From positions 1-64,000 of the forward strand of contig JAUNDZ010000009.1 in the NCBI GenBank assembly GCA_030525825.1: 64,000 nt of DNA, written 5' to 3'. This stretch comes from Moraxella sp. (GTDB lineage: Bacteria > Pseudomonadota > Gammaproteobacteria > Pseudomonadales > Moraxellaceae). A program made the translations under genes and the position numbers. Shown piece by piece: positions 1 through 64,000 of this stretch. The notes below the pieces were generated by a model. That model did not search any database. It worked only from the letters and a program-made list of their open reading frames with translations, and was not told where the DNA came from. Each line of letters begins with the position of its first letter. The first letter of the stretch is position 1.

Positions 1-1234
1 GCCATTTTTGTACTTCATTTTGATGTTTAAAAACAGCCGTATCGCCCTTGCCTGTGGCCTTAAAAAACTCATTCAAATCAAATTCATTAAACTGCCCATC
101 GCTGGCAATATGGCGAATATGCTCTGGTAATTGATAGGTTAATAACATCATTTGCGGTAATGATAAATATGGATTATCACCTTTTGAATTATCCCAATTT
201 AGTTTGGCACTTTGTTCATCTGAATAAGTCCAATTAAAAATCTGCTCCTCAATAAATTCGCCTGTACTAATCGCTCTAAATGGCGTACCTGACAAATACA
301 AATAATGAGCAGTGGTAATGGGTAGCTGACTTTCATCAAAATCCATATTTTGGGTATCTAATTCCATTTCAGTATATTCATCTTTTACTGCCTTTTGTGC
401 CAGCTCTTCATCTTTGGCAAATAGATTTTTGGCATTATCACGCCACGCCCCAAAATGATATTCATCAAATACCACACAATCCCAATTCATCGTGTGTAGC
501 CATTCATTTTTTGCCTTGATATTGCCAAATTTATCTTTGCCCAACAAATCTTGAAATGAACCAAAATATACCATTGGGCGGTTTTTATCATAATTCTCTA
601 TCGTTAAATCACTATCACGGCTGATAAATTGCCAACCATTAAAATCAATATGGCTATTTAAATCATCAGCCCAAGCCGTTTTTACCGCAGGTTTAAATGT
701 TACAATCAACACCCTTTGCCAATTCATCACTTTGGCTAATTGATAAGTCGCAAAAGTTTTGCCAAATCGCATTTTGGCATTCCAAAGAAAATGCGGTGTG
801 CGATTGTGTGTTTTGTCTTGTTTAATGGCATTAAAATAACGCACGGTTTTATCCACCGCCATTTGTTGTTCTGGACGCATTTTAAAATCATTGGTGCGTT
901 TTTTCTCAAAAGTTTTGTTATTTTTGATGTTTAAAATGGCGTTTTTGACTGTATCAATATCACATTCATACCATTCGCCTGCAATGCGTTTTACCCCCAT
1001 TTTCTTTAATTCAGCAAAAACAGCAAAATCTTTAAAATAACCGCCATCATTTTTTATCGCCAAAGTTTCAAATTCCACTTGCCAGCTTTGGCTTGGGGTA
1101 ATGGTTGGATAATGCTGTTTCATACGCTCGCCCACCGTTTCTTGGGCGGTGTAGCCGACTTTTAGGGCATTGGGATAACGGCTGTCGGAATAGACATAGA
1201 TTTTTGGGGTATGGATTGGGGAAAATTGGGTCAT
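1..1234 (-). CDS. DEAD/DEAH-box helicase of an R-M-like island (3' part beyond window)
   Basis: The minus-strand frame is open from an ATG at 1234 to the window edge, so about 411 residues are visible and the C-terminus is missing. Residues about 11-40 (IYVYSDSRYPNALKVGYT) resemble the GIY-YIG/T5orf172-like module found at the start of some restriction helicases. A superfamily 2 helicase core follows: Walker A variant AKMRFGKT near residue 155, DExH box VVFDEYHFGAW near 260, and motif III YLSGTPFR near 315. ATP-driven DNA translocation or restriction is inferred from the family. The gene starts 1 nt after the FRG gene stops, so the two are probably co-transcribed and translationally coupled with the methylase genes upstream. 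No C-terminal nuclease domain can be assessed here. Confidence 0.85.
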   Translation of the reverse strand, partial: MTQFSPIHTPKIYVYSDSRYPNALKVGYTAQETVGERMKQHYPTITPSQSWQVEFETLAIKNDGGYFKDFAVFAELKKMGVKRIAGEWYECDIDTVKNAILNIKNNKTFEKKRTNDFKMRPEQQMAVDKTVRYFNAIKQDKTHNRTPHFLWNAKMRFGKTFATYQLAKVMNWQRVLIVTFKPAVKTAWADDLNSHIDFNGWQFISRDSDLTIENYDKNRPMVYFGSFQDLLGKDKFGNIKAKNEWLHTMNWDCVVFDEYHFGAWRDNAKNLFAKDEELAQKAVKDEYTEMELDTQNMDFDESQLPITTAHYLYLSGTPFRAISTGEFIEEQIFNWTYSDEQSAKLNWDNSKGDNPYLSLPQMMLLTYQLPEHIRHIASDGQFNEFDLNEFFKATGKGDTAVFKHQNEVQKW

Positions 1235-1235
1235 T

Positions 1236-2279
1236 TTAAATATCCTTGTAACGATTAATAATCTGGGTTGCTTGTTTATCTAATTCTGGAAATAAGGTTT
1301 GTCTTGAAATACCAAAATATTCCAATTCGTCTAAAATTTTTTTCTTGGAATGTCTATCAATAATTATTCTTTTGTTATTGATAGTTCTTTGCCAATCTTG
1401 CATTGTTGCTGGATAAATTTTTCTACCATTGATACCAAAAATCAAGAAAGCACCGTGTTGTTTTAAAATTCTTGGATTGGTATGTTTTGCTCTTACGCAC
1501 AAAACTTGGTTGAAATGTTCTCGTTGAATATTTGGCAAAAAATAAGGTTTATCTTTACGAATATCATTTAATATTTTTATTATTTGTTCTTGACTATTAA
1601 ACTCTTTTATTAAAATTGGATTTATTATTTTATTTTGTTCATTATTTGGCAACTTACCAATTTCTGAGATAAGATATTGTATTGTATCAAATAATTGCTT
1701 TTGTTTTGGTTCTGATTGTAGGAAGCTAACAATATCACTTTCATTTTTAAAATACAATGCTTTTTCTCTATTTCCAAAATATTGAGAAATAATAGAAATA
1801 CTATCTATATCAAAATCACTATTTTGTAAAGAAATTGCCGATAAAATAGCAACAGTATCACTATCAGGGTATTTTATTTCATTGGTTGGTATATCAAATA
1901 TAATAACTTCGCCATCTACTTCTTTATCTATTTGCACTTCATTAGTTTTGCAATTATCAATCGCAAAATATAAAGCAACCAAAGCATTAGATGTAATATC
2001 TAAAAGCCTTGTTTTATAATCATAATGTTGTAGTTTAACTAATTTTTCAAATAATGTTTCATTATCAGAAAAATAATTTGAACAATAAGTAAAGGCATCT
2101 TGAATAATTCTATGTTCATTTTCTATCAAATATTTTTGCCGATAAATGCTTGGAATGAGTTGGTAACAACAATTAGAATGCCCACGAAAAAACCGTGATT
2201 TATCTTTATTGCATTCACCCAATTCTGATAAAGCATTTACAAAATCTGAAACGCTTTCAATTCTAATTGCATTACTCAT
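1236..2279 (-). CDS. FRG-domain protein
   Basis: This 347-residue protein carries the FRG signature: RFFRGHSN near residues 29-36, LIPSIYR just after, and the second conserved block TRLLDITSNALVALYFA near residue 92. The FRG domain (PF08867) is a family of unknown function often seen near phage-defence genes. The ATG at 2279 is preceded by a GGAG-like ribosome site. A GTG at 2285 would add two residues and is less likely. The start overlaps the end of the upstream methylase-like gene by 8 nt, and the stop lies 1 nt before the helicase start. It therefore looks like an integral member of the four-gene operon. Base composition is distinctly AT-rich compared with the housekeeping genes to the right, which suggests acquisition. 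Confidence 0.85.
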   Translation of the reverse strand: MSNAIRIESVSDFVNALSELGECNKDKSRFFRGHSNCCYQLIPSIYRQKYLIENEHRIIQDAFTYCSNYFSDNETLFEKLVKLQHYDYKTRLLDITSNALVALYFAIDNCKTNEVQIDKEVDGEVIIFDIPTNEIKYPDSDTVAILSAISLQNSDFDIDSISIISQYFGNREKALYFKNESDIVSFLQSEPKQKQLFDTIQYLISEIGKLPNNEQNKIINPILIKEFNSQEQIIKILNDIRKDKPYFLPNIQREHFNQVLCVRAKHTNPRILKQHGAFLIFGINGRKIYPATMQDWQRTINNKRIIIDRHSKKKILDELEYFGISRQTLFPELDKQATQIINRYKDI

Positions 2280-4006
2280 CACCACTCTCCAAATCTAACT
2301 TTTCTTGTGCTTTATTTTTACTACGAGATTTTTTAACCTTTTCGCCAGTATCGTTATCCATTGGGCTAATTGTATTTTCAATAAGATTAATTTCATCTTT
2401 TGATAACCTATATTTTATATATAATTTTTCATCAGACCAACTTTCATCAAAATTTTGCAAAGGTACAAACTGATAAACACCCCTTGCTCCATTTTGTGTT
2501 TTTTTCTTGATACTTACCAAATATCTAAAAAATTTGGTTTGAATATAAGAAATAATATTATGGCATTGCTGTTCAGTTAAAGAGTGCTTTTTGGGATTGT
2601 AGCCAATAACCAAATAGGTTTGAGAACATACACTATTTGGCTCTCCGTAAAATGGTTTTCCTAATATCAATGTATTAGATCCATTGGCTGCTGGAATATA
2701 AACTTTATGTAAATTTTTACTTTCACAGTTTTTTGGTATCTGTTTTTCATTTATCCAAGCAAATCCTGTTGATAACACATCTTTATTTAAGTAATATTTG
2801 ACGCAAAAATCATCATCTGGATTTTTCTTAAACCCTTTCCAACTTGATGTTAAATATTCTTTATTAGTAAAAAAAATCTTTTGGGCTAACCAAAGATGAA
2901 AAATTATCATCTTCACATAAAAAATAATCTTTATGAAATTTTTCTATTTTGCCTATAATTTTAAATGAATTAGGATCTCTAATAACGATACCAATATTAT
3001 TAGCATCAATAAAATCATTTCTTTGAAAAATATTTCCATTTTCTTTATGATAAATATATTCACACTTTCCATTATAAAATTTTTCCCATAAGAAATAATT
3101 AACACCGCCCTCAATAGGTTGTGATAAATTAGGAAAGCACTCTTTTGAACTTTCAAAATCGTGTATAATTTTAAAGTTTTTTGAACTTAACATATTATCA
3201 ATCCATTCAGGAGAAATCCCTTCTACGCTTCTTGTCATCCATCTACTTGGTGTAATCATTACCAAATATTGTGGTTTAAGTTTCATTGCCTGTTCTATAA
3301 ATAAATGATAAATTGCTTTGGCTTTTGAGCTATTTCCACCATCATTTCCAACATTCAACTGATAAGGCGGATTACCAATAATCACATCAAATTTCATCGT
3401 TAAAATCTCTTTAAATACAGTATCAATATTAGAATGAATAAAGGCATAAGCGTGGTTTTCTAAGCCGTCTCGCTTACCAAATACCCCTTCACTTGCTCCG
3501 CATTCACGACATTTGCCATTATCAAAAATATGCTCACTTTTGCCAAAAATAATATTGCCCATTTCATCATCAAATTCATCACAAATAGAAAAAGACGAAT
3601 TGACAATCTTGGCACAATACACACTACGGCGTGATAATAGGGCGGTCAAATAAGTAATGGCGATGCCATAGACTTGATTTTTGCAAATATGATTAATACG
3701 AGTTTGACGGTCTGGTATTTGATTTTCCAATCCTTTATCCAGTCGTTTGACAATTTCTCGCAGGAATACGCCTAATTTACACACAGGGTCTAAAAATTTG
3801 GCATTGGCATTTGACCAGATTTCATTGGGTAATAAATCAAGCATTAAATTGGCAAGTTTTGGCGATGTAAAGACTTCATCATTAGAAAGACTGGATAAGA
3901 AGTCTAGTACATCAGGGTTATAGACTGGGGCGAATAGGGATAATTGCCCTTGACTCATCTTGTCCAAATCAGGGGTGATGTTGCTATTAATTGCAAATTC
4001 CGTCAT
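2272..4006 (-). pseudogene. Eco57I-type DNA methylase/specificity-like subunit, interrupted by a +1 frameshift
   Basis: Two minus-strand frames together give one protein of about 577 residues. The first part (4006 to about 2870) contains FLDPVCKLGVFLREI (motif I position, residues 71-85, lacking the usual second glycine), a CRECG cysteine pair, and the N6-adenine methylase motif NPPYQL (residues 212-217). It stops at 2864. The second part continues in the next frame to 2272 with the conserved LGKPFYGEPNS and YIQTKFFRYL segments. The break is at an A8 tract (T8 in the coding strand) at 2869-2876; seven bases would restore the frame. The ATG at 4006 has AGGAG upstream and lies 9 nt after the preceding gene. 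It could be a true pseudogene, a phase-off allele or a homopolymer sequencing error; the sequence alone cannot tell. Confidence 0.8.
2869..2876. repeat. A8 homopolymer at the frameshift site of the methylase gene
   Basis: Eight consecutive A on the plus strand (T8 in the coding strand) sit exactly where the reading frame moves from SPKDFF-stop to the continuing TNKEYL frame. Removing one base joins the two halves of a family-like protein. This is either a slippage-prone tract or a base-call error. Confidence 0.85.
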
Positions 4007-4015
4007 GTGATACTC

Positions 4016-4721
4016 CTAGTCTTGTTCTGCTAATTTTAAAAAGTGGGTTTGTGGGTAGTCTTTGATAGGTTTGGCGATAAAGCCTTGTTGATGGCTGATT
4101 TGATTGTCAGTTTTTTCTACCAAATTCTCATAAATATAATCACGCCGTTTTACCATCACGGTACTTATGAATTTAAATTCACTAAATACAATCGGCTCGC
4201 CTGCCAAATCTTTTAAATCCAAGGCATTGCCACCGACGATGTTTTTGGCAAATAAAAATTGAGCGGTATCAATCACACTTTGATTGATATTCTTAAAATA
4301 AGCCTGATAATGCTTTTTAAAAATATCCAACAGACGAATTCGGCACTCGGCACAATTATCAGGCAGCAGCTCAATACCATAGATGGACGAAATCGCCCAG
4401 ATGGCATCTCGCTCATAATGCTCTTGGGAATATTTGGGAGATTTTTGGCTTTTGTTGATTTGGGCGTTTTTTAAGACGATATTTAGTTTTCGGCTTAAAA
4501 TCTCTGCCAAAAAAATTGCCCGTGCCACAAGCAGGTTCCAAAAACGATTTGCCAATGCTCTGCCTTCCCTGCCAGATAGGGTCTGGGAGCAAATCTAGCA
4601 TCGCATTGACTTCACGCTCGGCGGTAAAGACTTCGCCATGATTGGCAACTCGCTGTTTGGATTTGCTTTGGGCGGATTTAGCAGTTTTTTCTGCTGTTGA
4701 GATTTTGGCGGCATCACTCAT
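4016..4721 (-). pseudogene. Short DNA-methylase-like subunit (SAM-binding part), interrupted by a +1 frameshift
   Basis: From an ATG at 4721, with AAAGGCGG upstream, the frame reads through LDLLPDPIW to SAM-binding motif I, FLEPACGTGNF. It then shifts, and the family-like continuation LAEILSRKLN, then YGIELLPDNCAECRIRL and GGNALDLKDL, runs in the neighbouring frame to 4018. The break falls in an A7 tract at 4509-4515. With one base fewer the product would be about 234 residues. No NPPY catalytic motif is visible, so this would be a partial methylase that may work with the next gene, which has NPPY. It is the first gene of the island and follows the pssA terminator. Without correction the translated product would end about 100 residues after the start with an unrelated tail. 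Confidence 0.75.
4509..4515. repeat. A7 homopolymer at the frameshift site of the first methylase-like gene
   Basis: Seven A on the plus strand (T7 in the coding strand) lie inside the codons for the end of motif I (GTGNF). Six T would give GTGNFLAEIL, the expected family sequence; seven give GTGNFFGRD and then an unrelated tail. Confidence 0.85.
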
Positions 4722-4752
4722 TTTGCACCGCCTTTGAAAGATAACAGACACG

Positions 4753-4779
4753 AAAAAAGCCCACCAAACGGCAGGCTTT
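4753..4779 (-). terminator. Rho-independent terminator after pssA
   Basis: Read on the minus strand, AAAGCCTGCC, a GTTT loop and GGTGGGCTTT form a 10-bp stem with two G-U pairs, followed by a T run. It ends pssA transcription and lies just upstream of the first R-M-like gene, marking the left boundary of the housekeeping DNA. Confidence 0.75.
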
Positions 4780-4924
4780 GAGAAATATAGGAATTTAATC
4801 CGTTAAAGTATTGTTTTTTAACAGAATTTAGACATAATTTTGGCTGAACGCTGATAGTGTACGAACGATTATTTTAAGCATTGTCAATCCCAAAATCACC
4901 AAGACAAATAAAATGGGTAAATTC

Positions 4925-5722
4925 TTATTTTGCCTTTTTCGCCATCAAGGTCGTCCAAAACCCCGACAAGGCATAAATCACCCCAATGGCAAATATCCCC
5001 ACAGGAATGTCATTTAACACAATACTCATGACAAGCAAACCAAGTAATAACCCAACAAACGGCACTTTTTGTCGGTCAAATTCTTTAAAGCTGTAATATT
5101 TGATGTTGCTGACCATCAAAAGACCGCAGATGACCGTCCACACCGCACAAGCGATGGCAAGCATCTGGGGGGCGAATGTCGCATGGTCTCTTGCGACCAT
5201 GACCGCCGATGTGATGAGAATGGCTGCCAGTGGACTTGCCACGCCGATGAAGTATTTTTTATCCACCGTGCCGATTTGTACATTAAATCTCGCCAAGCGA
5301 AATGCCGCACACGCCGAAAATACAAAAGCACAAGCAAGTCCGATTCTACCCAAATCATGCAAAACAAAATGATACATGAGTACCGCAGGGGCAAGCCCAA
5401 AGGCGATGCAGTCGGCAAGACTATCAAGCTGTTCACCAAAGGGGCTTTGGGCGTTAAGCATTCTGGCGGCTCGCCCATCCATGCCATCTAAGAATGCCGA
5501 CACAAAAATCGCCAGACACGCCTGATGAAACCGCCCTTCGCTACTGGCGACGATGGAGAAAAATGCCGAAAGCATGGACGCTGTGGTGAACAGGTTTGGC
5601 ACAAGGTACACGCCACGACTGACCTTTTTTTGGTCGCCGTCCTGCTCGGTCTCAACAACCTCAAAGGTGATGCCGTCGTGGTCGTCTGGGTCTTTTTGGG
5701 AATGTGGGGACTGGATTGTCAT
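4925..5722 (-). CDS. pssA: CDP-diacylglycerol-serine O-phosphatidyltransferase
   Basis: This 265-residue integral membrane protein makes phosphatidylserine from CDP-diacylglycerol and L-serine, the committed step to phosphatidylethanolamine. The CDP-alcohol phosphatidyltransferase signature is complete: DGMDGRAAR near residues 79-87, then FGEQLDSLAD about ten residues later, supplying the metal-binding aspartates. Several hydrophobic segments follow. The first 35 residues are polar and acidic (DPDDHDG), an N-terminal extension outside the catalytic core. The gene is alone between rlmJ (119 nt upstream, same strand) and a terminator at 4753-4779. Confidence 0.93.
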   Translation of the reverse strand: MTIQSPHSQKDPDDHDGITFEVVETEQDGDQKKVSRGVYLVPNLFTTASMLSAFFSIVASSEGRFHQACLAIFVSAFLDGMDGRAARMLNAQSPFGEQLDSLADCIAFGLAPAVLMYHFVLHDLGRIGLACAFVFSACAAFRLARFNVQIGTVDKKYFIGVASPLAAILITSAVMVARDHATFAPQMLAIACAVWTVICGLLMVSNIKYYSFKEFDRQKVPFVGLLLGLLVMSIVLNDIPVGIFAIGVIYALSGFWTTLMAKKAK

Positions 5723-5778
5723 GGTGTTTTTATTTTTAAATCAATGGGTTATCGTTAATTATCTCATATTTTGATATT

Positions 5779-5798
5779 GGGCGAATTGCCATTCGCCC
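5779..5798. repeat. Short inverted repeat between rlmJ and pssA
   Basis: GGGCGAAT, TGCC, ATTCGCCC forms a perfect 8-bp stem, embedded in a context that reads GTAGGGGCGAATGGCAATT on the minus strand. It resembles dispersed palindromic repeats common in many bacterial genomes. Without a T run it is a poor terminator. Confidence 0.6.
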
Positions 5799-5841
5799 CT
5801 ACAAATTTACCCAAAAATAAGTTAATTAGCAACTTTTAAAA

Positions 5842-6720
5842 TCATTCCCCAACCAGCCATTTGACCACCGCCATCTCATCGATACTCATGGCAGGGGCGT
5901 CTTTTGGCTTTAAAATTGGGGCAAGCGTTTGTAAAATCTCTTTGGCGTACTCATCAAACTGCCAAGGCGGATTAATGATGTGCAGTCCTGTGCCATTCAT
6001 GCCCACCGCCACATCGTTGGGGTATAGGTTTAGCTCACAAACCAGCTGACGGCGAATCTCGGTGCGTTTCATTTTTTTATAAAATAATTCCACCGCCTCG
6101 ACATTTTTAATAGGATACCAAAGCACAAAACAGCCTGTGGCAAATTTCTTATGGCTTGCCACCAATAAATCCACCAAACGGCTAAAATCCTTATGCTCCT
6201 GCTCAAAGGGCGGGTCAAGTAGGATAATGCCACGCTTTTCTTTGGGTGGCAGTACCGCAGGGACACCCTCAAAGGCATTGCGATGATGAACGCCAATGGG
6301 CAGCTGATACAGCTGATAATTAAGAGCGTCATACTCGTCCGCTACCGCCTCGAATGCTTCGGCTCTAATTGGGGCGTCTTTACTGTGATTCATGGCGTGA
6401 TTGGCGATCCACCAAGGCGACCCTGGATAGACATGCTTGTCATAGGTCTTACGAGCAGTATCAAGGTCTAGCAGATACTGGGCGATGGCTTTTGGCGGTG
6501 TGCCAAGACTGGCACGCTCCAAAGCACGAATACCCTTATCCGCCTCAGCCGTCTTAGTCGCCTCATCACTATCAAGCGAATACAGCCCACGCCCACCATA
6601 GGCGTCAAGCACATAAAAGGGCTTGCTCTTAGCAGAAAACTGGGATAATAGCTGCAATAACAAAATGTGCTTGGCAACATCGGCAAAGTTGCCCGCATGA
6701 TAGGCGTGTTTATAATTCAT
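5842..6720 (-). CDS. rlmJ: 23S rRNA (adenine(2030)-N6)-methyltransferase
   Basis: This 292-residue SAM-dependent enzyme methylates A2030 of 23S rRNA. The family N-terminus MNYKHAYHAGNFADVAKH is exact to the type, followed by the SAM-binding segment VLDAYGGRG (residues about 38-46) and the catalytic LLDPPFE (residues about 167-173), the DPPY/F motif of N6-adenine methylases. Length agrees with the E. coli protein. It is transcribed alone, diverging from the oxygenase gene at 6797. Confidence 0.94.
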   Translation of the reverse strand: MNYKHAYHAGNFADVAKHILLLQLLSQFSAKSKPFYVLDAYGGRGLYSLDSDEATKTAEADKGIRALERASLGTPPKAIAQYLLDLDTARKTYDKHVYPGSPWWIANHAMNHSKDAPIRAEAFEAVADEYDALNYQLYQLPIGVHHRNAFEGVPAVLPPKEKRGIILLDPPFEQEHKDFSRLVDLLVASHKKFATGCFVLWYPIKNVEAVELFYKKMKRTEIRRQLVCELNLYPNDVAVGMNGTGLHIINPPWQFDEYAKEILQTLAPILKPKDAPAMSIDEMAVVKWLVGE

Positions 6721-6796
6721 GATAAAAGTGCGTGTTATTTTAAATGACTTATGGTAGCATAACTCACGATTTTTGGCTATTTTTATTTATTTGATT

Positions 6797-7402
6797 ATGA
6801 CGACCCACACAGCGTTTACTACCGACTGGCACACACTTGTCGATGCCAAACTTGATGATTTTATCGCCACAGGCACGATGGTGCTTGATGATGTCTTTGG
6901 GGCAGACAACTTAACCGCCCTGCAAGATGAGAGCGGTTTTATCGACTATAAAGAAGCCAAGCTCACGCACGGCGAGCGAGCGAGTGCCATTCGTGGCGAC
7001 AGCATTCGCTGGATTGATGAGTCCTGCCCTGTGGGGTCGGCATACCTTTGTGCCATTGATGAGCTTGGGCGGTATTTTAACGCCACGCTCTATACAGGCA
7101 TTCGCTCATCAGAAGCCCATTATGCCTGCTATCCTGCTGGTTTTGGCTACAAGTGGCACAAAGACAACCCCAAAGGGCGAGACGAGCGAGTGATTTCTGC
7201 GGTGTTTTATTTAAATGATAACTGGACGGCAGATGATGGCGGTCAAATTACAGTCGTGGATAAGACAGATAAGACCATACAGCTCATGCCACAGTTAAAC
7301 CGACTTGTGATTTTTGGCAGTAATCTTTTACACCAAGTAGAAATCACCCACCGTCAGCGTTTTTCTATCGCCACTTGGCTAAGACGAGATGATAGGGTTT
7401 AG
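6797..7402 (+). CDS. 2OG-Fe(II) oxygenase family protein
   Basis: A 201-residue predicted non-haem iron dioxygenase. The iron ligands are visible as WHKDN (His and Asp of the HxD motif, near residues 121-125) and the distal LLHQVEITHRQRFSIATW block (His, and Arg for 2-oxoglutarate). VISAVFYLN and GGQITV match the prolyl-4-hydroxylase-like double-stranded beta helix. The substrate is unknown. The start at MTTHTAF is chosen because the eight codons in front of it are hydrophobic and atypical; an ATG at 6773 is the alternative. The EamA permease gene begins 16 nt downstream, so the two may be co-transcribed. Confidence 0.8.
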   Translation: MTTHTAFTTDWHTLVDAKLDDFIATGTMVLDDVFGADNLTALQDESGFIDYKEAKLTHGERASAIRGDSIRWIDESCPVGSAYLCAIDELGRYFNATLYTGIRSSEAHYACYPAGFGYKWHKDNPKGRDERVISAVFYLNDNWTADDGGQITVVDKTDKTIQLMPQLNRLVIFGSNLLHQVEITHRQRFSIATWLRRDDRV

Positions 7403-7418
7403 GGCATAGCAATACACC

Positions 7419-8291
7419 ATGTTCTACATCATCACCGCCCTGCTCATCTGGGCAAGCTCGTTCGTGGCGGGCAAATATGCCTACACCATGTTTGACCCTG
7501 CCCTTGCCATACAGTTACGCTTTATCATCGCAAGCCTGATTGTTTTGCCCTTTTTTATCAAAACTTATCCCACCATTGATAAACCCACTCGCAAAAAACT
7601 CTGGGGCATTTCTTTGCTCATGTTTCCCATTGGCATTTTTATGCAGTTCATGGGGCTTTTTTACACATCGGCAAGTAGTGCGGTGGTGGTCATCGGCACA
7701 GAGCCGATACTGGTGCTGGTGCTGGGCTTTTTACTCTTTAAAAGTAAAGTCGCTCTCTATGACTGGGCGTTAAGTGCCATCGCATTTTTGGGGATTTGCC
7801 TGCTGGTCTTAGGCTCAAAAGACGATGGAGCGGTGGACTTGTTTGGGCTGTCATTGGTCTTTTTGGCAGGGGCAGGCTTTGCTCTTAGCCTATATGTCGC
7901 CAAAGAAGTGATGGCAAGGCTTGATAACAAAGTTTATACCTCCACCATCTTGGTGTAGGGCATGATTTTATGCTTACCCTTCTCGCTGGTTTTGGTAAAA
8001 AATTGGCAAGTTGATTTTAATTGGCTTGGCTTATTATCAGTGCTATACTTAGGGGTGTGTTGTAGCTGGCTTGCCTATAAACTATGGAACTTGGGACTTG
8101 CCAAAACCCCTGCTCATATTAGCGGTATGTTAATCAGTTTAGAACCTGTATTTGGCGTGCTACTGGCAATGGTGCTACTGGGCGAGACGATGACGCTGTT
8201 GATGGCGGTTGGGAGCGTGCTGGTGATTGGCTCGGCGATGTTATCGACTGTCATTCCGATTTTAAAAACCAAATATGGGCAGAGCAGATAA
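7419..8291 (+). pseudogene. EamA/DMT-family permease with an internal amber codon
   Basis: The frame encodes a typical 290-residue drug/metabolite transporter with ten hydrophobic segments in two EamA repeats (first repeat IITALLIWASSFVAGKYA, second SLVLVKNWQVDFNWLGLL onward with the LEPVFGVLLAMVLLGE signature). At codon 180 (7956-7958) a TAG interrupts the frame inside the sixth helix (STILV-stop-GMILCL), and reading resumes in the same frame. A tryptophan codon TGG would need only one transition, so this looks like a recent nonsense mutation. The first half could make a half-transporter of 179 residues, but function is doubtful. The rest of the gene has not decayed visibly. Confidence 0.85.
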
Positions 8292-8403
8292 CACAAAATC
8301 TACCCAAAACAATGGACTACAGGTCATACCTAATAGCCCATTTGCCATACTGATGATACACGCTTTATTAACAAATGTTTTTATCATCCAAAGCAAGCAA
8401 TCA

Positions 8404-8922
8404 TCACTTCGCTTGTTCAAGCATATAATCAACCGCCGCATAAACTTCAGCTTCGGTTACTCCCCCAACCGCCTGTGCTGGCATTTTATTAAAGCCTTTG
8501 GCGGAATGCTGATGCAAAGTATCCACGCCTTTTTCTAGGCGTTTTGCCCATTCTGCCTTGTCGGTCAGTTTTGGAGCGTCCAGCAGACCTTGATCATGAC
8601 AGACTTTACAAGTCTGCTCATAGCGTTTTTTACCTTCTGCGATGGATAAAGGTTTGACAGGACTGGCGGTATCGGCTGCTGCATTGGCGGTATTGTCCGC
8701 TGGTGTATCTGGCTTGGCTGGCTCTGCCGCCGTCTCTTTGACAGGCTCTTGTACCACTTCGGCTTTATCCGGGGCGGGTGCTTCTGCTGTCTTTGGTGCT
8801 GGCGTTTCGGTTTTGGCACTTTGTTTGGGCGTAGGTTCTGCCTTATCACCGCCGCACGCACCAAGCGTCAGAGCAAGCATCGCCACGCCAAGTGTCAAAG
8901 GAAATTTCGCTGGGTATTTCAT
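8404..8922 (-). CDS. Cytochrome c5-type lipoprotein
   Basis: A 172-residue haem protein. The signal peptide ends in lipobox LGAC (Cys at 23), so it is predicted to be a lipid-anchored periplasmic protein. Residues about 25-95 are an Ala/Pro/Glu/Lys-rich low-complexity linker. A compact c-type cytochrome domain follows, with CKVCH haem attachment and the axial methionine in NKMPAQAV, as in cytochrome c5. The likely role is electron transfer to a terminal oxidase or reductase, with the linker letting the haem domain reach across the periplasm. It is convergent with the permease and monocistronic. Confidence 0.88.
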   Translation of the reverse strand: MKYPAKFPLTLGVAMLALTLGACGGDKAEPTPKQSAKTETPAPKTAEAPAPDKAEVVQEPVKETAAEPAKPDTPADNTANAAADTASPVKPLSIAEGKKRYEQTCKVCHDQGLLDAPKLTDKAEWAKRLEKGVDTLHQHSAKGFNKMPAQAVGGVTEAEVYAAVDYMLEQAK

Positions 8923-9134
8923 ATTGCCTCGCTTTTTTGGTATTTTTCATCGTTATTATAATGTCAGCCGCATTGGACAACACGCCTATAATATACCTAA
9001 TTTTGTTAAGGATTTATAGTTAATATTTCTAATATTTTTCTTATTTTATGATTGACTTTACCAATAATTAGTCAAAAAATGCTCAAAGCCACCCCTTTTA
9101 CCGATGTTTTTGTATCAATACTGTATCCATAGAT

Positions 9135-9162
9135 TTGCCAAGGTATTTTAATTTGCTATAAT
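9135..9162 (+). promoter_or_regulatory. Sigma-70 promoter of the small lipoprotein gene
   Basis: TTGCCA, a 16-nt spacer and TATAAT lie 48 nt before the ATG at 9210. The -10 box is perfect and preceded by TTTGC, giving a strong housekeeping promoter. Confidence 0.75.
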
Positions 9163-9209
9163 GCGAACAATTGTTACCCAAATCCAACCTTGATTTTAAG
9201 GAAAACACT

Positions 9210-9494
9210 ATGAAACTACTTGCCCTTGTTGCTGCAGCTGCTGTTGTTTTGACTGGCTGTAACGCCATGACCAAAGCGTCTGACAAAGTATTCTACAAGC
9301 AAAGTAACTTCTCTTTAGTTGATAGCACCGAATACCCAGTGGGTGAAGGTCATGAGTACGACGCTCAAGTCAAAGCCGATGCCGCTTTGGTTGATATGCA
9401 AAAAACCCAAGAAGTTGGTGCACAGCGTCCATCAGCGGCATCACCTGCAACACCACTTGAAAACGCTGAAACAGCCGTCGAAGCTGCTGAATAA
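9210..9494 (+). CDS. Small predicted lipoprotein
   Basis: A 94-residue protein with a classic lipoprotein signal, MKLLALVAAAAVVLTGC, and Cys at residue 17. The mature part is short and hydrophilic, with a C-terminal Ala/Pro/Glu tract, and no domain is recognised. The ATG at 9210 is preceded by TAAGGAAAA and a strong promoter, and is followed by a good terminator, so it is a well-expressed single gene. Residues after the signal (KASDKVFYKQSNFSLVDS) suggest a conserved small family, but no function can be assigned. Confidence 0.8.
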   Translation: MKLLALVAAAAVVLTGCNAMTKASDKVFYKQSNFSLVDSTEYPVGEGHEYDAQVKADAALVDMQKTQEVGAQRPSAASPATPLENAETAVEAAE

Positions 9495-9515
9495 TTCATC
9501 GATATTATCAGCCGA

Positions 9516-9546
9516 CAAAGACCTGCCACTGTGCAGGTCTTTTTGT
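9516..9546 (+). terminator. Rho-independent terminator
   Basis: AAAGACCTGC and GCAGGTCTTT form a 10-bp stem around a short loop followed by a T run, 20 nt after the lipoprotein stop codon. Confidence 0.85.
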
Positions 9547-9597
9547 TGTGCGATTTGGCATTTTTTAATGGCTTTGATGGCAAAACCCATCGACAAA

Positions 9598-9632
9598 GAA
9601 AAACCCTTGATGGCAATTAGCAATCAAGGGTC
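9598..9632 (-). terminator. Rho-independent terminator after rpsU
   Basis: On the minus strand ACCCTTGAT and ATCAAGGGT pair over an 11-nt loop and run into TTTTC. It lies 32 nt after the rpsU stop codon. Confidence 0.8.
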
Positions 9633-9663
9633 TTATCAGCAAAAGATGCTGTGGCAGTTCGGA

Positions 9664-9879
9664 TTAGTACTTGCGTACTGTGCGAACTTGCTCACGCCAT
9701 ACTTTTTTCTTGTAACGCTTAACAGCGGCAGCTTTTTTACGCTTACGCTCTTGCGTTGGCTTTTCGAAAAATTCTTTTTTACGAACATCAGCCAAAACAC
9801 CTGCTTTCTCGCAAGCACGCTTGAAACGACGAATCGCGATGTCAACTGGTTCGTTCTCTTTTACCTTAACTAAAGGCAT
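9664..9879 (-). CDS. rpsU: 30S ribosomal protein S21
   Basis: This 71-residue basic protein matches S21 throughout: it starts [19 protein letters not shown], has the lysine/arginine-rich middle [16 protein letters not shown], and is the usual length. S21 helps 16S rRNA base-pair with the Shine-Dalgarno sequence. TAGGAGC precedes the ATG. Here it stands alone, not in the rpsU-dnaG-rpoD operon of enterobacteria. Confidence 0.97.
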
Positions 9880-10096
9880 AGTAGCTCCTAATACAAGACA
9901 AGTGGCATCGATTAGGCTGTATTATATTATTAGCGGCACGGTCTTGGGCGTGGGCATCAGCTCAAATCGGAACAATTTTAAATAATCCGCTCGGCGGCAT
10001 TGCCCAAACCCACAGATTTAGGCAATCTGAATATTATAACCGATAAATTAAGCAAATACAACCAAAATCTATCAAGCCATCAAACAATCAGTCTGA

Positions 10097-10432
10097 TTAT
10101 TTGCTCTCGGTAGTGGCTTCTGCTGCCTTGTCTGTTTCGGCTGGCTGCTCAGTATTGGCTGGAGCGGCTTCTGTGGTGGTTTCGCTCTTTGCTTCGGCTG
10201 CTGGCTGTTCAGCTGTCGCTGCATCTGTGGCAGGTGCATCAGCAGCAACTGCGGCAAAAGGTGGCTGACCGTGGTCATCAAACTTGACTTCTTCGGCTTT
10301 TGGGGCTTTTTCTAGGGCGGCAGCTTCTGCTTCTGCCAACTTATCCACAGCGTGTACTTTTTCGTGCTTACCACCACAGGCGGTTAAGGTCAGCATTGCC
10401 AAGGCTGCGGCGGCGACAAATTGAACTTTCAT
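10097..10432 (-). CDS. Small Ala/Glu/Thr-rich lipoprotein with a repeat in its leader
   Basis: A 111-residue predicted lipoprotein. The signal MKVQFVAAAALAMLTLTAC places the acylated cysteine at residue 19. The rest is low-complexity, rich in Ala, Glu, Pro and Thr (AEAEAAALEKAPKAEEV, then TTTEAAPANTEQPAETDK). No domain is recognised. The ATG at 10432 is preceded by GGAGAG. Upstream of that ribosome site is a hexanucleotide repeat (10445-10470) and then a plausible promoter (10482-10510), so repeat-length changes could alter expression. The acidic repetitive tail may be a flexible periplasmic or surface segment; this is inference. Confidence 0.75.
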   Translation of the reverse strand: MKVQFVAAAALAMLTLTACGGKHEKVHAVDKLAEAEAAALEKAPKAEEVKFDDHGQPPFAAVAADAPATDAATAEQPAAEAKSETTTEAAPANTEQPAETDKAAEATTESK

Positions 10433-10444
10433 GGTCTCTCCAAA

Positions 10445-10470
10445 TAAAACTAAAACTAAAACTAAAAAAC
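10445..10470. repeat. TAAAAC hexanucleotide repeat (three perfect copies plus a degenerate one)
   Basis: Three adjacent TAAAAC units at 10445-10462 and a lengthened TAAAAAAC at 10463-10470 (GTTTTA on the transcribed strand) lie 13-38 nt upstream of the start codon of the lipoprotein at 10097-10432, between its candidate promoter and ribosome site. Confidence 0.85.
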
Positions 10471-10481
10471 ACTGTCTGCTT

Positions 10482-10510
10482 ATTATGCCATAAAATCCCA
10501 CATTTTTCAT
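10482..10510 (-). promoter_or_regulatory. Candidate promoter of the repeat-led lipoprotein
   Basis: On the minus strand ATGAAA, 17 nt and CATAAT fit a moderate sigma-70 promoter. Initiation about 7-8 nt downstream would place the whole hexamer repeat in the 5' untranslated leader. Confidence 0.45.
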
Positions 10511-10679
10511 AGGATTTAGATGGTTTGGCAATGATTATTTTGCCAAAAAGTTGGACTAATTTGCTTGATGCTTGTGATAATTTTGTATCATACTTAACAA
10601 ATTTACAAATATCCTATCATTTTCGCCAAAAAGCTCGCTATAATAAGCCGATTTTTTAATATCCAACTTAGGAGTTCTT

Positions 10680-11606
10680 ATGGCTGGTGGTAGTTTGCTG
10701 ATGTTGCTTGATGACATCAGTACCATCTTAGATGATGTGGCGACAATGACAAAACTTGCCACCAAAAAAACCGCAGGTGTACTAGGCGACGACCTTGCCC
10801 TAAACGCACAGCAAGTAACAGGCGTGCGTGCCGACCGTGAACTGTCTGTGGTCTGGGCGGTGGCAAAAGGCTCATTCATCAACAAGCTCATCTTGGTGCC
10901 TGCCGCCCTTATCATCAGTGCGGTGGCGGCATGGCTCATCACGCCCTTGCTGATGATTGGTGGACTGTTTTTGTGCTTTGAAGGGGCGGAGAAAGTGGTG
11001 CATAAATTTGCCCCAAGCCTACTGCCACACGAGCTGGACGATGAGCAGGCTCATGCCAAGCGACTGGCTGCCAATGCTGATGAGTCGGTGGATTTGGTCG
11101 CTCTTGAAAAAGAGAAAATCAAAGGGGCGATTCGTACCGATTTTATCCTATCGGCTGAAATTGTGGTGATTTCGCTTGGCGTGATGACCGCCAGCACCTT
11201 GCAGGCCAAAGCCCTATCGCTGAGTGCCATTGCCATCTTGATGACGGTTGGTGTTTATGGCTTGGTTGCTCTTATCGTAAAGATTGACGATGCTGGTCTT
11301 AATCTCATCAACAAGCCTGATGCAAGCAGCAAAAAGCTGGGCAATCTACTCCTCGCCTTTGCCCCAAAGCTCATGAAGTTTTTATCCATCGCTGGCACAC
11401 TTGCCATGTTCTTAGTCGGTGGCGGTATTTTGGTACACGGTATTGACATTTTGCACCATCAGGCAGAAGATTTGGTAGCATTATCAGGTGTGTTTGGTGG
11501 GCTGACCGAGACGATTTATAATGGCGTGGTTGGCTTTTTGGCGGGCTTGGTGGTACTGGTGTTTTATGTACTATTTAAAAAAGTAAAACACAAAAACGCA
11601 CACTAA
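10680..11606 (+). CDS. DUF808 (YedI-type) inner-membrane protein
   Basis: A 308-residue polytopic membrane protein of the DUF808 family. The signature N-terminus [20 protein letters not shown] and the following [16 protein letters not shown] are diagnostic. Several long hydrophobic segments follow (about residues 65-110, 155-185, 230-255 and 280-300). The family is widely conserved and uncharacterised. GGAG precedes the ATG, and a TATAAT box at 10639-10644 suggests its own promoter. It ends in a bidirectional terminator shared with the convergent SPOR gene. Confidence 0.88.
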
Positions 11607-11624
11607 TACACCAGTTTAATTAAA

Positions 11625-11657
11625 CAAAAAACCTGCCAACATAGCAGGTTTTTTGTT
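11625..11657. terminator. Bidirectional terminator between the DUF808 and SPOR genes
   Basis: AAAAAACCTGC and GCAGGTTTTTT pair around a 7-nt loop, with A and T runs on both sides, so it serves both convergent genes. Confidence 0.85.
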
Positions 11658-11673
11658 TAGACAGTTGCAAAAC

Positions 11674-12435
11674 TCACTGTCTGCGACGCTGTTCCACCAT
11701 GAGTGCATCAATGCCATTATTACGCAGCTTAAACAGAGCATCGCTGGCTTCTTGGCGGCTGCTCATCGGCATGGATACCACTTGATATACTTGTGTATTG
11801 GTCTGCTTATCCATGCGACGCACCACCATCGCATCCACGCCTGCCAGCATCACTTCGGCTCGCTTTTCGTCCGCATCTTTGGCACTAGGATAGCTTTTGA
11901 TTTGTAGGATATAGGTGGTGGTCGGCTGACTGATGGTCGTCTCATCGCTGCCATCTTGACCATCATAAGTGGCATCTTCTTCGATGATTTGGATTTGGGC
12001 TTCTTCAGTCTTATCCACCTTGGCTTCTACGACCGCATCCGCCCCCAACACCCTGTCATCATCCGCCATCCCTTGCACGCCCACCCCTTCAGGAATGCTA
12101 CGAAAATCCTGCTTGGGCAAGATGTCATAAAACTCATAATCAGGTGCTGGCACCATCTCATTTTGTTTCGGTTCGTGCTGGGTCAGGTCTAGGTTGTGGC
12201 TGCTTGGTGAAGTCGCCTGCTCTTTGGCGATTGGGGTTACTTGCGTCTCGTCTTCGATGGTAATCTTACCGCTGCGATAGCCGTCGAACAGGGGTGAGTA
12301 ATACACCGCTGCCGCCAACGCTGCTGCAATAATTAGCCCTAAAATCATCCAAAGCAGACTCATCAGACCTGAGCTTTTTCGCTTTTCGGTCTCTTTATAT
12401 ACCGCAGAAGATTTGGTTTTTTTTGTCATGTTCAT
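11674..12435 (-). CDS. SPOR-domain membrane protein (FtsN-like layout)
   Basis: A 253-residue bitopic protein: a short cytoplasmic lysine-rich N-terminus, one transmembrane helix at about residues 24-46 (LMSLLWMILGLIIAAALAAAV), an acidic low-complexity periplasmic linker, and a C-terminal SPOR domain (TTTYILQIKSYPSAKDADE to the end). SPOR domains bind denuded peptidoglycan at the septum, and the layout is that of FtsN and similar division proteins. It is not demonstrably FtsN, so no symbol is given. It shares a bidirectional terminator with the DUF808 gene. Confidence 0.85.
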   Translation of the reverse strand: MNMTKKTKSSAVYKETEKRKSSGLMSLLWMILGLIIAAALAAAVYYSPLFDGYRSGKITIEDETQVTPIAKEQATSPSSHNLDLTQHEPKQNEMVPAPDYEFYDILPKQDFRSIPEGVGVQGMADDDRVLGADAVVEAKVDKTEEAQIQIIEEDATYDGQDGSDETTISQPTTTYILQIKSYPSAKDADEKRAEVMLAGVDAMVVRRMDKQTNTQVYQVVSMPMSSRQEASDALFKLRNNGIDALMVEQRRRQ

Positions 12436-12603
12436 GTTTCACAAATAAGTTGTTGATTATTGTAGCAAGTTTTTTGGATGCTGTGGAGAATTTTCATCAT
12501 CTCGTTAAGATTTATCAGCACAACAAATCATCACGCCACCACAGCACAACTGTGCTATAATAAAGCCATCCAATTTTATCATCAAAATACAAAAGGGCAC
12601 GCT

Positions 12604-12825
12604 ATGATTTTTGCTGTTTCTGAAGCCGCCATCACCGCCTTGGGTTTATACATCCTACTGCCGATTTTTATTGGCTTTTTGTTCTTTATCATGTGGGACA
12701 TCTCCAAAAAATCCAACGCAGGCAAGCAAGGCACCTTTTGGATTTTTGTGGCGTTGGGCATGGGCTTTTTTGGTTTTCTTGCCAAACTGGTCATCGAATG
12801 GGTGTTGGCAAAGTGGTTCATCTAA
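12604..12825 (+). CDS. DUF2788 small membrane protein
   Basis: A 73-residue protein with two transmembrane helices (about residues 10-30 and 45-67) separated by the conserved polar stretch MWDISKKSNAGKQG. This fits the DUF2788 family of Moraxellaceae and pseudomonads, of unknown function. AAAAGGG lies 7 nt before the ATG. A longer upstream frame exists, but it has no family resemblance. Confidence 0.8.
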   Translation: MIFAVSEAAITALGLYILLPIFIGFLFFIMWDISKKSNAGKQGTFWIFVALGMGFFGFLAKLVIEWVLAKWFI

Positions 12826-12896
12826 TCAGCCGCTCATCAGTAGGTCGCTTCGTTAAACCCTGATTGGTCAAGCCCCAAGCCAGCCTACGCTACCCA

Positions 12897-12924
12897 TCAA
12901 GGCTTTTTGGTCAAGGCTTTTTGG
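12897..12924. repeat. 14-bp tandem duplication across the cmoB stop codon
   Basis: TCAAGGCTTTTTGG occurs twice back to back, at 12897-12910 and 12911-12924. On the minus strand each copy ends in TGA; the first TGA read is the cmoB stop, and the second copy repeats the last four codons. Confidence 0.85.
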
Positions 12925-13921
12925 CAATCATCACCGCACGCTTGGGAGCAGGATAGCCTTCGATGGTTTTTGAGTCATCCGCCTTATCCAAAAAGTCTGC
13001 CAGCGAATGATAATCCATCCACTCGGTCGGTCGCTGCTCATCGGTGCTGGTAATGCTCACATCCACACAGCGTACATCATCAAACCCTGCCTTAGTCAGC
13101 CATTTGGACAAGGCGGCAATGCTCGGCAAAAAGTACACATTATTCATCTGAGCGTAGCGGTCTTGTGGCACGAGTACCGTATGCTCATCACCGTCCACCA
13201 CCAAAGTTTCTAGCACCAGCGTACCGCCTTTATTCAGCTGAGCCTTTAACTGCTCTAAATGCTCAAAAGGCGACGCACGATGATACAGCACCCCCATGCT
13301 AAACACCACATCAAACAGCTCGCTGTCTTTTGGCACGCTCTCTAATGGCACAGGGATATAATGCACGGGCAAATCCACCCCCAAAAAGTGCTTCATCGCC
13401 ATAAACTGATGATAAAACAGGCACGACGGGTCAATCACAATCACCGACTTTGCCCCATCGCCAAGCATCCGAAAGCCATGATAGCCCGATCCACCACCGA
13501 CATCCAAGATGCGTTTGTTATGCAAATTTAAATGCGGGCGTACTCGCTCCCATTTAAAATCCGACCGCCATTCTGTATCAATGTGGATGCTCTTATCTGC
13601 ATCACTACTTAAATAAAACGGTCCTTTTCGCCACGGTTTTAGATTTCTAAGTAGGCTGTCGGTTTTTTTAAAATCCGCCATTTGCCAATCAATCACCGCT
13701 TCGACCTTGTTCGTCAGCTGCACTTCTTTGGCTGCAATCTGTGGCAGGCGATCGATGGCGGACGCATAAAATGGGGCGTGAGCATAGCGGCTTTTGTCTT
13801 TGATTTTTGATAACCAAGCAGGCAGGCATGACAGCCACTCGCCTGCCTTTGGATGGTATTTGCTCATTTGGAGCAAATACAGATATAGTGCCTGCTCCGC
13901 CTTAAATATGGTATTGTTCAT
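12911..13921 (-). CDS. cmoB: tRNA U34 carboxymethyltransferase
   Basis: This 336-residue enzyme transfers the carboxymethyl group from carboxy-SAM to 5-hydroxyuridine at tRNA position 34, giving cmo5U. WRKGPFYL near residue 93, the SAM-type motif ILDVGGGSGYHGFRM near residue 133 and FDVVFSMGVLYHRASP near residue 206 are characteristic. The start MNNTIFKAEQ is preferred; a longer upstream frame overlaps the previous gene. It lies 14 nt after the yqhA-like gene, which separates it from cmoA. Confidence 0.94.
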   Translation of the reverse strand: MNNTIFKAEQALYLYLLQMSKYHPKAGEWLSCLPAWLSKIKDKSRYAHAPFYASAIDRLPQIAAKEVQLTNKVEAVIDWQMADFKKTDSLLRNLKPWRKGPFYLSSDADKSIHIDTEWRSDFKWERVRPHLNLHNKRILDVGGGSGYHGFRMLGDGAKSVIVIDPSCLFYHQFMAMKHFLGVDLPVHYIPVPLESVPKDSELFDVVFSMGVLYHRASPFEHLEQLKAQLNKGGTLVLETLVVDGDEHTVLVPQDRYAQMNNVYFLPSIAALSKWLTKAGFDDVRCVDVSITSTDEQRPTEWMDYHSLADFLDKADDSKTIEGYPAPKRAVMIAKKP

Positions 13922-13935
13922 GGTCGTGTATTCGT

Positions 13936-14496
13936 TTAGTGGTGCTGATGTAGCAGTTTGTCGGTATAGGCGATGGCGATGGCGGATGCCAAAAAGCCCA
14001 AGTGTAGCAGCAGCTGCCATTTCATGGTCGCTTCGCTCATGTTGGATGCGTTGATGAAAGTCTGTAGCAGATGAATGCTAGAAATGCTGATGATTGCCAT
14101 CGACAGTTTGACTTTGAGCACGGACGCATTGACATGGCTGAGCCACTCTGGTTGGTCAGGGTGGTCATCGACATTGAGCCGTGAGACGAAAGTCTCGTAG
14201 CCACCGACCACTACCATCACGAGCAAATTGGCAATCATCACCACATCAATCAGACCCAGCACTGCCAACATAATGGCGTTCTCGTTCATCGTGCCAAGAT
14301 TGACAATCAAGTGCCAAAGCGACTTTAAAAACTTATAAGCATAAATCAGCTGTACCACAATCAAACCCAGATAAATGGGCAGCTGCAACCAGCGACTGGC
14401 AAAAATAATCTTAGAAAAAATATTCTGTCGTCTTTGGATGCCGATGGCAGAACTATGTTCAATGCCTGATGGTTCATTATTATTGGTGTGCTGCAT
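13936..14496 (-). CDS. YqhA/UPF0114 (TIGR00645) family membrane protein
   Basis: A 186-residue protein with about four transmembrane segments. The family blocks [16 protein letters not shown] near residue 31, [19 protein letters not shown] near 83 and [15 protein letters not shown] near 105 are clear. Function is unknown. GGAAAA precedes the ATG. It is inserted between cmoA and cmoB in a same-strand run with short gaps, so all three are probably one transcript. Confidence 0.88.
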
Positions 14497-14548
14497 GGAT
14501 TTTTCCAGTTTTTTTTGGTTGTGTGATTGGCTTTATGAAACCACCCAA

Positions 14549-15361
14549 TCATTTAAATGCCATAATGGATAAAAAATTCAAAAACTTAAACCAAGTCAAA
14601 CTTCGCTCAAAACCTGCCGCCGCCAGCCTGTCATGATGGGCTGTCTCGGTGTCGGTGATGAGTACATTTTCTAGGGCGTTGCGTTTGCCGCTGATTTCTA
14701 GCTCACTGTATCCATTGGCTCGTTTAAAATCATAATAACGCTCCACCAGCCACGCATCGTCCTGCTCGTCAACGGCGTGCGTCTTTTCGGTCAGTATCAA
14801 AATACCGCCATCATTCAATGCGTCGTGGCATTTTGATAGTAGTGCCAATCTCTGCTCTGGTGGTAAAAACTGCAAGGTCAAATTCAGCACAATCATATCG
14901 CACGGCTCAAAATCAAGCGTACATACATCCGCCAAGACGAACTTGATGTCATGCTTAGGATAATGCTCGTCCAGCACGCCTTTGGCACGCTCAATCATCG
15001 GACGAGATATGTCCACCGCACGAATCTCAATCTCATCGGGGGCGAACTTATCCGCCAAAGCAAAAGACACCGCCCCAAGCGATGTGCCTAAGTCATAAAT
15101 GCGGCTAATACGACCGCCCTGCTCGCTCGTCTGCCCATAGGACAAATGCCGTCTGGCTAAGATGGGTAGCATTGCAAGCACCTGCCCATAACCCGGTACG
15201 CTGCGGCGAATCATGTCAGGAAAGCACGCCACCACTTCTTCATCAAAGCTAAAACGGGCAAATTTATCCAGTGGTGTGGTAAATAAGCTGTCGTGTCCGC
15301 CATGACTGGGCGATGAGCTGGCGGTCGTGTCGGCTGATTGGTTCATGTTTGGATTTGTCAT
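14549..15361 (-). CDS. cmoA: Carboxy-S-adenosyl-L-methionine synthase
   Basis: A 270-residue enzyme that converts SAM and prephenate into carboxy-SAM, the cofactor used by Cmo[21 protein letters not shown] near residue 39, the SAM-binding [10 protein letters not shown] near residue 88 and [13 protein letters not shown] near residue 160 are family hallmarks. The first 22 residues are a polar Ser/Thr-rich extension. It is first in the cmoA, yqhA-like, cmoB run and diverges from msrA. Confidence 0.94.
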
Positions 15362-15422
15362 GAAAAATGTGTTATGCTAAAAGTGTGCTTATTTTATCAT
15401 TTTTTCGAAATAAGGAAAACTT

Positions 15423-15941
15423 ATGCAACGCATCATTTTGGGCGGTGGGTGCTTTTGGTGTACCGAAAGTGTGTTTTTATCCCTAAAAGGGGTTCATCAG
15501 GTAACTTCTGGCTACGCTGGCGGACAGGAGGACACCGCCAATTACGAAGCGGTCTGCACAGGTGAAACTGGTCATGTGGAAGTGATTGAAGTACTATTTG
15601 ATGACAGCGTCATTGATTTGGGTGTACTTTTGGATGTGTTTTTTGCCACACATGACCCCACGACGCTAAACCGTCAGGGCAACGACATTGGCACGCAGTA
15701 TGCTTCGGTGATTTTTTATACCGATGAGTCTCAGCGTGGCGTGATTGATGATAAAATCCACGCCCTACAAGCAGACGGCATCGATGTCGTTACCCGAGTG
15801 CAAGCCGCCCCGACCTTCCACCCTGCCGAGAGCTATCATCAAAACTTCTACGCCAACAACCCCACCCAAGGCTACTGTAACTTCGCCATTCCGCCAAAAC
15901 TGGCTAAGTTAAAGACAGGGTTTGCTGGGTATTTAAAATAA
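15423..15941 (+). CDS. msrA: Peptide methionine-S-sulfoxide reductase A
   Basis: A 172-residue oxidative-damage repair enzyme that reduces methionine S-sulfoxide in proteins. The catalytic motif GGCFWC is at residues 8-13 (nucleophile Cys10), followed by VTSGYAGG, HVEV and the conserved RQGNDIGTQYAS. ATAAGGAAAAC precedes the ATG. It lacks a signal peptide, so it is cytoplasmic. It diverges from cmoA and ends in a strong hairpin. Confidence 0.95.
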   Translation: MQRIILGGGCFWCTESVFLSLKGVHQVTSGYAGGQEDTANYEAVCTGETGHVEVIEVLFDDSVIDLGVLLDVFFATHDPTTLNRQGNDIGTQYASVIFYTDESQRGVIDDKIHALQADGIDVVTRVQAAPTFHPAESYHQNFYANNPTQGYCNFAIPPKLAKLKTGFAGYLK

Positions 15942-15960
15942 TAACCATGAACATAGAAAT

Positions 15961-16000
15961 AAGTAGCTTGGATACTCACCACCAAGCTACTTATTTTTTT
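15961..16000 (+). terminator. Terminator after msrA
   Basis: AAGTAGCTTGG and CCAAGCTACTT pair over a 10-nt loop, followed by ATTTTTTT. The reverse strand also has a usable T-rich tail, so it may serve smc as well. Confidence 0.85.
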
Positions 16001-16098
16001 GCAATGACACCCAATCATGCGAATAAATTTTATCCCAATGCGGTGTTTGTTTTAATATCAATACCAACCATCGCCTTGAATGATATACCACTTTAACA

Positions 16099-19000
16099 TC
16101 AACTCTCAATATACCGCTCGGCTTCTTCTAGGTTTACTGTTACCAGACTAGAAATACCAGCGGTCGGCATGGTGATGCCTTTTAGCTCGTCAGCGATTTG
16201 CATGGCAAGTTTGTTATGACTGATAAAGATGAACTGCACGCTGTCCGCCAGCTCATGAATCAGACTGGTGAACCGTCCCACATTGGCATCATCAAGCGGT
16301 GCATCAACTTCATCAAGCACACAAAACGGAGCAGGGTGCTGCTTAAAAATCGCAAAGATGAGACTTAGGGCAGTCAGCGTCTTCTCACCGCCTGATAGCA
16401 CCGCTAGGCGTGAGTTTTTCTTTCCCTTTGGCTGTGCCATCAGCACCAGTCCTGCTCGCCATTTATCAGACTTAGGCAGATTTTCATCATCAATCAGCGT
16501 AAGACTCGCCTGCCCACCGCCAAACACCTTGCTAAACAAGGCATTTAGCTCTTCATTGACCGCAGTCAAGGCGGTCAAAAACAGCGATTTGGTCTTCTCA
16601 TCGATGGCAGCGATGGCATCTTTTAACTTCGCCATGCTTTCGGTGATGTCGTTAATCTGGCTGTCCATCGGCGAGACACGCCCTTCTAGCTCTTTTAGCT
16701 CTTCGGCAGCCGCTAGGTTCACCGCACCCAGCTTTGCGATGTCTGCTTTAATCTCGTCCATGCGAGCCGCATTGTCCTTAAACTTGGGCGGCTTGGCACG
16801 AAAATCCGCCAAAGTCGCAGGCAGATTAAACTTCTCATCAATTCGCCTCATCTCATCGCCCAAGTCATTCAGACGGCTCTCACCCACCGCTGTGTCTGCC
16901 GTGATTTGGGCGGATTCGGCTTGGGCTTTGGCGAAGCTTGAATGAGCTTCGGTCAGGTTCTCTTGCAGTTTTAGCTGCATGAGCTGCAAGGCTTTGGCAG
17001 CGGCTTCGTGCTCTTCGCTGCTGATTTTTAGCATGGAGGTATAAGCCTTGGCATCCTTAAAGGCAGCTTCTAGCGTGGGCAGCTTGGCAGTCAGCTTCTC
17101 TTGGGTGTCTTTGGCGGCTTGAATGTCAAGCTGTGCTTGTTCGGCATTTTTCTTTGCCATGTCCAGCAGTCTTTGGGTGTGTGATTTGGTCTGGGTGAGT
17201 GCGGCACTCTTGAGCTGTATCGCCTGATGCTCATCCGCCATCGCCTTGACCGCAAGGGTTAGTGCATCCATGCTCTGGGTCATCGCTGCCATCTTGTTTT
17301 TGGCATTTTCATGGCGTGGCAGATGCTCGCTAAGATTGGCATCGATGCGTACCAACTCCGCTTCTAGGGTTTTTAATTCGCTGCTGATGTCGTCTTTTTC
17401 CTCATCGAGTGCGGCTTTGTTTTTGGCAAAGTTTTCTTTTTTGATGGCGTCGGTTTGGATTTTGGTTTGTAAGGCGGCACATCGCTGCTGTTTTTGCTGG
17501 ATGGTTGCCGACAAAGCATTCATCTGTGCCAGTCTTTCATCATAAGCAACCTTAGCACTCTCAAACTGCGTGGCGAGTCGTTTTAGCTCTTTTTGGCTCT
17601 CACTCATCTGCTCTTCAAGCTCATCAAGTGCCGTCTCAAGCTCGCCCAAGCGTCTGCTGTGCTCTGCCTTTTGGCTTAGCACCGACGAATGACCGCCAAA
17701 ACTGCTGGTATGCACCACGCCAAACGAGCCAACCAGCCAGCCTGATTTTGTCAAAATCAGCTTGCCATCAGCAATCATATCAGACAGCTTGTGTAAATCA
17801 GGTGAACTGTCATCATCCAGCAGATAACAGCTGTCGAACAGCTTTAAGCGTGGGGCGTCAAACAGCTGACCGAATGCGATGAGCTTACCCACATTAACTC
17901 CATAGCCTCCACCCGTCTTAAAAATGGCACGACTTGCCGCCTTATCTTTGTCATTGGGCACCGATAGTATTGCTTTGATTTCAAGCTCATCAGATACCCG
18001 AGCGGTCAGCCAAAAGCCCAAAAACGCATCCAACACACCAGCGAACGCTTCGCCACGACTGCTAAGACGCACCACATCTTTTAGGTGCGGCAGATGCGTA
18101 AAGTTGTTGGTCGTACCGCTGGACTGGTTTTGAGAAAGTGTGGCAGGCTTGGCGTGCAGCATCTTATGCAAGATGTCGTATTCACTGGATAAGGCGGCAT
18201 GCTGTTTTTCAAGGTTTGTGTGTGCCTTTTGATGCGTCTCCACACTCTTGGCAAGCTCGTCGAGTTTATCCTTATCGTCTTGCTCTGCCAAAGATTCTTG
18301 GCGTAGCGTCAGTGCAGACAGCTCGTCTGTCAGGCGTGCCAGCTCTTCGGTGTCGGTGCTGTCCTGCTCGCCAAGCCCTTGAGCATTTAGGATCAGCTCG
18401 TTGTGTTTTTTTATCCATTTTTCACGGTTGGCAAGCACTCGCTCTTTTTGGGATTCGGCAAGTTTTTTGGCATTATCCAGCGTGTTTTTTTGAGCTTGTA
18501 GAGCATCTAGCTCATCACGCACGCTCTGATAGCTGCCTTGGTTGGCTTGCAGCTCTTTTTGCTTGGTGCTAAGTTTGTCGCCAAGCTCTTTTAAACTTGG
18601 CTCAATCTGAATCAGCTCCTGATTGATGCCATCAAGCTCGGCAGTTGCATGGGCGATGCTATCATGAGCTTCTGCCCTGATGGCATTAAGACGCAGTATC
18701 TTGTCATCAGCCTGTGCCAGCTCTTGATTGACCGTGTAGAAATTGTGCTGTGCGGTCTGCTCTGCCATCTGGGCATTGTGATATTTGTCTTTGGCGTCAT
18801 CTTTTAGCCATTGTCCTTCGGCGACCTTATCAGACAAGCGTTCAAGCTCGGCTTTGGCTTTATTGGTGGCACTCTCGAGCTTGGTCAGCTCTTCTTGGCT
18901 GATGGTTTGCTCTTGCTTTTTTTGTTCGTGATACTGCCACGCTTCAAAGATACGCTTTAATAAGTCGTCTTTATGAATCTTTGCCAGCTCGTCGTTTAAT

Positions 19001-19668
19001 TCTTGATATTTTTTAGCGGATTCGGCTTGACGCAGCAAGGTGCGTTGTTGTTTTTTAAGCTCGCCTTGCAGGTCAGATAGGCGTTCTAGGTTCTCTTTGG
19101 CTTCATCAAGCTTTTTTTGGGTCTCATCACGGCGTGCCTGATAGCGAGACACGCCTGCCGCCTCCTCGATGAACTCACGCAGCTGCATGGGGCTAGACTC
19201 CACAATCCGCCCAATCATGCCCTGCTCAATGACCGCATAACTTCTCGCCCCAAGCCCTGTACCCAAAAACACATCAACCACATCACGGCGACGCACCCTT
19301 GACCCATTGATAAAATAATCCGACTTGCCCTCTTTGGTCACTTGACGGCGAAGGGTCAGCTCATGATACAGGTTTAGGGCATGGCGAATGCCTGTACTCT
19401 CATCTTGGGTATGCTCAAAGGTCAGCTCCACGCTCGCCAAAGACTTACCTGCACGCCCCTCCACCCCTGCAAAGATGACATCGCTCATCGCCCCACCCCT
19501 TAGCTGTTTGGCACTCGTCTCGCCAAGCACCCAACGAATCGCATCGATGACATTGGATTTGCCGCAGCCGTTGGGTCCGACGATGGCGGTGATGTCGTGC
19601 TTAAAGGTAAAGGTTGTGGGATTGGCAAAGGATTTAAAGCCAGCAAGTTTTAGGGATTTTAGACGCAT
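16099..19668 (-). CDS. smc: Chromosome segregation protein SMC
   Basis: A 1189-residue condensin ATPase of normal length. The N-terminal head has Walker A GPNGCGKSN (residues 32-40). Long coiled coils at about 165-500 and 660-1000 flank a hinge domain at about 510-650 (AGVLDAFLGFWLTARVSD and following). The C-terminal head has the ABC signature LSGGEKTL and Walker B VLDEVDAPLDD. It organises and helps segregate the nucleoid. An extended -10 (TGCTATAAT on the minus strand, at 19702-19710) lies about 34 nt upstream. scpA and scpB are not nearby. Confidence 0.97.
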   Translation of the reverse strand: MRLKSLKLAGFKSFANPTTFTFKHDITAIVGPNGCGKSNVIDAIRWVLGETSAKQLRGGAMSDVIFAGVEGRAGKSLASVELTFEHTQDESTGIRHALNLYHELTLRRQVTKEGKSDYFINGSRVRRRDVVDVFLGTGLGARSYAVIEQGMIGRIVESSPMQLREFIEEAAGVSRYQARRDETQKKLDEAKENLERLSDLQGELKKQQRTLLRQAESAKKYQELNDELAKIHKDDLLKRIFEAWQYHEQKKQEQTISQEELTKLESATNKAKAELERLSDKVAEGQWLKDDAKDKYHNAQMAEQTAQHNFYTVNQELAQADDKILRLNAIRAEAHDSIAHATAELDGINQELIQIEPSLKELGDKLSTKQKELQANQGSYQSVRDELDALQAQKNTLDNAKKLAESQKERVLANREKWIKKHNELILNAQGLGEQDSTDTEELARLTDELSALTLRQESLAEQDDKDKLDELAKSVETHQKAHTNLEKQHAALSSEYDILHKMLHAKPATLSQNQSSGTTNNFTHLPHLKDVVRLSSRGEAFAGVLDAFLGFWLTARVSDELEIKAILSVPNDKDKAASRAIFKTGGGYGVNVGKLIAFGQLFDAPRLKLFDSCYLLDDDSSPDLHKLSDMIADGKLILTKSGWLVGSFGVVHTSSFGGHSSVLSQKAEHSRRLGELETALDELEEQMSESQKELKRLATQFESAKVAYDERLAQMNALSATIQQKQQRCAALQTKIQTDAIKKENFAKNKAALDEEKDDISSELKTLEAELVRIDANLSEHLPRHENAKNKMAAMTQSMDALTLAVKAMADEHQAIQLKSAALTQTKSHTQRLLDMAKKNAEQAQLDIQAAKDTQEKLTAKLPTLEAAFKDAKAYTSMLKISSEEHEAAAKALQLMQLKLQENLTEAHSSFAKAQAESAQITADTAVGESRLNDLGDEMRRIDEKFNLPATLADFRAKPPKFKDNAARMDEIKADIAKLGAVNLAAAEELKELEGRVSPMDSQINDITESMAKLKDAIAAIDEKTKSLFLTALTAVNEELNALFSKVFGGGQASLTLIDDENLPKSDKWRAGLVLMAQPKGKKNSRLAVLSGGEKTLTALSLIFAIFKQHPAPFCVLDEVDAPLDDANVGRFTSLIHELADSVQFIFISHNKLAMQIADELKGITMPTAGISSLVTVNLEEAERYIES

Positions 19669-19873
19669 GGTGTGGTTTTTGGTAATCGGATAAAGGCGGG
19701 TATTATAGCAAATTTTGGCGGGATTTTAGCGATGTTTTATTTTGACGAGGTTCATCAGCTTAAAACCCCCAATTAAAAGACCGCCACTTAACGCCACTCA
19801 CAAAAACCGTCTAAATAACACAGGGCTTTCTTTTAATAGTCTTTGGGTATCGGTGATGGCGGTAAAAGCTCAG

Positions 19874-19957
19874 TGGGTTGGGTTGAGGTACGAAACCCAA
19901 CATTTTAAGCCAAGCCTTGAATCTGTTGGGTATCGCTATTGCTCTACCCAACCTACG
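19874..19957. repeat. Palindromic repeat element (GTTGGGT / ACCCAAC type)
   Basis: The stretch contains several copies of GGGTT and AACCC in opposite orientation, including the perfect pair GTTGGGTA (19925-19932) and TACCCAAC (19945-19952), and GAGGTACGAAACCCAACA. It resembles dispersed intergenic repeats known from many proteobacteria. It abuts the hsdS remnant, so it may mark the deletion junction. Confidence 0.6.
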
Positions 19958-19964
19958 AGCTTCT

Positions 19965-20126
19965 TGGGAGAAAATAAAAAATATTAAAATTGTATTACCA
20001 ATCTTATCTGAACAACAAAACATCATCACCCAAATTGAACAATATGAACACCAAATCCAAAAAGCTGAACAAATTATGAATGCAAGTAGTGATAAGAAAA
20101 AGGCGATATTAGCAAAATATCTATAA
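19965..20126 (+). pseudogene. 3' remnant of a type I restriction specificity gene (hsdS)
   Basis: The translated stretch KIKNIKIVLPILSEQQNI, then TQIEQYEHQIQKAEQI and KKKAILAKYL before a TAA, is the typical C-terminal conserved region and helix of HsdS specificity subunits (leading proline-rich segment, EQQ, dimerising coiled coil). About 54 codons survive. Nothing upstream continues the gene, which is replaced by a repeat element and 200 bp of unrelated sequence after smc. Its AT-rich composition differs from smc and tauE. No hsdM or hsdR is present in the window. Confidence 0.65.
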
Positions 20127-20133
20127 AAATATC

Positions 20134-20165
20134 AAAAATAAAGGGTGTTATTCACGCCCTTTATT
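20134..20165 (-). terminator. Terminator after the TauE/SafE gene
   Basis: On the minus strand AATAAAGGG and CCCTTTATT pair over an 11-nt loop, then TTTTTG. It lies just past the permease stop codon. Confidence 0.75.
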
Positions 20166-20171
20166 CCAAAA

Positions 20172-20978
20172 TTACACCACACTCTTATAAATAAGCTGAC
20201 AACCCACCACAATCAGCAAACAAGCAAAGGCTTTTTTGAGCATATCGGCAGGCATTTTGTGGGCGATTTTTGCCCCCAGTTTGGCGGTGATAAAGCTCGC
20301 CACGCTGATGGCGACAAAGGCAGGCAGATGCACAAAGCCAATCAAGCCTGCCACAGGCTCGCTCATATTCGCTACATGGCTTTGTCCAAATATCATAAAG
20401 CCTAACGCCCCAGCGATGGCAATCGGTAGACCACACGCGGCACTTGTGCCCACCGCTTGTTTAATAGGCAGACCTGCGTGTGTGAGATACGGCACATTAA
20501 GACTGCCACCGCCGATACCAAAAATCGCCGATGCCATGCCAATCACCCCACCTGCCACGCTCTGGCTCATCGGGCTTGGCAGAGGCTTGATGTTCTCGCC
20601 TGCTTTTTTCATAAACATCTGTATCGACATGATGATGGCAAACACACCGATGAGACCTTGTAGATATTGACCATGAATCAGGGTCGCCACCCACGCCCCA
20701 AATAACGCCCCAATCACCAAGCCATAAGTTAGGTTCTTAAAGACTTCCCAACGCACGCCACCTTTCTTATTATGGGCGGTCAGCGAGCTGATGCTCGTGA
20801 TGATGATGGTTGCCAGAGCCGTTCCTACTGCCACATGGGGGATAATCTCGGCAGGAAAGGCATACGCCCCCAAAATCCACACCAAGGCAGGGACGATGAT
20901 GAGACCGCCACCAACCCCAAACAGCCCTGCACACACGCCTGCTACTGCACCTGCAATCACAAACCATAGATACATCAT
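20172..20978 (-). CDS. TauE/SafE-family (TSUP) membrane exporter
   Basis: A 268-residue polytopic protein with eight hydrophobic segments. The TSUP signature is repeated in each half: GLFGVGGGLIIVPAL near residues 19-33 and AIFGIGGGSLNVPYL near 155-169. Members move sulfite, sulfoacetate or other organosulfur anions; the substrate here is unknown. It is monocistronic and diverges from birA. Confidence 0.88.
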   Translation of the reverse strand: MMYLWFVIAGAVAGVCAGLFGVGGGLIIVPALVWILGAYAFPAEIIPHVAVGTALATIIITSISSLTAHNKKGGVRWEVFKNLTYGLVIGALFGAWVATLIHGQYLQGLIGVFAIIMSIQMFMKKAGENIKPLPSPMSQSVAGGVIGMASAIFGIGGGSLNVPYLTHAGLPIKQAVGTSAACGLPIAIAGALGFMIFGQSHVANMSEPVAGLIGFVHLPAFVAISVASFITAKLGAKIAHKMPADMLKKAFACLLIVVGCQLIYKSVV

Positions 20979-21050
20979 ATTTACAAATCCTGCTCAATTC
21001 GTTATGAAAATTGTGCTATTATAGCCCATTTTTAGTACTTTTGTCAGCCA

Positions 21051-21905
21051 ATGCAATTTTTAACCCCCACCGTTCATCATCATTTTGACAGCATTCACAG
21101 CACCAACACCGCTCTTATTGATGCCATCGCAGACGGCATGCACCCCCACACCGCCCCATGCTTGTACACCGCCAGCCACCAAAGTGCAGGGCGTGGGCAA
21201 CACGGACGGACTTGGGTGAGTGGGGCGGATAATGTGTTTTTGACTTTATATGTTCCGATTGGTCAAGATGATTTTAATCTGCATCAATTATCAGGCTTAC
21301 TATCATTGGCAGTGGGTTATCAAATTGCTCAATTAAAAATCATTGAAAATATCAACCAAGTTCGCACCAAAAATAACTTACCCCTAATTGGTGTTAAATG
21401 GGCAAATGATGTTGGCTTTTATGATGATGGTTTGGGCGTGTTTAAAAAATTGGCTGGCATTTTGATTGAGCCTGTCTTTAAAAAATTAAATGACAAAAAT
21501 ACCCTTGTTGGTGTGGTCATCGGTGTGGGGCTTAATGTCAATAGCTCGCCTGTGATTACAGATGGGCTGTATCAAGCCACTTGTTTAAAAGAGCTAAACG
21601 ATCATTTAACCTTATCCGCCAAAGATTTATACATTCCGATGACCAATGCGATATTTCAAGCAGTACAAGCGTGCAACCGCTGCACAGAGCCGATGTATTT
21701 ACAGCATTTTGTTGATGAGTTTAATGCCTGCCATCTCTTAACTAACCAAGACATACAGATTTTTATGCAAAACAACATGAACGACATTCACGCCCAAGGC
21801 AAGTGCATTGGTATTGGCAATCAAGGCGAGCTGTTACTCAATGATGATGGCGATATTAAGCCGATGTTTGCAGGCATGGCAAAAATCAAACCAAACACAC
21901 ATTAA
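21051..21905 (+). CDS. birA: Biotin-[acetyl-CoA-carboxylase] ligase (monofunctional BirA)
   Basis: A 284-residue enzyme that attaches biotin to the carboxyl carrier protein of acetyl-CoA carboxylase. The biotin-adenylate motif GRGQHGRTW is at about residues 44-52, followed by VKWANDV near 119 and the AGIL/VIGVGLNVN blocks. There is no N-terminal helix-turn-helix, so it cannot act as the biotin repressor. Unusual extra residues (GFYDDGLGVFKK, PVFKKLNDKNT) lengthen the loops around the KWxND core, and this middle section is much more AT-rich than the gene's first 180 nt. coaX starts 6 nt downstream, a common pairing. Confidence 0.92.
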   Translation: MQFLTPTVHHHFDSIHSTNTALIDAIADGMHPHTAPCLYTASHQSAGRGQHGRTWVSGADNVFLTLYVPIGQDDFNLHQLSGLLSLAVGYQIAQLKIIENINQVRTKNNLPLIGVKWANDVGFYDDGLGVFKKLAGILIEPVFKKLNDKNTLVGVVIGVGLNVNSSPVITDGLYQATCLKELNDHLTLSAKDLYIPMTNAIFQAVQACNRCTEPMYLQHFVDEFNACHLLTNQDIQIFMQNNMNDIHAQGKCIGIGNQGELLLNDDGDIKPMFAGMAKIKPNTH

Positions 21906-21911
21906 GGAGCG

Positions 21912-22631
21912 ATGATGAAAAAACTCTGGCTGGATTTGGGCAATACTCGCCTAAAATATTGGGTGGTTGATAATGATAAGATTATCGCCCATGACGCCAA
22001 AGAACACCTAAAAGCCCCCAATGAGCTGCTACTGGGGCTGCTTGGCACGCTGGCAGGTTTTGAGCCAGAATTTGTGGGGATTTCTAGTGTACTTGGCGAG
22101 AAAATCAACACCGCCATTGACAGGACTTTACAGGGCTTTGCCGTGCCGTTTGAGTTCGCCAAAGTTGATGCCAATCACCCCTTATTATCCAGCCACTACA
22201 ACCCAAACGAGCTGGGCGTGGACAGGTGGCTGCAAATGCTGGGGGTGGTAGATGCCACCCAAAAACAATGCGTGGTCGGCTGTGGCACGGCTTTGACCAT
22301 TGATTTGATTGAGCAGGGCGTGCATTTGGGCGGCTATATCCTGCCCAATGTCTATATGCAACGCCACGCCCTGTACGCAGGCACGCAGCAGATTTCAGTC
22401 AAGGCGGGCAGGTTTGACAGCACTAAGCTTGGGACGACGACCTTTGATGCGGTCAATCATGGCGTACTGTTTGGCGTGGTAGGGGCGGTGCGGGCGGTGC
22501 GGGCGGACTATCCTGATTTTAAGATTACGCTCACAGGTGGCGGTGCGGATATGCTCAATGCTCAATTTAGGGGCGATTTGGCGGTGGAGAGTGAGCTATT
22601 ATTAAAGGGATTAAAGCGGTATTTTGATTGA
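21912..22631 (+). CDS. coaX: Type III pantothenate kinase
   Basis: A 239-residue enzyme for the first step of coenzyme A synthesis. LWLDLGNTRLKYW (phosphate-binding DxGNT/S, residues about 5-17), GVDRWLQMLG near residue 97 and CGTALTIDLI near residue 118 define the ASKHA-fold CoaX family. AAGGAGCG precedes ATGATG, and a start at the second ATG is possible. A short in-frame 9-nt repeat encodes VRAVRA near residue 196. It forms an operon with birA and ends in a strong terminator. Confidence 0.93.
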   Translation: MMKKLWLDLGNTRLKYWVVDNDKIIAHDAKEHLKAPNELLLGLLGTLAGFEPEFVGISSVLGEKINTAIDRTLQGFAVPFEFAKVDANHPLLSSHYNPNELGVDRWLQMLGVVDATQKQCVVGCGTALTIDLIEQGVHLGGYILPNVYMQRHALYAGTQQISVKAGRFDSTKLGTTTFDAVNHGVLFGVVGAVRAVRADYPDFKITLTGGGADMLNAQFRGDLAVESELLLKGLKRYFD

Positions 22632-22639
22632 CCAACCCA

Positions 22640-22672
22640 CAAAAAACCGTGCAACAAAGACACGGTTTTTTA
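22640..22672 (+). terminator. Terminator after birA-coaX
   Basis: AAAAAACCGTG and CACGGTTTTTT pair around a 10-nt loop with a following T. Confidence 0.85.
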
Positions 22673-22709
22673 TTGTAAACATTGATGCAGTTAAGCTACA
22701 ATTTCGCCA

Positions 22710-23141
22710 TCACACCAAAATCATCGCAAAATAAAACAGCACCACACAGCAAATGATGCTTAGCAGCCACAGCACCGAACGCACCAGCGGCACATTTAGA
22801 GCATACGCCATGCCATAGCCAATGCGTAACAATACATACAGCCAAGCGACGACATTGATGACATTCTGCGGCACAAAGCAATACATCGCCACAATGACCG
22901 CCGCCAAAAAGATGGGCAGACTCTCAAAGCTGTTCGCCTGAGCGGCATTCAAGCGAGCCGCCATGCCCGTGGTCTTTGCCAAGAATGCTCGTGGATCGGC
23001 ATTGTCCGCACGCCTAAATCCGCCTGACACCTTAGCAAGCCATGCAAACACAAAAGGCAGCAAGCACGCCACGAGCATCGCCTTGATGGCAATGTCGATA
23101 TTTGGCGAAAAATTCGCCACAAACATCATGACGCTATTCAT
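22710..23141 (-). CDS. MAPEG-family membrane protein
   Basis: A 143-residue protein with four hydrophobic helices. ARLNAAQANSFESLPIFLAAV near residue 62 is the MAPEG core (the E and N/R residues that contact glutathione in eukaryotic members). VAWLYVLLRIGYGMAYALN near residue 98 is the second signature. The bacterial function is unknown. It lies 14 nt downstream of the OsmC gene, so the two are probably co-transcribed. Confidence 0.85.
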   Translation of the reverse strand: MNSVMMFVANFSPNIDIAIKAMLVACLLPFVFAWLAKVSGGFRRADNADPRAFLAKTTGMAARLNAAQANSFESLPIFLAAVIVAMYCFVPQNVINVVAWLYVLLRIGYGMAYALNVPLVRSVLWLLSIICCVVLFYFAMILV

Positions 23142-23155
23142 CTTAGGCAGACCAC

Positions 23156-23578
23156 TTATGCCACTTCGATGATTTCATAGTCGTGCGTGATGTTCACGCC
23201 ACCATCAGAGAGCATCTTTGACGCTGAGCAGTATTTGGTGGCGGACAGCTCGATGGCTTTGGCGACTTGGCTTTCTTTGATGTTTGTGCCTGTTACCACA
23301 AAGTGCAGATGAATGTCGGTGAACACCGCAGGGATGGCGTCGGCGCGCTTAGCAGAGACTTCACAGCGGATGTCAGCGACTGCTTGGTGAGACTTCTGTA
23401 GAATGCTGACCACATCATAACTGGCACAACCGCCCAGTCCCATCAGCATCAGTTCCATCGGTTTTGCCCCCAGTTGTTGAGCAGAATCAATCACCACTTC
23501 ATGCCCTGAGCCACTTACGGCGTTAAAGTTAATCGCTTCATTTTTTAGCCAAGAGACGCTGGCAGTCATGTCGGTCAT
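23156..23578 (-). CDS. OsmC-family peroxiredoxin-like protein
   Basis: A 140-residue protein of the OsmC/Ohr fold. The two reactive cysteines are in GLGGCASYDVVSIL (Cys near residue 51) and KYCSASKML (Cys near residue 118). Such proteins reduce organic hydroperoxides, but this YhfA-like subgroup is not well characterised. It is the first gene of a likely pair with the MAPEG gene. Confidence 0.87.
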   Translation of the reverse strand: MTDMTASVSWLKNEAINFNAVSGSGHEVVIDSAQQLGAKPMELMLMGLGGCASYDVVSILQKSHQAVADIRCEVSAKRADAIPAVFTDIHLHFVVTGTNIKESQVAKAIELSATKYCSASKMLSDGGVNITHDYEIIEVA

Positions 23579-23914
23579 GGGTTTTCCTTATTATTTCATG
23601 ATAAGATGGATTTTTGGGTAGATGGTGGTTGTAGGTGGGTTTTTCAAGCATCATCTTGGGTTTATTTTAAGTTTATTTAGGATATGGGCAGCCCAAACAA
23701 CAAGTTTATCAATTTGACTCACAAGACTTACATACCATCTACTTTTTATCTTTATTATTACCTTAAAACCATCTTTAAAATTCGCCAAAACACCCCATGA
23801 AACATTTTAATGCAAAAAATATTACACTTTTTGTCAAAAATTTGTTTTAATAGTAGCTAAGTATCTGCGATGATTATTTCGCAGAATTTTAATAATTTTA
23901 AATAGAGTTTAGTC
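23579..23914. other. Gene-free region between osmC and rppH (336 bp)
   Basis: AT-rich sequence with no supported gene. It must hold the divergent promoters. A TTGTCA at 23831-23836 is a possible -35 for rppH. A 7-bp hairpin, TCTGCGA/TCGCAGA (23864-23885), lies about 30 nt before the rppH start codon. No repeat or RNA gene was recognised. Confidence 0.6.
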
Positions 23915-24421
23915 ATGATTGATTCAGACGGCTTTCGAGCCAATGTCGGCATCATCTTGGCAAATACACAAGGGCAAGTGCTTTGGGCAAAACGCATCGG
24001 ACACGACAGCTGGCAATTTCCACAAGGGGGCATCGACTATGGCGAGACCCCACTTGATGCGATGTATCGTGAGCTGTACGAGGAGGTTGGATTACACCCA
24101 CATCATGTAGAACTGCTTGCAGTTACCAAAGATTGGTTGCGTTATCGTCTGCCAAAACGCTATGTTCGCACCAATCAAGAACCTTTGTGTATCGGGCAAA
24201 AACAAAAATGGTTTTTGCTTCGCTTAGATGAAAACAACGCCAAACACATTCGCTTTGATACTTCAAAGCCAGAGTTTGACGAATGGCAATGGGTAAGTTA
24301 TTGGTATCCACTCAATCAGGTGGTGTCTTTTAAGCGTGGGGTTTATCAAAAAGCCCTACAAGAGTTGATAGAGCAGCTGCCTTTGACGCATGACCTGATC
24401 CTACCCGCCCAAAGACGCTGA
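23915..24421 (+). CDS. rppH: RNA pyrophosphohydrolase (Nudix)
   Basis: A 168-residue enzyme that removes pyrophosphate from mRNA 5' ends and so triggers RNase E decay. [25 protein letters not shown] and the Nudix box [20 protein letters not shown] (residues about 38-57), followed by VGL, match the family. RLPKRYVR and QKWFLLRL are RppH-specific blocks. Length is normal. It has its own leader with a small hairpin and a strong terminator. Confidence 0.95.
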
Positions 24422-24436
24422 CAATAATAACCCAAC

Positions 24437-24467
24437 AAAGACCAAGTTTATGCTTGGTCTTTTTTAT
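24437..24467 (+). terminator. Terminator after rppH
   Basis: AAAGACCAAG and CTTGGTCTTT pair around a 6-nt loop and run into TTTTT. Confidence 0.85.
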
Positions 24468-24601
24468 TGCTCAAGCTTGCCACATCAATTGGGTCAAGGT
24501 TTTGACCGATGGGGTAATTTTAATTTGGCAATTTGGCTCATAATTAAGTTATAATAACCAGTTTTAATGCTTAAACGCACAATTTGGTAAGTACAATTAT
24601 T

Positions 24602-25486
24602 ATGGCAACGACTCACCCACAATTTGACCCCATCGCCCTTGATTTGGGATTCATTGAACTGCACTGGTATGGTCTGATGTACCTGCTTGCCTTTTTATTC
24701 GCCTATCTGCTTGCGACCTATCGTGGCAAAAAACGGGGCGACTTCACTGGCGAGATGGTCTCGGATTTGATATTTTTTGGGGCGTTGGGCGTGATTTTAG
24801 GCGGTCGCATTGGCTATGTCATCTTGTACAACTTTGGCGAATTTTTGTCCAATCCTGCTTATTTATTTAGAGTATGGGAAGGCGGCATGAGCTTTCATGG
24901 CGGCTTTGTGGGCGTGCTTGTCGCCATGTATTTTTTTGGGCGTAAGTATAAAAAACACCCCTTTACCGTGCTGGATTTTATTGCTCCGTGCGTGCCGACA
25001 GGACTGCTCTTTGGGCGTATCGGCAACTTCATCAATGGCGAGCTGTGGGGGCGTGTGTCGCATGGCGATTTATCGCACTTGATGTATTTCCCCCAAGCCG
25101 TCCATGCCGACCATGAACTCATCAGTGCCAACCCAACACTCATGAACATCGCCACACAAATGGGCGAATACCACCTACTGCCACGCCACCCAAGTCAGCT
25201 ATATCAAGCCTTTACCGAAGGTGTGATGTTGTTTGTGCTGTTATGGTGGTTTAGTAGCAAGCCTCGCCCTCGTTATGCCGTGTCTGCCCTGTTTTTGCTC
25301 GGTTATGGGTGCAGTCGTTTTACCACCGAGTTTTTCCGTCAGCCTGATGTGGGCTATGAGCTGATTTTTGGGTGGATGAGCAAGGGGCAACTGTATAGCC
25401 TGCCGATGATTATCGCAGGGGTGATTTTGATGGGCTTGGCGTACAAAAATAAAGTCTATGATTGGCAAAAAGTCCAAACCATATAA
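24602..25486 (+). CDS. lgt: Phosphatidylglycerol-prolipoprotein diacylglyceryl transferase
   Basis: A 294-residue inner-membrane enzyme that adds diacylglycerol to the lipobox cysteine, needed for the many lipoproteins in this window. HWYGLMYLLAFL near residue 21, GGRIGYVI near 66, GGMSFHGG near 92 and the Lgt signature GRIGNFINGELWGR near 137 are all present. The ATG at 24602 gives the family N-terminus; an in-frame TTG six codons earlier is less likely. It leads the lgt-thyA-folA run. Confidence 0.95.
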   Translation: MATTHPQFDPIALDLGFIELHWYGLMYLLAFLFAYLLATYRGKKRGDFTGEMVSDLIFFGALGVILGGRIGYVILYNFGEFLSNPAYLFRVWEGGMSFHGGFVGVLVAMYFFGRKYKKHPFTVLDFIAPCVPTGLLFGRIGNFINGELWGRVSHGDLSHLMYFPQAVHADHELISANPTLMNIATQMGEYHLLPRHPSQLYQAFTEGVMLFVLLWWFSSKPRPRYAVSALFLLGYGCSRFTTEFFRQPDVGYELIFGWMSKGQLYSLPMIIAGVILMGLAYKNKVYDWQKVQTI

Positions 25487-25512
25487 CTTAATCACTAAAA
25501 ATAAGACAAACC

Positions 25513-26355
25513 ATGAAACAATATCTAGAACTTCTCTCCCATATCCTAAACAATGGCGATGACAAAGGCGACCGTACAGGTACAGGCACTCGCTCGGTGT
25601 TTGGTTATCAAATGCGGTTTAATTTGGCGGACGGTTTTCCCCTACTCACCACCAAAAAAGTGCATTTAAAATCCATTATTTATGAACTTTTGTGGTTTAT
25701 TAAAGGCGACACCAATGTTAAATATTTGCAAGACAATGGCGTAACGATATGGGACGAGTGGGCAACGGCAGAGCAAACCACCCGTTTTGGACGAAAGGCA
25801 GGTGATTTGGGGGCGGTCTATGGTCATCAATGGCGAAACTTTGGGGCAAGCAAAAACGAGAATGGCGACTATAATACAGACGGCTTTGACCAACTGTCTT
25901 GGCTGATTAACGAAATCAAAACCAATCCTAATTCTCGCCGTTTGATTGTCTCTGGCTGGAATCCGATTGAAGCAGGACAAGTTGCCTTACCGCCTTGCCA
26001 TACTTTATTTCAATTTTTTGTGGTGAATAATAAACTCTCCTGCCAACTTTATCAAAGAAGTGCCGATGTCTTTTTGGGTGTGCCGTTTAATATTGCAAGC
26101 TATGCCCTTTTAACCCATATGATTGCCCAAGTATGTGATTTAAAGGTGGGCGAGTTTATTTGGACAGGGGGCGATACGCATTTGTATCACAATCATTTTG
26201 AACAAGCCAAATTACAATTAACCCGCAAGCCTTTGCCATTATGTCAGTTAGAGTTAAATCCTGATATTAAAGATTTATTTGACTTTACATTTGAGGATAT
26301 TAAGATTGTGGGTTATCAGTCGCACGAGCGAATAAAGGCGGATGTGGCGGTGTGA
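25513..26355 (+). CDS. thyA: Thymidylate synthase
   Basis: A 280-residue enzyme that methylates dUMP to dTMP using methylene-tetrahydrofolate. The catalytic cysteine is in [29 protein letters not shown] and GDTHLYHNH are the other conserved blocks. KGDRTGTGT near residue 18 binds phosphate. Twenty-six nt separate it from lgt, and folA follows at once. The dihydrofolate it produces is the substrate of the next gene product. Confidence 0.97.
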
Positions 26356-26356
26356 T

Positions 26357-26911
26357 ATGACAAATTTAACAACCATCAAGCAAACTCTAAACAACAAAAA
26401 CATTGCATTGGTTCAAGTCGTCGCCTTTGACCGCAATCATTGTATTGGCAAAGACAATCAGCTTGCGTGGCATATCCCTGCCGACTTAAAGCACTTTAAA
26501 GCCATTACCACAAATGGCGTGGTCATTATGGGACGAAAAACTTTTGAAAGCATTGGCAAACCCTTGCCCAATCGGATAAATTGGGTCATTACAAGGGATA
26601 AAACTTGGGTAGCCGATGGTGTCAAAGTCGCCCACAGTTTAGAGCAGGCGTTGGCGTTGGCAAGTCTTGATGTACTGGCAAATGGACAAGATAAGCTCTT
26701 TATCATTGGCGGAGCAGAGATTTATCGCCAGACCCTGGATATTGCCGATATTTTGGAGATTACTCGGGTGGATTTAGACATTGGGGGCGATGCGTTTTAT
26801 CCTGCGATACTTGATGAATTTAAACAGGTATGGCAGTCTAAGACTCAAACAGATGAGAAAAGCGGGGTGCAATTCGTCTTTTGTCGTTATCAAAGAGATG
26901 GTGCATGTTAA
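26357..26911 (+). CDS. folA: Dihydrofolate reductase
   Basis: A 184-residue NADPH-dependent enzyme that regenerates tetrahydrofolate after ThyA. VVAFDRNHCIGKDNQLAWHI, then DLKHFK, GRKTFESIG and FIIGGAEIYRQ are the standard DHFR motifs. The protein has an extra 14-residue N-terminal stretch before the core. The start at 26357 lies 1 nt after the thyA stop; an ATG at 26342 overlapping thyA is also possible. Its own end overlaps the next gene by 7 nt. Confidence 0.95.
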   Translation: MTNLTTIKQTLNNKNIALVQVVAFDRNHCIGKDNQLAWHIPADLKHFKAITTNGVVIMGRKTFESIGKPLPNRINWVITRDKTWVADGVKVAHSLEQALALASLDVLANGQDKLFIIGGAEIYRQTLDIADILEITRVDLDIGGDAFYPAILDEFKQVWQSKTQTDEKSGVQFVFCRYQRDGAC

Positions 26912-27366
26912 AGAAAGTACTGCTGGTCTTGATGCTCTTGGCACTCGCCTTGCTTGGCTATGTCGGAGCAGAGCGAGTCGATACCAAAAAGCTCATCCAC
27001 ACCACCAACGAGCAGGAGCTTGATGCGTCGTTTTATGTGGCACAATTTCACTACATTCGCAATGCCCAATCCAAAGACAAGCTCATCAAGCACACACAAA
27101 ACACCCTAGCTCAGCTTGAACAGGCACAGACAGTATTCAACCAAAAAACGCTGTACACGCCAGCTGCCAAGCAAATCCGAAACGACTATAATCAAGGTGT
27201 CAGCACCCTAAAAGACGCCCTAGCTGCCTTACAGGCGACCGACAAGCCAGACATCAACAAGACCAAACAACAAATCGCAAAAGCCGAACGACAGCTATTA
27301 AACGCCCGTGAAAGGTTGTTCGACCTAGCAGACCGCCAGCTGATGACCATTCAGTTAAAGATGTAA
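26905..27366 (+). CDS. Unknown membrane-anchored or secreted protein coupled to folA
   Basis: A 153-residue protein, not recognised. It has an N-terminal hydrophobic segment (MLKKVLLVLMLLALALLGY) that is either a signal anchor or a signal peptide. The remainder is almost entirely helical and charged, rich in Gln, Lys and Ala (about residues 60-150), with a heptad-like pattern that suggests a coiled coil outside the membrane. Its ATG overlaps the folA stop by 7 nt, so it is translated with folA. It lies 31 nt before apbE. No link to folate metabolism is evident. Confidence 0.7.
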   Translation: MLKKVLLVLMLLALALLGYVGAERVDTKKLIHTTNEQELDASFYVAQFHYIRNAQSKDKLIKHTQNTLAQLEQAQTVFNQKTLYTPAAKQIRNDYNQGVSTLKDALAALQATDKPDINKTKQQIAKAERQLLNARERLFDLADRQLMTIQLKM

Positions 27367-27397
27367 ACCAGTAACAACCACCAAGCCGAGACCGTTC

Positions 27398-28444
27398 ATG
27401 CGTGATTTTCTGATTCCTACCATCGCCCTATCCGCCATCTGCCTAAGTGCCTGTACGCCAAAGAGCGACTACCAAAGCATCGAAGGGCAAACGATGGGGA
27501 CAAGCTATCACATCACCTTTAAAGGGGGCAAGCATGACCCTGCCGTCATCCAACAAGCCATCGACGCCCGTCTAAATGAAGTCAATCAAAGCATGTCCAC
27601 TTACATCAAGGACAGCACAATTTCTAAGTTTAATCGTCTGCCCAGCAGCACGCCCATGACGATTGATAAGGACTTTACGCAGGTGCTGACCGACAGCCAA
27701 ACGATTTTTTTGGCAAGTGGCGGCAGCTTTGACCCAACAGTATATCCATTGGTTGAGCTGTGGGGCTTTGGCAGTCAGATGAGCATTGAGCGACTACAAT
27801 CACCGCCCACCGCCGATGAAATCGCTCTGGCAGGCAGTAAGGTTGGGCTAAAAAAAGTCGTCTTAACAGGCAACGAGCTACACAAGACCCACGATGGCGT
27901 CGGGCTGGATTTTTCGGCAATTGCCAAAGGTTATGGCGTGGATGTCATCGCCGATGTCTTAGCCAGTCAATATCAGATTGGCGATTATATGGTGGAGATT
28001 GGCGGTGAAGTCGCCACCAAAGGCGTGAATGCCAAAGGCAAGGCGTGGACGATTGCCATTGATGCACCCATCTTGGGCAGCTCGGTACAAGACCGAGAGA
28101 TATTCACCACCCTAAGCTCGCCCACAGGGCTACACATCGCCACATCAGGCGGCTATCGCAACTCGGTTGAGTTTGATGGCGTTCGTTATAGCCATACCAT
28201 CAACCCTGCCACCGCTCAGCCTGTCGCCAATGCCGCACCGAGCGTTACCGTCATTCATGACAGCGTCGCTTTGGCAGATGGCTGGGCGACCGCATTGACC
28301 GCCCTGCCTTATGATGATGCCTTAACAATCGCCAACCAAAACCGCATCAAGGCACTATTTATCATCAAAAAAGCCGATGATACAGGCTATCAGATGGTCA
28401 AATCAGACGCACTGACCACCGCCGACATCGCCATCGGTCAATGA
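27398..28444 (+). CDS. apbE: FAD:protein FMN transferase (ApbE), lipoprotein
   Basis: A 348-residue periplasmic flavin transferase that attaches FMN to threonines of partner proteins such as NqrB, NqrC or RnfG. The signal ends in LSAC (Cys19), predicting a lipid anchor. EGQTMGTSYHITF near residue 29, LDFSAIAKGYGVD near 169, MVEIGGEVATKG near 198 and YSHTINPATAQP near 268 are ApbE motifs, including the metal-binding region. Same-strand neighbours suggest it ends the lgt-thyA-folA run. Confidence 0.93.
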   Translation: MRDFLIPTIALSAICLSACTPKSDYQSIEGQTMGTSYHITFKGGKHDPAVIQQAIDARLNEVNQSMSTYIKDSTISKFNRLPSSTPMTIDKDFTQVLTDSQTIFLASGGSFDPTVYPLVELWGFGSQMSIERLQSPPTADEIALAGSKVGLKKVVLTGNELHKTHDGVGLDFSAIAKGYGVDVIADVLASQYQIGDYMVEIGGEVATKGVNAKGKAWTIAIDAPILGSSVQDREIFTTLSSPTGLHIATSGGYRNSVEFDGVRYSHTINPATAQPVANAAPSVTVIHDSVALADGWATALTALPYDDALTIANQNRIKALFIIKKADDTGYQMVKSDALTTADIAIGQ

Positions 28445-28557
28445 AACCGCCAAACTGCTCAGCGATTGAACAGTTTGGCTAAGAGCTAAGTACTTTATTT
28501 GCTTTGACTGGCTTTTTGCATTACAATGATGGCAAAAACTTAACCATAGGATAACTC

Positions 28558-29001
28558 ATGGCAACTTTCTCTCCAACCCTACAATTCTCCAAACGCTGGC
28601 TTGCCACGCCTGCCCCTGTCAAACAAGCCTTTCATCAAGAGCTTGACGACATCATCGACATGCTAGATAGCGACACCCCCGCCAAAGATTATGCTTTTAC
28701 CAATGCCGATTTTAGCGGTGCGGTTGCCAATCTACTAGACACCCATCAAGGCGAAACCACCGAGCCTGCCAAGCTCGTACACAGCATTGACACCACACCG
28801 TTGGTCTCACAAAATGGCGAATACACCAAAGAAAGCCTGTCCGAGATTGAAGCTCGCATCAGTGCCAAGCTGTCTGCCCAGCTGGATAACTTCTTGGGCG
28901 AGCATTTGGCACAGCTGTCCGAAGACCTAAAAACTTGGGTCGCCACCACCGTCAAAAACGAGCTGGCAGAATACCAAAAAAACGACAATCAGCCCAATTA
29001 A
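28558..29001 (+). CDS. Conserved-looking hypothetical cytoplasmic protein
   Basis: A 147-residue acidic protein without signal or membrane segment, not recognised. The N-terminal LQFSKRWLATPAPVKQAFHQ could be a basic helix, the middle is negatively charged, and the C-terminal third (SEIEARISAKLSAQLDNFL to KNELAEYQK) reads as a long amphipathic helix suited to oligomerisation. GGATAAC precedes the ATG. It sits 130 nt ahead of the ubiquinone hydroxylase gene on the same strand and may be co-transcribed with it. Confidence 0.7.
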   Translation: MATFSPTLQFSKRWLATPAPVKQAFHQELDDIIDMLDSDTPAKDYAFTNADFSGAVANLLDTHQGETTEPAKLVHSIDTTPLVSQNGEYTKESLSEIEARISAKLSAQLDNFLGEHLAQLSEDLKTWVATTVKNELAEYQKNDNQPN

Positions 29002-29130
29002 CCAAGAGCCAAGCGGAGCATCCAACCGCACCAAGCTCATAAATATTGGCATTAAGTCATTTGTGCTTAAAAGTGCCTAAAAGATGTCCCACTTGCCAAA
29101 TTCACCAAAAAAGCGTCATCAGAGAACATT

Positions 29131-30321
29131 ATGAACCGCCACAGCGACATCATTGTCATCGGTGCAGGTCCTGCGGGTCTTGCCTTTGCCAGATATTTTA
29201 AGGGTACAGAGCTGCACATCACTGTGATTGATAAAGCCAGCCTATCTGACATCCAGCACCCTGCCTATGACGGACGAGAGATTGCCCTGACTCACCGCTC
29301 AAAAGAAATCTTGCAGGATTTGGGCGTTTGGCAACGCTTTGGCAATGATGATATTTACCCTTTAAAAGACGCCAAGGTCTATAATGGCACTTCTGATTAT
29401 GCCTTGCATTTTTCTGTACCCAAAGATTTGGCTTTATTAAGCTCGGCAGACCGATTGGGCAATCTCGTCTCCAATCACAACATCCGCCAAGCACTCTATG
29501 ACGAAGTAGCAACCCTACCAAACATCACGCTACTGACCGACACCACCATCAAGCACATCGACACGCACGATGGGGGCGTACAAGTCAGCCTAGATGATGG
29601 CAGCATCCTGCACGCCAAGCTACTCATCGGTGCAGACAGTCGCCTGTCCTATGTACGCCGCACTCTGGGGATTGGGGCTCAGATGAATGACTTTGGTCGC
29701 ACGGTCATCGTCTTTCGAGTCAGTCATCCGCTGTCTAATGAAGCCACCGCCCAAGAATGCTTTTTTTATGGCAGAACGCTCGCCCTGCTGCCGCTACACG
29801 ACACGCTCACCAACTGCGTCATCACGCTGGACAACACCCAAGCGGACGAGCTGCTCGCCATGACGCCTGATGAGCTTGCCAAAGAAGCTCAACGAATGAT
29901 GAATGATAAGCTAGGACCTTGCACCATCGCAGGCAGCGTGCATCATTATCCTTTAATGGGCGTGCATGCCAATACTTTTATTGCCAAGCGAGCGGCACTC
30001 ATCGGCGATGCTGCCGTCGGTATGCACCCTGTTACTGCTCATGGCTATAACCTAGGACTACTAAGCGTAGATACCTTGGGCGGGCTCATCATGCAGGCTC
30101 ATCGAGACAATCAAGACATCGGTAGTCCATCGCTACTCTCACGCTACAACTTTCGCCATCAGCGTCATACTCGCCCCTTGTATCACGGCACCAATGCCAT
30201 GGTCTCAATGTTCACCAACGACAAACCTGTCGTCCGAATGGTGCGTGATGCCGCCCTACGATTTAGCAACAACCTACCCCCCATCAAACGCTGGATTACA
30301 GGGCAGCTGACGGGCAAATAA
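29131..30321 (+). CDS. ubiM: FAD-dependent ubiquinone-biosynthesis hydroxylase, UbiM type
   Basis: A 396-residue flavin monooxygenase of the UbiH/UbiF/UbiM family that hydroxylates the ubiquinone ring. The dinucleotide-binding motif VIGAGPAGLAFA is at about residues 9-20, GADSRLSYVR near 169, and the FAD-binding GDAAVGMHPVTAHGYNLG near 289. The MHPVTAHG variant is what I associate with UbiM, whose members can replace several hydroxylases; UbiH, UbiF or UbiI remain possible. It closes with a long perfect terminator. Confidence 0.8.
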   Translation: MNRHSDIIVIGAGPAGLAFARYFKGTELHITVIDKASLSDIQHPAYDGREIALTHRSKEILQDLGVWQRFGNDDIYPLKDAKVYNGTSDYALHFSVPKDLALLSSADRLGNLVSNHNIRQALYDEVATLPNITLLTDTTIKHIDTHDGGVQVSLDDGSILHAKLLIGADSRLSYVRRTLGIGAQMNDFGRTVIVFRVSHPLSNEATAQECFFYGRTLALLPLHDTLTNCVITLDNTQADELLAMTPDELAKEAQRMMNDKLGPCTIAGSVHHYPLMGVHANTFIAKRAALIGDAAVGMHPVTAHGYNLGLLSVDTLGGLIMQAHRDNQDIGSPSLLSRYNFRHQRHTRPLYHGTNAMVSMFTNDKPVVRMVRDAALRFSNNLPPIKRWITGQLTGK

Positions 30322-30367
30322 ACCAATAAAAAAAATCCGCCAATAGGCGGATTTTTTTTATTGGTTT
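30321..30367. terminator. Long bidirectional terminator between ubiM and uvrC
   Basis: AAACCAATAAAAAAAATCCGCC-type sequence pairs perfectly with its reverse complement (arms about 20 nt) around an AATA loop, with A/T runs on both sides, so it serves both convergent genes. Confidence 0.9.
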
Positions 30368-30385
30368 ATTAACAAGGCACACACC

Positions 30386-32236
30386 CTATGCGTGCAACGC
30401 CTTATAAATCGTACTCGCCAAGACCTTACCAATGCCTTTAACATTGGCGATTTCTAGCTCGGATGCAGCAATGAGCTGAGCGATACCACCGAAGTGATTG
30501 AGCAAATCTCGCCGCCTTTCCCCCCCTAGACCAGGAATGACTTCTAGCACCGATGCGCCCCGAGCCTTGTCTCGTTTTTTGCGGTGATTGGTGATGGCAA
30601 AGCGATGTGCTTCATCACGAATGTGCATGATAAGGTGTAGTGCCTTACTGTCTGCGGGCAGATCAATTGGCTCATGGTCAATAAAGTGCAGCACTTCAAG
30701 CCCTGCCTTTCGCCCTTCGCCCTTTGCCACGCTCACCAGCAGCGTATCGTTTAGCTTACCAAGCTCCATCAAGACCTCCTTGGCGACATTGAGCTGACCC
30801 TTACCACCATCAATCAGCAGCAAGTCAGGCAGCTCATGCTTGGCATATCGCCGCATCAGCACCTGTCGCATGGCGGCATAGTCGTCGCCTGCGGTGATGT
30901 CATGGATGGCGTATTGGCGATAGTCTCGCTTACGCACCCCGCCTGAGTCGAACACCACGCACGACCCCACCGCCGCTTCGCCCATCGTATGACTGATGTC
31001 AAAGCACTCAATGCGGTCAATCGCCTTGGGCGAGACCTTGGATAGCACCGATTTGAGTGCTTCAAAGCGTAATTTTAGCTCATAATAATCTGTCATCTTT
31101 GCCTTTAAGGCATTATCTGCATTGATGGCAGCAAGGCTTAGCCATTCTTTTCGGTGTTTTTGTACACGGTGCTTGATGTGCGTTTTTTTGCCAAACTGCT
31201 CGAACAGCAGCTCACTGACAGCAGCATCATCTGCCAAAGGCGTGCTGATGATAATCTCATTGGGCAAATCATCGCTCACTTGAAAATAAAACGACAAAAT
31301 AAACTGTTCAAGTCGCTCGGCATCATCTGACTCACCAAGCACAATCTCATCAGGAAAATAATTCTTACCACCCAGCACCTTACCACCACGCACCGTCAGC
31401 ACATGCACACAAGTAACGCCTGCCTGATGACTGATGGCAAACACATCCGCTTCGCCCGATAAGCGAAACACCGCTTGGCGTGCCTGCATCTCGCTGACCA
31501 TCGTGATGCGGTCTCGATAAAATGCCGCCTGCTCAAAGTTCAGCTCTTCGGCAGCTGATTCCATCTTTTGTACGAGCATTTTTTGTACCTGTGCGTTTTC
31601 TCCGCCTAAAAACAGCAAGGCACTTTGTACATCTTCCATATACTCATCATGGCTGACCATGCCCACACAAGGGGCTTTGCAGCGTTTGATTTGGTATTCT
31701 AGGCAGGGGCGTTTTCTGGCGTTAAAATAGCTGTTGGCACAGTTTCTAATCATGAATAGCTTTTGCATGAGTAGCAAGGCTTCTTTTGCCCCTGTGGCGG
31801 ACGGATACGGTCCAAAAAACCGCCCTTGCACATGATTGCCCTTGCCACGCCCAAAGCCCAATCTGGGATATTTATCCGTGGACATGAACACATACAGATA
31901 GGATTTGTCGTCTCTTAGGATGATGTTATAAGGCGGTTTGTGTGCCTTGATGAGATTTTGTTCTAACAGCAGAGCTTCGGTTTCGCCACGCACGATGATG
32001 ATTTGTATGTCGTGGATTCTTTGTACCAATGCACGAGTTTTTGGGTGTTCGATGGTCTTGGCAAAATAGCTATTGACTCGGTTTTTTAGTGATTTTGCCT
32101 TACCCACATACAAGATTTCGCCCTGTTTACCCAGCATTTTATACACCCCCGGCAAATTGGGCAATGACTTTAAAATGGCGGACAGATGCGACTGCTTATC
32201 GGTCATCGTGTAATTTGGTTGTGTATTTTCGTTCAT
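30386..32236 (-). CDS. uvrC: Excinuclease ABC subunit C
   Basis: A 616-residue nucleotide-excision-repair nuclease that cuts on both sides of a lesion with UvrAB. The N-terminal GIY-YIG domain ([20 protein letters not shown], about residues 27-46), the UVR motif ([20 protein letters not shown], near 221), the RNase H-like C-terminal nuclease ([13 protein letters not shown], near 475) and terminal helix-hairpin-helix repeats ([19 protein letters not shown]) are all present. Length is normal. It may start at MNENTQ or ten residues later at MTDKQS. Confidence 0.96.
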
Positions 32237-32379
32237 GATTTTTTTTGTTGATGGTTGGGCTGATTAGTTTTTAATCCGACTAATATAAAGGCGATTTTTG
32301 TCTTTTGCAAGGCAAAGACTTTATCCAATCCCAAAACTGTGGCAAAATACCCACCCATCATCATTGATTTATTCTGATT

Positions 32380-32922
32380 ATGCCAATTCAAGCCACCAAA
32401 AACCGACTGGACAAGCTCATCAAAAAAGGTCGAAAAATCGCCTACCCACAGCTCATGCCCCACCTACTAAAAGCACGCATCGCCACTTATGCACCGCTTG
32501 TGGGAGCTGGCATCCGCGTCGATGTGCTGGACTTGGACGCCAGCTTGTGCGTGGTCAGTATGCCCCTAACTAAGCTCAACCGCAACATTGTCGGTACACA
32601 GTTCGGTGGTAGTCTGTTCATGATGACCGACCCATTTTTTATGCTCATGCTGATGGCACGACTGGGCAAAGACTATGTCGTCTGGGACAAAAAATCTACC
32701 ATTGATTTTATCAAACCCGGTTATGGCAAAGTCGTCGCTCGCATGAAAATCGACACCGACGAAATCAACACCATCATCGCCCTTGCCAAATCAGGCAAGC
32801 CTGTTTTTCGTGAATACCAAGTGGACATCACCGATGAGTCAGGCAAAATCATCGCCAAAGTCGATAAGACGCTCTACATACGCCTAAAGAGCCACAGCGG
32901 CACAGGCTTAGATGAACGATGA
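32380..32922 (+). CDS. DUF4442 hotdog-fold protein
   Basis: A 180-residue protein of the DUF4442 family, related to hotdog-fold thioesterases. NIVGTQFGGSLFMMTDPFFM near residue 69 is the signature helix, and VVWDKKSTIDFIKPG near 101 is the second block. A role in acyl-CoA hydrolysis is inferred only from the fold. It is monocistronic, diverges from uvrC, and ends in a terminator shared with rplS. Confidence 0.83.
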   Translation: MPIQATKNRLDKLIKKGRKIAYPQLMPHLLKARIATYAPLVGAGIRVDVLDLDASLCVVSMPLTKLNRNIVGTQFGGSLFMMTDPFFMLMLMARLGKDYVVWDKKSTIDFIKPGYGKVVARMKIDTDEINTIIALAKSGKPVFREYQVDITDESGKIIAKVDKTLYIRLKSHSGTGLDER

Positions 32923-32925
32923 ATA

Positions 32926-32958
32926 ACAAAAACCCCGCCAATAAGACGGGGTTTTGTT
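32926..32958. terminator. Bidirectional terminator between the DUF4442 gene and rplS
   Basis: AAAACCCCG and CGGGGTTTT pair around a short AT-rich loop with A and T runs outside, fitting both convergent transcripts. Confidence 0.85.
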
Positions 32959-32978
32959 TGGGTAAAAGACGGATAAAA

Positions 32979-33347
32979 TTATGCGTCTTTTTTTGCACCC
33001 AATTTTTCTTTGATGCGTGCAGATTTACCAGAACGCTCACGCAGATAGTAAAGTTTCGCACGACGCACATCACCACGACGCTTCACGCTGATGCTGTCGA
33101 TGAGTGGTGAATGTAGTTGGAATGCACGCTCTACACCGATACCGCTTGAGATTTTACGCACGGTGAACGATGAGTTCAAGCCACGGTTACGCTTAGCGAT
33201 AACCACACCTTCGAACGCTTGCAGACGCTCACGGTCGCCTTCACGCACTTTTACTTGTACGACAACGGTGTCGCCTGGTGCAAATGCTGGGTGGTCTTTT
33301 AGCTGTGAATTTTCGATGTGTTGAACTAAAGGATGTTTGTTGCTCAT
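32979..33347 (-). CDS. rplS: 50S ribosomal protein L19
   Basis: A 122-residue protein at the 30S-50S interface. [33 protein letters not shown] and [15 protein letters not shown] are L19 landmarks. The ATG at 33347 is preceded by GGAGATTGCC, better than an upstream in-frame ATG at 33359. It is last in the rpsP-rimM-trmD-rplS order, with a 206-nt gap after trmD. Confidence 0.97.
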
Positions 33348-33553
33348 GGCAATCTCCAATCAAACGACATAGGCTAAAACCCTTTTGTAAAGTGGTTAAA
33401 AGGTCGCATATCGTGTCATTATCATGCAGTCTTATGAACTGCTCACCCAAACCACATGGGCAAAAACTTCATTATTTTACTCGCCTTTTTACTTTTTTTC
33501 AAGGTAAATTTTTATGATATGGCAATACAGTACAAATAATAGATTTTTTGCCC

Positions 33554-34315
33554 TCATTCATCATCAAGTGATTTTAGCCATTTGGCTTGTTCTTTGGTTG
33601 GGGTGAATGCCTGCCACAAATCTGGTCGGCGTGCTTGGGTGCGTTTGACCTGCTGCAAAAAACGCCACTTGGCAATATTGGCATGATGCCCTGACAGCAG
33701 TACATCAGGCACAGCTTTGCCTTCAAAATCCAGCGGCTTGGTATAATGTGGGCAGTCCAAGAGTCCATCGACAAAGCTGTCTTCTAGTGCCGATTTGTCA
33801 TCGCCCATCACCGACGGCAGGCGGCGTATCACGCTGTCCATCACAATCATGGCAGGCAGTTCACCCCCTGTCAGCACATAGTCGCCAATAGAAATCTCGG
33901 CATCAACATACGATTCTAGAAGCCGCTCATCAATACCTTCATAGCGACCACATAACAAAATCATACCGTCATAATCAGCACACGCCAGCACCAAAGATTC
34001 GTTAAGCTGCTTGCCTTGTGGCGACAGATATACCACAGGGCAGACAGGATTTGTGATGCCTTTATCGATAAAATACTCAGCCGCCAAAGACTTGGCATGA
34101 CAAATCGCCTTTTGTAGCGGCTCTGCCATCATTACCATACCCGGACCACCGCCAAAGGGTCGCTCATCGATGCGTTTATAATTATCCGTGGTAAAATCAC
34201 GGGGATTGATGACATGGATGCTCACCTGTTCACGGGACACAGCACGCCCTGTGATGCCAAAATCACGCACCGCATCGAACATCTGTGGCATGATACTAAT
34301 GACCGCAAAGAACAT
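33554..34315 (-). CDS. trmD: tRNA (guanine(37)-N1)-methyltransferase
   Basis: A 253-residue SPOUT-class enzyme that makes m1G37 and prevents frameshifting. [33 protein letters not shown] near residue 50 and the knot motifs [12 protein letters not shown] and [16 protein letters not shown] are all present. The ATG at 34315 gives the family start; an in-frame TTG four codons earlier is an alternative. It follows rimM by 12 nt. Confidence 0.96.
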
Positions 34316-34327
34316 GGCAAACCCCAA

Positions 34328-34903
34328 TCAATAATCAGCACCCCATGCCACAAGCATGGTTTTATTCGCCAAATCCACAGACAGCACCGTCTCTTTGTGC
34401 CATGGAATCAGCCTATCTTCACCATCGATGCTGTCTTTAGTCGCCTTGACCGAGATGATTTCATGAGCCCCTGTCTCAAACATCTCTTTGATGACGCCCA
34501 GATTCTCCCCAGCTTCATTGATGACACTCAAGCCCACCAAGTCCGACCAGTAATATTCATCGTCATCAAGCTTAGGCAAGCTGTCTTTATGCACCCAGAC
34601 GGTCGTGCCGTTCATGGTTTCGGCGACATTACGGTCGGTAATCTCCACAAAACTCGCCACCAGCCCTGAGCCTTGCTCACGCCAATCCTTAACCGTCAAA
34701 GGCTTAAACCCTGTTGCTGTCTTCATCCACCAAGGCGACATCCCAAACACATCGGCACGGTTGGCAGTCTCGCTAAATACCCACAGCCAGCCTTTGATGC
34801 CGTACGGTTTTTTTAGGGTGGCGATTTTGATGAGTTCATCAGCCGCTGGCGGTACCACACCATCACGGCGTAGATTTGTGTTAATCCTGTTATTCATGGT
34901 CAT
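34328..34903 (-). CDS. rimM: 16S rRNA processing protein RimM
   Basis: A 191-residue 30S assembly factor that binds S19 and acts on the 16S 3' domain. KIATLKKPYGIKGWLWVF near residue 26 is the RimM domain entry, and EYYWSDLVGLSVINEAGENL near residue 116 opens the PRC barrel. The first 22 residues are an extension with charged residues. ATG at 34903 or 34897 are both possible. It follows rpsP after a hairpin that may reduce its expression relative to S16. Confidence 0.94.
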   Translation of the reverse strand: MTMNNRINTNLRRDGVVPPAADELIKIATLKKPYGIKGWLWVFSETANRADVFGMSPWWMKTATGFKPLTVKDWREQGSGLVASFVEITDRNVAETMNGTTVWVHKDSLPKLDDDEYYWSDLVGLSVINEAGENLGVIKEMFETGAHEIISVKATKDSIDGEDRLIPWHKETVLSVDLANKTMLVAWGADY

Positions 34904-35000
34904 CTAACTGGTTGTAACTATTTTTCGTTAAAGATGTATCAAAAATCAGTATCGGCAAAATTGCACGCCCAATACCAAAAAACACCCAATACCTAAAAAT

Positions 35001-35050
35001 AAAATCGGCTTGCGTTTTTCGTACAGCGAACGACGCAAACCGATTTTTTT
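35001..35050 (-). terminator. Intercistronic hairpin/attenuator between rpsP and rimM
   Basis: On the minus strand AAAATCGGTTTGCGT pairs with ACGCAAGCCGATTTT (one mismatch) across a 17-nt loop and runs into ATTTTT. It sits 30 nt after the rpsP stop and about 100 nt before rimM, so it should terminate part of the transcription. Confidence 0.75.
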
Positions 35051-35079
35051 AATTCAGACTATTGGCTGTGCCAATCGTA

Positions 35080-35325
35080 TTAAGCAGCTTGCTTAGTTTT
35101 TACCAGCTGTGCAACACGGTCAGAAGGTTGTGCACCCTTAGCAATCCAGGCGTTGTAAGCATCTAGGTCAATACGGAAAGTCTCTTCTTGACCACGAGCC
35201 AGTGGGTTGAAGAAACCGATTTTTTCGATATGACGACCATCACGAGCAGCACGCTTGTCAGCAACAACTACTTGATAAAAAGGGCGTTTTTTAGCGCCAC
35301 CACGGGCCAAACGGATAACTACCAT
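35080..35325 (-). CDS. rpsP: 30S ribosomal protein S16
   Basis: An 81-residue ribosomal protein with the standard start [20 protein letters not shown] and the [16 protein letters not shown] block. Length is normal. It leads the classical rpsP-rimM-trmD-rplS operon, with a strong promoter at 35441-35468. Confidence 0.97.
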
Positions 35326-35440
35326 GAGAAACTCTCTTTTAAAAAAATAAGTAAAAAATTTGTTGCAAGAATTAGGTTAATCATTCCGCCATCGAAGTTG
35401 AGGATGAGCCGATGATGGGCAGAATCATTAAAAGACTTAA

Positions 35441-35468
35441 ATTATAGCAAAATTTTTAATTCTTTCAA
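35441..35468 (-). promoter_or_regulatory. Promoter of the rpsP operon
   Basis: On the minus strand TTGAAA, 16 nt and TATAAT (preceded by TTGC) lie about 116 nt ahead of the rpsP ATG. The rest of the 315-bp gap between rpsP and envZ (35326-35640) holds no supported gene. Confidence 0.75.
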
Positions 35469-35640
35469 AGTAAAATCTACAAAATATGCATTTTTTGTGC
35501 GGTTTTCTTGCGACTTTGCTTTTAAATTTGCCCAATGACATCGTACGCTTAGCCGATTTAATAAAAATCCATCAAAGTATCAGCAAAAAATACGAGCTGT
35601 GATACAATGAATGCATTTCATCTTTTGTGAGTTTGGGGTT

Positions 35641-37053
35641 ATGAGTTACAACTCGCCATTATTTGCCAAATTGCGTCATCGCCTGCATTCGAACACTTGG
35701 CGGACGGTTTTGGTGGTGTTTTTTATTGTGTTTGTGAGCGTGGTTTTGTCCATTTGGCTGTTTTGGCGGACACTGTATTTGCCCGAAATCAAAAGCCATG
35801 CCAGCTATTTGGCGAGCGAAATCAGACTCATGGACAATGCTCGCAGCAAATGGACGGACAGCCCAGAGACACTCGCTTGGCTAGAAAAAAACAGCCACAT
35901 TCAAATCATCCGCAGCCCCGATGAATTTCCTGATGTTACCGAAAAATTCTTTGTCAGTAAGATGACCGATGTGCTGGCAGACGAAGTGCGTGCCGAGCTT
36001 GGGCGTGATGTGCAGGTGTATTTTAAATTCAAACCCACGCCAAAGCTGTGGGTACAAGACAGCAAGCACCCCGATGTCTGGCTGCGTGAGCCGATGGCGT
36101 ATTATTCTGAGTACAGCACAGGGGTGCTAGCAGGCTTTGTGTTTGGTTTGCCGTTTTTGACCTTGCTCACCATTTGGGTGCTGGTGCGTGGCTTAAACCG
36201 CCCCTTAAAACGCTTGGAGCGAGCCGCCATCAACTACATTCAAGAAGGTCATGCCACCACGCTTGCCACCGATACAGGACCCAGAGAGATACGCCGTGTC
36301 AATACCGCATTTAATCAGCTGTTCACCACATTAAGTCAATCCCAAAAAGAACGCACCATCATGCTCGCTGGCATCAGCCACGACCTACGCACACCGCTTA
36401 CTCGGATGCGTCTGACCGCTGAGATGCTGCCTGATGAGTTTTTTCGTGAAGGCTTGGTGTATGACATTGAAGACATGGATGCCATTTTGGAGCAGTTCAT
36501 CTCATTCATGAAAGATGGCTCTGATGAGCCTGTTTGCCCTACCAATCTTAATACGATTTTTAAAGAAATCATGGTACAGTTCTCGGACACCAGATTTATT
36601 TATGAAAGCAGTATCAACCAAGATGTGCCTGTCCGCCCCCTATCTATCAAGCGTCTCATCATCAATCTGGTGAATAACGCCATTCGCTACGGACGACAGC
36701 CCATTCATATCGGTGCGACCATCGCCCCAGCTGACGCCCAAAGCGATGCGGATTTTGAATTACAAAACCCTTATGCCAAATATCCCACGCTCATCATTCA
36801 TGTCAAAGACGAAGGCAATGGCGTGGCAGATGACCAGCTAGAACGCATCATGCAGCCGTTTGAGCGTGGTGAGACGGCACGCACCACCCAAGGCAGCGGG
36901 CTTGGGCTTGCCATTGTCAATCGCATCGCACGACTGCATCAAGGCAGTGTCGAGGCGATAAACCACCCTGATGGTGGTCTGTATGTCTGCGTCAAAATTC
37001 CACTCATCACCCAAATCGTCGCCAGCAATGATACGGACGATGAAACAGAATAA
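35641..37053 (+). CDS. envZ: EnvZ-type sensor histidine kinase without adjacent regulator
   Basis: A 470-residue membrane kinase. Two transmembrane helices (about residues 22-43 and 162-183) flank a periplasmic domain, followed by a HAMP segment and the dimerisation domain AGISHDLRTPLTRMRL with phospho-His247, very like EnvZ. The ATPase N box NLVNNAIRYG and G box GSGLGLAIVNRIARLHQG complete it. It is predicted to sense osmotic or envelope state and phosphorylate an OmpR-type regulator. No response regulator is adjacent: the neighbours are rpsP (divergent) and bfmS (convergent). The OmpR-like gene at 63175 is a candidate partner. Confidence 0.85.
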   Translation: MSYNSPLFAKLRHRLHSNTWRTVLVVFFIVFVSVVLSIWLFWRTLYLPEIKSHASYLASEIRLMDNARSKWTDSPETLAWLEKNSHIQIIRSPDEFPDVTEKFFVSKMTDVLADEVRAELGRDVQVYFKFKPTPKLWVQDSKHPDVWLREPMAYYSEYSTGVLAGFVFGLPFLTLLTIWVLVRGLNRPLKRLERAAINYIQEGHATTLATDTGPREIRRVNTAFNQLFTTLSQSQKERTIMLAGISHDLRTPLTRMRLTAEMLPDEFFREGLVYDIEDMDAILEQFISFMKDGSDEPVCPTNLNTIFKEIMVQFSDTRFIYESSINQDVPVRPLSIKRLIINLVNNAIRYGRQPIHIGATIAPADAQSDADFELQNPYAKYPTLIIHVKDEGNGVADDQLERIMQPFERGETARTTQGSGLGLAIVNRIARLHQGSVEAINHPDGGLYVCVKIPLITQIVASNDTDDETE

Positions 37054-37054
37054 C

Positions 37055-37091
37055 AAACACCCCAAAAGACTACTCTTTTGGGGTGTTTTTA
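37055..37091. terminator. Bidirectional terminator between envZ and bfmS
   Basis: AAACACCCCAAAAGA and TCTTTTGGGGTGTTT pair over a 4-nt loop, followed by TTT, with an A-rich 5' flank for the opposite strand. Confidence 0.9.
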
Positions 37092-37112
37092 CTGATTTAT
37101 CAACAACTTAGT

Positions 37113-38810
37113 TTATTTATCGCCCTGCTCGCCAATCAGCACTTTGTCGCTTTTGGCTTGGGTCAGCTCATCGGCAGCAATCGCTACCCCTGCTTGTTTG
37201 GCAGGCCAATCCATCACAAAGCGAGCCCCTTTGAGCGTTGGGCTTTCATCGACTTTTAGCTCAGCATTAAACCAAAACGCAATGCGTGCCACAATGGACA
37301 AACCAAGCCCATAGCCACCTGATGCACGAGTGCGACTGTCGTCAAGTCTTGCAAATGGCACAAACACCTTTTCACGGTCTTCTTCTTTGATGCCATGCCC
37401 GTCGTCTTCGACACTGACCACCGCACGACCCTTTGCCACGCTGGCACTGATTAAAATTGTACTGCTGGCATAACGCATGGCATTACCTGCCAGATTCTGC
37501 ACCACACGATGCAGATAGCGTCTGTCCGCCATCGCTTGTGCCTTTGGCGATGAGACATCGGTCAAAACCTTGATGTTCTTGCCCAGGGCATTGGTCTCTC
37601 GCTCAATTTGTTTGACCAAATCATACAGATTAACCATCTCCCATTCCAGCTTTGGCGAACCTTCTTCTAATTTGGCATAGGTTAGGATTTCATCAATCAG
37701 CTCATTGAGTGATTCGATATCTTCATCGATGTACTGTTTTTGGACCTGTCTTGATTCATAATCGTCATCATCTGCCAGCATATCCACCGCAAAGCGAATG
37801 CGAGCCACAGGCGTACGCAGCTCATGCGACACCGCACGAGTCAGCTCTCTTTGGGCTTCAATGAGTCGCTTGATGTGCTGCGTCATGGCGTTAAAAGTGG
37901 ATGACAAGCGTGAAACATCGTCATGTCCCACCACCTGAACTTTGGTGTTCAAATCCCCTTGCATCACACGGTTCACACCTGCTTGTAGTAGGTGCAAACG
38001 ACGCTCCAATGGGAAAATCAGTCCATACACGCCAAGACTGATGAGCAAAAGGCAAATCAGCACAATACTGGCAATCAAATTCAGCGGAAACCAGTTGAAC
38101 AAATCCACAGGACCAATCACAATCGCCGAAGTCTCAACCTCTGACGCCACCACAAAAGTTACCAAAGAGTTCTGCATGCTGTCGCCATCTTGATACAAGA
38201 TCACAGGCTCATCACGACGCAGACGAGCAATCTGACTGGTATCAAGCCCAAGCGTATCAATGGGTTTGATTTCAATGGGATAAGCTGATTTTTGACTCAA
38301 AAACTGCAAACGCCGCTCTTTGGCTTGCATACTTGGATAATACGCTAAGTCATCAAGCAAAAAAATCATCAATGCTCGCACCTGCCGCTCACTTACCTGC
38401 GACATATTCACCGTCAAGAGGTTGTTCTCGCCAGCGATGCGATGATAAATCGTCATGTCTTTGGTGATTGGATTGTGCCTAACCACCGTTTTTTCTTCGT
38501 TTAAGCGGCGTATTTCACGACCTTTAAACTCCACTGAATTCATCGGCACAACGCTGAAAGTCTCGCCAAACAGACGACTGGCGTCCAGCAACCAGTACTC
38601 ACGGCGATGTTCTTCTTGCTGATGAGCCAGCCCCTGACTGATGAGATAAAACGAACCTGTGGCTATTTTTTCACGATACGATTGCAAACGCTCTTGGTTG
38701 ATGGCATCGACCAACAAATAAGCAAAAAATGCCACCGCCACGCAAATGAGCAGCAGCCCTGCATAGATACGAAAAAAGATACTTCGTTCGGTTAAAGAAA
38801 TCAATGCCAT
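37113..38810 (-). CDS. bfmS: BfmS-type sensor histidine kinase (RstB-like)
   Basis: A 565-residue kinase with two transmembrane segments (about residues 14-36 and 242-266) and a roughly 200-residue periplasmic sensor. HAMP, the His-box AVSHELRTPVARIRFAVDML (His near 329), N box NLAGNAMRYA and G box GGYGLGLSIV follow. Pairing with the BfmR-like regulator upstream makes it the Acinetobacter BfmS type, which controls envelope, capsule and biofilm genes there; the targets here are unknown. ATG 38810 is chosen over an upstream TTG. A C-terminal tail of about 30 residues is charged. Confidence 0.85.
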   Translation of the reverse strand: MALISLTERSIFFRIYAGLLLICVAVAFFAYLLVDAINQERLQSYREKIATGSFYLISQGLAHQQEEHRREYWLLDASRLFGETFSVVPMNSVEFKGREIRRLNEEKTVVRHNPITKDMTIYHRIAGENNLLTVNMSQVSERQVRALMIFLLDDLAYYPSMQAKERRLQFLSQKSAYPIEIKPIDTLGLDTSQIARLRRDEPVILYQDGDSMQNSLVTFVVASEVETSAIVIGPVDLFNWFPLNLIASIVLICLLLISLGVYGLIFPLERRLHLLQAGVNRVMQGDLNTKVQVVGHDDVSRLSSTFNAMTQHIKRLIEAQRELTRAVSHELRTPVARIRFAVDMLADDDDYESRQVQKQYIDEDIESLNELIDEILTYAKLEEGSPKLEWEMVNLYDLVKQIERETNALGKNIKVLTDVSSPKAQAMADRRYLHRVVQNLAGNAMRYASSTILISASVAKGRAVVSVEDDGHGIKEEDREKVFVPFARLDDSRTRASGGYGLGLSIVARIAFWFNAELKVDESPTLKGARFVMDWPAKQAGVAIAADELTQAKSDKVLIGEQGDK

Positions 38811-38830
38811 GTCTAAAATCAATCCAACAA

Positions 38831-38860
38831 AATAAAAGCCAGCAACAGCCAGCTTTTATT
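38831..38860 (-). terminator. Weak hairpin between bfmR and bfmS
   Basis: On the minus strand AATAAAAGC and GCTTTTATT pair (inner TGGC/GCTG extends the stem with wobble pairs) and a T-rich tract follows. It lies just after bfmR and would set bfmS below bfmR; it may instead be a processing site. Confidence 0.5.
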
Positions 38861-38870
38861 TTTATTAACA

Positions 38871-39599
38871 TCAGTTGCCTTCTTTGACAAACAAATAACC
38901 CTTGCTACGAACCGTCTTGATACGCTTAGGATTCTCTGGATCATCGCCAATCTTTGGACGAATGCGAGAGATACGAACATCGATAGAGCGGTCTTGACCG
39001 TCATATTCGATGCCACGCAGACGCTCAAAAATATCTTCACGAGACAAAATGCGACCAGAATTTGACGCAAGTAACCATAGCAAATCATATTCGGCACTGG
39101 TAAAATCAACCAATTCGTCATTCAAAGTTACCGAACGACCGCCATTATCAATCACCAAATCACCAAATTCTAGACGCTGCGGTGAATCTGCCGAAGGGGC
39201 AGTCTCAGAGCGACGCAGTAGTGCACGAATACGGGCAAGTAGAACTCGTGGCTGGGCTGGCTTGGCGACATAATCATCAGCACCCATTTCAAGACCAAGC
39301 ACTTGATCCATGTCTTCGGTGCGTGCGGTCAGCATCAAAATTGGGTTTTGATAGTGTGGGCGAACTTCACGGCATACTGTCAGACCATCGGAACCTGGCA
39401 ACATTACATCAAGTACCACCAAGTCTGGCTGCTCGCTGATAATACGGCGAATCGCCCGAGCACCATCGGTTTCAATCGCTACATCCAAGCCGTTGCGTCT
39501 TAGATAGTCTTGAGTTAGCATCGCCAGTCTTTCATCATCTTCAACGATGAGAATTCTGGGAATGTCTTCTTTTTCTGGGGTTGCTGTATTTGTTGTCAT
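38871..39599 (-). CDS. bfmR: BfmR-type OmpR-family response regulator
   Basis: A 242-residue regulator. The receiver domain has the acidic pocket VEDDE (residues 19-23), phospho-acceptor Asp64 in VVLDVMLPGSDG and the lysine of DDYVAKPAQPR. The C-terminal winged helix has RSIDVRISRIRPKIGDDP and TVRSKGYLFV. The AKPAQPRVLLARIRALLRR linker region and the DMDQVLGLEMGADDY block are what I recall for Acinetobacter BfmR. It starts 52 nt after atpC with no visible terminator between, so read-through from the atp operon is possible. Confidence 0.88.
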   Translation of the reverse strand: MTTNTATPEKEDIPRILIVEDDERLAMLTQDYLRRNGLDVAIETDGARAIRRIISEQPDLVVLDVMLPGSDGLTVCREVRPHYQNPILMLTARTEDMDQVLGLEMGADDYVAKPAQPRVLLARIRALLRRSETAPSADSPQRLEFGDLVIDNGGRSVTLNDELVDFTSAEYDLLWLLASNSGRILSREDIFERLRGIEYDGQDRSIDVRISRIRPKIGDDPENPKRIKTVRSKGYLFVKEGN

Positions 39600-39651
39600 G
39601 GTTATCCTTTAAGCGAAATCATAAGATTGCTTGAAAAATACACACCGAGAA

Positions 39652-40068
39652 TTAAGCACGGTTTTTGTATTTTTGGATGGTTTGTAATTGTGCCACAGAT
39701 TCAGCCAATGCTGCCAATGCGGCATTTGTCTGAACGGTGTTATTTTGGTTTGCCAGTAGCTGCTCAGCATTGCGGCGTGCTTCGGCAATTTTTGCTTCGT
39801 CTAGGTCATGGGCACGCTCAGCAGAATCTGCCAAAACAGTTACCACATGTGGTTGAACTTCCAAAACCCCACCCGAAACATAGATGATTTCTTCAGCACC
39901 ATCGGCAGTTTTGATGCGTAATGTGCCTGGTTTGAGTAGTGTGATGAGCGGTGTATGACCTGCAAGAATACCAATCTCACCATCATGACCTGCTGCCACC
40001 AGTACACTGATGTCGCCAGCATACAACTCTTCACGAGCACTTACCACTCGGCATTTAAAGGTTGCCAT
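39652..40068 (-). CDS. atpC: ATP synthase subunit epsilon
   Basis: A 138-residue rotor-stalk subunit that couples gamma to the c-ring and inhibits ATP hydrolysis. The N-terminal beta domain (MATFKCRVVSAREELYAGDI, GEIGILAGHTPLITLLKPG) and two C-terminal helices (EAKIAEARRNAEQLL) fit the normal length. It is the last gene of the atp operon, 93 nt after atpD with a small hairpin between. Confidence 0.96.
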   Translation of the reverse strand: MATFKCRVVSAREELYAGDISVLVAAGHDGEIGILAGHTPLITLLKPGTLRIKTADGAEEIIYVSGGVLEVQPHVVTVLADSAERAHDLDEAKIAEARRNAEQLLANQNNTVQTNAALAALAESVAQLQTIQKYKNRA

Positions 40069-40094
40069 TATACTCTCCTATGTTAAGTTTAATG

Positions 40095-40124
40095 ATGACA
40101 ACCACTCATTTAAGTGATTGTCAT
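40095..40124 (-). other. Intercistronic hairpin between atpD and atpC
   Basis: ATGACAA and TTGTCAT pair, with an inner CACT/AGTG extension and one internal mismatch, around a 6-nt loop. There is no T run, so it is more likely an mRNA processing or stability element than a terminator. Confidence 0.5.
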
Positions 40125-40161
40125 ACATTTCCATCATCAAGCGATTGGAAAATCATTAAAC

Positions 40162-41595
<1,434 letters not shown>

Positions 41596-41613
41596 CTATA
41601 ATTCATTGTTCGG

Positions 41614-42486
41614 CTAAGAAACAGCAGCAGCACCGCCAACGATTTCCGAAATTTCTCGGGTAATCGCCGCTTGACGCAGCTTGTTATAAACCAACTGTAA
41701 ATCTTTAATCAAATTGCCAGCGTTATCTGTTGCAGCTTTCATCGCCACCATACGTGCTGATTGCTCTGAAGCGATATTTTCAAGCACTGCCTGATAAACG
41801 ATTGACTCAATATAACGCACCATCAGACTATCAATCAATGTCTTGGTGTCTGGCTCATAAATATAATCCCAACTGTGCGATACACTCACATCATCAGCAA
41901 AAATTCCTTCTGGTAGTGGCACAAGCTGTGTCACCGAAGGTTTTTGCGTCATGGCATTAATGAATTTATTATAAACCAAATAAATGCGATCCAAGCGACC
42001 TTCGCTATAATCGTCAAGCATCACTTGCACAGGGGTGCTTAGTTGCTCATAGCTTGGGCTGTCGCCATAATCTGTCAATACCGAACTTACTTTACCGCCA
42101 AAGTTCTTAAAAAAGCTCACGCCTTTTGAACCGATGGCCGCAAATTCAATCTCAACCGATTGGTCTTGATATTGCTTTACTGATTTTAGAAGGTTTTTGA
42201 ACAAGTTAATATTCAAACCACCTGCCAAACCACGGTCTGAAGTAACGACAATAAAGCCCACACGATTGACTGGACGGCTTACCATGTACGGATGCTTATA
42301 ATCCGATTGTGCTTGCACCAAATGCGTAATCACTCGGGACATACTTTCGGCATAAGGACGACCCATTTCCATGCGCTCTTGAGCTCGGCGCATTTTACTG
42401 GCAGCCACCATTTGCATTGCACGCGTAATTTTTTGAGTGCTTTTAATGCTGGTTACTTTTGCACGTATTTCTTTTAAGCTTGCCAT
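41614..42486 (-). CDS. atpG: ATP synthase subunit gamma
   Basis: The 290-residue central shaft. The N-terminal helix [20 protein letters not shown] and C-terminal helix [20 protein letters not shown] form the coiled coil, with the Rossmann-like middle ([15 protein letters not shown] near residue 74). It follows atpA after a 74-nt gap containing a perfect palindrome. Confidence 0.97.
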
Positions 42487-42524
42487 AGTTGTTCCAATAC
42501 TGGACTTATTTTTAAATAAGGTTT

Positions 42525-42547
42525 GGTGTGCTAATCATTAGCACACC
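42525..42547 (-). other. Perfect 23-bp palindrome between atpA and atpG
   Basis: GGTGTGCTAAT and ATTAGCACACC surround a single base. In RNA this would fold as a stem of about 9-10 bp. It lacks a T run, begins 13 nt after the atpA stop, and lies about 40 nt before the atpG start. An mRNA stability or processing element is the likeliest role; a protein-binding site is possible. Confidence 0.6.
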
Positions 42548-42560
42548 ATTTGTTAGTTGC

Positions 42561-44105
42561 TTAGTAGCTACCTGTTGCCTTGAACGCTTCAATGGCTGCT
42601 TTTAGACGACCTTCGATGTCATCATTATAGTTTGCAGTCTCATCGATTTCATTCATCAAGGCAGCATTTTCACTGCGTAGGGTACGCAACAACGCTTCTT
42701 CAAACGCACCAATCTTCTCAACTGGTACATCTGCCAGATAGCCTTCGTTAGAAGCATAGATTACTGCCGCTTGGTCAGCGATAGACATCGGAGCGTATTG
42801 TTTTTGCTTCATCAGCTCAGTTACACGCTCACCGTGTTCTAGCTGCTGCTTGGTTGCATCATCAAGGTCAGATGCAAACTGAGCAAACGCTGCCAATTCA
42901 CGATACTGAGCTAGGGCTGTACGGATACCGCCTGATAGCTTTTTGATGATTTTGGTCTGTGCAGCACCACCAACACGAGATACCGAAATACCAGCGTTCA
43001 CCGCAGGACGGATACCTGAGTTAAATAGGTTCGACTCAAGGAAAATCTGACCGTCAGTAATAGAAATTACGTTGGTAGGTACGAATGCAGATACGTCGCC
43101 CGCTTGTGTTTCAATGATTGGTAGTGCGGTCAATGAACCAGTTTTACCTTTCACTTCACCACCCGTAAATGCTTCAACATAGTCAGCATTAACACGAGAA
43201 GCACGCTCTAGTAGGCGAGAATGTAGATAGAATACATCACCTGGATACGCCTCACGCCCTGGTGGACGGCGTAGTAGTAGTGAGATTTGACGATAAGCAA
43301 CCGCTTGCTTAGATAGGTCATCATACACAATCAGTGCATCTTCACCACGGTCACGGAAGTATTCACCCATCGTACAGCCAGAATATGGTGCGATGTACTG
43401 AAGTGCAGCAGGCTCAGAAGCTGATGCCACAACAACGGTGGTGTACTCTAATGCACCTGTTTCTTCTAGTTTACGCACGACATTGGCGATGGTTGAACGC
43501 TTTTGACCAACAGCAACATACACACACTTGATGCCAGAATCTTTTTGAGCGATGATGGCGTCAATTGCCAATGCAGTTTTACCAGTTTGGCGGTCGCCAA
43601 TGATAAGCTCACGCTGACCACGACCGATAGGAATCATGGTATCAACTGCTTTATAACCAGTCATTACAGGCTCATCAACTGATTGACGAGCGATAACGCC
43701 AGGTGCAATCTTTTCAACTTTATCAGTCAATTTTGCATTAATTGGACCTTTGCCGTCAATTGGATTACCCAGTGCATCAACGACACGACCTAATAGTTCA
43801 GGACCTACTGGAACTTCTAAGATACGACCTGTGCAATAGGCTTTTTGACCTTCTTGTAGGCTCAAATAGTCGCCTAGAACAACGGCACCTACTGAGTCTT
43901 GTTCAAGGTTAAGTGCCATGCCATAAACATTGCCCTCAAACTCGATCATCTCACCATACATGGCTTCTTCTAAACCATGAATCTGCACAATACCATCAGA
44001 GACACTGACGATTACGCCTTCAGTTTTTGCAGTTGCGCTTACGTCAAGGTCTTGAATGCGCTGCTTAATCAGATTACTGATTTCGGCTGGATTCAATTGT
44101 TGCAT
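42561..44105 (-). CDS. atpA: ATP synthase subunit alpha
   Basis: A 514-residue non-catalytic nucleotide-binding subunit of F1. Walker [16 protein letters not shown] (about residues 168-182), [20 protein letters not shown] and the arginine-finger block [12 protein letters not shown] are all present. Length is normal. It follows atpH by 34 nt. Confidence 0.98.
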
Positions 44106-44139
44106 TGCCTTGTTTTCCTTTAAAATGTCAGCTTGCTGC

Positions 44140-44688
44140 TTAGGCAGTTAGCTGCGTCTTTAATTGTTGTAACTTACCACGCACTGAGCCATCGGTAAAC
44201 TTGTCGCCCACTTTAATCGTTGCACCACCCAAAAGTTCTGGATCAACTGCTTCATGCAGGATTACAATCGAACCTGTTGAGATTGCAAGTTTCGCTTGCA
44301 AGGTTTCACGCTGGGCTTCAGTCAAGGGATAGGCTGAAGTAACGTAAGCGTCAACCTGTTTTAGCTCTTGTGATTTAAATTTGCTGTAATGAGTATGGAT
44401 TTCAGGCAATAAAGCCAGTCTGTCATGCTCTGATAGCTGTTTGGTAAAATTAACCAATGCGTCAGAAGGTTGCTCTGCCGTTTGTGAAGCATAGATATCA
44501 ATCAAGACGGCAGTTTTTTGCTCTGCAGAAATGGCTGGATTGCTTAGTAATGAAGAAAAAGACTCATCACGCACAATACTGCTTGCAACTAACAAAAAGC
44601 ACTCCCAATTGTTAATCGCATTTTGCTCTTTAGCATAGTCGAATGCCGCTTTGGCATAGGGTCTTGCTAAGGTGGATAGTTCAGCCAT
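44140..44688 (-). CDS. atpH: ATP synthase subunit delta
   Basis: A 182-residue peripheral-stalk subunit linking F1 to the b-dimer. [19 protein letters not shown] at residues 7-25 and the C-terminal [20 protein letters not shown] with [10 protein letters not shown] are OSCP/delta hallmarks. It follows atpF by 12 nt. Confidence 0.95.
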
Positions 44689-44700
44689 GATTTCCTCTAA

Positions 44701-45171
44701 TTACAGCTTAGCCGCCAACTGGTCTAGCATGTTAGCGTGTTCTTGTTCATTGACTTTGCTTTGCAAAATCTTTTCTGCACCGAGTACCGCTAAGTGAGCG
44801 ACTTGTGAACGCAATTGTTCACGAGTTTGAGCAGCTTCTTGCTCAACGGTCGCATGTGCTTGTGCGATGATACGCTCGCCTTCTAGGCGGGCTTGTACTT
44901 TGGCATCTTCAATCATCTGAGCAGCGGTTTTGTTGGCACGCTCAATGATAGAAGCAGCTTCAGTTTTTGCGGCAGCAAATTCTTGTTCTACCTGCTGTTC
45001 AGCAGAAGCCAAATCTGCTTTGGCTTTTTCGGCGGCGTTTAAGCCTTCCTCAATTTTGCGTTGGCGTTCGTTGATAGCACCGATGAGTGGCGGCCATACG
45101 AATTTCATGCAGAACCACACAAAAATCGCAAAAGCAATCAACTGACCAAATAATGTAGCATTAATGTTCAT
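44701..45171 (-). CDS. atpF: ATP synthase subunit b
   Basis: A 156-residue stator subunit. A single N-terminal transmembrane helix ([20 protein letters not shown]) is followed by [20 protein letters not shown] and a long alanine/glutamate-rich coiled coil. The ATG at 45171 is chosen over an adjacent TTG. About 105 nt separate it from atpE. Confidence 0.95.
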
Positions 45172-45276
45172 CAATCACCTCGTTGTTAGTGAAAGTCAGG
45201 TGATAGCCAATTCTAGGTCGTTTCATTGCACAGCAAATCAACGACCAGAACTGAGCGTTAAACTGACAGTTTCAGC

Positions 45277-45531
<255 letters not shown>

Positions 45532-45572
45532 TTAATGACCTATCGAAGGATAAAATTTAAAAAGTTTTCAAA

Positions 45573-46798
<1,226 letters not shown>

Positions 46799-47206
46799 TC
46801 AAGCCAATCGCCACATACTAAGTGTATACACTACCTGCATGATGACATAACCGACAATCACTAAGAGTGCCAATATTGGCTTTAAATAAATAAAAATAAA
46901 CGCAAAACCCAGTATGGTCAACAGCCATTTTAGCATCTGTCCCAAATACATATTGAGCATGATTTGTTGGCGTGCTTTGGCTCCTGTCAGCCGATACGCC
47001 ACAAAGGTAAATAGGCACTGGGCTAAAAAATGCAGCAATGCACCGCACAGCACGCTCTTAGTCGCAATAAAGCTCTGTCCATCACCCATACCACCAAGCA
47101 GCTCTATCGCTGCGGCTAGAACCACCACCGCTAAGACCGCCCAAATTTGGCGAATCTGCATGGCGTATACTTGCTGTTTTTGGGTGCGTCTTGCTGGAGC
47201 AGTCAT
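46799..47206 (-). CDS. atpI: ATP synthase assembly protein AtpI
   Basis: A 135-residue membrane protein with four hydrophobic segments, a helper in c-ring assembly. AKARQQIMLNMYLGQMLKWL near residue 76 is the family block. Position ahead of atpB supports the call, although the 332-bp gap suggests it is transcribed separately. ATG 47206 is preferred to the GTG in front of it. Confidence 0.85.
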   Translation of the reverse strand: MTAPARRTQKQQVYAMQIRQIWAVLAVVVLAAAIELLGGMGDGQSFIATKSVLCGALLHFLAQCLFTFVAYRLTGAKARQQIMLNMYLGQMLKWLLTILGFAFIFIYLKPILALLVIVGYVIMQVVYTLSMWRLA

Positions 47207-47470
47207 CACATCATCTTATCAATCAAACGGACATCAAAGCCAGCACAGACACAGCAATCATGACCACAACATGGCTAAAAAAGCCACGCTTTTTGGGTGG
47301 CAAAAAGCCGTTGTGCGTGCGTAAACGCCTGTATTATAAAAACTTTTATCAATAATGGCAATAGGTTTTATCAATTATTACATGAAAAATTATCATCATT
47401 TTTTATAAAAATAGTTATGCAAAATCAATCAATTAACATAATAATGATTGAATAAAACCCATCATACACC

Positions 47471-48325
47471 CTAGCCTTTTATGCAGTCTTGGATGCCCAA
47501 TGCCAAATCCCTCCACGCTTCCACAAAATCCGTGCCATCGCTCATGTCTTCTTGGCGGACGATGGTGCTGACATTGCCCAGCTTATTTTTAATACCATCA
47601 GACACCGCTCCTTGAGATGCGATGCACATGTGTGCCTGTGGGCGAGTTTTACTTAGATGAACGATTTGGCTTGCCTTGGGCGATAAATGGTGGTCTGGGG
47701 TCAATGCCCCTGCAAAACTTAGACCCGCCGTACGCTCCAAATACTGAAAGGCATCATGATAAGCCCAATACGGCAGCAGCTTGCCATTGAGCCTGACTTG
47801 AGCGACTGCATCGTCCATACGCTTGGCGAAATTTTGGGCATTTTGTTGATATAGCGAGCGATGCTCAGGATTGGCATGACCATGAATTACCGCCAACGCC
47901 CGTACGATGGCTTTGGCATTCTCAGGTTCAAGCCAGATATGAGCATCAAAGCTGCCTTCTTTGGGCGAGCCGTCAATATGACGCAGCGGCAAGCGTTCAA
48001 AGGCATTAAAATCAAAAAGCGAAATAACATTCGGCTCGCCTGACAGCACATTGACCAAATTTTGTTCAAGCAAGCCGCCAAACCACACCACATAGCTGCT
48101 CTGGGTAATGGTCTTTTTGGCACTTGGACTTAACTCGCCATGATGACCAACATCGCCCGCTTTTAACAAGACATTGGCAGGCTCTACCCCTTGGGTTACC
48201 GCATTGGACAACAATGCCAACGGATAGTTACTCACACTGACCGTGCCTGCATGAGCAGCGGTCAATAACACAGGGGCAAACACGGCTACTTTAATAAATT
48301 TAGCGAACGAACGATTAAATTTCAT
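47471..48325 (-). CDS. znuA: Zinc ABC transporter substrate-binding protein
   Basis: A 284-residue periplasmic protein with a Sec signal ending TAAHA (about residue 26). Zinc ligands fit the ZnuA pattern: a His in GDVGHHGELSPS near residue 61, DAHIWLEP near 130 and YWAYHDAFQYLE near 190. The flexible loop between the first and second ligands is short and almost without histidines, unlike typical ZnuA. It diverges from zur-znuC-znuB across a 440-bp regulatory gap. Confidence 0.9.
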   Translation of the reverse strand: MKFNRSFAKFIKVAVFAPVLLTAAHAGTVSVSNYPLALLSNAVTQGVEPANVLLKAGDVGHHGELSPSAKKTITQSSYVVWFGGLLEQNLVNVLSGEPNVISLFDFNAFERLPLRHIDGSPKEGSFDAHIWLEPENAKAIVRALAVIHGHANPEHRSLYQQNAQNFAKRMDDAVAQVRLNGKLLPYWAYHDAFQYLERTAGLSFAGALTPDHHLSPKASQIVHLSKTRPQAHMCIASQGAVSDGIKNKLGNVSTIVRQEDMSDGTDFVEAWRDLALGIQDCIKG

Positions 48326-48765
48326 AAATCATCTCTATTAAATAAATCAAACTTAACATCAAGACCACATCAACCAACTAAAGCTGTCATCAACATGAAA
48401 AAATGGGTCATAATAATGGCATAACTGGTTAATTTTTATTAACTTTTTGACAATCATAGCCACAAAAAATACGGCAGGTTTGACAAATTCAGCCATGATT
48501 TTTTGGGCAAATATCGTTATAAAATAACACACATTGACAAGAAAATCATCCACCCATTGACAATTTTTCAACAGTCTGCAAAAAATTGTTGATGGCAGCG
48601 GTTATATTATAAGGTATAATACGATGATTTAATATCAAATTAACATTAAAATAAACAACCATCAAAACCACCTCAATACCATCAGCAATCATCTAGGCAG
48701 GCAACGCCACCCAATGATTTGCATGGTTAAAAAGTATCCAAAATTCATCAGATAAGAAGCTCATC
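48326..48765. other. znuA-zur intergenic region (440 bp)
   Basis: AT-rich and without a supported gene. It must contain the divergent promoters of znuA and zur-znuCB. Besides the candidate Zur site at 48598-48615 it holds GTTAAT/ATTAAC (48428-48443), a perfect 6-bp inverted repeat with a 4-nt spacer that could be a second operator near znuA. Confidence 0.55.
48598..48620. promoter_or_regulatory. Candidate Zur operator and -10 box upstream of zur
   Basis: GTTATATTATAA (48601-48612) has the core of gammaproteobacterial Zur boxes (GTTATANTATAAC), although the outer bases are not palindromic. TATAAT at 48615-48620 directly follows and could be the -10 of zur-znuCB, so a bound repressor would cover the promoter. 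Confidence 0.5.
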
Positions 48766-49275
48766 ATGACCACATCAAACCATCATTGCAGCTGCGACCA
48801 TCACCACAGCGTCCATCATCACAACATCGAAGAACGCATTCGTGAAGCCAAGATTCACTGTGAAGCCCAAGGCGTGCGATTCACCCCCTTGCGTGAAGAA
48901 GTCTATGCACTCATCTTGGCGGCGGATAAGCCACTTGGGGCGTACGATTTAATCAGTGCCTTACAGCTGAGCCGCCAAAACAGCGACGCCACCACCAAAA
49001 ACATCGCACCACCGACCATTTATCGCTCGCTTGAATTCTTGCTCAACGAAGGCTTGATTCATCAGCTAAGCTCAATGAATGCCTATGTGCCATGCTGCCA
49101 CCCCCGCTCAAAGCACGCAGCAGCATTTTTGATTTGCAAGGTCTGCCAAAGCGTTGAAGAATGCAGCAACCTGCCTGTGGATAGCATCATGAACTTTGCC
49201 AAAGACGATGCCAGATTTCAGGTTGAACACACCGTGATTGAGCTAAAAGGTGTTTGTCGTGATTGCCAAGCCTGA
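48766..49275 (+). CDS. zur: Zinc uptake regulator (Fur family)
   Basis: A 169-residue repressor that shuts zinc-uptake genes when zinc is plentiful. The helix-turn-helix covers about residues 37-95 (RFTPLREEVYALIL, PPTIYRSLEFLLNEGLIHQL). The zinc-binding C-terminal domain has CCHPRSKHAAAFLICKVC and a terminal CRDC. The N-terminus is unusual: residues 5-20 (NHHCSCDHHHSVHHHN) contain eight His and two Cys. It is the first gene of zur-znuC-znuB and overlaps znuC by 17 nt. Confidence 0.92.
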   Translation: MTTSNHHCSCDHHHSVHHHNIEERIREAKIHCEAQGVRFTPLREEVYALILAADKPLGAYDLISALQLSRQNSDATTKNIAPPTIYRSLEFLLNEGLIHQLSSMNAYVPCCHPRSKHAAAFLICKVCQSVEECSNLPVDSIMNFAKDDARFQVEHTVIELKGVCRDCQA

Positions 49276-50035
49276 CGACACGCCTTTATTGCACGCCCAA
49301 AACATCAGCTATCACATCGGTGGCAGCACACTATTAAGTGATGTCTCCATCAAGCTGTATGCAGGTGAGATGGTCAGTCTCATCGGTCCAAATGGAGCGG
49401 GCAAATCTACCTTAGTCAAGCTCATCTTGGGTCTGATCAAGCCCACTTCTGGGCAAATCGTGAGCAGCACCAACGCCCTAAGCTATGTGCCGCAGCGATT
49501 TAGCATTCCTGAAATTCTGCCACTTCGCACCAAAGATTTGCTCGCCCAAGCCAATAAATCACGCCTAACTACCGAGCAAAAAAACTTTGTACTGGATAAG
49601 TTATCCATCGCTCCACTGCTTGATAAACAAATGGTACACCTGTCAGGCGGTGAGACGCAGCGTGTGCTGTTGGCACGAGCATTGCTAGATAAGCCTGAGC
49701 TTTTGATACTCGACGAACCCATGCAGGGGCTTGACCCTGATACCGAAAATTGGCTGTATCACTTCATCGATGAGCTGCCAGATTTTTTGGCGTGCAGTAT
49801 GCTGGTGGTATCGCATGATTTACATTGGGTAATGAAAGGCTCCAAGCGAGTCATCTGCCTTAATAAGCACATCTGCTGCCAAGGCGTACCCAGTCAGGTC
49901 GCCCTGACACCCGAATTTACCCGCCTGTTCGGGCATTATCAGCCCTACATTCATCATCACGACCATTGTCATCATGCCGATGATTGCGGTCATGAGCATG
50001 ACGGGCATCAGCACTCAGGGGGTTGTCATGACTGA
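49259..50035 (+). CDS. znuC: Zinc ABC transporter ATPase with His-rich tail
   Basis: A 258-residue ATPase powering ZnuABC. Walker A GPNGAGKST near residue 44, signature LSGGETQR near 125 and Walker B LLILDEPMQGLDP near 144 are present. The last 29 residues (IHHHDHCHHADDCGHEHDG and onward) hold eleven His and three Cys and look like a cytoplasmic zinc-binding tail. The GTG at 49259 is chosen because AAAAGG lies 8 nt upstream; a GTG at 49250 is the alternative. The tail's codons overlap the znuB start. Confidence 0.93.
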   Translation: MIAKPDDTPLLHAQNISYHIGGSTLLSDVSIKLYAGEMVSLIGPNGAGKSTLVKLILGLIKPTSGQIVSSTNALSYVPQRFSIPEILPLRTKDLLAQANKSRLTTEQKNFVLDKLSIAPLLDKQMVHLSGGETQRVLLARALLDKPELLILDEPMQGLDPDTENWLYHFIDELPDFLACSMLVVSHDLHWVMKGSKRVICLNKHICCQGVPSQVALTPEFTRLFGHYQPYIHHHDHCHHADDCGHEHDGHQHSGGCHD

Positions 50036-50831
50036 TTGGCTGCCCATCATCGCCCCTGCGTGGATAGCAGGCTCGCTACTGGCACTATTGTCCGCCCCAC
50101 TTGGCTGCTTGGTGCTGTGGCGACGCATGGCGTTTTTTTCGGACACTTTGGCACATGGGGCATTGCTTGGCGTGGCGATAGCAGCGTGGCTAAATTTGCC
50201 TGTTGATGTTGGCATCGCTTTGGTCAGCGTGCTGGTGGTGGTCGCACTCACCTTGATGAATGAACGCAAACTGCCCAATGATGCCACCTTAGCCGTCATG
50301 GCATCGTCATTGTTGTGTCTGGGGCTACTGACCTTAACACAGCTTACCCAGCAGCAGGCGAATGTCTTGGGTTTTTTGTTTGGTAGTCTTTTGGATGTTG
50401 ATTGGGCGGATTTGCCACGCTTAGGATTACTCATCGCTGTGGGCGGTGCTTTTTTGCTGTGGATTTGGGACAATCAAGTCAAGCTCGCCACATCAGAAGC
50501 CCTAGCACGCATCGCAGGGGTCAATCCCATGCAGCAGCAAGTATTCTTTATGGGGCTGTTGGCAGGCTTTTGTGCGGTGGCATTACAAGCGGTGGGCAGT
50601 CTTTTGATTAGCGGTTTGCTGATTTTGCCTGCCCTTAGTGCAAGGCTCATCTCAGTATCGCCACGCCAGATGGTCATCATCGCCATGATACTGGCACAGT
50701 GCGGCGTAACTGTTGGCGTGTGGGGCAGCGTCTGGCTTGACATACCCACAGGGCTTGCAGTGGTGCTGACCTTAGCATTGATATTTTTTGGCTTTTTTGT
50801 GGGGCATAGATGCCGACGCACAGACACTTGA
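50028..50831 (+). CDS. znuB: Zinc ABC transporter permease
   Basis: A 267-residue membrane permease with about eight helices. LGCLVLWRRMAFFSDTLAHG near residue 26 is the ABC-3 family signature, and AVALQAVGSLLISGLLILPA near residue 183 is the coupling region. ATG 50028 has AGGGGG upstream and overlaps the znuC stop by 8 nt, so translation is coupled. It completes the zur-znuC-znuB operon. Confidence 0.93.
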   Translation: MTDWLPIIAPAWIAGSLLALLSAPLGCLVLWRRMAFFSDTLAHGALLGVAIAAWLNLPVDVGIALVSVLVVVALTLMNERKLPNDATLAVMASSLLCLGLLTLTQLTQQQANVLGFLFGSLLDVDWADLPRLGLLIAVGGAFLLWIWDNQVKLATSEALARIAGVNPMQQQVFFMGLLAGFCAVALQAVGSLLISGLLILPALSARLISVSPRQMVIIAMILAQCGVTVGVWGSVWLDIPTGLAVVLTLALIFFGFFVGHRCRRTDT

Positions 50832-51613
50832 TGCACATTGATGCTGCCGACGATGTTTTTAAGATAGCCCAAATCAGTGATTTACATCTTGGCGATGAAG
50901 ACAGCTTTGAGCGGTTTTTAGCCGTGCTGTCCTTGGCGATGGCAGAGTCGCCTGATTTATTATTACTGACAGGTGATTTGGTCAATGATGGGCATCGTGA
51001 AGGGTATGACCGCCTGTATGATGCCTTGGCTGACGCCCAGATTCCTGTTTTGTGCATAGCGGGCAATCATGATGTTACTGCCGAAGTTGGGCATCATTTG
51101 CCTTTTGAAGAACGCACATTTTTGCCCATTTGTCTTGATGACAGACTGCCCAACAGGCAGCGACTCACCATCGGCATGGCAGACACCACTTGGCAGATAC
51201 TCGCCATCAATACTGCCATATCTGGGCGGATTGATGGGCGTATCAGCGATGAGAGCTTGGATTTTTTGGCTGAGCATTTGACTGGCGGACTGCCCACCAT
51301 CATCGCCATGCACCATCACCCCCACCCTGTCGGCTCAGCTTGGATTGATGGGCATATGCTACAAAACCCTGATGAGCTTTGGCAGACGCTCGCCCCCTTT
51401 GACAATATCCAAGCCATCATCTGCGGTCATGTGCATCAAGCCCATCACATCAGCACGCATGGCATCTCGCTGTACACCTGCCCCGCCAGCAGTCGCCAAT
51501 TTCTGCCGCATCATGACGACTTTGCCATCGATGATGTGCCAGCAGGTTTTCGCTTGATACACATTTGCAACAAAAAAACACTAGCAACTTGGGTAAAAAG
51601 ACTACAAAATTAG
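50810..51613 (+). CDS. cpdA: CpdA-like metallophosphoesterase
   Basis: A 267-residue calcineurin-type phosphoesterase. All metal-binding motifs are present in order: QISDLHLGD near residue 21, GDLVNDG near 55, AGNHDVT near 85, MHHHPHP near 168 and ICGHVHQAH near 206. The set matches class III cyclic nucleotide phosphodiesterases (CpdA), which hydrolyse cAMP; other phosphodiester substrates are possible. The start at 50810 has GTGGGGC upstream and overlaps znuB by 22 nt, placing it in the zinc operon. Confidence 0.83.
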   Translation: MPTHRHLMHIDAADDVFKIAQISDLHLGDEDSFERFLAVLSLAMAESPDLLLLTGDLVNDGHREGYDRLYDALADAQIPVLCIAGNHDVTAEVGHHLPFEERTFLPICLDDRLPNRQRLTIGMADTTWQILAINTAISGRIDGRISDESLDFLAEHLTGGLPTIIAMHHHPHPVGSAWIDGHMLQNPDELWQTLAPFDNIQAIICGHVHQAHHISTHGISLYTCPASSRQFLPHHDDFAIDDVPAGFRLIHICNKKTLATWVKRLQN

Positions 51614-51829
51614 TCGTTTTTTGCCAAATGGTCAATTCACACCCCAAACAGCACCATCAGGCTGACAAAAACACTTGTAAAACGGTTCACATTTTGGCAA
51701 AATGTAGCATTTTTTGATTGTGCGGTGGCAAACACAGTCAAACCCCCTTTCTTATGGCAATGCGGTTGCGCTATGGGCATTGCCATTCACCAAAAGCCAA
51801 CAAGGCGACTTTTGAAGGATTTTAAGCGC

Positions 51830-52243
51830 ATGAATACTAAGACTTTCACCCCTTATGAACCTGCCAAAGACGAAGAATACATGTCCGATGCACAGCTTGA
51901 ACATTTTCGTGCAATGCTCTTGGCGTGGAAAGAAGAGCTGATGTCAGAAGCAGAACGCACCAAGGACTATATCAACGAAGAAACGACGGCAATGGCGGAC
52001 ATCAACGACCGTGCCACCCAAGAAGAAGAGTTCGCCCTAGCTCTACGCACACGAGACCGTGAACGCAAACTGATTCGTAAAATCGACAAATCCATCGCCG
52101 AGATTGACACAGGCGACTATGGCTACTGCGAAACTTGCGGCACAGAAATCGGTCTAAAACGCCTAGAAGCCAGACCGACCGCCACACAGTGCATCGACTG
52201 CAAAACCCTATCTGAGATGAAAGAAAAGCAAAATTTGGGCTAA
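51830..52243 (+). CDS. dksA: RNA polymerase-binding transcription factor DksA
   Basis: A 137-residue secondary-channel protein acting with ppGpp. The coiled coil carries the tip aspartates in MADINDRATQEEEFAL, and the zinc finger CETCG ... CIDC is intact near residues 100-125. AAGGA lies about 10 nt before the ATG; the longer upstream frame is not needed. It is 4 nt ahead of gluQ, the classical dksA-gluQ operon. Confidence 0.96.
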   Translation: MNTKTFTPYEPAKDEEYMSDAQLEHFRAMLLAWKEELMSEAERTKDYINEETTAMADINDRATQEEEFALALRTRDRERKLIRKIDKSIAEIDTGDYGYCETCGTEIGLKRLEARPTATQCIDCKTLSEMKEKQNLG

Positions 52244-52247
52244 TATC

Positions 52248-53234
52248 ATGCCAAAAGCGACGGAGAATCGCCCCATCATTGGGCGATTTGCCCCATCACC
52301 GACAGGTCATCTACACTTAGGCTCGCTCACTACTGCGGTGGCGAGCTTTTGTCATATTAAATCGCTTGGTGGGCAGTGGCTGTTGCGTATTGAAGATGTG
52401 GATTTTGAACGCTGTAAGCCCCAGTATAGTACTTCCATCTTACAGGATTTGGACAATCTGGGACTGCATTGGGATGGCGATGTCGTCTATCAGTCCGACA
52501 GGCAGCACATCTATGATGAGTTTATCGATACATTAAAGCCCCTAACCTATGCCTGTCGCTGCTCACGCAAACAGCTGCAAGCCTATTTTTTAACGCACAG
52601 CGACACCGCCACGCCTGCCACCTTTAATCACGCATCACAAGAACTAAGCCAAACCCAAGACCTAAACCAGCCGCCCATCTACCCACGACTGTGCCTGCAC
52701 CAATCACTCGACACAAGCCACCCAGACAGTAAGATACGGCTATGCCTGCCTGATACTTTAACCGCCTTTTATGACGGCATTCAAGGGGTGATTTGGGACA
52801 ACCCTGCCAAAAGTCTGGGCGATGTCGTCATCAAACGCCAAAACGGCATGATTAACTATATCCTTGCCTGCACCATCGATGATGGACTACAAAACATCAG
52901 CCACATCATGCGTGGTTTGGACATTCTCCCCATGACGGCCGCTCAGCTTGCCATCAATAAAGCCTGCCATCTACCGCACGCCGATCACTATCATCATCTG
53001 CCGCTATTGCACAACAAAGACGGACAAAAACTCTCCAAGCAAAATCTCGCCAAACCCATCAAAGACGAACGCCCTGCTAAGCTACTCGTCGATGCCCTAA
53101 GATGGCTAAAACAGCCCATACCACAAGACATGGCAGATGGCACAACTGATGAGATACTGGCATTTGCCATCAAGCATTGGGACAATACCCCACTTCGTCA
53201 TCAAGGCACGCTGGGCGTCAGCGATGACAACTAA
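52248..53234 (+). CDS. gluQ: Glutamyl-Q tRNA(Asp) synthetase
   Basis: A 328-residue paralogue of glutamyl-tRNA synthetase lacking the anticodon-binding domain; it glutamylates queuosine in tRNA-Asp. GRFAPSPTGHLHLGSL carries the HIGH-type motif near residue 20 and KLSKQNLAK the KMSKS-type motif near 263. The loop at residues about 100-150 (QAYFLTHSDTATPATFNHAS) is longer than usual. It is co-transcribed with dksA and ends in a strong terminator. Confidence 0.94.
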   Translation: MPKATENRPIIGRFAPSPTGHLHLGSLTTAVASFCHIKSLGGQWLLRIEDVDFERCKPQYSTSILQDLDNLGLHWDGDVVYQSDRQHIYDEFIDTLKPLTYACRCSRKQLQAYFLTHSDTATPATFNHASQELSQTQDLNQPPIYPRLCLHQSLDTSHPDSKIRLCLPDTLTAFYDGIQGVIWDNPAKSLGDVVIKRQNGMINYILACTIDDGLQNISHIMRGLDILPMTAAQLAINKACHLPHADHYHHLPLLHNKDGQKLSKQNLAKPIKDERPAKLLVDALRWLKQPIPQDMADGTTDEILAFAIKHWDNTPLRHQGTLGVSDDN

Positions 53235-53266
53235 AAAAACCGACAAAAATCATGTCGGTTTTTTGA
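53234..53266 (+). terminator. Terminator after dksA-gluQ
   Basis: AAAAAACCGAC and GTCGGTTTTTT pair around a 9-nt loop, directly after the gluQ stop codon. Confidence 0.88.
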
Positions 53267-53302
53267 TGTGATGATCAATGATGTGAATAACAATGATGCA
53301 GG

Positions 53303-54469
53303 TTAATAATTTCGGCTGTTGCCTTGATAATCAATCTCGGCACTTTCTTTGGCGACTTTTAGGATAAAGCCAATCATCATCATATTTACCACCAGTGCCG
53401 AGCCGCCAAAGCTATAAAACGGCAAGGTCAGACCTTTGGTCGGCAGCATGCCCATGTTCATGCCTGCGTTAATGAACACCTGCCCAAAAATCACCACCGC
53501 AAAGCCAAACACAATATAGCTAAGACGCAGCTGGCGACGCTTTAAGGTCATGTAGCTGACCATCATGATGGCAATCACAATCATCGCTTCAAGCAGCAGC
53601 ACAAACGCCACGCCAAGCAGCCCCAGCTCTTCGCCCGTAATCGCCAAAATAAAGTCGGTATGAGCTTCGGGCAAGTGCGAGAGCTTCTGCACGCTGTCGC
53701 CATAGCCCACGCCACTTAGCTGACCCCGCCCAAAGGCAATCAGACTGCGTGATAACTGAAAATCTGAATCTTGAATGTCATCAAACGGATCCCAAAACGA
53801 CATCATACGCTCACGACGATAATCGGCAAGAAAAATACCCGCCACGCCAACTGCCACAACAAACGCACCAATCATTAGATATTGTACTTTTGGTGCACCG
53901 CTAATCCAAGCCATCACCAGCAAGGTCGCCACAATCACCGCTGTTGAGCCATAGTCAGGCTGCACCAACAAAAATATAACGACAGGAATATACCAAGCCA
54001 AGAGCTTCGCCCCACCCAGAATACTGCTACGGAACTCCGCCGAACGACGCACCACATATTCTGCCGCAATCATCACCAAGACCATCTTAGCAAGCTCTGC
54101 CGTCTGCAAGTTAAAGCCTGCAATGCTCAGCCAGCGTTTTGAGCCGTTAATCGGCACAGCAAAAGCCGCTGTCAGCACCAACAAAATCATCACACCCACC
54201 CAAGCAAGCGTCAAAAAACTCAAATTACAATAAGTCTTTAACGGCAGCACCTTATACACCGCCCATGCCGCTACGACACCGATAGCAATGTAGGATAACT
54301 GCGACCAAAAAAATCGCATCGGACTTAAATCTTTGGCTAAGGCAAATGGGATGGACGCTGATGCAATCATCAGCAGGGATAAGGACAATAATAGCCCCAA
54401 GCTCACCAGCAGTATCGTCTGTGGCGATGGCAGATTGAGCGTGGATAATCTTTGAAAAAATGCAGGCAT
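53303..54469 (-). CDS. ftsW: Peptidoglycan glycosyltransferase FtsW
   Basis: A 388-residue SEDS-family polytopic protein that polymerises septal glycan with its PBP partner. NGSKRWLSIAGFNLQTAELAK-type sequence near residue 120, the PDYGSTAVI segment near 180, and SHLPEAHTDFI followed by GLTLPFYSFGGSALV are SEDS signatures. Length fits FtsW; RodA is less likely because the gene lies beside murD. ATG 54469 is chosen over a GTG eight codons upstream. It follows murD on the same strand but behind a terminator. Confidence 0.88.
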   Translation of the reverse strand: MPAFFQRLSTLNLPSPQTILLVSLGLLLSLSLLMIASASIPFALAKDLSPMRFFWSQLSYIAIGVVAAWAVYKVLPLKTYCNLSFLTLAWVGVMILLVLTAAFAVPINGSKRWLSIAGFNLQTAELAKMVLVMIAAEYVVRRSAEFRSSILGGAKLLAWYIPVVIFLLVQPDYGSTAVIVATLLVMAWISGAPKVQYLMIGAFVVAVGVAGIFLADYRRERMMSFWDPFDDIQDSDFQLSRSLIAFGRGQLSGVGYGDSVQKLSHLPEAHTDFILAITGEELGLLGVAFVLLLEAMIVIAIMMVSYMTLKRRQLRLSYIVFGFAVVIFGQVFINAGMNMGMLPTKGLTLPFYSFGGSALVVNMMMIGFILKVAKESAEIDYQGNSRNY

Positions 54470-54631
54470 GGTACTAAAACCACTCAATAACACATGAACA
54501 TAAACCTGCTATTATAAACGACTTTTTGCCAAAACGCAGGGATTTTCACCCGATTGACAAAAGATATTACAAATTAACTCATCATCGCAGGCATCAATAC
54601 ACGAAAACTTCGGCATCCACCAACCAAGTAC

Positions 54632-54664
54632 AATAAAAAACCACCCAATCAGGTGGTTTTTTAT
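54632..54664 (-). terminator. Terminator after murD
   Basis: AAAAAACCACC and GGTGGTTTTTT pair around a 6-nt loop with T/A runs on both sides, 11 nt past the murD stop. It separates murD from ftsW. Confidence 0.85.
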
Positions 54665-54674
54665 ATAGTGATTA

Positions 54675-56084
54675 TCACGCAGTGGTCAGCGATTTGACCA
54701 TCGCCACGAACCGCTCGCCACGGTCGCCATAGCTTTTAAACTGGTCAAAGCTGGCACACGCTGGCGATAACAGCACCGCCTTAGCATCGCTGCGACTGGC
54801 TAAGTCAAAGGCAGCTTGCATATTGCCCGCATGATGAATGCGTCTGGATAATGATGGCTTGGTCAGCAGCCCTTTTTCGATGGTGTGGGCATCAGCACCG
54901 ATGAGATAGACCGAATGCACATATTTTTCGACACAGTCGCTAAGCTCACTAAAATCCTGCCCCTTGCCCAAGCCGCCCAAAATCAGTGCCAAAGAACGCT
55001 CGCCATAGACCGCCCCCAGCCCATCGACCGCAGCGATGGTTGAGCCGATGTTCGTGCCTTTTGAATCATTAAAGTAAGCACGATTCGCTACTTCATCGAC
55101 ATATTCACAGCGGTGCGGCAGCCCACGAAACTCACCAAGCACCCTAAGCATGGCAGCCATATCAAGCCCCACTGCCAAGCCTAAGGCAAGTGCGGACAAG
55201 GCATTGAGTAGGTTATGTCTGCCTTTGATGAATACTTCATCAGCTGAGATCAGTCGCTTGTCTTGTTGGCACAGCCAAATCACCCCTTGATGCTTGGCAA
55301 GATAAAAATCAGCTTGGCTATACTGAGCGATGATGCCACTGGTTGTGGTGATGCTCGCTCCGCTCGCCCCTTGCTCTGCCAAAACCTGCTCACAAGACGC
55401 CTGCAAAGATTCATCATCAATACAGATGACAGCCGCTCCTGCCCCATCAAAGATGTGCAGCTTTTGGGCAAGATAACCTTGCATGTCGCCATGCCTGTCT
55501 AAATGGTCTGGCGAGATGTTCAAAATGGTCGCCACCGCCGCACCCAGATTGCGGATGTGTTCTAGCTGAAAGCTCGATAATTCAAGCACCACCACATCCA
55601 AATGAGCGATGTTTAACAGTTCAAGGGCTGGCGTGCCGATGTTGCCACCCACGCCAACCACCTTGCCAGACGCCTTTGCCATCTCGCCAACCAAAGTGGT
55701 AACGGTAGATTTGGCGTTTGAGCCTGTGATGGCAACGATGGGCGTCCGCTTGCCCAACCGCTCATCACGCACACGCAGCTCATCAACGAACAGCTGCACA
55801 TCACTCATCACAGGGATACCCGCCGCCTTGGCAGCGACAATCGCCGAATGTCTGGGATCAACCCCAGGACTAATCACAATGACATTTGCCGATAGTAGTA
55901 GGTCTTGGTTAATGCCACCAAAACCCGTCTGCACGCCTTGGGGCAGCATCGATGCAAGTCCTGGTGCCGACTGCTCGTCAATCACCAAAACCCGATGCCC
56001 CTTCGCCGTTAAAAAATTAACCACCGACAGTCCTGATGCACCAAGTCCAACGACTGCATACAACAACTCTGCTGGTTCCGTCAT
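54675..56084 (-). CDS. murD: UDP-N-acetylmuramoylalanine-D-glutamate ligase
   Basis: A 469-residue Mur ligase that adds D-glutamate in peptidoglycan precursor synthesis. VVGLGASGLSVVNFL near residue 10 binds UDP, AITGSNAKSTVTTL near 118 is the ATP-binding P-loop, and GLPHRCEYV and NDSKGTNIGST mark the central and C-terminal domains. The P-loop reads GSNAKST rather than GTNGKST, as in many MurD proteins. ATG 56084 is preceded by GCGAGAG. It diverges from glnB. Confidence 0.95.
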   Translation of the reverse strand: MTEPAELLYAVVGLGASGLSVVNFLTAKGHRVLVIDEQSAPGLASMLPQGVQTGFGGINQDLLLSANVIVISPGVDPRHSAIVAAKAAGIPVMSDVQLFVDELRVRDERLGKRTPIVAITGSNAKSTVTTLVGEMAKASGKVVGVGGNIGTPALELLNIAHLDVVVLELSSFQLEHIRNLGAAVATILNISPDHLDRHGDMQGYLAQKLHIFDGAGAAVICIDDESLQASCEQVLAEQGASGASITTTSGIIAQYSQADFYLAKHQGVIWLCQQDKRLISADEVFIKGRHNLLNALSALALGLAVGLDMAAMLRVLGEFRGLPHRCEYVDEVANRAYFNDSKGTNIGSTIAAVDGLGAVYGERSLALILGGLGKGQDFSELSDCVEKYVHSVYLIGADAHTIEKGLLTKPSLSRRIHHAGNMQAAFDLASRSDAKAVLLSPACASFDQFKSYGDRGERFVAMVKSLTTA

Positions 56085-56125
56085 AATACTCTCGCCATGT
56101 TTGCTATAATGATGACCTATTGTAA

Positions 56126-56557
<432 letters not shown>

Positions 56558-56619
56558 TTGGCAGCGTTCATTGTCATAATTTTAGCCCTACTGTCTAACC
56601 ACTGGTTTTATCAAGCCGA

Positions 56620-56666
56620 TATCTTAATAAAAAACGCACCGATAAAGTGCGTTTTTTATTAAGATA
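56620..56666. terminator. Long bidirectional terminator between glnB and the DUF2147 gene
   Basis: TATCTTAATAAAAAACGCAC pairs perfectly with GTGCGTTTTTTATTAAGATA around a 7-nt loop, with A and T runs inside the arms. Confidence 0.88.
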
Positions 56667-56679
56667 TTGAATAAAGTCA

Positions 56680-57072
56680 TTATTGGGCTTTTTTCCATAC
56701 CTGGGTTTTACCAACAACCTTACCTGCAATCTTGTAACCACCTTTAATTGTAAGTGTGTTACCACTTAGTGTGGCATTCATATCGTATTCTTTGTTATTT
56801 CTTGGGTCTGTAATGGTGCCAGCACCATATTTACCACCACCTTGTGCTTTGAGACCCTTAATTACTGGCGTATTAACATATCCTTTGGCTTTTTGGGTTA
56901 GCCCCTCTGTAACCACACCAGTAAATGTGCTACCACTCTGTGAGATTTTTACCACCGCTTTTGGCTGACCATCTTCAATCATATGCCAGTTGCCGACAAT
57001 CGGGTCTGCTGCAAATGCTGTACCTGCCAAAGTCAGTGCTGCCGCTGCTGCGATGATTTTTGTCATTTTCAT
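56680..57072 (-). CDS. DUF2147-family secreted protein
   Basis: A 130-residue protein with a Sec signal (MKMTKIIAAAAALTLAGTAFA, cleavage near residue 21). The mature part begins DPIVGNWHMIEDGQPKAVVK and ends with GKTQVWKK, a lipocalin-like DUF2147 domain. Function is unknown. AAGGAGAAA precedes the ATG at 57072. Confidence 0.85.
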   Translation of the reverse strand: MKMTKIIAAAAALTLAGTAFAADPIVGNWHMIEDGQPKAVVKISQSGSTFTGVVTEGLTQKAKGYVNTPVIKGLKAQGGGKYGAGTITDPRNNKEYDMNATLSGNTLTIKGGYKIAGKVVGKTQVWKKAQ

Positions 57073-57215
57073 AAAATTTCTCCTTAAAAAACTACTTGCC
57101 ACCATAACAAGTGTGCATTCATTATAGCCAAGCCCCCACCTAAAAGCAAATACTAATTATGTGCGAAAATGCCCTTTTTGTGGTAGTTTTATTAACCATT
57201 CTTGCAATGTTAGGG

Positions 57216-57452
57216 CTAGGCAAAGGGATTGTCAATCACTTCTTTCGCCTTAACGGATACATCATGCACGCTTGGCTTGGCAGTCGCCAACAGCAGCTGT
57301 CTAGCGAAGTTTGCCAATGCTTGTGCTTGGGCTTGACCCACCTCGTCAGCCGTGATTTGTACATCGCCATGAATGATGACACTACCCAAGCGATTTTCTA
57401 TCGTTAGATTGCCAATATTTAGCACTTCGTGTTCATTATTAAAAATATCCAT
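57216..57452 (-). CDS. Unknown small protein
   Basis: A 78-residue acidic protein, not recognised. TAGGAGTTATC gives an excellent ribosome site for the ATG at 57452. The first half reads as alternating beta strands (VLNIGNLTIENRLGSVIIHG) and the second as a helix rich in Ala and Gln (GQAQAQALANFARQLLLATA). It follows the nuclease gene by 33 nt on the same strand and precedes DUF2147, so it is probably co-transcribed with the nuclease. It has no signal peptide or cysteine cluster, so an inhibitor role is only a guess. Confidence 0.6.
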   Translation of the reverse strand: MDIFNNEHEVLNIGNLTIENRLGSVIIHGDVQITADEVGQAQAQALANFARQLLLATAKPSVHDVSVKAKEVIDNPFA

Positions 57453-57485
57453 GATAACTCCTATTGGCTTAATCAGTGGCTTCAT

Positions 57486-58457
57486 CTAGCGATTTAGCAC
57501 TGTAATGAAATATTTAAAAATCTCAAGCACAAGCAGCAGCCAGCCGCTCATACTGCCCAAATCTATCTTATCCAAATCCACGCCAATCTCATCACTTACA
57601 ATCTCGCCATCAGCATTAGGTCTGGGCAAGCGATGGGCTTGGTTTTGGACTGGGGTGGGCAACAGCGGAAAGATACTGATGCCTGTGCGGTTTTTTAGTT
57701 CGTGTAGGCTGATGATTTCATAGCTTGGGTTTTCGGTGTTGGGCGAATAGTACACGCCTGCTTGATTCAGACTGGGGATATACACCGCCTTGAACAGATG
57801 GCTTGGCACCATCACCCGACCGCCGATGCGTGTAACCGTCTGCCCACCAAACACCACACCGCTGACCACATAAACATCGCCATGCTTGGCGGTGAGATTG
57901 CGTGTGGCGACCTCGATGTGTCGCCAGACATTGCGATTGTGCGTGCCGTTTTGGGGGACGATATTGGCAAGGCTAAAACTCTCGTATTGCGTGTGTGTGT
58001 CTGCCATGTCACCATTGGGGGACAGATGCCCACGGTCAAAGCCTGAGCGGTTATAGTCGGACAATTCGGCACGCCTGCTGTGAGCCAGCCGACTTTCGGC
58101 ACGAAAGCTGTCGCTACGCACAAGTGTGCGAGCCTGCTCAATCCGATTGCGAGTCAGATGCTCTGCCGACCACAGGGGTGTACGAGACACACCTGAGTGT
58201 AGCACCGCAAAGCCTTCAAAACACAAGGCATCAAGGTCTTTATTTAATCGCTCGCCACGACCACCCACGAGCATGGGGGCTGTACCATCATAAAAATGCT
58301 GACGGCACGCCACAAAGGCATCATTAAACCCTTGTGCAAACCCTGTGGCAGCAGCGGTCGCTGTGGCTTGTGTAGCGGCAGCAGTCTGTACATTCAAAAG
58401 ACCAATGCTTAGCATCAGACAAGCCGTCAATGGATAAATTACGGATACATATTTCAT
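57486..58457 (-). CDS. DNA/RNA non-specific endonuclease (NucA family), exported
   Basis: A 323-residue nuclease. A signal peptide (MKYVSVIYPLTACLMLSIGL to about residue 28) predicts export. The beta-beta-alpha-metal active site DRGHLSPNGDM lies near residue 141, with the conserved asparagine block NIVPQNGTHNRNVW about thirty residues later. Such enzymes cut single- and double-stranded DNA and RNA, for nutrient scavenging or escape from DNA webs. The C-terminus has a hydrophobic segment (MSGWLLLVLEIFKYFITVL), so it may be membrane-tethered, which is unusual for the family. Confidence 0.85.
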   Translation of the reverse strand: MKYVSVIYPLTACLMLSIGLLNVQTAAATQATATAAATGFAQGFNDAFVACRQHFYDGTAPMLVGGRGERLNKDLDALCFEGFAVLHSGVSRTPLWSAEHLTRNRIEQARTLVRSDSFRAESRLAHSRRAELSDYNRSGFDRGHLSPNGDMADTHTQYESFSLANIVPQNGTHNRNVWRHIEVATRNLTAKHGDVYVVSGVVFGGQTVTRIGGRVMVPSHLFKAVYIPSLNQAGVYYSPNTENPSYEIISLHELKNRTGISIFPLLPTPVQNQAHRLPRPNADGEIVSDEIGVDLDKIDLGSMSGWLLLVLEIFKYFITVLNR

Positions 58458-58651
58458 CCCATCATTATACCAAATTATCCCATCAGCCGCATCAAAAAAA
58501 CTACCGTATAACTCTACTTATCCCATTGAAATTTCACAAATTTTTATCTACACTATTGCAGCCACGCCATCAACACCATGAAAAATCTACCCACCATCCC
58601 CATAAAGTCTTTTTGATTTTTTACTTAAAACACAACTGCTGCTTAAAAACC

Positions 58652-59806
58652 ATGAACCATCACACCTTCGCCCCACGCCTGCTCACTTGGTTTGCCACGC
58701 ATGGTCGCCATGATTTGCCTTGGCAGTATCATCACGCCGACAAGTCCGACATCTATGCGGTGTGGCTCTCTGAAATCATGCTCCAACAGACCCAAGTGGC
58801 GACGGTACTGGGTTATTTTGGGCGGTTTATGGAGAAATTTCCCACCGTGCAGGATTTGGCAGCTGCCGACTGGGACGAAGTGGCAGGTCTGTGGGCGGGG
58901 CTTGGCTACTATGCCCGTGCAAAAAATCTGCACAAAGGAGCAAAGCAGGTCGCCGACTTTATCGCCTTGCGCGGGCATTTCCCCCAAAGCGTCCATGAGT
59001 GGGAGCAAATCAGTGGCGTGGGTCGCTCCACCGCAGGGGCGATTGTGGCGATGGGCGTGCGGTCTTATGGCGTGATATGCGATGGCAATGTCAAGCGGGT
59101 GCTGACTCGCTGGGCAGGCATTGATGGCGACATCACCAAGTCCGCCACCGATAAAGTGCTGTGGGAGCTTGCCAACACACTCACGCCAGAGCATGACAGC
59201 GGCAAATTCGCCCAAGCGATGATGGATTTGGGAGCGACCGTCTGCACTCGCACACGCCCTGCCTGCCACACCTGTCCACTCTCTACCGACTGCACCGCCC
59301 ACAAAGACGGTAATCCCACCGCCTACCCCGTCAAAGCCAAAAAATCCGCCAAGCCCCACCGTCATTCGCTTGTCTTTGCCATTAAGTTTCATGGTCAATT
59401 ATTGTGGCTAAAACGCAGTAGCGATGGCGGTATTTGGGACGGTCTATATGCCCTGCCCATGCTGATGGTGGGTGCTGATAAAGATGGTAAAGCGATGGAT
59501 ATGCCCCACGACCTAGCCTGTGCCAAAACCTTGTATGAAAAACTGCCCAACGCCCAAAGCCTAAGCCTTGGCGAGCGTCAAATCTTTGAGCTTTTGCCCA
59601 ATCTCCCCTTGGCGGTGGATAAGACCATCAAGCACACGCTCACGCATTTTCATTGGCATTTATCGCTGGTGGTGCTTGATGTTGATGATGAGTCATATCA
59701 TCGGCTTAATCAAGCCTTAACCGCCATTCATGCCGAATTTGTCTGGCAAAAGGATGCTGTGGGCTTGGCTGTGCCAAAGGCGATGGATAAAATTTTGGGC
59801 GTGTAA
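58652..59806 (+). CDS. mutY: Adenine DNA glycosylase
   Basis: A 384-residue repair enzyme that removes adenine opposite 8-oxoguanine. LPWQ, SEIMLQQTQVATV near residue 40, the helix-hairpin-helix GVGRSTAGAIVAM near 116, the iron-sulfur ligands CTRTRPACHTCPLSTDC near 196 and the C-terminal Nudix-like domain are all present. The frame is open for 74 codons upstream and overlaps the nuclease gene, but family resemblance begins at 58652. Confidence 0.95.
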   Translation: MNHHTFAPRLLTWFATHGRHDLPWQYHHADKSDIYAVWLSEIMLQQTQVATVLGYFGRFMEKFPTVQDLAAADWDEVAGLWAGLGYYARAKNLHKGAKQVADFIALRGHFPQSVHEWEQISGVGRSTAGAIVAMGVRSYGVICDGNVKRVLTRWAGIDGDITKSATDKVLWELANTLTPEHDSGKFAQAMMDLGATVCTRTRPACHTCPLSTDCTAHKDGNPTAYPVKAKKSAKPHRHSLVFAIKFHGQLLWLKRSSDGGIWDGLYALPMLMVGADKDGKAMDMPHDLACAKTLYEKLPNAQSLSLGERQIFELLPNLPLAVDKTIKHTLTHFHWHLSLVVLDVDDESYHRLNQALTAIHAEFVWQKDAVGLAVPKAMDKILGV

Positions 59807-59909
59807 TAGGGGATTGGAGCTATTGATAAGGCAGTCTTAATCTCTTTGATGTTTTATCTTAGCAGTTGCTCATTGGTCATCATAAGGATATTGACAATGC
59901 TGGCACTTT

Positions 59910-60179
59910 TTACCAAATAATAAATGCCAATTGGTTTTTTTTATCCTCGCTACCACCCATACCAAAAAATTGCTGATGACAATTTGGACAGAAATTTTTC
60001 GCCATAAATGCAAAAATAACCACATACAAGGTCAAGCACACCACTCCGCCCAATATCCATATAGGGACAACATCATCAAACACCAGCACCAGCAAAAATA
60101 AGGCACAAGGCACATAAAATGTACAGATAAGTCGCCATCGCATCAGATGATGATAGATGGTCATTTTATCGTCATCCAT
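59910..60179 (-). CDS. Unknown small membrane protein with CPxCH motif
   Basis: An 89-residue protein, not recognised. It has two adjacent transmembrane segments (ICTFYVPCALFLLVLVF and IWILGGVVCLTLYVVIFAFM), then a cytoplasmic or periplasmic tail with KNFCPNCHQQFFG, which looks like half of a zinc ribbon. GGTGGGG precedes the ATG at 60179, 9 nt after the ispA stop, so it is probably translated from the ispA transcript. Confidence 0.65.
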   Translation of the reverse strand: MDDDKMTIYHHLMRWRLICTFYVPCALFLLVLVFDDVVPIWILGGVVCLTLYVVIFAFMAKNFCPNCHQQFFGMGGSEDKKNQLAFIIW

Positions 60180-60188
60180 CGACCCCAC

Positions 60189-61109
60189 CTAATACCCTCG
60201 ACTCTGCAACCAATCCACCATCTGCAATAATAAATTATCCTCTCCCAAATCCGCCACCTGCCCTCTTGCCTTATCAAAGAGTGTATCAGCATAAGCACGA
60301 GCGTCCTGCACGCCTAATAGCTTGACATAGGTGGATTTATCTAGCTTTTCATCACTGCCTGCCATCTTGCCAAGCGTTGCCGTGTCCGCCACGACATCCA
60401 GCACATCGTCCTGCACCTGATAGGCAAGCCCAATTAGACGAGCATACTCACTAAGGCGGGCAAGTGCGTCATCATCCGCCCCAGCACACACCGCCCCCAT
60501 CAGCACCGATGCCACGATTAACGCCCCCGTTTTGTCCTTGTGGATATTCTCCAGCTCATCTTGGCTAAGCTGCTTTTGCTCACCGTTCAAATCCGCCTGC
60601 TGACCTGCCACCATACGCCGAGCGTTTGGGGCTAGGATTTTGGTTAGCTTGGCAAATGTTACATCATCGATGGGGCTGAATGTTGGCAAGTCCGCTCCTA
60701 GCACCTCAAAGGCGAGCGATTGCAGTACATCGCCAGTCAGCATGGCGACCGCCTCGCCATAGACCACATGACAGGTCGGCTTGCCACGACGAAGTTCATC
60801 ATCATCCATACACGGCAAATCATCATGCACCAAAGAATAGCCATGAATACACTCGATGGCAAGCATGGCACGACGCACCACACCCAGTTCATTGACATCG
60901 CCCCCTGCCGCCAAAAAACTCGCCAACACCAAAAGCGGTCGCACTCGCTTACCGCCATTGGATATGGCATAATCGCACGCCTCGCCAAGCGGTGCAGGCA
61001 GATTGGCATGAGCTAGCAATGCCCCGAAATCCGCCAAAATCTGATGAACCACGAAGTCCTGTAAGCTCTTTAAATCCGCCCCATGCAGCATTTTACCATC
61101 AGCCACCAT
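60189..61109 (-). CDS. ispA: (2E,6E)-farnesyl diphosphate synthase
   Basis: A 306-residue class-I prenyltransferase supplying farnesyl diphosphate for ubiquinone and undecaprenyl phosphate. GGKRVRPLL near residue 44, the first Asp-rich motif LVHDDLPCMDDDELRRGKP near residue 85 and the second QVQDDVLDV near 230 are intact. ATG 61109 is preceded by GGGGATT; a longer upstream frame lacks resemblance. dxs and xseB, its frequent neighbours, are absent. Confidence 0.92.
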   Translation of the reverse strand: MVADGKMLHGADLKSLQDFVVHQILADFGALLAHANLPAPLGEACDYAISNGGKRVRPLLVLASFLAAGGDVNELGVVRRAMLAIECIHGYSLVHDDLPCMDDDELRRGKPTCHVVYGEAVAMLTGDVLQSLAFEVLGADLPTFSPIDDVTFAKLTKILAPNARRMVAGQQADLNGEQKQLSQDELENIHKDKTGALIVASVLMGAVCAGADDDALARLSEYARLIGLAYQVQDDVLDVVADTATLGKMAGSDEKLDKSTYVKLLGVQDARAYADTLFDKARGQVADLGEDNLLLQMVDWLQSRGY

Positions 61110-61238
61110 CACAATCCCCAAAAAAAATTTAAACGCCCTATCATACCCCAAAACCGCACCGATTTGGGCAGATTTGGCGTAAATTTGCATAAAAATTCAT
61201 AAATTTGTAAAATTTTTAAAAATTTATAAAAAAAGTGC

Positions 61239-61266
61239 TTGCAAAGATTTTTAAATCATATATAAT
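61239..61266 (+). promoter_or_regulatory. Promoter of the tRNA-Phe gene
   Basis: TTGCAA, 16 nt and a perfect TATAAT, followed 30 nt later by the tRNA 5' end. The upstream stretch is very A/T-rich, like an UP element. Confidence 0.8.
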
Positions 61267-61296
61267 ACGCACCACTTAGCCAATAAAGCTAAACAT

Positions 61297-61372
61297 GGCG
61301 CGGTAGCTCAGTCGGGAGAGCAACGGATTGAAAATCCGTGTGTCGGCAGTTCGATCCTGCCCCACGCCACCA
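61297..61372 (+). tRNA. tRNA-Phe (GAA)
   Basis: A 76-nt cloverleaf with D arm GCTC/GAGC, anticodon stem ACGGA/TCCGT around TTGAAAA (anticodon GAA at 61330-61332), T arm GGCAG/CTGCC with TTCGATC, and an encoded CCA end. The acceptor stem GGCGCGG/CCACGCC contains one C-A mismatch at the fifth pair. Confidence 0.95.
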
Positions 61373-61378
61373 TATTTG

Positions 61379-61409
61379 AAACACCCAACTTAGGTTGGGT
61401 GTTTTTTTA
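61379..61409 (+). terminator. Terminator after tRNA-Phe
   Basis: ACACCCAAC and GTTGGGTGT pair around a TTAG loop and run into TTTTTTT. Confidence 0.85.
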
Positions 61410-61433
61410 TTTATTATATTCACTTTTTTACTC

Positions 61434-61460
61434 AAAAAAACCGCCCATCAGGACGGCTTT
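61434..61460 (-). terminator. Terminator after the cytochrome b561 gene
   Basis: On the minus strand CCGTCC, TGAT and GGGCGG form a 6-bp stem flanked by A and T, followed by TTTTTTT, 20 nt after the stop codon. Confidence 0.7.
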
Positions 61461-61479
61461 AATGATGCACAATCAGTAA

Positions 61480-62001
61480 TTAACGCATTCTGGCAATCAG
61501 GTTATCCTTCACCACAAACTGATGATACAACGCCGCACCGATGTGCATGACGATAAGCAGCCACATCGCCGTCCAGATAAATTCGGTGTGCCACAGATTC
61601 ATGAGCTTTGCCATGCTTGGATTGACCGCCACCACATTTGGCAGGTCAAACAGCCCAAACACACTCACACCACGACCGCCATACATTGACATCAGCACGC
61701 CACTGATTGGCATGGCAAGCATGACCACATACAGTGCCAGATGCGTCAGATGGGCGATGGCATTTTGCCAAGCAGGGGCAGGCACAGGCGGTGGTGCTGT
61801 GGTAACAAAGCGAGTGATGATACGCAATATTGTCCACAAAAGAAAGCTCGCTCCGATGGATTTGTGCAGACCGATGAACTCATCACCTTGATTGATGGCG
61901 ATGAATGCCGCCAAGATAAGCAATGCCCCCACCCAGTGAAAAATACGCACCAATAACGCATATTTTTGGACGGTGGCGGTGGTGTGGTGAATAGAACTCA
62001 T
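61480..62001 (-). CDS. Cytochrome b561-family protein
   Basis: A 173-residue membrane cytochrome with four transmembrane helices. Haem-ligating histidines fit the bacterial CybB pattern: RIFHWVGAL (residue 22), GLHKSIG (residue about 46), NLWHTEF and VMHIGAALYH in the last helices. It moves electrons between quinol and other carriers, and superoxide oxidation is known for CybB. It is monocistronic. Confidence 0.87.
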   Translation of the reverse strand: MSSIHHTTATVQKYALLVRIFHWVGALLILAAFIAINQGDEFIGLHKSIGASFLLWTILRIITRFVTTAPPPVPAPAWQNAIAHLTHLALYVVMLAMPISGVLMSMYGGRGVSVFGLFDLPNVVAVNPSMAKLMNLWHTEFIWTAMWLLIVMHIGAALYHQFVVKDNLIARMR

Positions 62002-62184
62002 AAAATCTCCGTTAGCGATGGCTGACTTGTCTTTATGACTTATTATATGCTGATTTTGTCAAAATAGATAGCACATTTGGCTCGGCTGTACATCAATCAT
62101 ACAATATTGGGTCGTATCGGTCGTATTGAACTTTTGGCATTGTGTGCTATGATAGGTGGGTGTTTGATAAGTTTGATGATTGAT

Positions 62185-62976
62185 ATGCGTACTGTGATGG
62201 TTGGGGCGTTGTTTGGGGTGGTTTGTTTGCTTGTGGCGTGTCAGCCCAAGGTGCAAGATGCCACCCAACTGCATGAGCGAGATGACTCTGCCATCAAATA
62301 CCAAGACCATAAATTACAACAAGACATCGCTGCTGCCCCTGTGCGATATACCGATGATGCCATCATCTTATCCAAGATACACATCAGTGCCATCAAGCCT
62401 GAACGCTATCAGCCAAGCTTTACCATACAAGGCATCATTACCACGCATGATAACACCGAACATCAGCTTATCGGTCGCCTGCCTGCCTATCTAAAACAGC
62501 ACATCAACATCGGCAGCACGGTCAATCTTGCCATGGATGGGCAAAGTTTTAGCGGACAAGTCAAGCATCTCATCGACGACCCAAACCACCCTGACAGCAT
62601 TGATGTACACATCAAAATTGCCCCAAATGACGACACCAAAATACAGCCGTCATCAGGACAGCTTGCCAAAGGCGTGATAGAATACGGACAGATTGAAGTT
62701 GGGGCGTTATTGCCCGACTTTGCCATCATTGATGAACACGCCGAACCGCTGGATTTAAGCAAACTACATGAGCCACCCTACAAGCCCAAAGTTCCGCTGA
62801 TGGCTTACACATGGGTGGTCAAGCAAGACGCCACACTGCATTTTTCCAAAATCCAAGTCATCGAATATCAGCCGAACACACGGCGGTTTTTGGTGTCAGG
62901 CATCACCGAAGACAGCTTGGTCGTCTTAACACGCCTGCCCACACAGATGGCAGGTAAGCAGGTTGAGCTGGATTAA
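62185..62976 (+). CDS. Lipoprotein, possibly a shortened efflux-adaptor-like protein
   Basis: A 263-residue predicted lipoprotein (MRTVMVGALFGVVCLLVAC, Cys19), not firmly recognised. The mid region (FTIQGIITTHDNTEHQ; GSTVNLAMDGQSFSGQVKHL) and the C-terminal part (YTWVVKQDATLHFSKIQVIE, then LVSGITEDSLVVLTRLP) recall the beta-barrel and membrane-proximal domains of RND/ABC periplasmic adaptors. No lipoyl domain or coiled-coil hairpin is visible. No transporter gene is adjacent. The ATG at 62185 is chosen because it gives a normal lipoprotein signal; the frame is open further upstream. Confidence 0.6.
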   Translation: MRTVMVGALFGVVCLLVACQPKVQDATQLHERDDSAIKYQDHKLQQDIAAAPVRYTDDAIILSKIHISAIKPERYQPSFTIQGIITTHDNTEHQLIGRLPAYLKQHINIGSTVNLAMDGQSFSGQVKHLIDDPNHPDSIDVHIKIAPNDDTKIQPSSGQLAKGVIEYGQIEVGALLPDFAIIDEHAEPLDLSKLHEPPYKPKVPLMAYTWVVKQDATLHFSKIQVIEYQPNTRRFLVSGITEDSLVVLTRLPTQMAGKQVELD

Positions 62977-63174
62977 TCATCGGCAAATGTTACAGCCAAC
63001 TCATCAAAAACGGCAGATTTTTGCACAATTCTTAGAAAAATTACGCAATTTTCATCAAAAGCCCCAAATTGACTACAAATTAACACTTGTCAATCATCAA
63101 AAAGATTGGCAAGATATGCTTACCCAAATATCGTTGTTATTTTATTAAGTGTTATACAAAACATTGGAAAACTC

Positions 63175-63897
63175 ATGAACAAACAAATTTTACTTATCGA
63201 AGACGACCCAGATTTGGCAGAGCTGATTACCGACTATCTGTCGATGAACTACTACGAAGTACATCATGCCGCCACAGGTCAGGCAGGGCTTGACCTGCTT
63301 GATGCCAAAGAGAGAGACATCAGCCTGATTGTGCTGGATTTGATGCTGCCTGACATGGACGGCATGCAAGTGTGCCAGCGAGTGCGTGGGGCAAAAAACC
63401 CACAAATCAACAAAGTACCCATCGTCATGCTGACCGCCAAAGGCGACACCACCGACCGTGTATTGGGGCTTGAAATGGGTGCTGATGACTACATCTCAAA
63501 GCCGTTTGAACCACGAGAGCTACTGGCTCGTATCCGTGCCGTCCTGCGTCGCCACGAGACCCCAAACCAAGCCGACCTACACTCAGGCAGCCTAACCTTT
63601 GGACGCTTGACCGTGTTTCCTGACAGTCATGAAGTTACCATCGATGACAAGATTGTCCGCCTAACCACGCACCAATTCCAGCTGCTGCACTACTTTGCCA
63701 CCCATGCAGGCAAAGTGCTAAACCGTGAGCAGCTGTGGCAAGCCATGCCCAATGACGACAGCTCAGAGAACATCGACCGTGCCATCGATGTGCATATCTC
63801 TCGCTTGCGTGCTTTGATTGAAGACAACCCACGCCAACCAAAACGCATCATCACCGTGCGTGGCGTTGGTTATCAGTTCGCCACCGACCAAGTGTAA
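63175..63897 (+). CDS. ompR: OmpR-type response regulator without adjacent kinase
   Basis: A 240-residue two-component regulator. The receiver has IEDDPDL (residues 8-14), phospho-acceptor Asp55 in VLDLMLPDMDG and GADDYISKPFEPRELLARIR. Residues about 140-235 form a winged helix with RAIDVHISRLRALIEDNP and TVRGVGYQF. The linker and KPFEPRELLARIRAVLRR are closest to OmpR among the family members I know, but PhoB-type alternatives are not excluded. TTGGAAAA precedes the ATG at 63175. A terminator follows, so no sensor kinase is co-transcribed. Confidence 0.78.
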   Translation: MNKQILLIEDDPDLAELITDYLSMNYYEVHHAATGQAGLDLLDAKERDISLIVLDLMLPDMDGMQVCQRVRGAKNPQINKVPIVMLTAKGDTTDRVLGLEMGADDYISKPFEPRELLARIRAVLRRHETPNQADLHSGSLTFGRLTVFPDSHEVTIDDKIVRLTTHQFQLLHYFATHAGKVLNREQLWQAMPNDDSSENIDRAIDVHISRLRALIEDNPRQPKRIITVRGVGYQFATDQV

Positions 63898-63904
63898 ACA
63901 AGCC

Positions 63905-63937
63905 AAAAAGACCATCGCTTGATGGTCTTTTTTTGTT
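63905..63937 (+). terminator. Terminator after the OmpR-type gene
   Basis: AAAAAGACCATC and GATGGTCTTTTT pair over a 4-nt loop and run into TTTG. Confidence 0.88.
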
Positions 63938-64000
63938 TTTTGTTTGATGACTGGCTTAGCTGATTGATTGAGTGAAATTTTTGAGTTGCATTCGGTTTTT

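Follow-up and report, generated by a model that had tools for sequence, protein, structure and literature searches.

At the left end of the 64,000-nucleotide stretch of a Moraxella sp. genome analyzed here (hereafter, the window), four closely packed genes lie on the minus strand in the order M1-M2-FRG-R. The window starts with base 1 of its contig (C45), and R is cut off there. The features are as follows:

1..1234, minus strand: R, with a GIY-YIG/T5orf172 nuclease domain and a ResIII-type translocase; only 411 aa from the N-terminus, up to the contig end
1236..2279, minus strand: FRG-domain protein, 347 aa, open frame (Pfam FRG, 7.6e-17; PADLOC PDC-S15, 1.8e-94)
2272..2279, minus strand: 8 nt shared by the end of M2 and the beginning of FRG, the upstream border of an exchanged slot
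2272..4006, minus strand: M2, Eco57I-type methylase carrying an NPPY motif and a C-terminal region; frame broken (Pfam Eco57I, 7.6e-32)
2869..2876, minus strand: 8-base homopolymer tract, site of the M2 frame break
4016..4721, minus strand: M1, the small subunit of a DrdVI-type split N6-methylase; its frame breaks at motif I
4509..4515, minus strand: 7-base homopolymer tract, site of the M1 frame break
4756..4779, minus strand: terminator-like stem between a pssA-like gene and M1

An earlier reading of this DNA from sequence alone had described an AT-rich group of genes packed on one strand after a terminator, and each element of this description is borne out. M2 and FRG overlap by 8 nt, and R starts 1 nt past the FRG stop. 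The G+C content is 33.1% for the operon and 26.5% for the FRG gene alone, versus 46.9% for the remainder of the window. The stem at 4779-4756 lies past the pssA-like gene; in 1.2 kb we observed four sites with terminator-like stems, versus 1.4 expected from shuffles. A transporter-like gene near the operon carries an in-frame stop. The four-gene operon that had been claimed is real, although it is not an intact four-gene system, with M1 and M2 broken and R cut.

The locus is a restriction-modification (R-M) system of the DrdVI type, with a split methylase (M1, M2) followed by R, which gives a precise form to the restriction system proposed earlier. The pieces found in the window follow the DrdVI-type order: a SAM motif in M1, NPPY in M2, and GIY-YIG with a translocase in R. 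The gene order of DrdVI and MaeIV is identical, and all three genes are shared with the pDrdVI locus (L117). The window differs from DrdVI-type systems in having an extra FRG gene before R, broken rather than intact methylase genes, and an R that is incomplete in the assembly. In the relevant passages of the publications on this family, R is described as a fusion of translocase and GIY-YIG nuclease, and m6A modification of an asymmetric site is reported for DrdVI and MaeIV (PMC6430315, PMC10113651, PMC4996451). The domains of R are those of the GIY-YIG/T5orf172-like helicase previously recognized, since Pfam T5orf172 and ResIII are both found. R is 94%-95% identical to its nearest relative (in genome G075) and 57%-58% identical to R of Rodentibacter. 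The missing helicase C-terminus, whose recovery the earlier reading had called for, did not turn up: querying the same genome with a full-length R (E ≤ 1e-60) yielded no second piece. No solved structure matched R or M2 at E ≤ 0.001.

R also matches, at ∼30%, long Eco57I proteins that lactococcal plasmids encode as a single chain. These are presumably type ISP enzymes, a class that includes LlaGI and LlaBIII. We rejected type ISP membership for the window locus: Type ISP enzymes, as defined in the pertinent section of PMC3874165, are single chains with an Mrr-like nuclease, whereas the window has separate chains and a GIY-YIG (T5orf172) nuclease domain.

Of the two methylase-like genes reported previously, M2 is of Eco57I type (111.2 bits). 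Together they encode the subunits of a single split methylase, and neither gene is intact. M1 is divided into frames 4751..4413 and 4555..4016, the longer piece being 41%-65% identical to M1 of six relatives, and M2 into frames 4006..2864 and 2916..2272. Relatives carry intact copies of both. General sequence noise is an unlikely cause, as none of the 12 neighbouring genes (at 4.9-18.8 kb) that were matched to relatives is broken; the breaks may be errors confined to these two homopolymer tracts, or phase variation. The locus could also be nothing but a decaying R-M system, in which FRG plays no present role in this strain. The broken M1 and M2 and the R cut by the contig end agree with such a remnant, as do the in-frame stop in the nearby transporter-like gene and the broken DrdVI-type loci found elsewhere (L104, L108, L109, L110, and L112, and one in Bibersteinia, published in PMC4996451 according to the part of that article concerned). 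The FRG gene itself, however, is open and keeps all its signature residues, and the intact neighbours speak against general noise, so that we regard this explanation as possible but rather unlikely.

FRG is not a fixed member of the system; it is optional and sits as a cassette in a slot between M2 and R. We could inspect 44 M2-R junctions, of which 29 are empty, nine hold FRG, four a DUF3223-like gene, and two other genes; the nine FRG genes fall in three FRG subfamilies. At the locus whose R is closest to that of the window (95% identity), a DUF3223-like gene occupies the slot instead of FRG, and the exchange is nearly exact, with borders within ∼15 bases of the gene ends: blastn matches stop at window position 2265 and resume at 1238, leaving the FRG gene between them unmatched. 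A stretch of M2 (3050-2579) is also unmatched. Because 29 of the 44 slots are empty, R works without FRG. Slot content does not track the R tree, since its labels are not clearly more clustered than shuffles (the DUF3223-like label no more than these, and the FRG-A label equally low in 76 of 500). The sequence-only reading had treated FRG as a fixed fourth member and had itself made this depend on FRG being present at otherwise identical loci. With 35 of the 44 comparable junctions devoid of FRG, and another gene in the nearest relative, an obligate four-gene system is rejected. The four-gene order does recur elsewhere: M1-M2-FRG-R is found open in Rodentibacter, which belongs to another family.

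The presence of an FRG-domain gene is confirmed well beyond the curated cut-off (62.4 bits versus 25), and all eight checked signature residues of the family (R-G, R, H, T, D, R, Q) are present. The PADLOC search suggested earlier places the protein in the candidate family PDC-S15 (E = 1.8e-94), which PMC12482510 names as uncharacterised; PDC candidates are said, in the portions of PMC10855318 and PMC12988326 that deal with them, to derive from guilt-by-embedding. We found neither the embedding of FRG in DrdVI-type R-M nor the slot exchange described in the literature examined, from which the preprint defining PDC is excepted. Frg has been placed in the ART superfamily as a possible NADase or effector (PMC9503650, in the section on this domain), and by this published prediction FRG is most likely an ART-superfamily enzyme. 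Searches of solved structures gave only non-significant matches (best E = 0.066). Viral contigs yielded no relatives of the window's FRG by its own peptides; distant FRG relatives with alignments appeared at nine loci in one search and three in another.

FRG genes recur in a second, unrelated type of R-M operon. Type I operons hold FRG at 16 of the 48 other FRG loci examined, after HsdS and mostly before HsdR (HsdS is present in L185 and L192 by tblastn). The genome of the window also has FRG on contig 3, in the arrangement HsdM-HsdS-FRG-HsdR. The same order is found in Rhizobium, and FRG-HsdM-HsdS-helicase in Shewanella; these are the two of four matched plasmid records inspected in which FRG is embedded in R-M. 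In the FRG tree, a 20-row clade (support 100/99) comprises 15 type I loci, four DrdVI-type loci, and one other. Of 10 other genes lying before HsdR and selected for a scan, five are Abi, Fic, or HEPN-AbiU2 genes (Abi_2, Abi_C, two Fic, and HEPN_AbiU2). Outside R-M operons FRG is also common: 33 of the 58 FRG places in two families combined are outside such operons or unparsed (one unparsed place, L201 at G584:C6, is excluded from the locus counts), and a class-wide reference search found no R-M gene at six of the 10 loci that belong to neither family. The window's own FRG subfamily is also found by itself, next to housekeeping genes and in their sense (hisF/hisI and glyQ/glyS, by eye). Of its plasmid relatives, seven were inspected from 288 matched records, and none lies in an R-M operon; this subfamily therefore does not need R-M.

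Such copies in sense beside or inside housekeeping operons, together with the unrelated genes that use the same slot and the mosaic nature of the locus, would be expected if FRG were defence cargo that enters any operon in sense, R-M operons being just frequent landing sites at loci that vary. We consider this improbable. R-M operons contain 19 of the 31 FRG places (30 examined) in the Pasteurellaceae-like family, versus ∼0.03% expected for a random gene directly before such an R gene (a rough estimate based on ∼95 matches to R across 140 genomes with ∼2,100 genes each, the gene number being itself estimated). In the FRG clade described above, all but one of the 20 rows are R-M-linked, and some FRG proteins bear tails resembling HsdR.

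Some FRG proteins from type I loci, 410-421 aa long, carry such a tail, G671 and Rhizobium johnstonii supplying examples of tailed type I FRG. The tails are homologous to the HsdR C-terminus: PADLOC REase_I matches them (E = 1.5e-5), our own profiles match in both directions, and hhalign of tail against HsdR C-terminus gives a probability of 96.1 (E = 3.4e-9). This homology suggests that FRG and HsdR may use a common seat on the complex. No solved structure matched the tail at E ≤ 0.1. The tail profile had no match in the window's FRG or in any DrdVI-slot FRG. Among the best 15 matches of outside size per model, not each of them checked, we found no stretch common to FRG and the DrdVI-type R, M1, or M2. 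The tails would fit a PrrC-like guard, and so would the location of FRG, immediately ahead of R in DrdVI-type operons and flanked by HsdS and HsdR in type I ones. In such a guard, the R-M complex would hold FRG and set it free or switch it on once a phage blocks restriction or once the complex encounters unmodified DNA. Against it stand the lack of a tail match in DrdVI-slot FRG proteins, the stand-alone relatives, and the observation that FRG is open in all three FRG-bearing DrdVI loci with broken M or R genes (the window, L109, and L112), where a toxin restrained by R-M alone should not survive. We judge such a guard unlikely. As FRG stays open where R-M proteins are broken, it is unlikely to be a constitutive toxin restrained solely by R-M; a protein with its own trigger, or one that the R-M complex activates, is a better fit than one for which R-M acts as the antitoxin.

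We suggest, with a probability of roughly one-half, that the locus is a decayed DrdVI-type R-M operon carrying FRG as an abortive-infection effector cassette, a second layer behind R-M. The accessory effector already proposed for this gene gains support from its recurrence at nine DrdVI-type and 16 type I loci, from its abortive-infection slot-mates, and from the published predictions. Expressed together with R, FRG would serve as a back-up: upon phage infection it would consume NAD+ or transfer ADP-ribose, and so stop the cell or the phage once restriction has failed. The ART chemistry is the published prediction, and we infer the phage trigger, the co-expression with R, and the back-up role. 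More speculatively, and with considerable doubt, R-M modification complexes might have exchangeable outputs, with FRG sharing or taking the seat of R; a methylase core sensing unmodified DNA would then set off NAD+ chemistry, either in place of cutting or following it, and the window would represent a DrdVI-type version with a differently built contact.

That defence genes can be embedded in R-M operons is already known, and whether the partners make contact has been established in few cases. PrrC is an effector encoded within the EcoprrI operon (the passages on it in PMC3874165, PMC3506569, and PMC12707154), and the window's FRG is likewise embedded in an R-M operon. PrrC has an ABC NTPase and an anticodon nuclease, whereas FRG is the only domain of the window protein above the Pfam cut-off. 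DarTG2, embedded between hsdS and hsdR (PMC12255303, in the part describing it), has its own antitoxin, DarG, whereas an antitoxin-like partner was not identified for FRG; its ADP-ribosylating toxin occupies the same type I slot that FRG also uses. The near-exact exchange of a single gene, the recurrent recruitment of FRG in two unrelated R-M types, and the HsdR-like tails would allow a direct and cheap test of a handover from restriction complex to suicide effector, and FRG relatives in matching slots of two unrelated restriction systems make a link between these systems testable.

At the left end of the window lie the two subunits of a DrdVI-type split methylase (M1 and M2), an FRG-domain gene and a gene for a GIY-YIG/T5orf172 nuclease with a translocase (R):

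4721 to 1, minus strand: M1, M2, FRG and R, in this gene order

The contig ends at window position 1, which leaves only the N-terminal 411 residues of R. Both methylase genes are broken into two frames, at homopolymer tracts (4509-4515 in M1 and 2869-2876 in M2), and FRG is an open frame of 347 residues. The G+C content is 33.1% for the operon and 26.5% for FRG alone, versus 46.9% for the remaining window, and a terminator-like stem lies between the operon and a pssA-like gene. Twelve neighbouring genes, from 4.9 to 18.8 kb, each consist of one unbroken frame matched to proteins of relatives; outside this set, a transporter-like gene (7419-8291) is interrupted by a single in-frame stop.

Pfam assigns Eco57I to M2 and T5orf172 plus ResIII to R. 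DrdVI itself has been described as a type IIG system with M1-2, motif GCAGCC and 6mA (PMC6430315), and as a translocase fused with a nuclease, in a source that also reports a likewise fragmented DrdVI-like locus, with a GIY-YIG gene, of Bibersteinia (PMC4996451); MaeIV is likened to DrdVI as a split methylase/RM (PMC10113651). Of 198 further genomes in the window's family, eight carry close relatives of R (59-95%), with M1 and M2 preceding R in six and the contig cut inside M2 in the other two. With a Rodentibacter R as query, matches occur in 24 of the 140 Pasteurellaceae-like genomes (a count that includes fragments and one distant match), in 13 of 369 genomes of the class sample (the window's own included; fragments and distant matches counted), and on plasmids, one being pDrdVI of Deinococcus wulumuqiensis. 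A DrdVI-type R also lies near annotated reverse transcriptase and Toll/interleukin-1 receptor domain protein genes on a small plasmid (NZ_CP054605.1), and a phage record from human feces (PV036449.1) carries an M1-M2-R set. Each methylase subunit of the relatives seems to be incomplete where the other is complete (for example, L027:6827-7480 and 7467-8996). In M1, motif I is present in 37 of 41 aligned loci, judged by pattern (the window's M1 piece does not span it), and NPPY in none of the 41. In M2, 41 of the 44 rows show NPPY, the exceptions being two fragments and one locus (L110) with a changed motif, and motif I holds an invariant lysine in all 41 rows with letters at that position.

We scanned 47 loci for M1, M2 and R; the M2-R junction was visible in 44 (L031 included), the others being two loci without visible M2 and a degraded one. 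The slot between M2 and R was empty in 29 junctions. It held an FRG gene in nine, belonging to subfamily A (the window, L027, L029, L030 and L092), B (L082 and L109) or C (L093 and L112); a DUF3223-like protein of 220-221 residues in four; a YhcG/DUF1016 protein in one (L087); and a zinc-ribbon-like protein (PDC-S64, a PADLOC candidate family) in one. Both DUF3223-like proteins that were scanned fell under the Pfam cut-off, and one matched the PADLOC HamC-like DUF3223 model (E=9e-6). The nearest relative of the window's R (94-95% identical, genome G075) has a DUF3223-like gene in its slot. The DNA of the two genomes matches over 4665-3051 and 2578-2265, stopping 14 bases inside the FRG gene, then not at all up to 1238, four bases before the start of R, where the match resumes. 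On the R tree, the FRG-A label requires at least four changes, as does the DUF3223-like label, for which three are forced by well-supported branches. This exchange and these label changes indicate, from sequence comparison, that slot content turns over faster than the core. In another relative (G063), an M1-like frame, recognized by eye, adjoins the pssA-like gene where a contig stops, so its DUF3223-type version may occupy the same site as the window operon; in G045 and G092 the restriction-modification (R-M) locus is apart from the pssA-like gene.

FRG genes are not confined to this slot. The Pfam FRG domain scores above the cut-off at 58 places, spread over 27 of the 140 Pasteurellaceae-like genomes and 26 of the 199 Moraxellaceae-like ones: the nine DrdVI-type slots, 48 others that we examined and one not parsed. 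Type I operons (HsdM, HsdS, HsdR) hold 16 of the 48, and HsdR follows FRG on the same strand in 14 of these 16, within the fetched stretch and with small genes between in several; the window's own genome has HsdM-HsdS-FRG-HsdR at a second locus (L218). In the FRG tree (57 rows), a clade of 20 rows (support 100/99) comprises 15 type I members and the four DrdVI-type members of subfamilies B and C. Its remaining row, L180, comes from the edge of a contig and shows no R-M gene among its visible neighbours. The window's subfamily A clusters with stand-alone FRG genes, and on this tree it was recruited to R-M separately from the R-M-linked clade. We also searched class-wide with a profile built from that clade and examined ten places outside the two families: one is HsdS-FRG-HsdR, two adjoin HsdM-like genes, one has a large frame close by that carries a methylase-type motif, judged by motif match only, and at six the reference search showed no R-M gene. 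A tailed type I FRG (see below) matches four plasmid records, and both of the two inspected lie in type I operons; none of seven inspected plasmid relatives of the window FRG, from 288 matching records, is in an R-M operon. In one genome (G243; L309, L310 and L311) the profile of the R-M-linked clade matches at four places, of which three adjoin HsdM/S/R-like genes and the fourth has a large frame nearby that carries a methylase-type motif. Stand-alone FRG genes (L186, L193, L194, L188, L203, L190) lie in sense beside hisF/hisI-, glyQ/glyS- and carA/carB-like genes, named by eye. At L188, and similarly at L203, a 337-residue frame, DUF1016-like by eye, joins FRG between glyQ- and glyS-like genes; DUF1016 is also the occupant family of one DrdVI-type slot.

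Direct coupling of FRG to the R-M proteins is a serious rival to the reading preferred below, and it is best supported in type I systems. Some type I FRG proteins carry a C-terminal tail of about 60 residues homologous to the C-terminus of HsdR, a region that helps seat HsdR on the methylase:

L183:4991-6250, FRG protein with HsdR-like tail, type I operon
L184:5505-6734, the same
L206:5082-6341, the same
L295:5962-7227, the same (410-421 aa across the four)

The PADLOC type I R model matches residues 355-413 of a 420-residue FRG (G671). A profile of 15 HsdR C-termini gave 43 matches at E<=0.5 among 4,740 frames of the retrieved loci: 37 frames of at least 800 residues, which are of R size and were not individually checked, and six smaller ones (E from 3e-9 to 0.039) that correspond, by place, to five FRG proteins and, in G659, to the C-terminal part of a split FRG. 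The reverse profile, built from five FRG tails, recovers its own five and the G659 part. It also matches HsdR C-termini, at E of about 1e-8 to 1e-4 with a single one at 0.02, and one stray frame at 9e-4. When four FRG tails were compared with nine HsdR tails as profiles, the probability was 96.1 (E=3.4e-9, 55 columns). The window FRG is missing this tail. FRG is open in the three FRG-bearing DrdVI loci with broken partners (the window, L109 and L112), which speaks against R-M proteins being the only brake on it.

Of 25 R-M-embedded FRG proteins, 22 share all eight signature positions with the window FRG; one of the remaining three has T changed to S and two are short, without the end of the pattern. 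R32, G33, R47, H85 and D94 are invariant in all 57 FRG proteins. Such conservation fits an enzyme, and the Frg domain has been predicted to be a member of the ART superfamily that might act as an NADase (PMC9503650). Given the conserved residues and the open FRG beside broken partners, we prefer the reading in which FRG is a predicted phage-triggered effector that would travel and be expressed with R-M.

The place before HsdR is itself diverse. We surveyed the genes upstream of 30 HsdR genes (loci for 30 of about 71 match rows) and found many different ones, some with several hundred bases between them and HsdR. Ten were picked for scanning: Pfam returned Abi_2, Abi_C, HEPN_AbiU2, two Fic and one HATPase/RecG-C-like domain, and four had no Pfam family, one of them PDC-S64-like in PADLOC. 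The pairing of FRG with an R-M operon is in no title among the papers listed by literature searches on FRG and on R-M embedding, and 'frg' is absent from PMC3506569, PMC12255303, PMC13092281 and PMC12988326. The PADLOC PDC names derive from guilt-by-embedding (PMC10855318, PMC12988326), and PDC-S15, the candidate matched by the window FRG, is termed uncharacterised (PMC12482510); FRG in R-M operons may already appear in the source preprint of these names (Payne et al. 2024). R-M coupled with suicide genes, the toxin being replaced repeatedly, was proposed in 2012 (PMC3506569), and in 2025 DarTG2 was described as embedded between hsdS and hsdR, at a potential recombination hotspot (PMC12255303).
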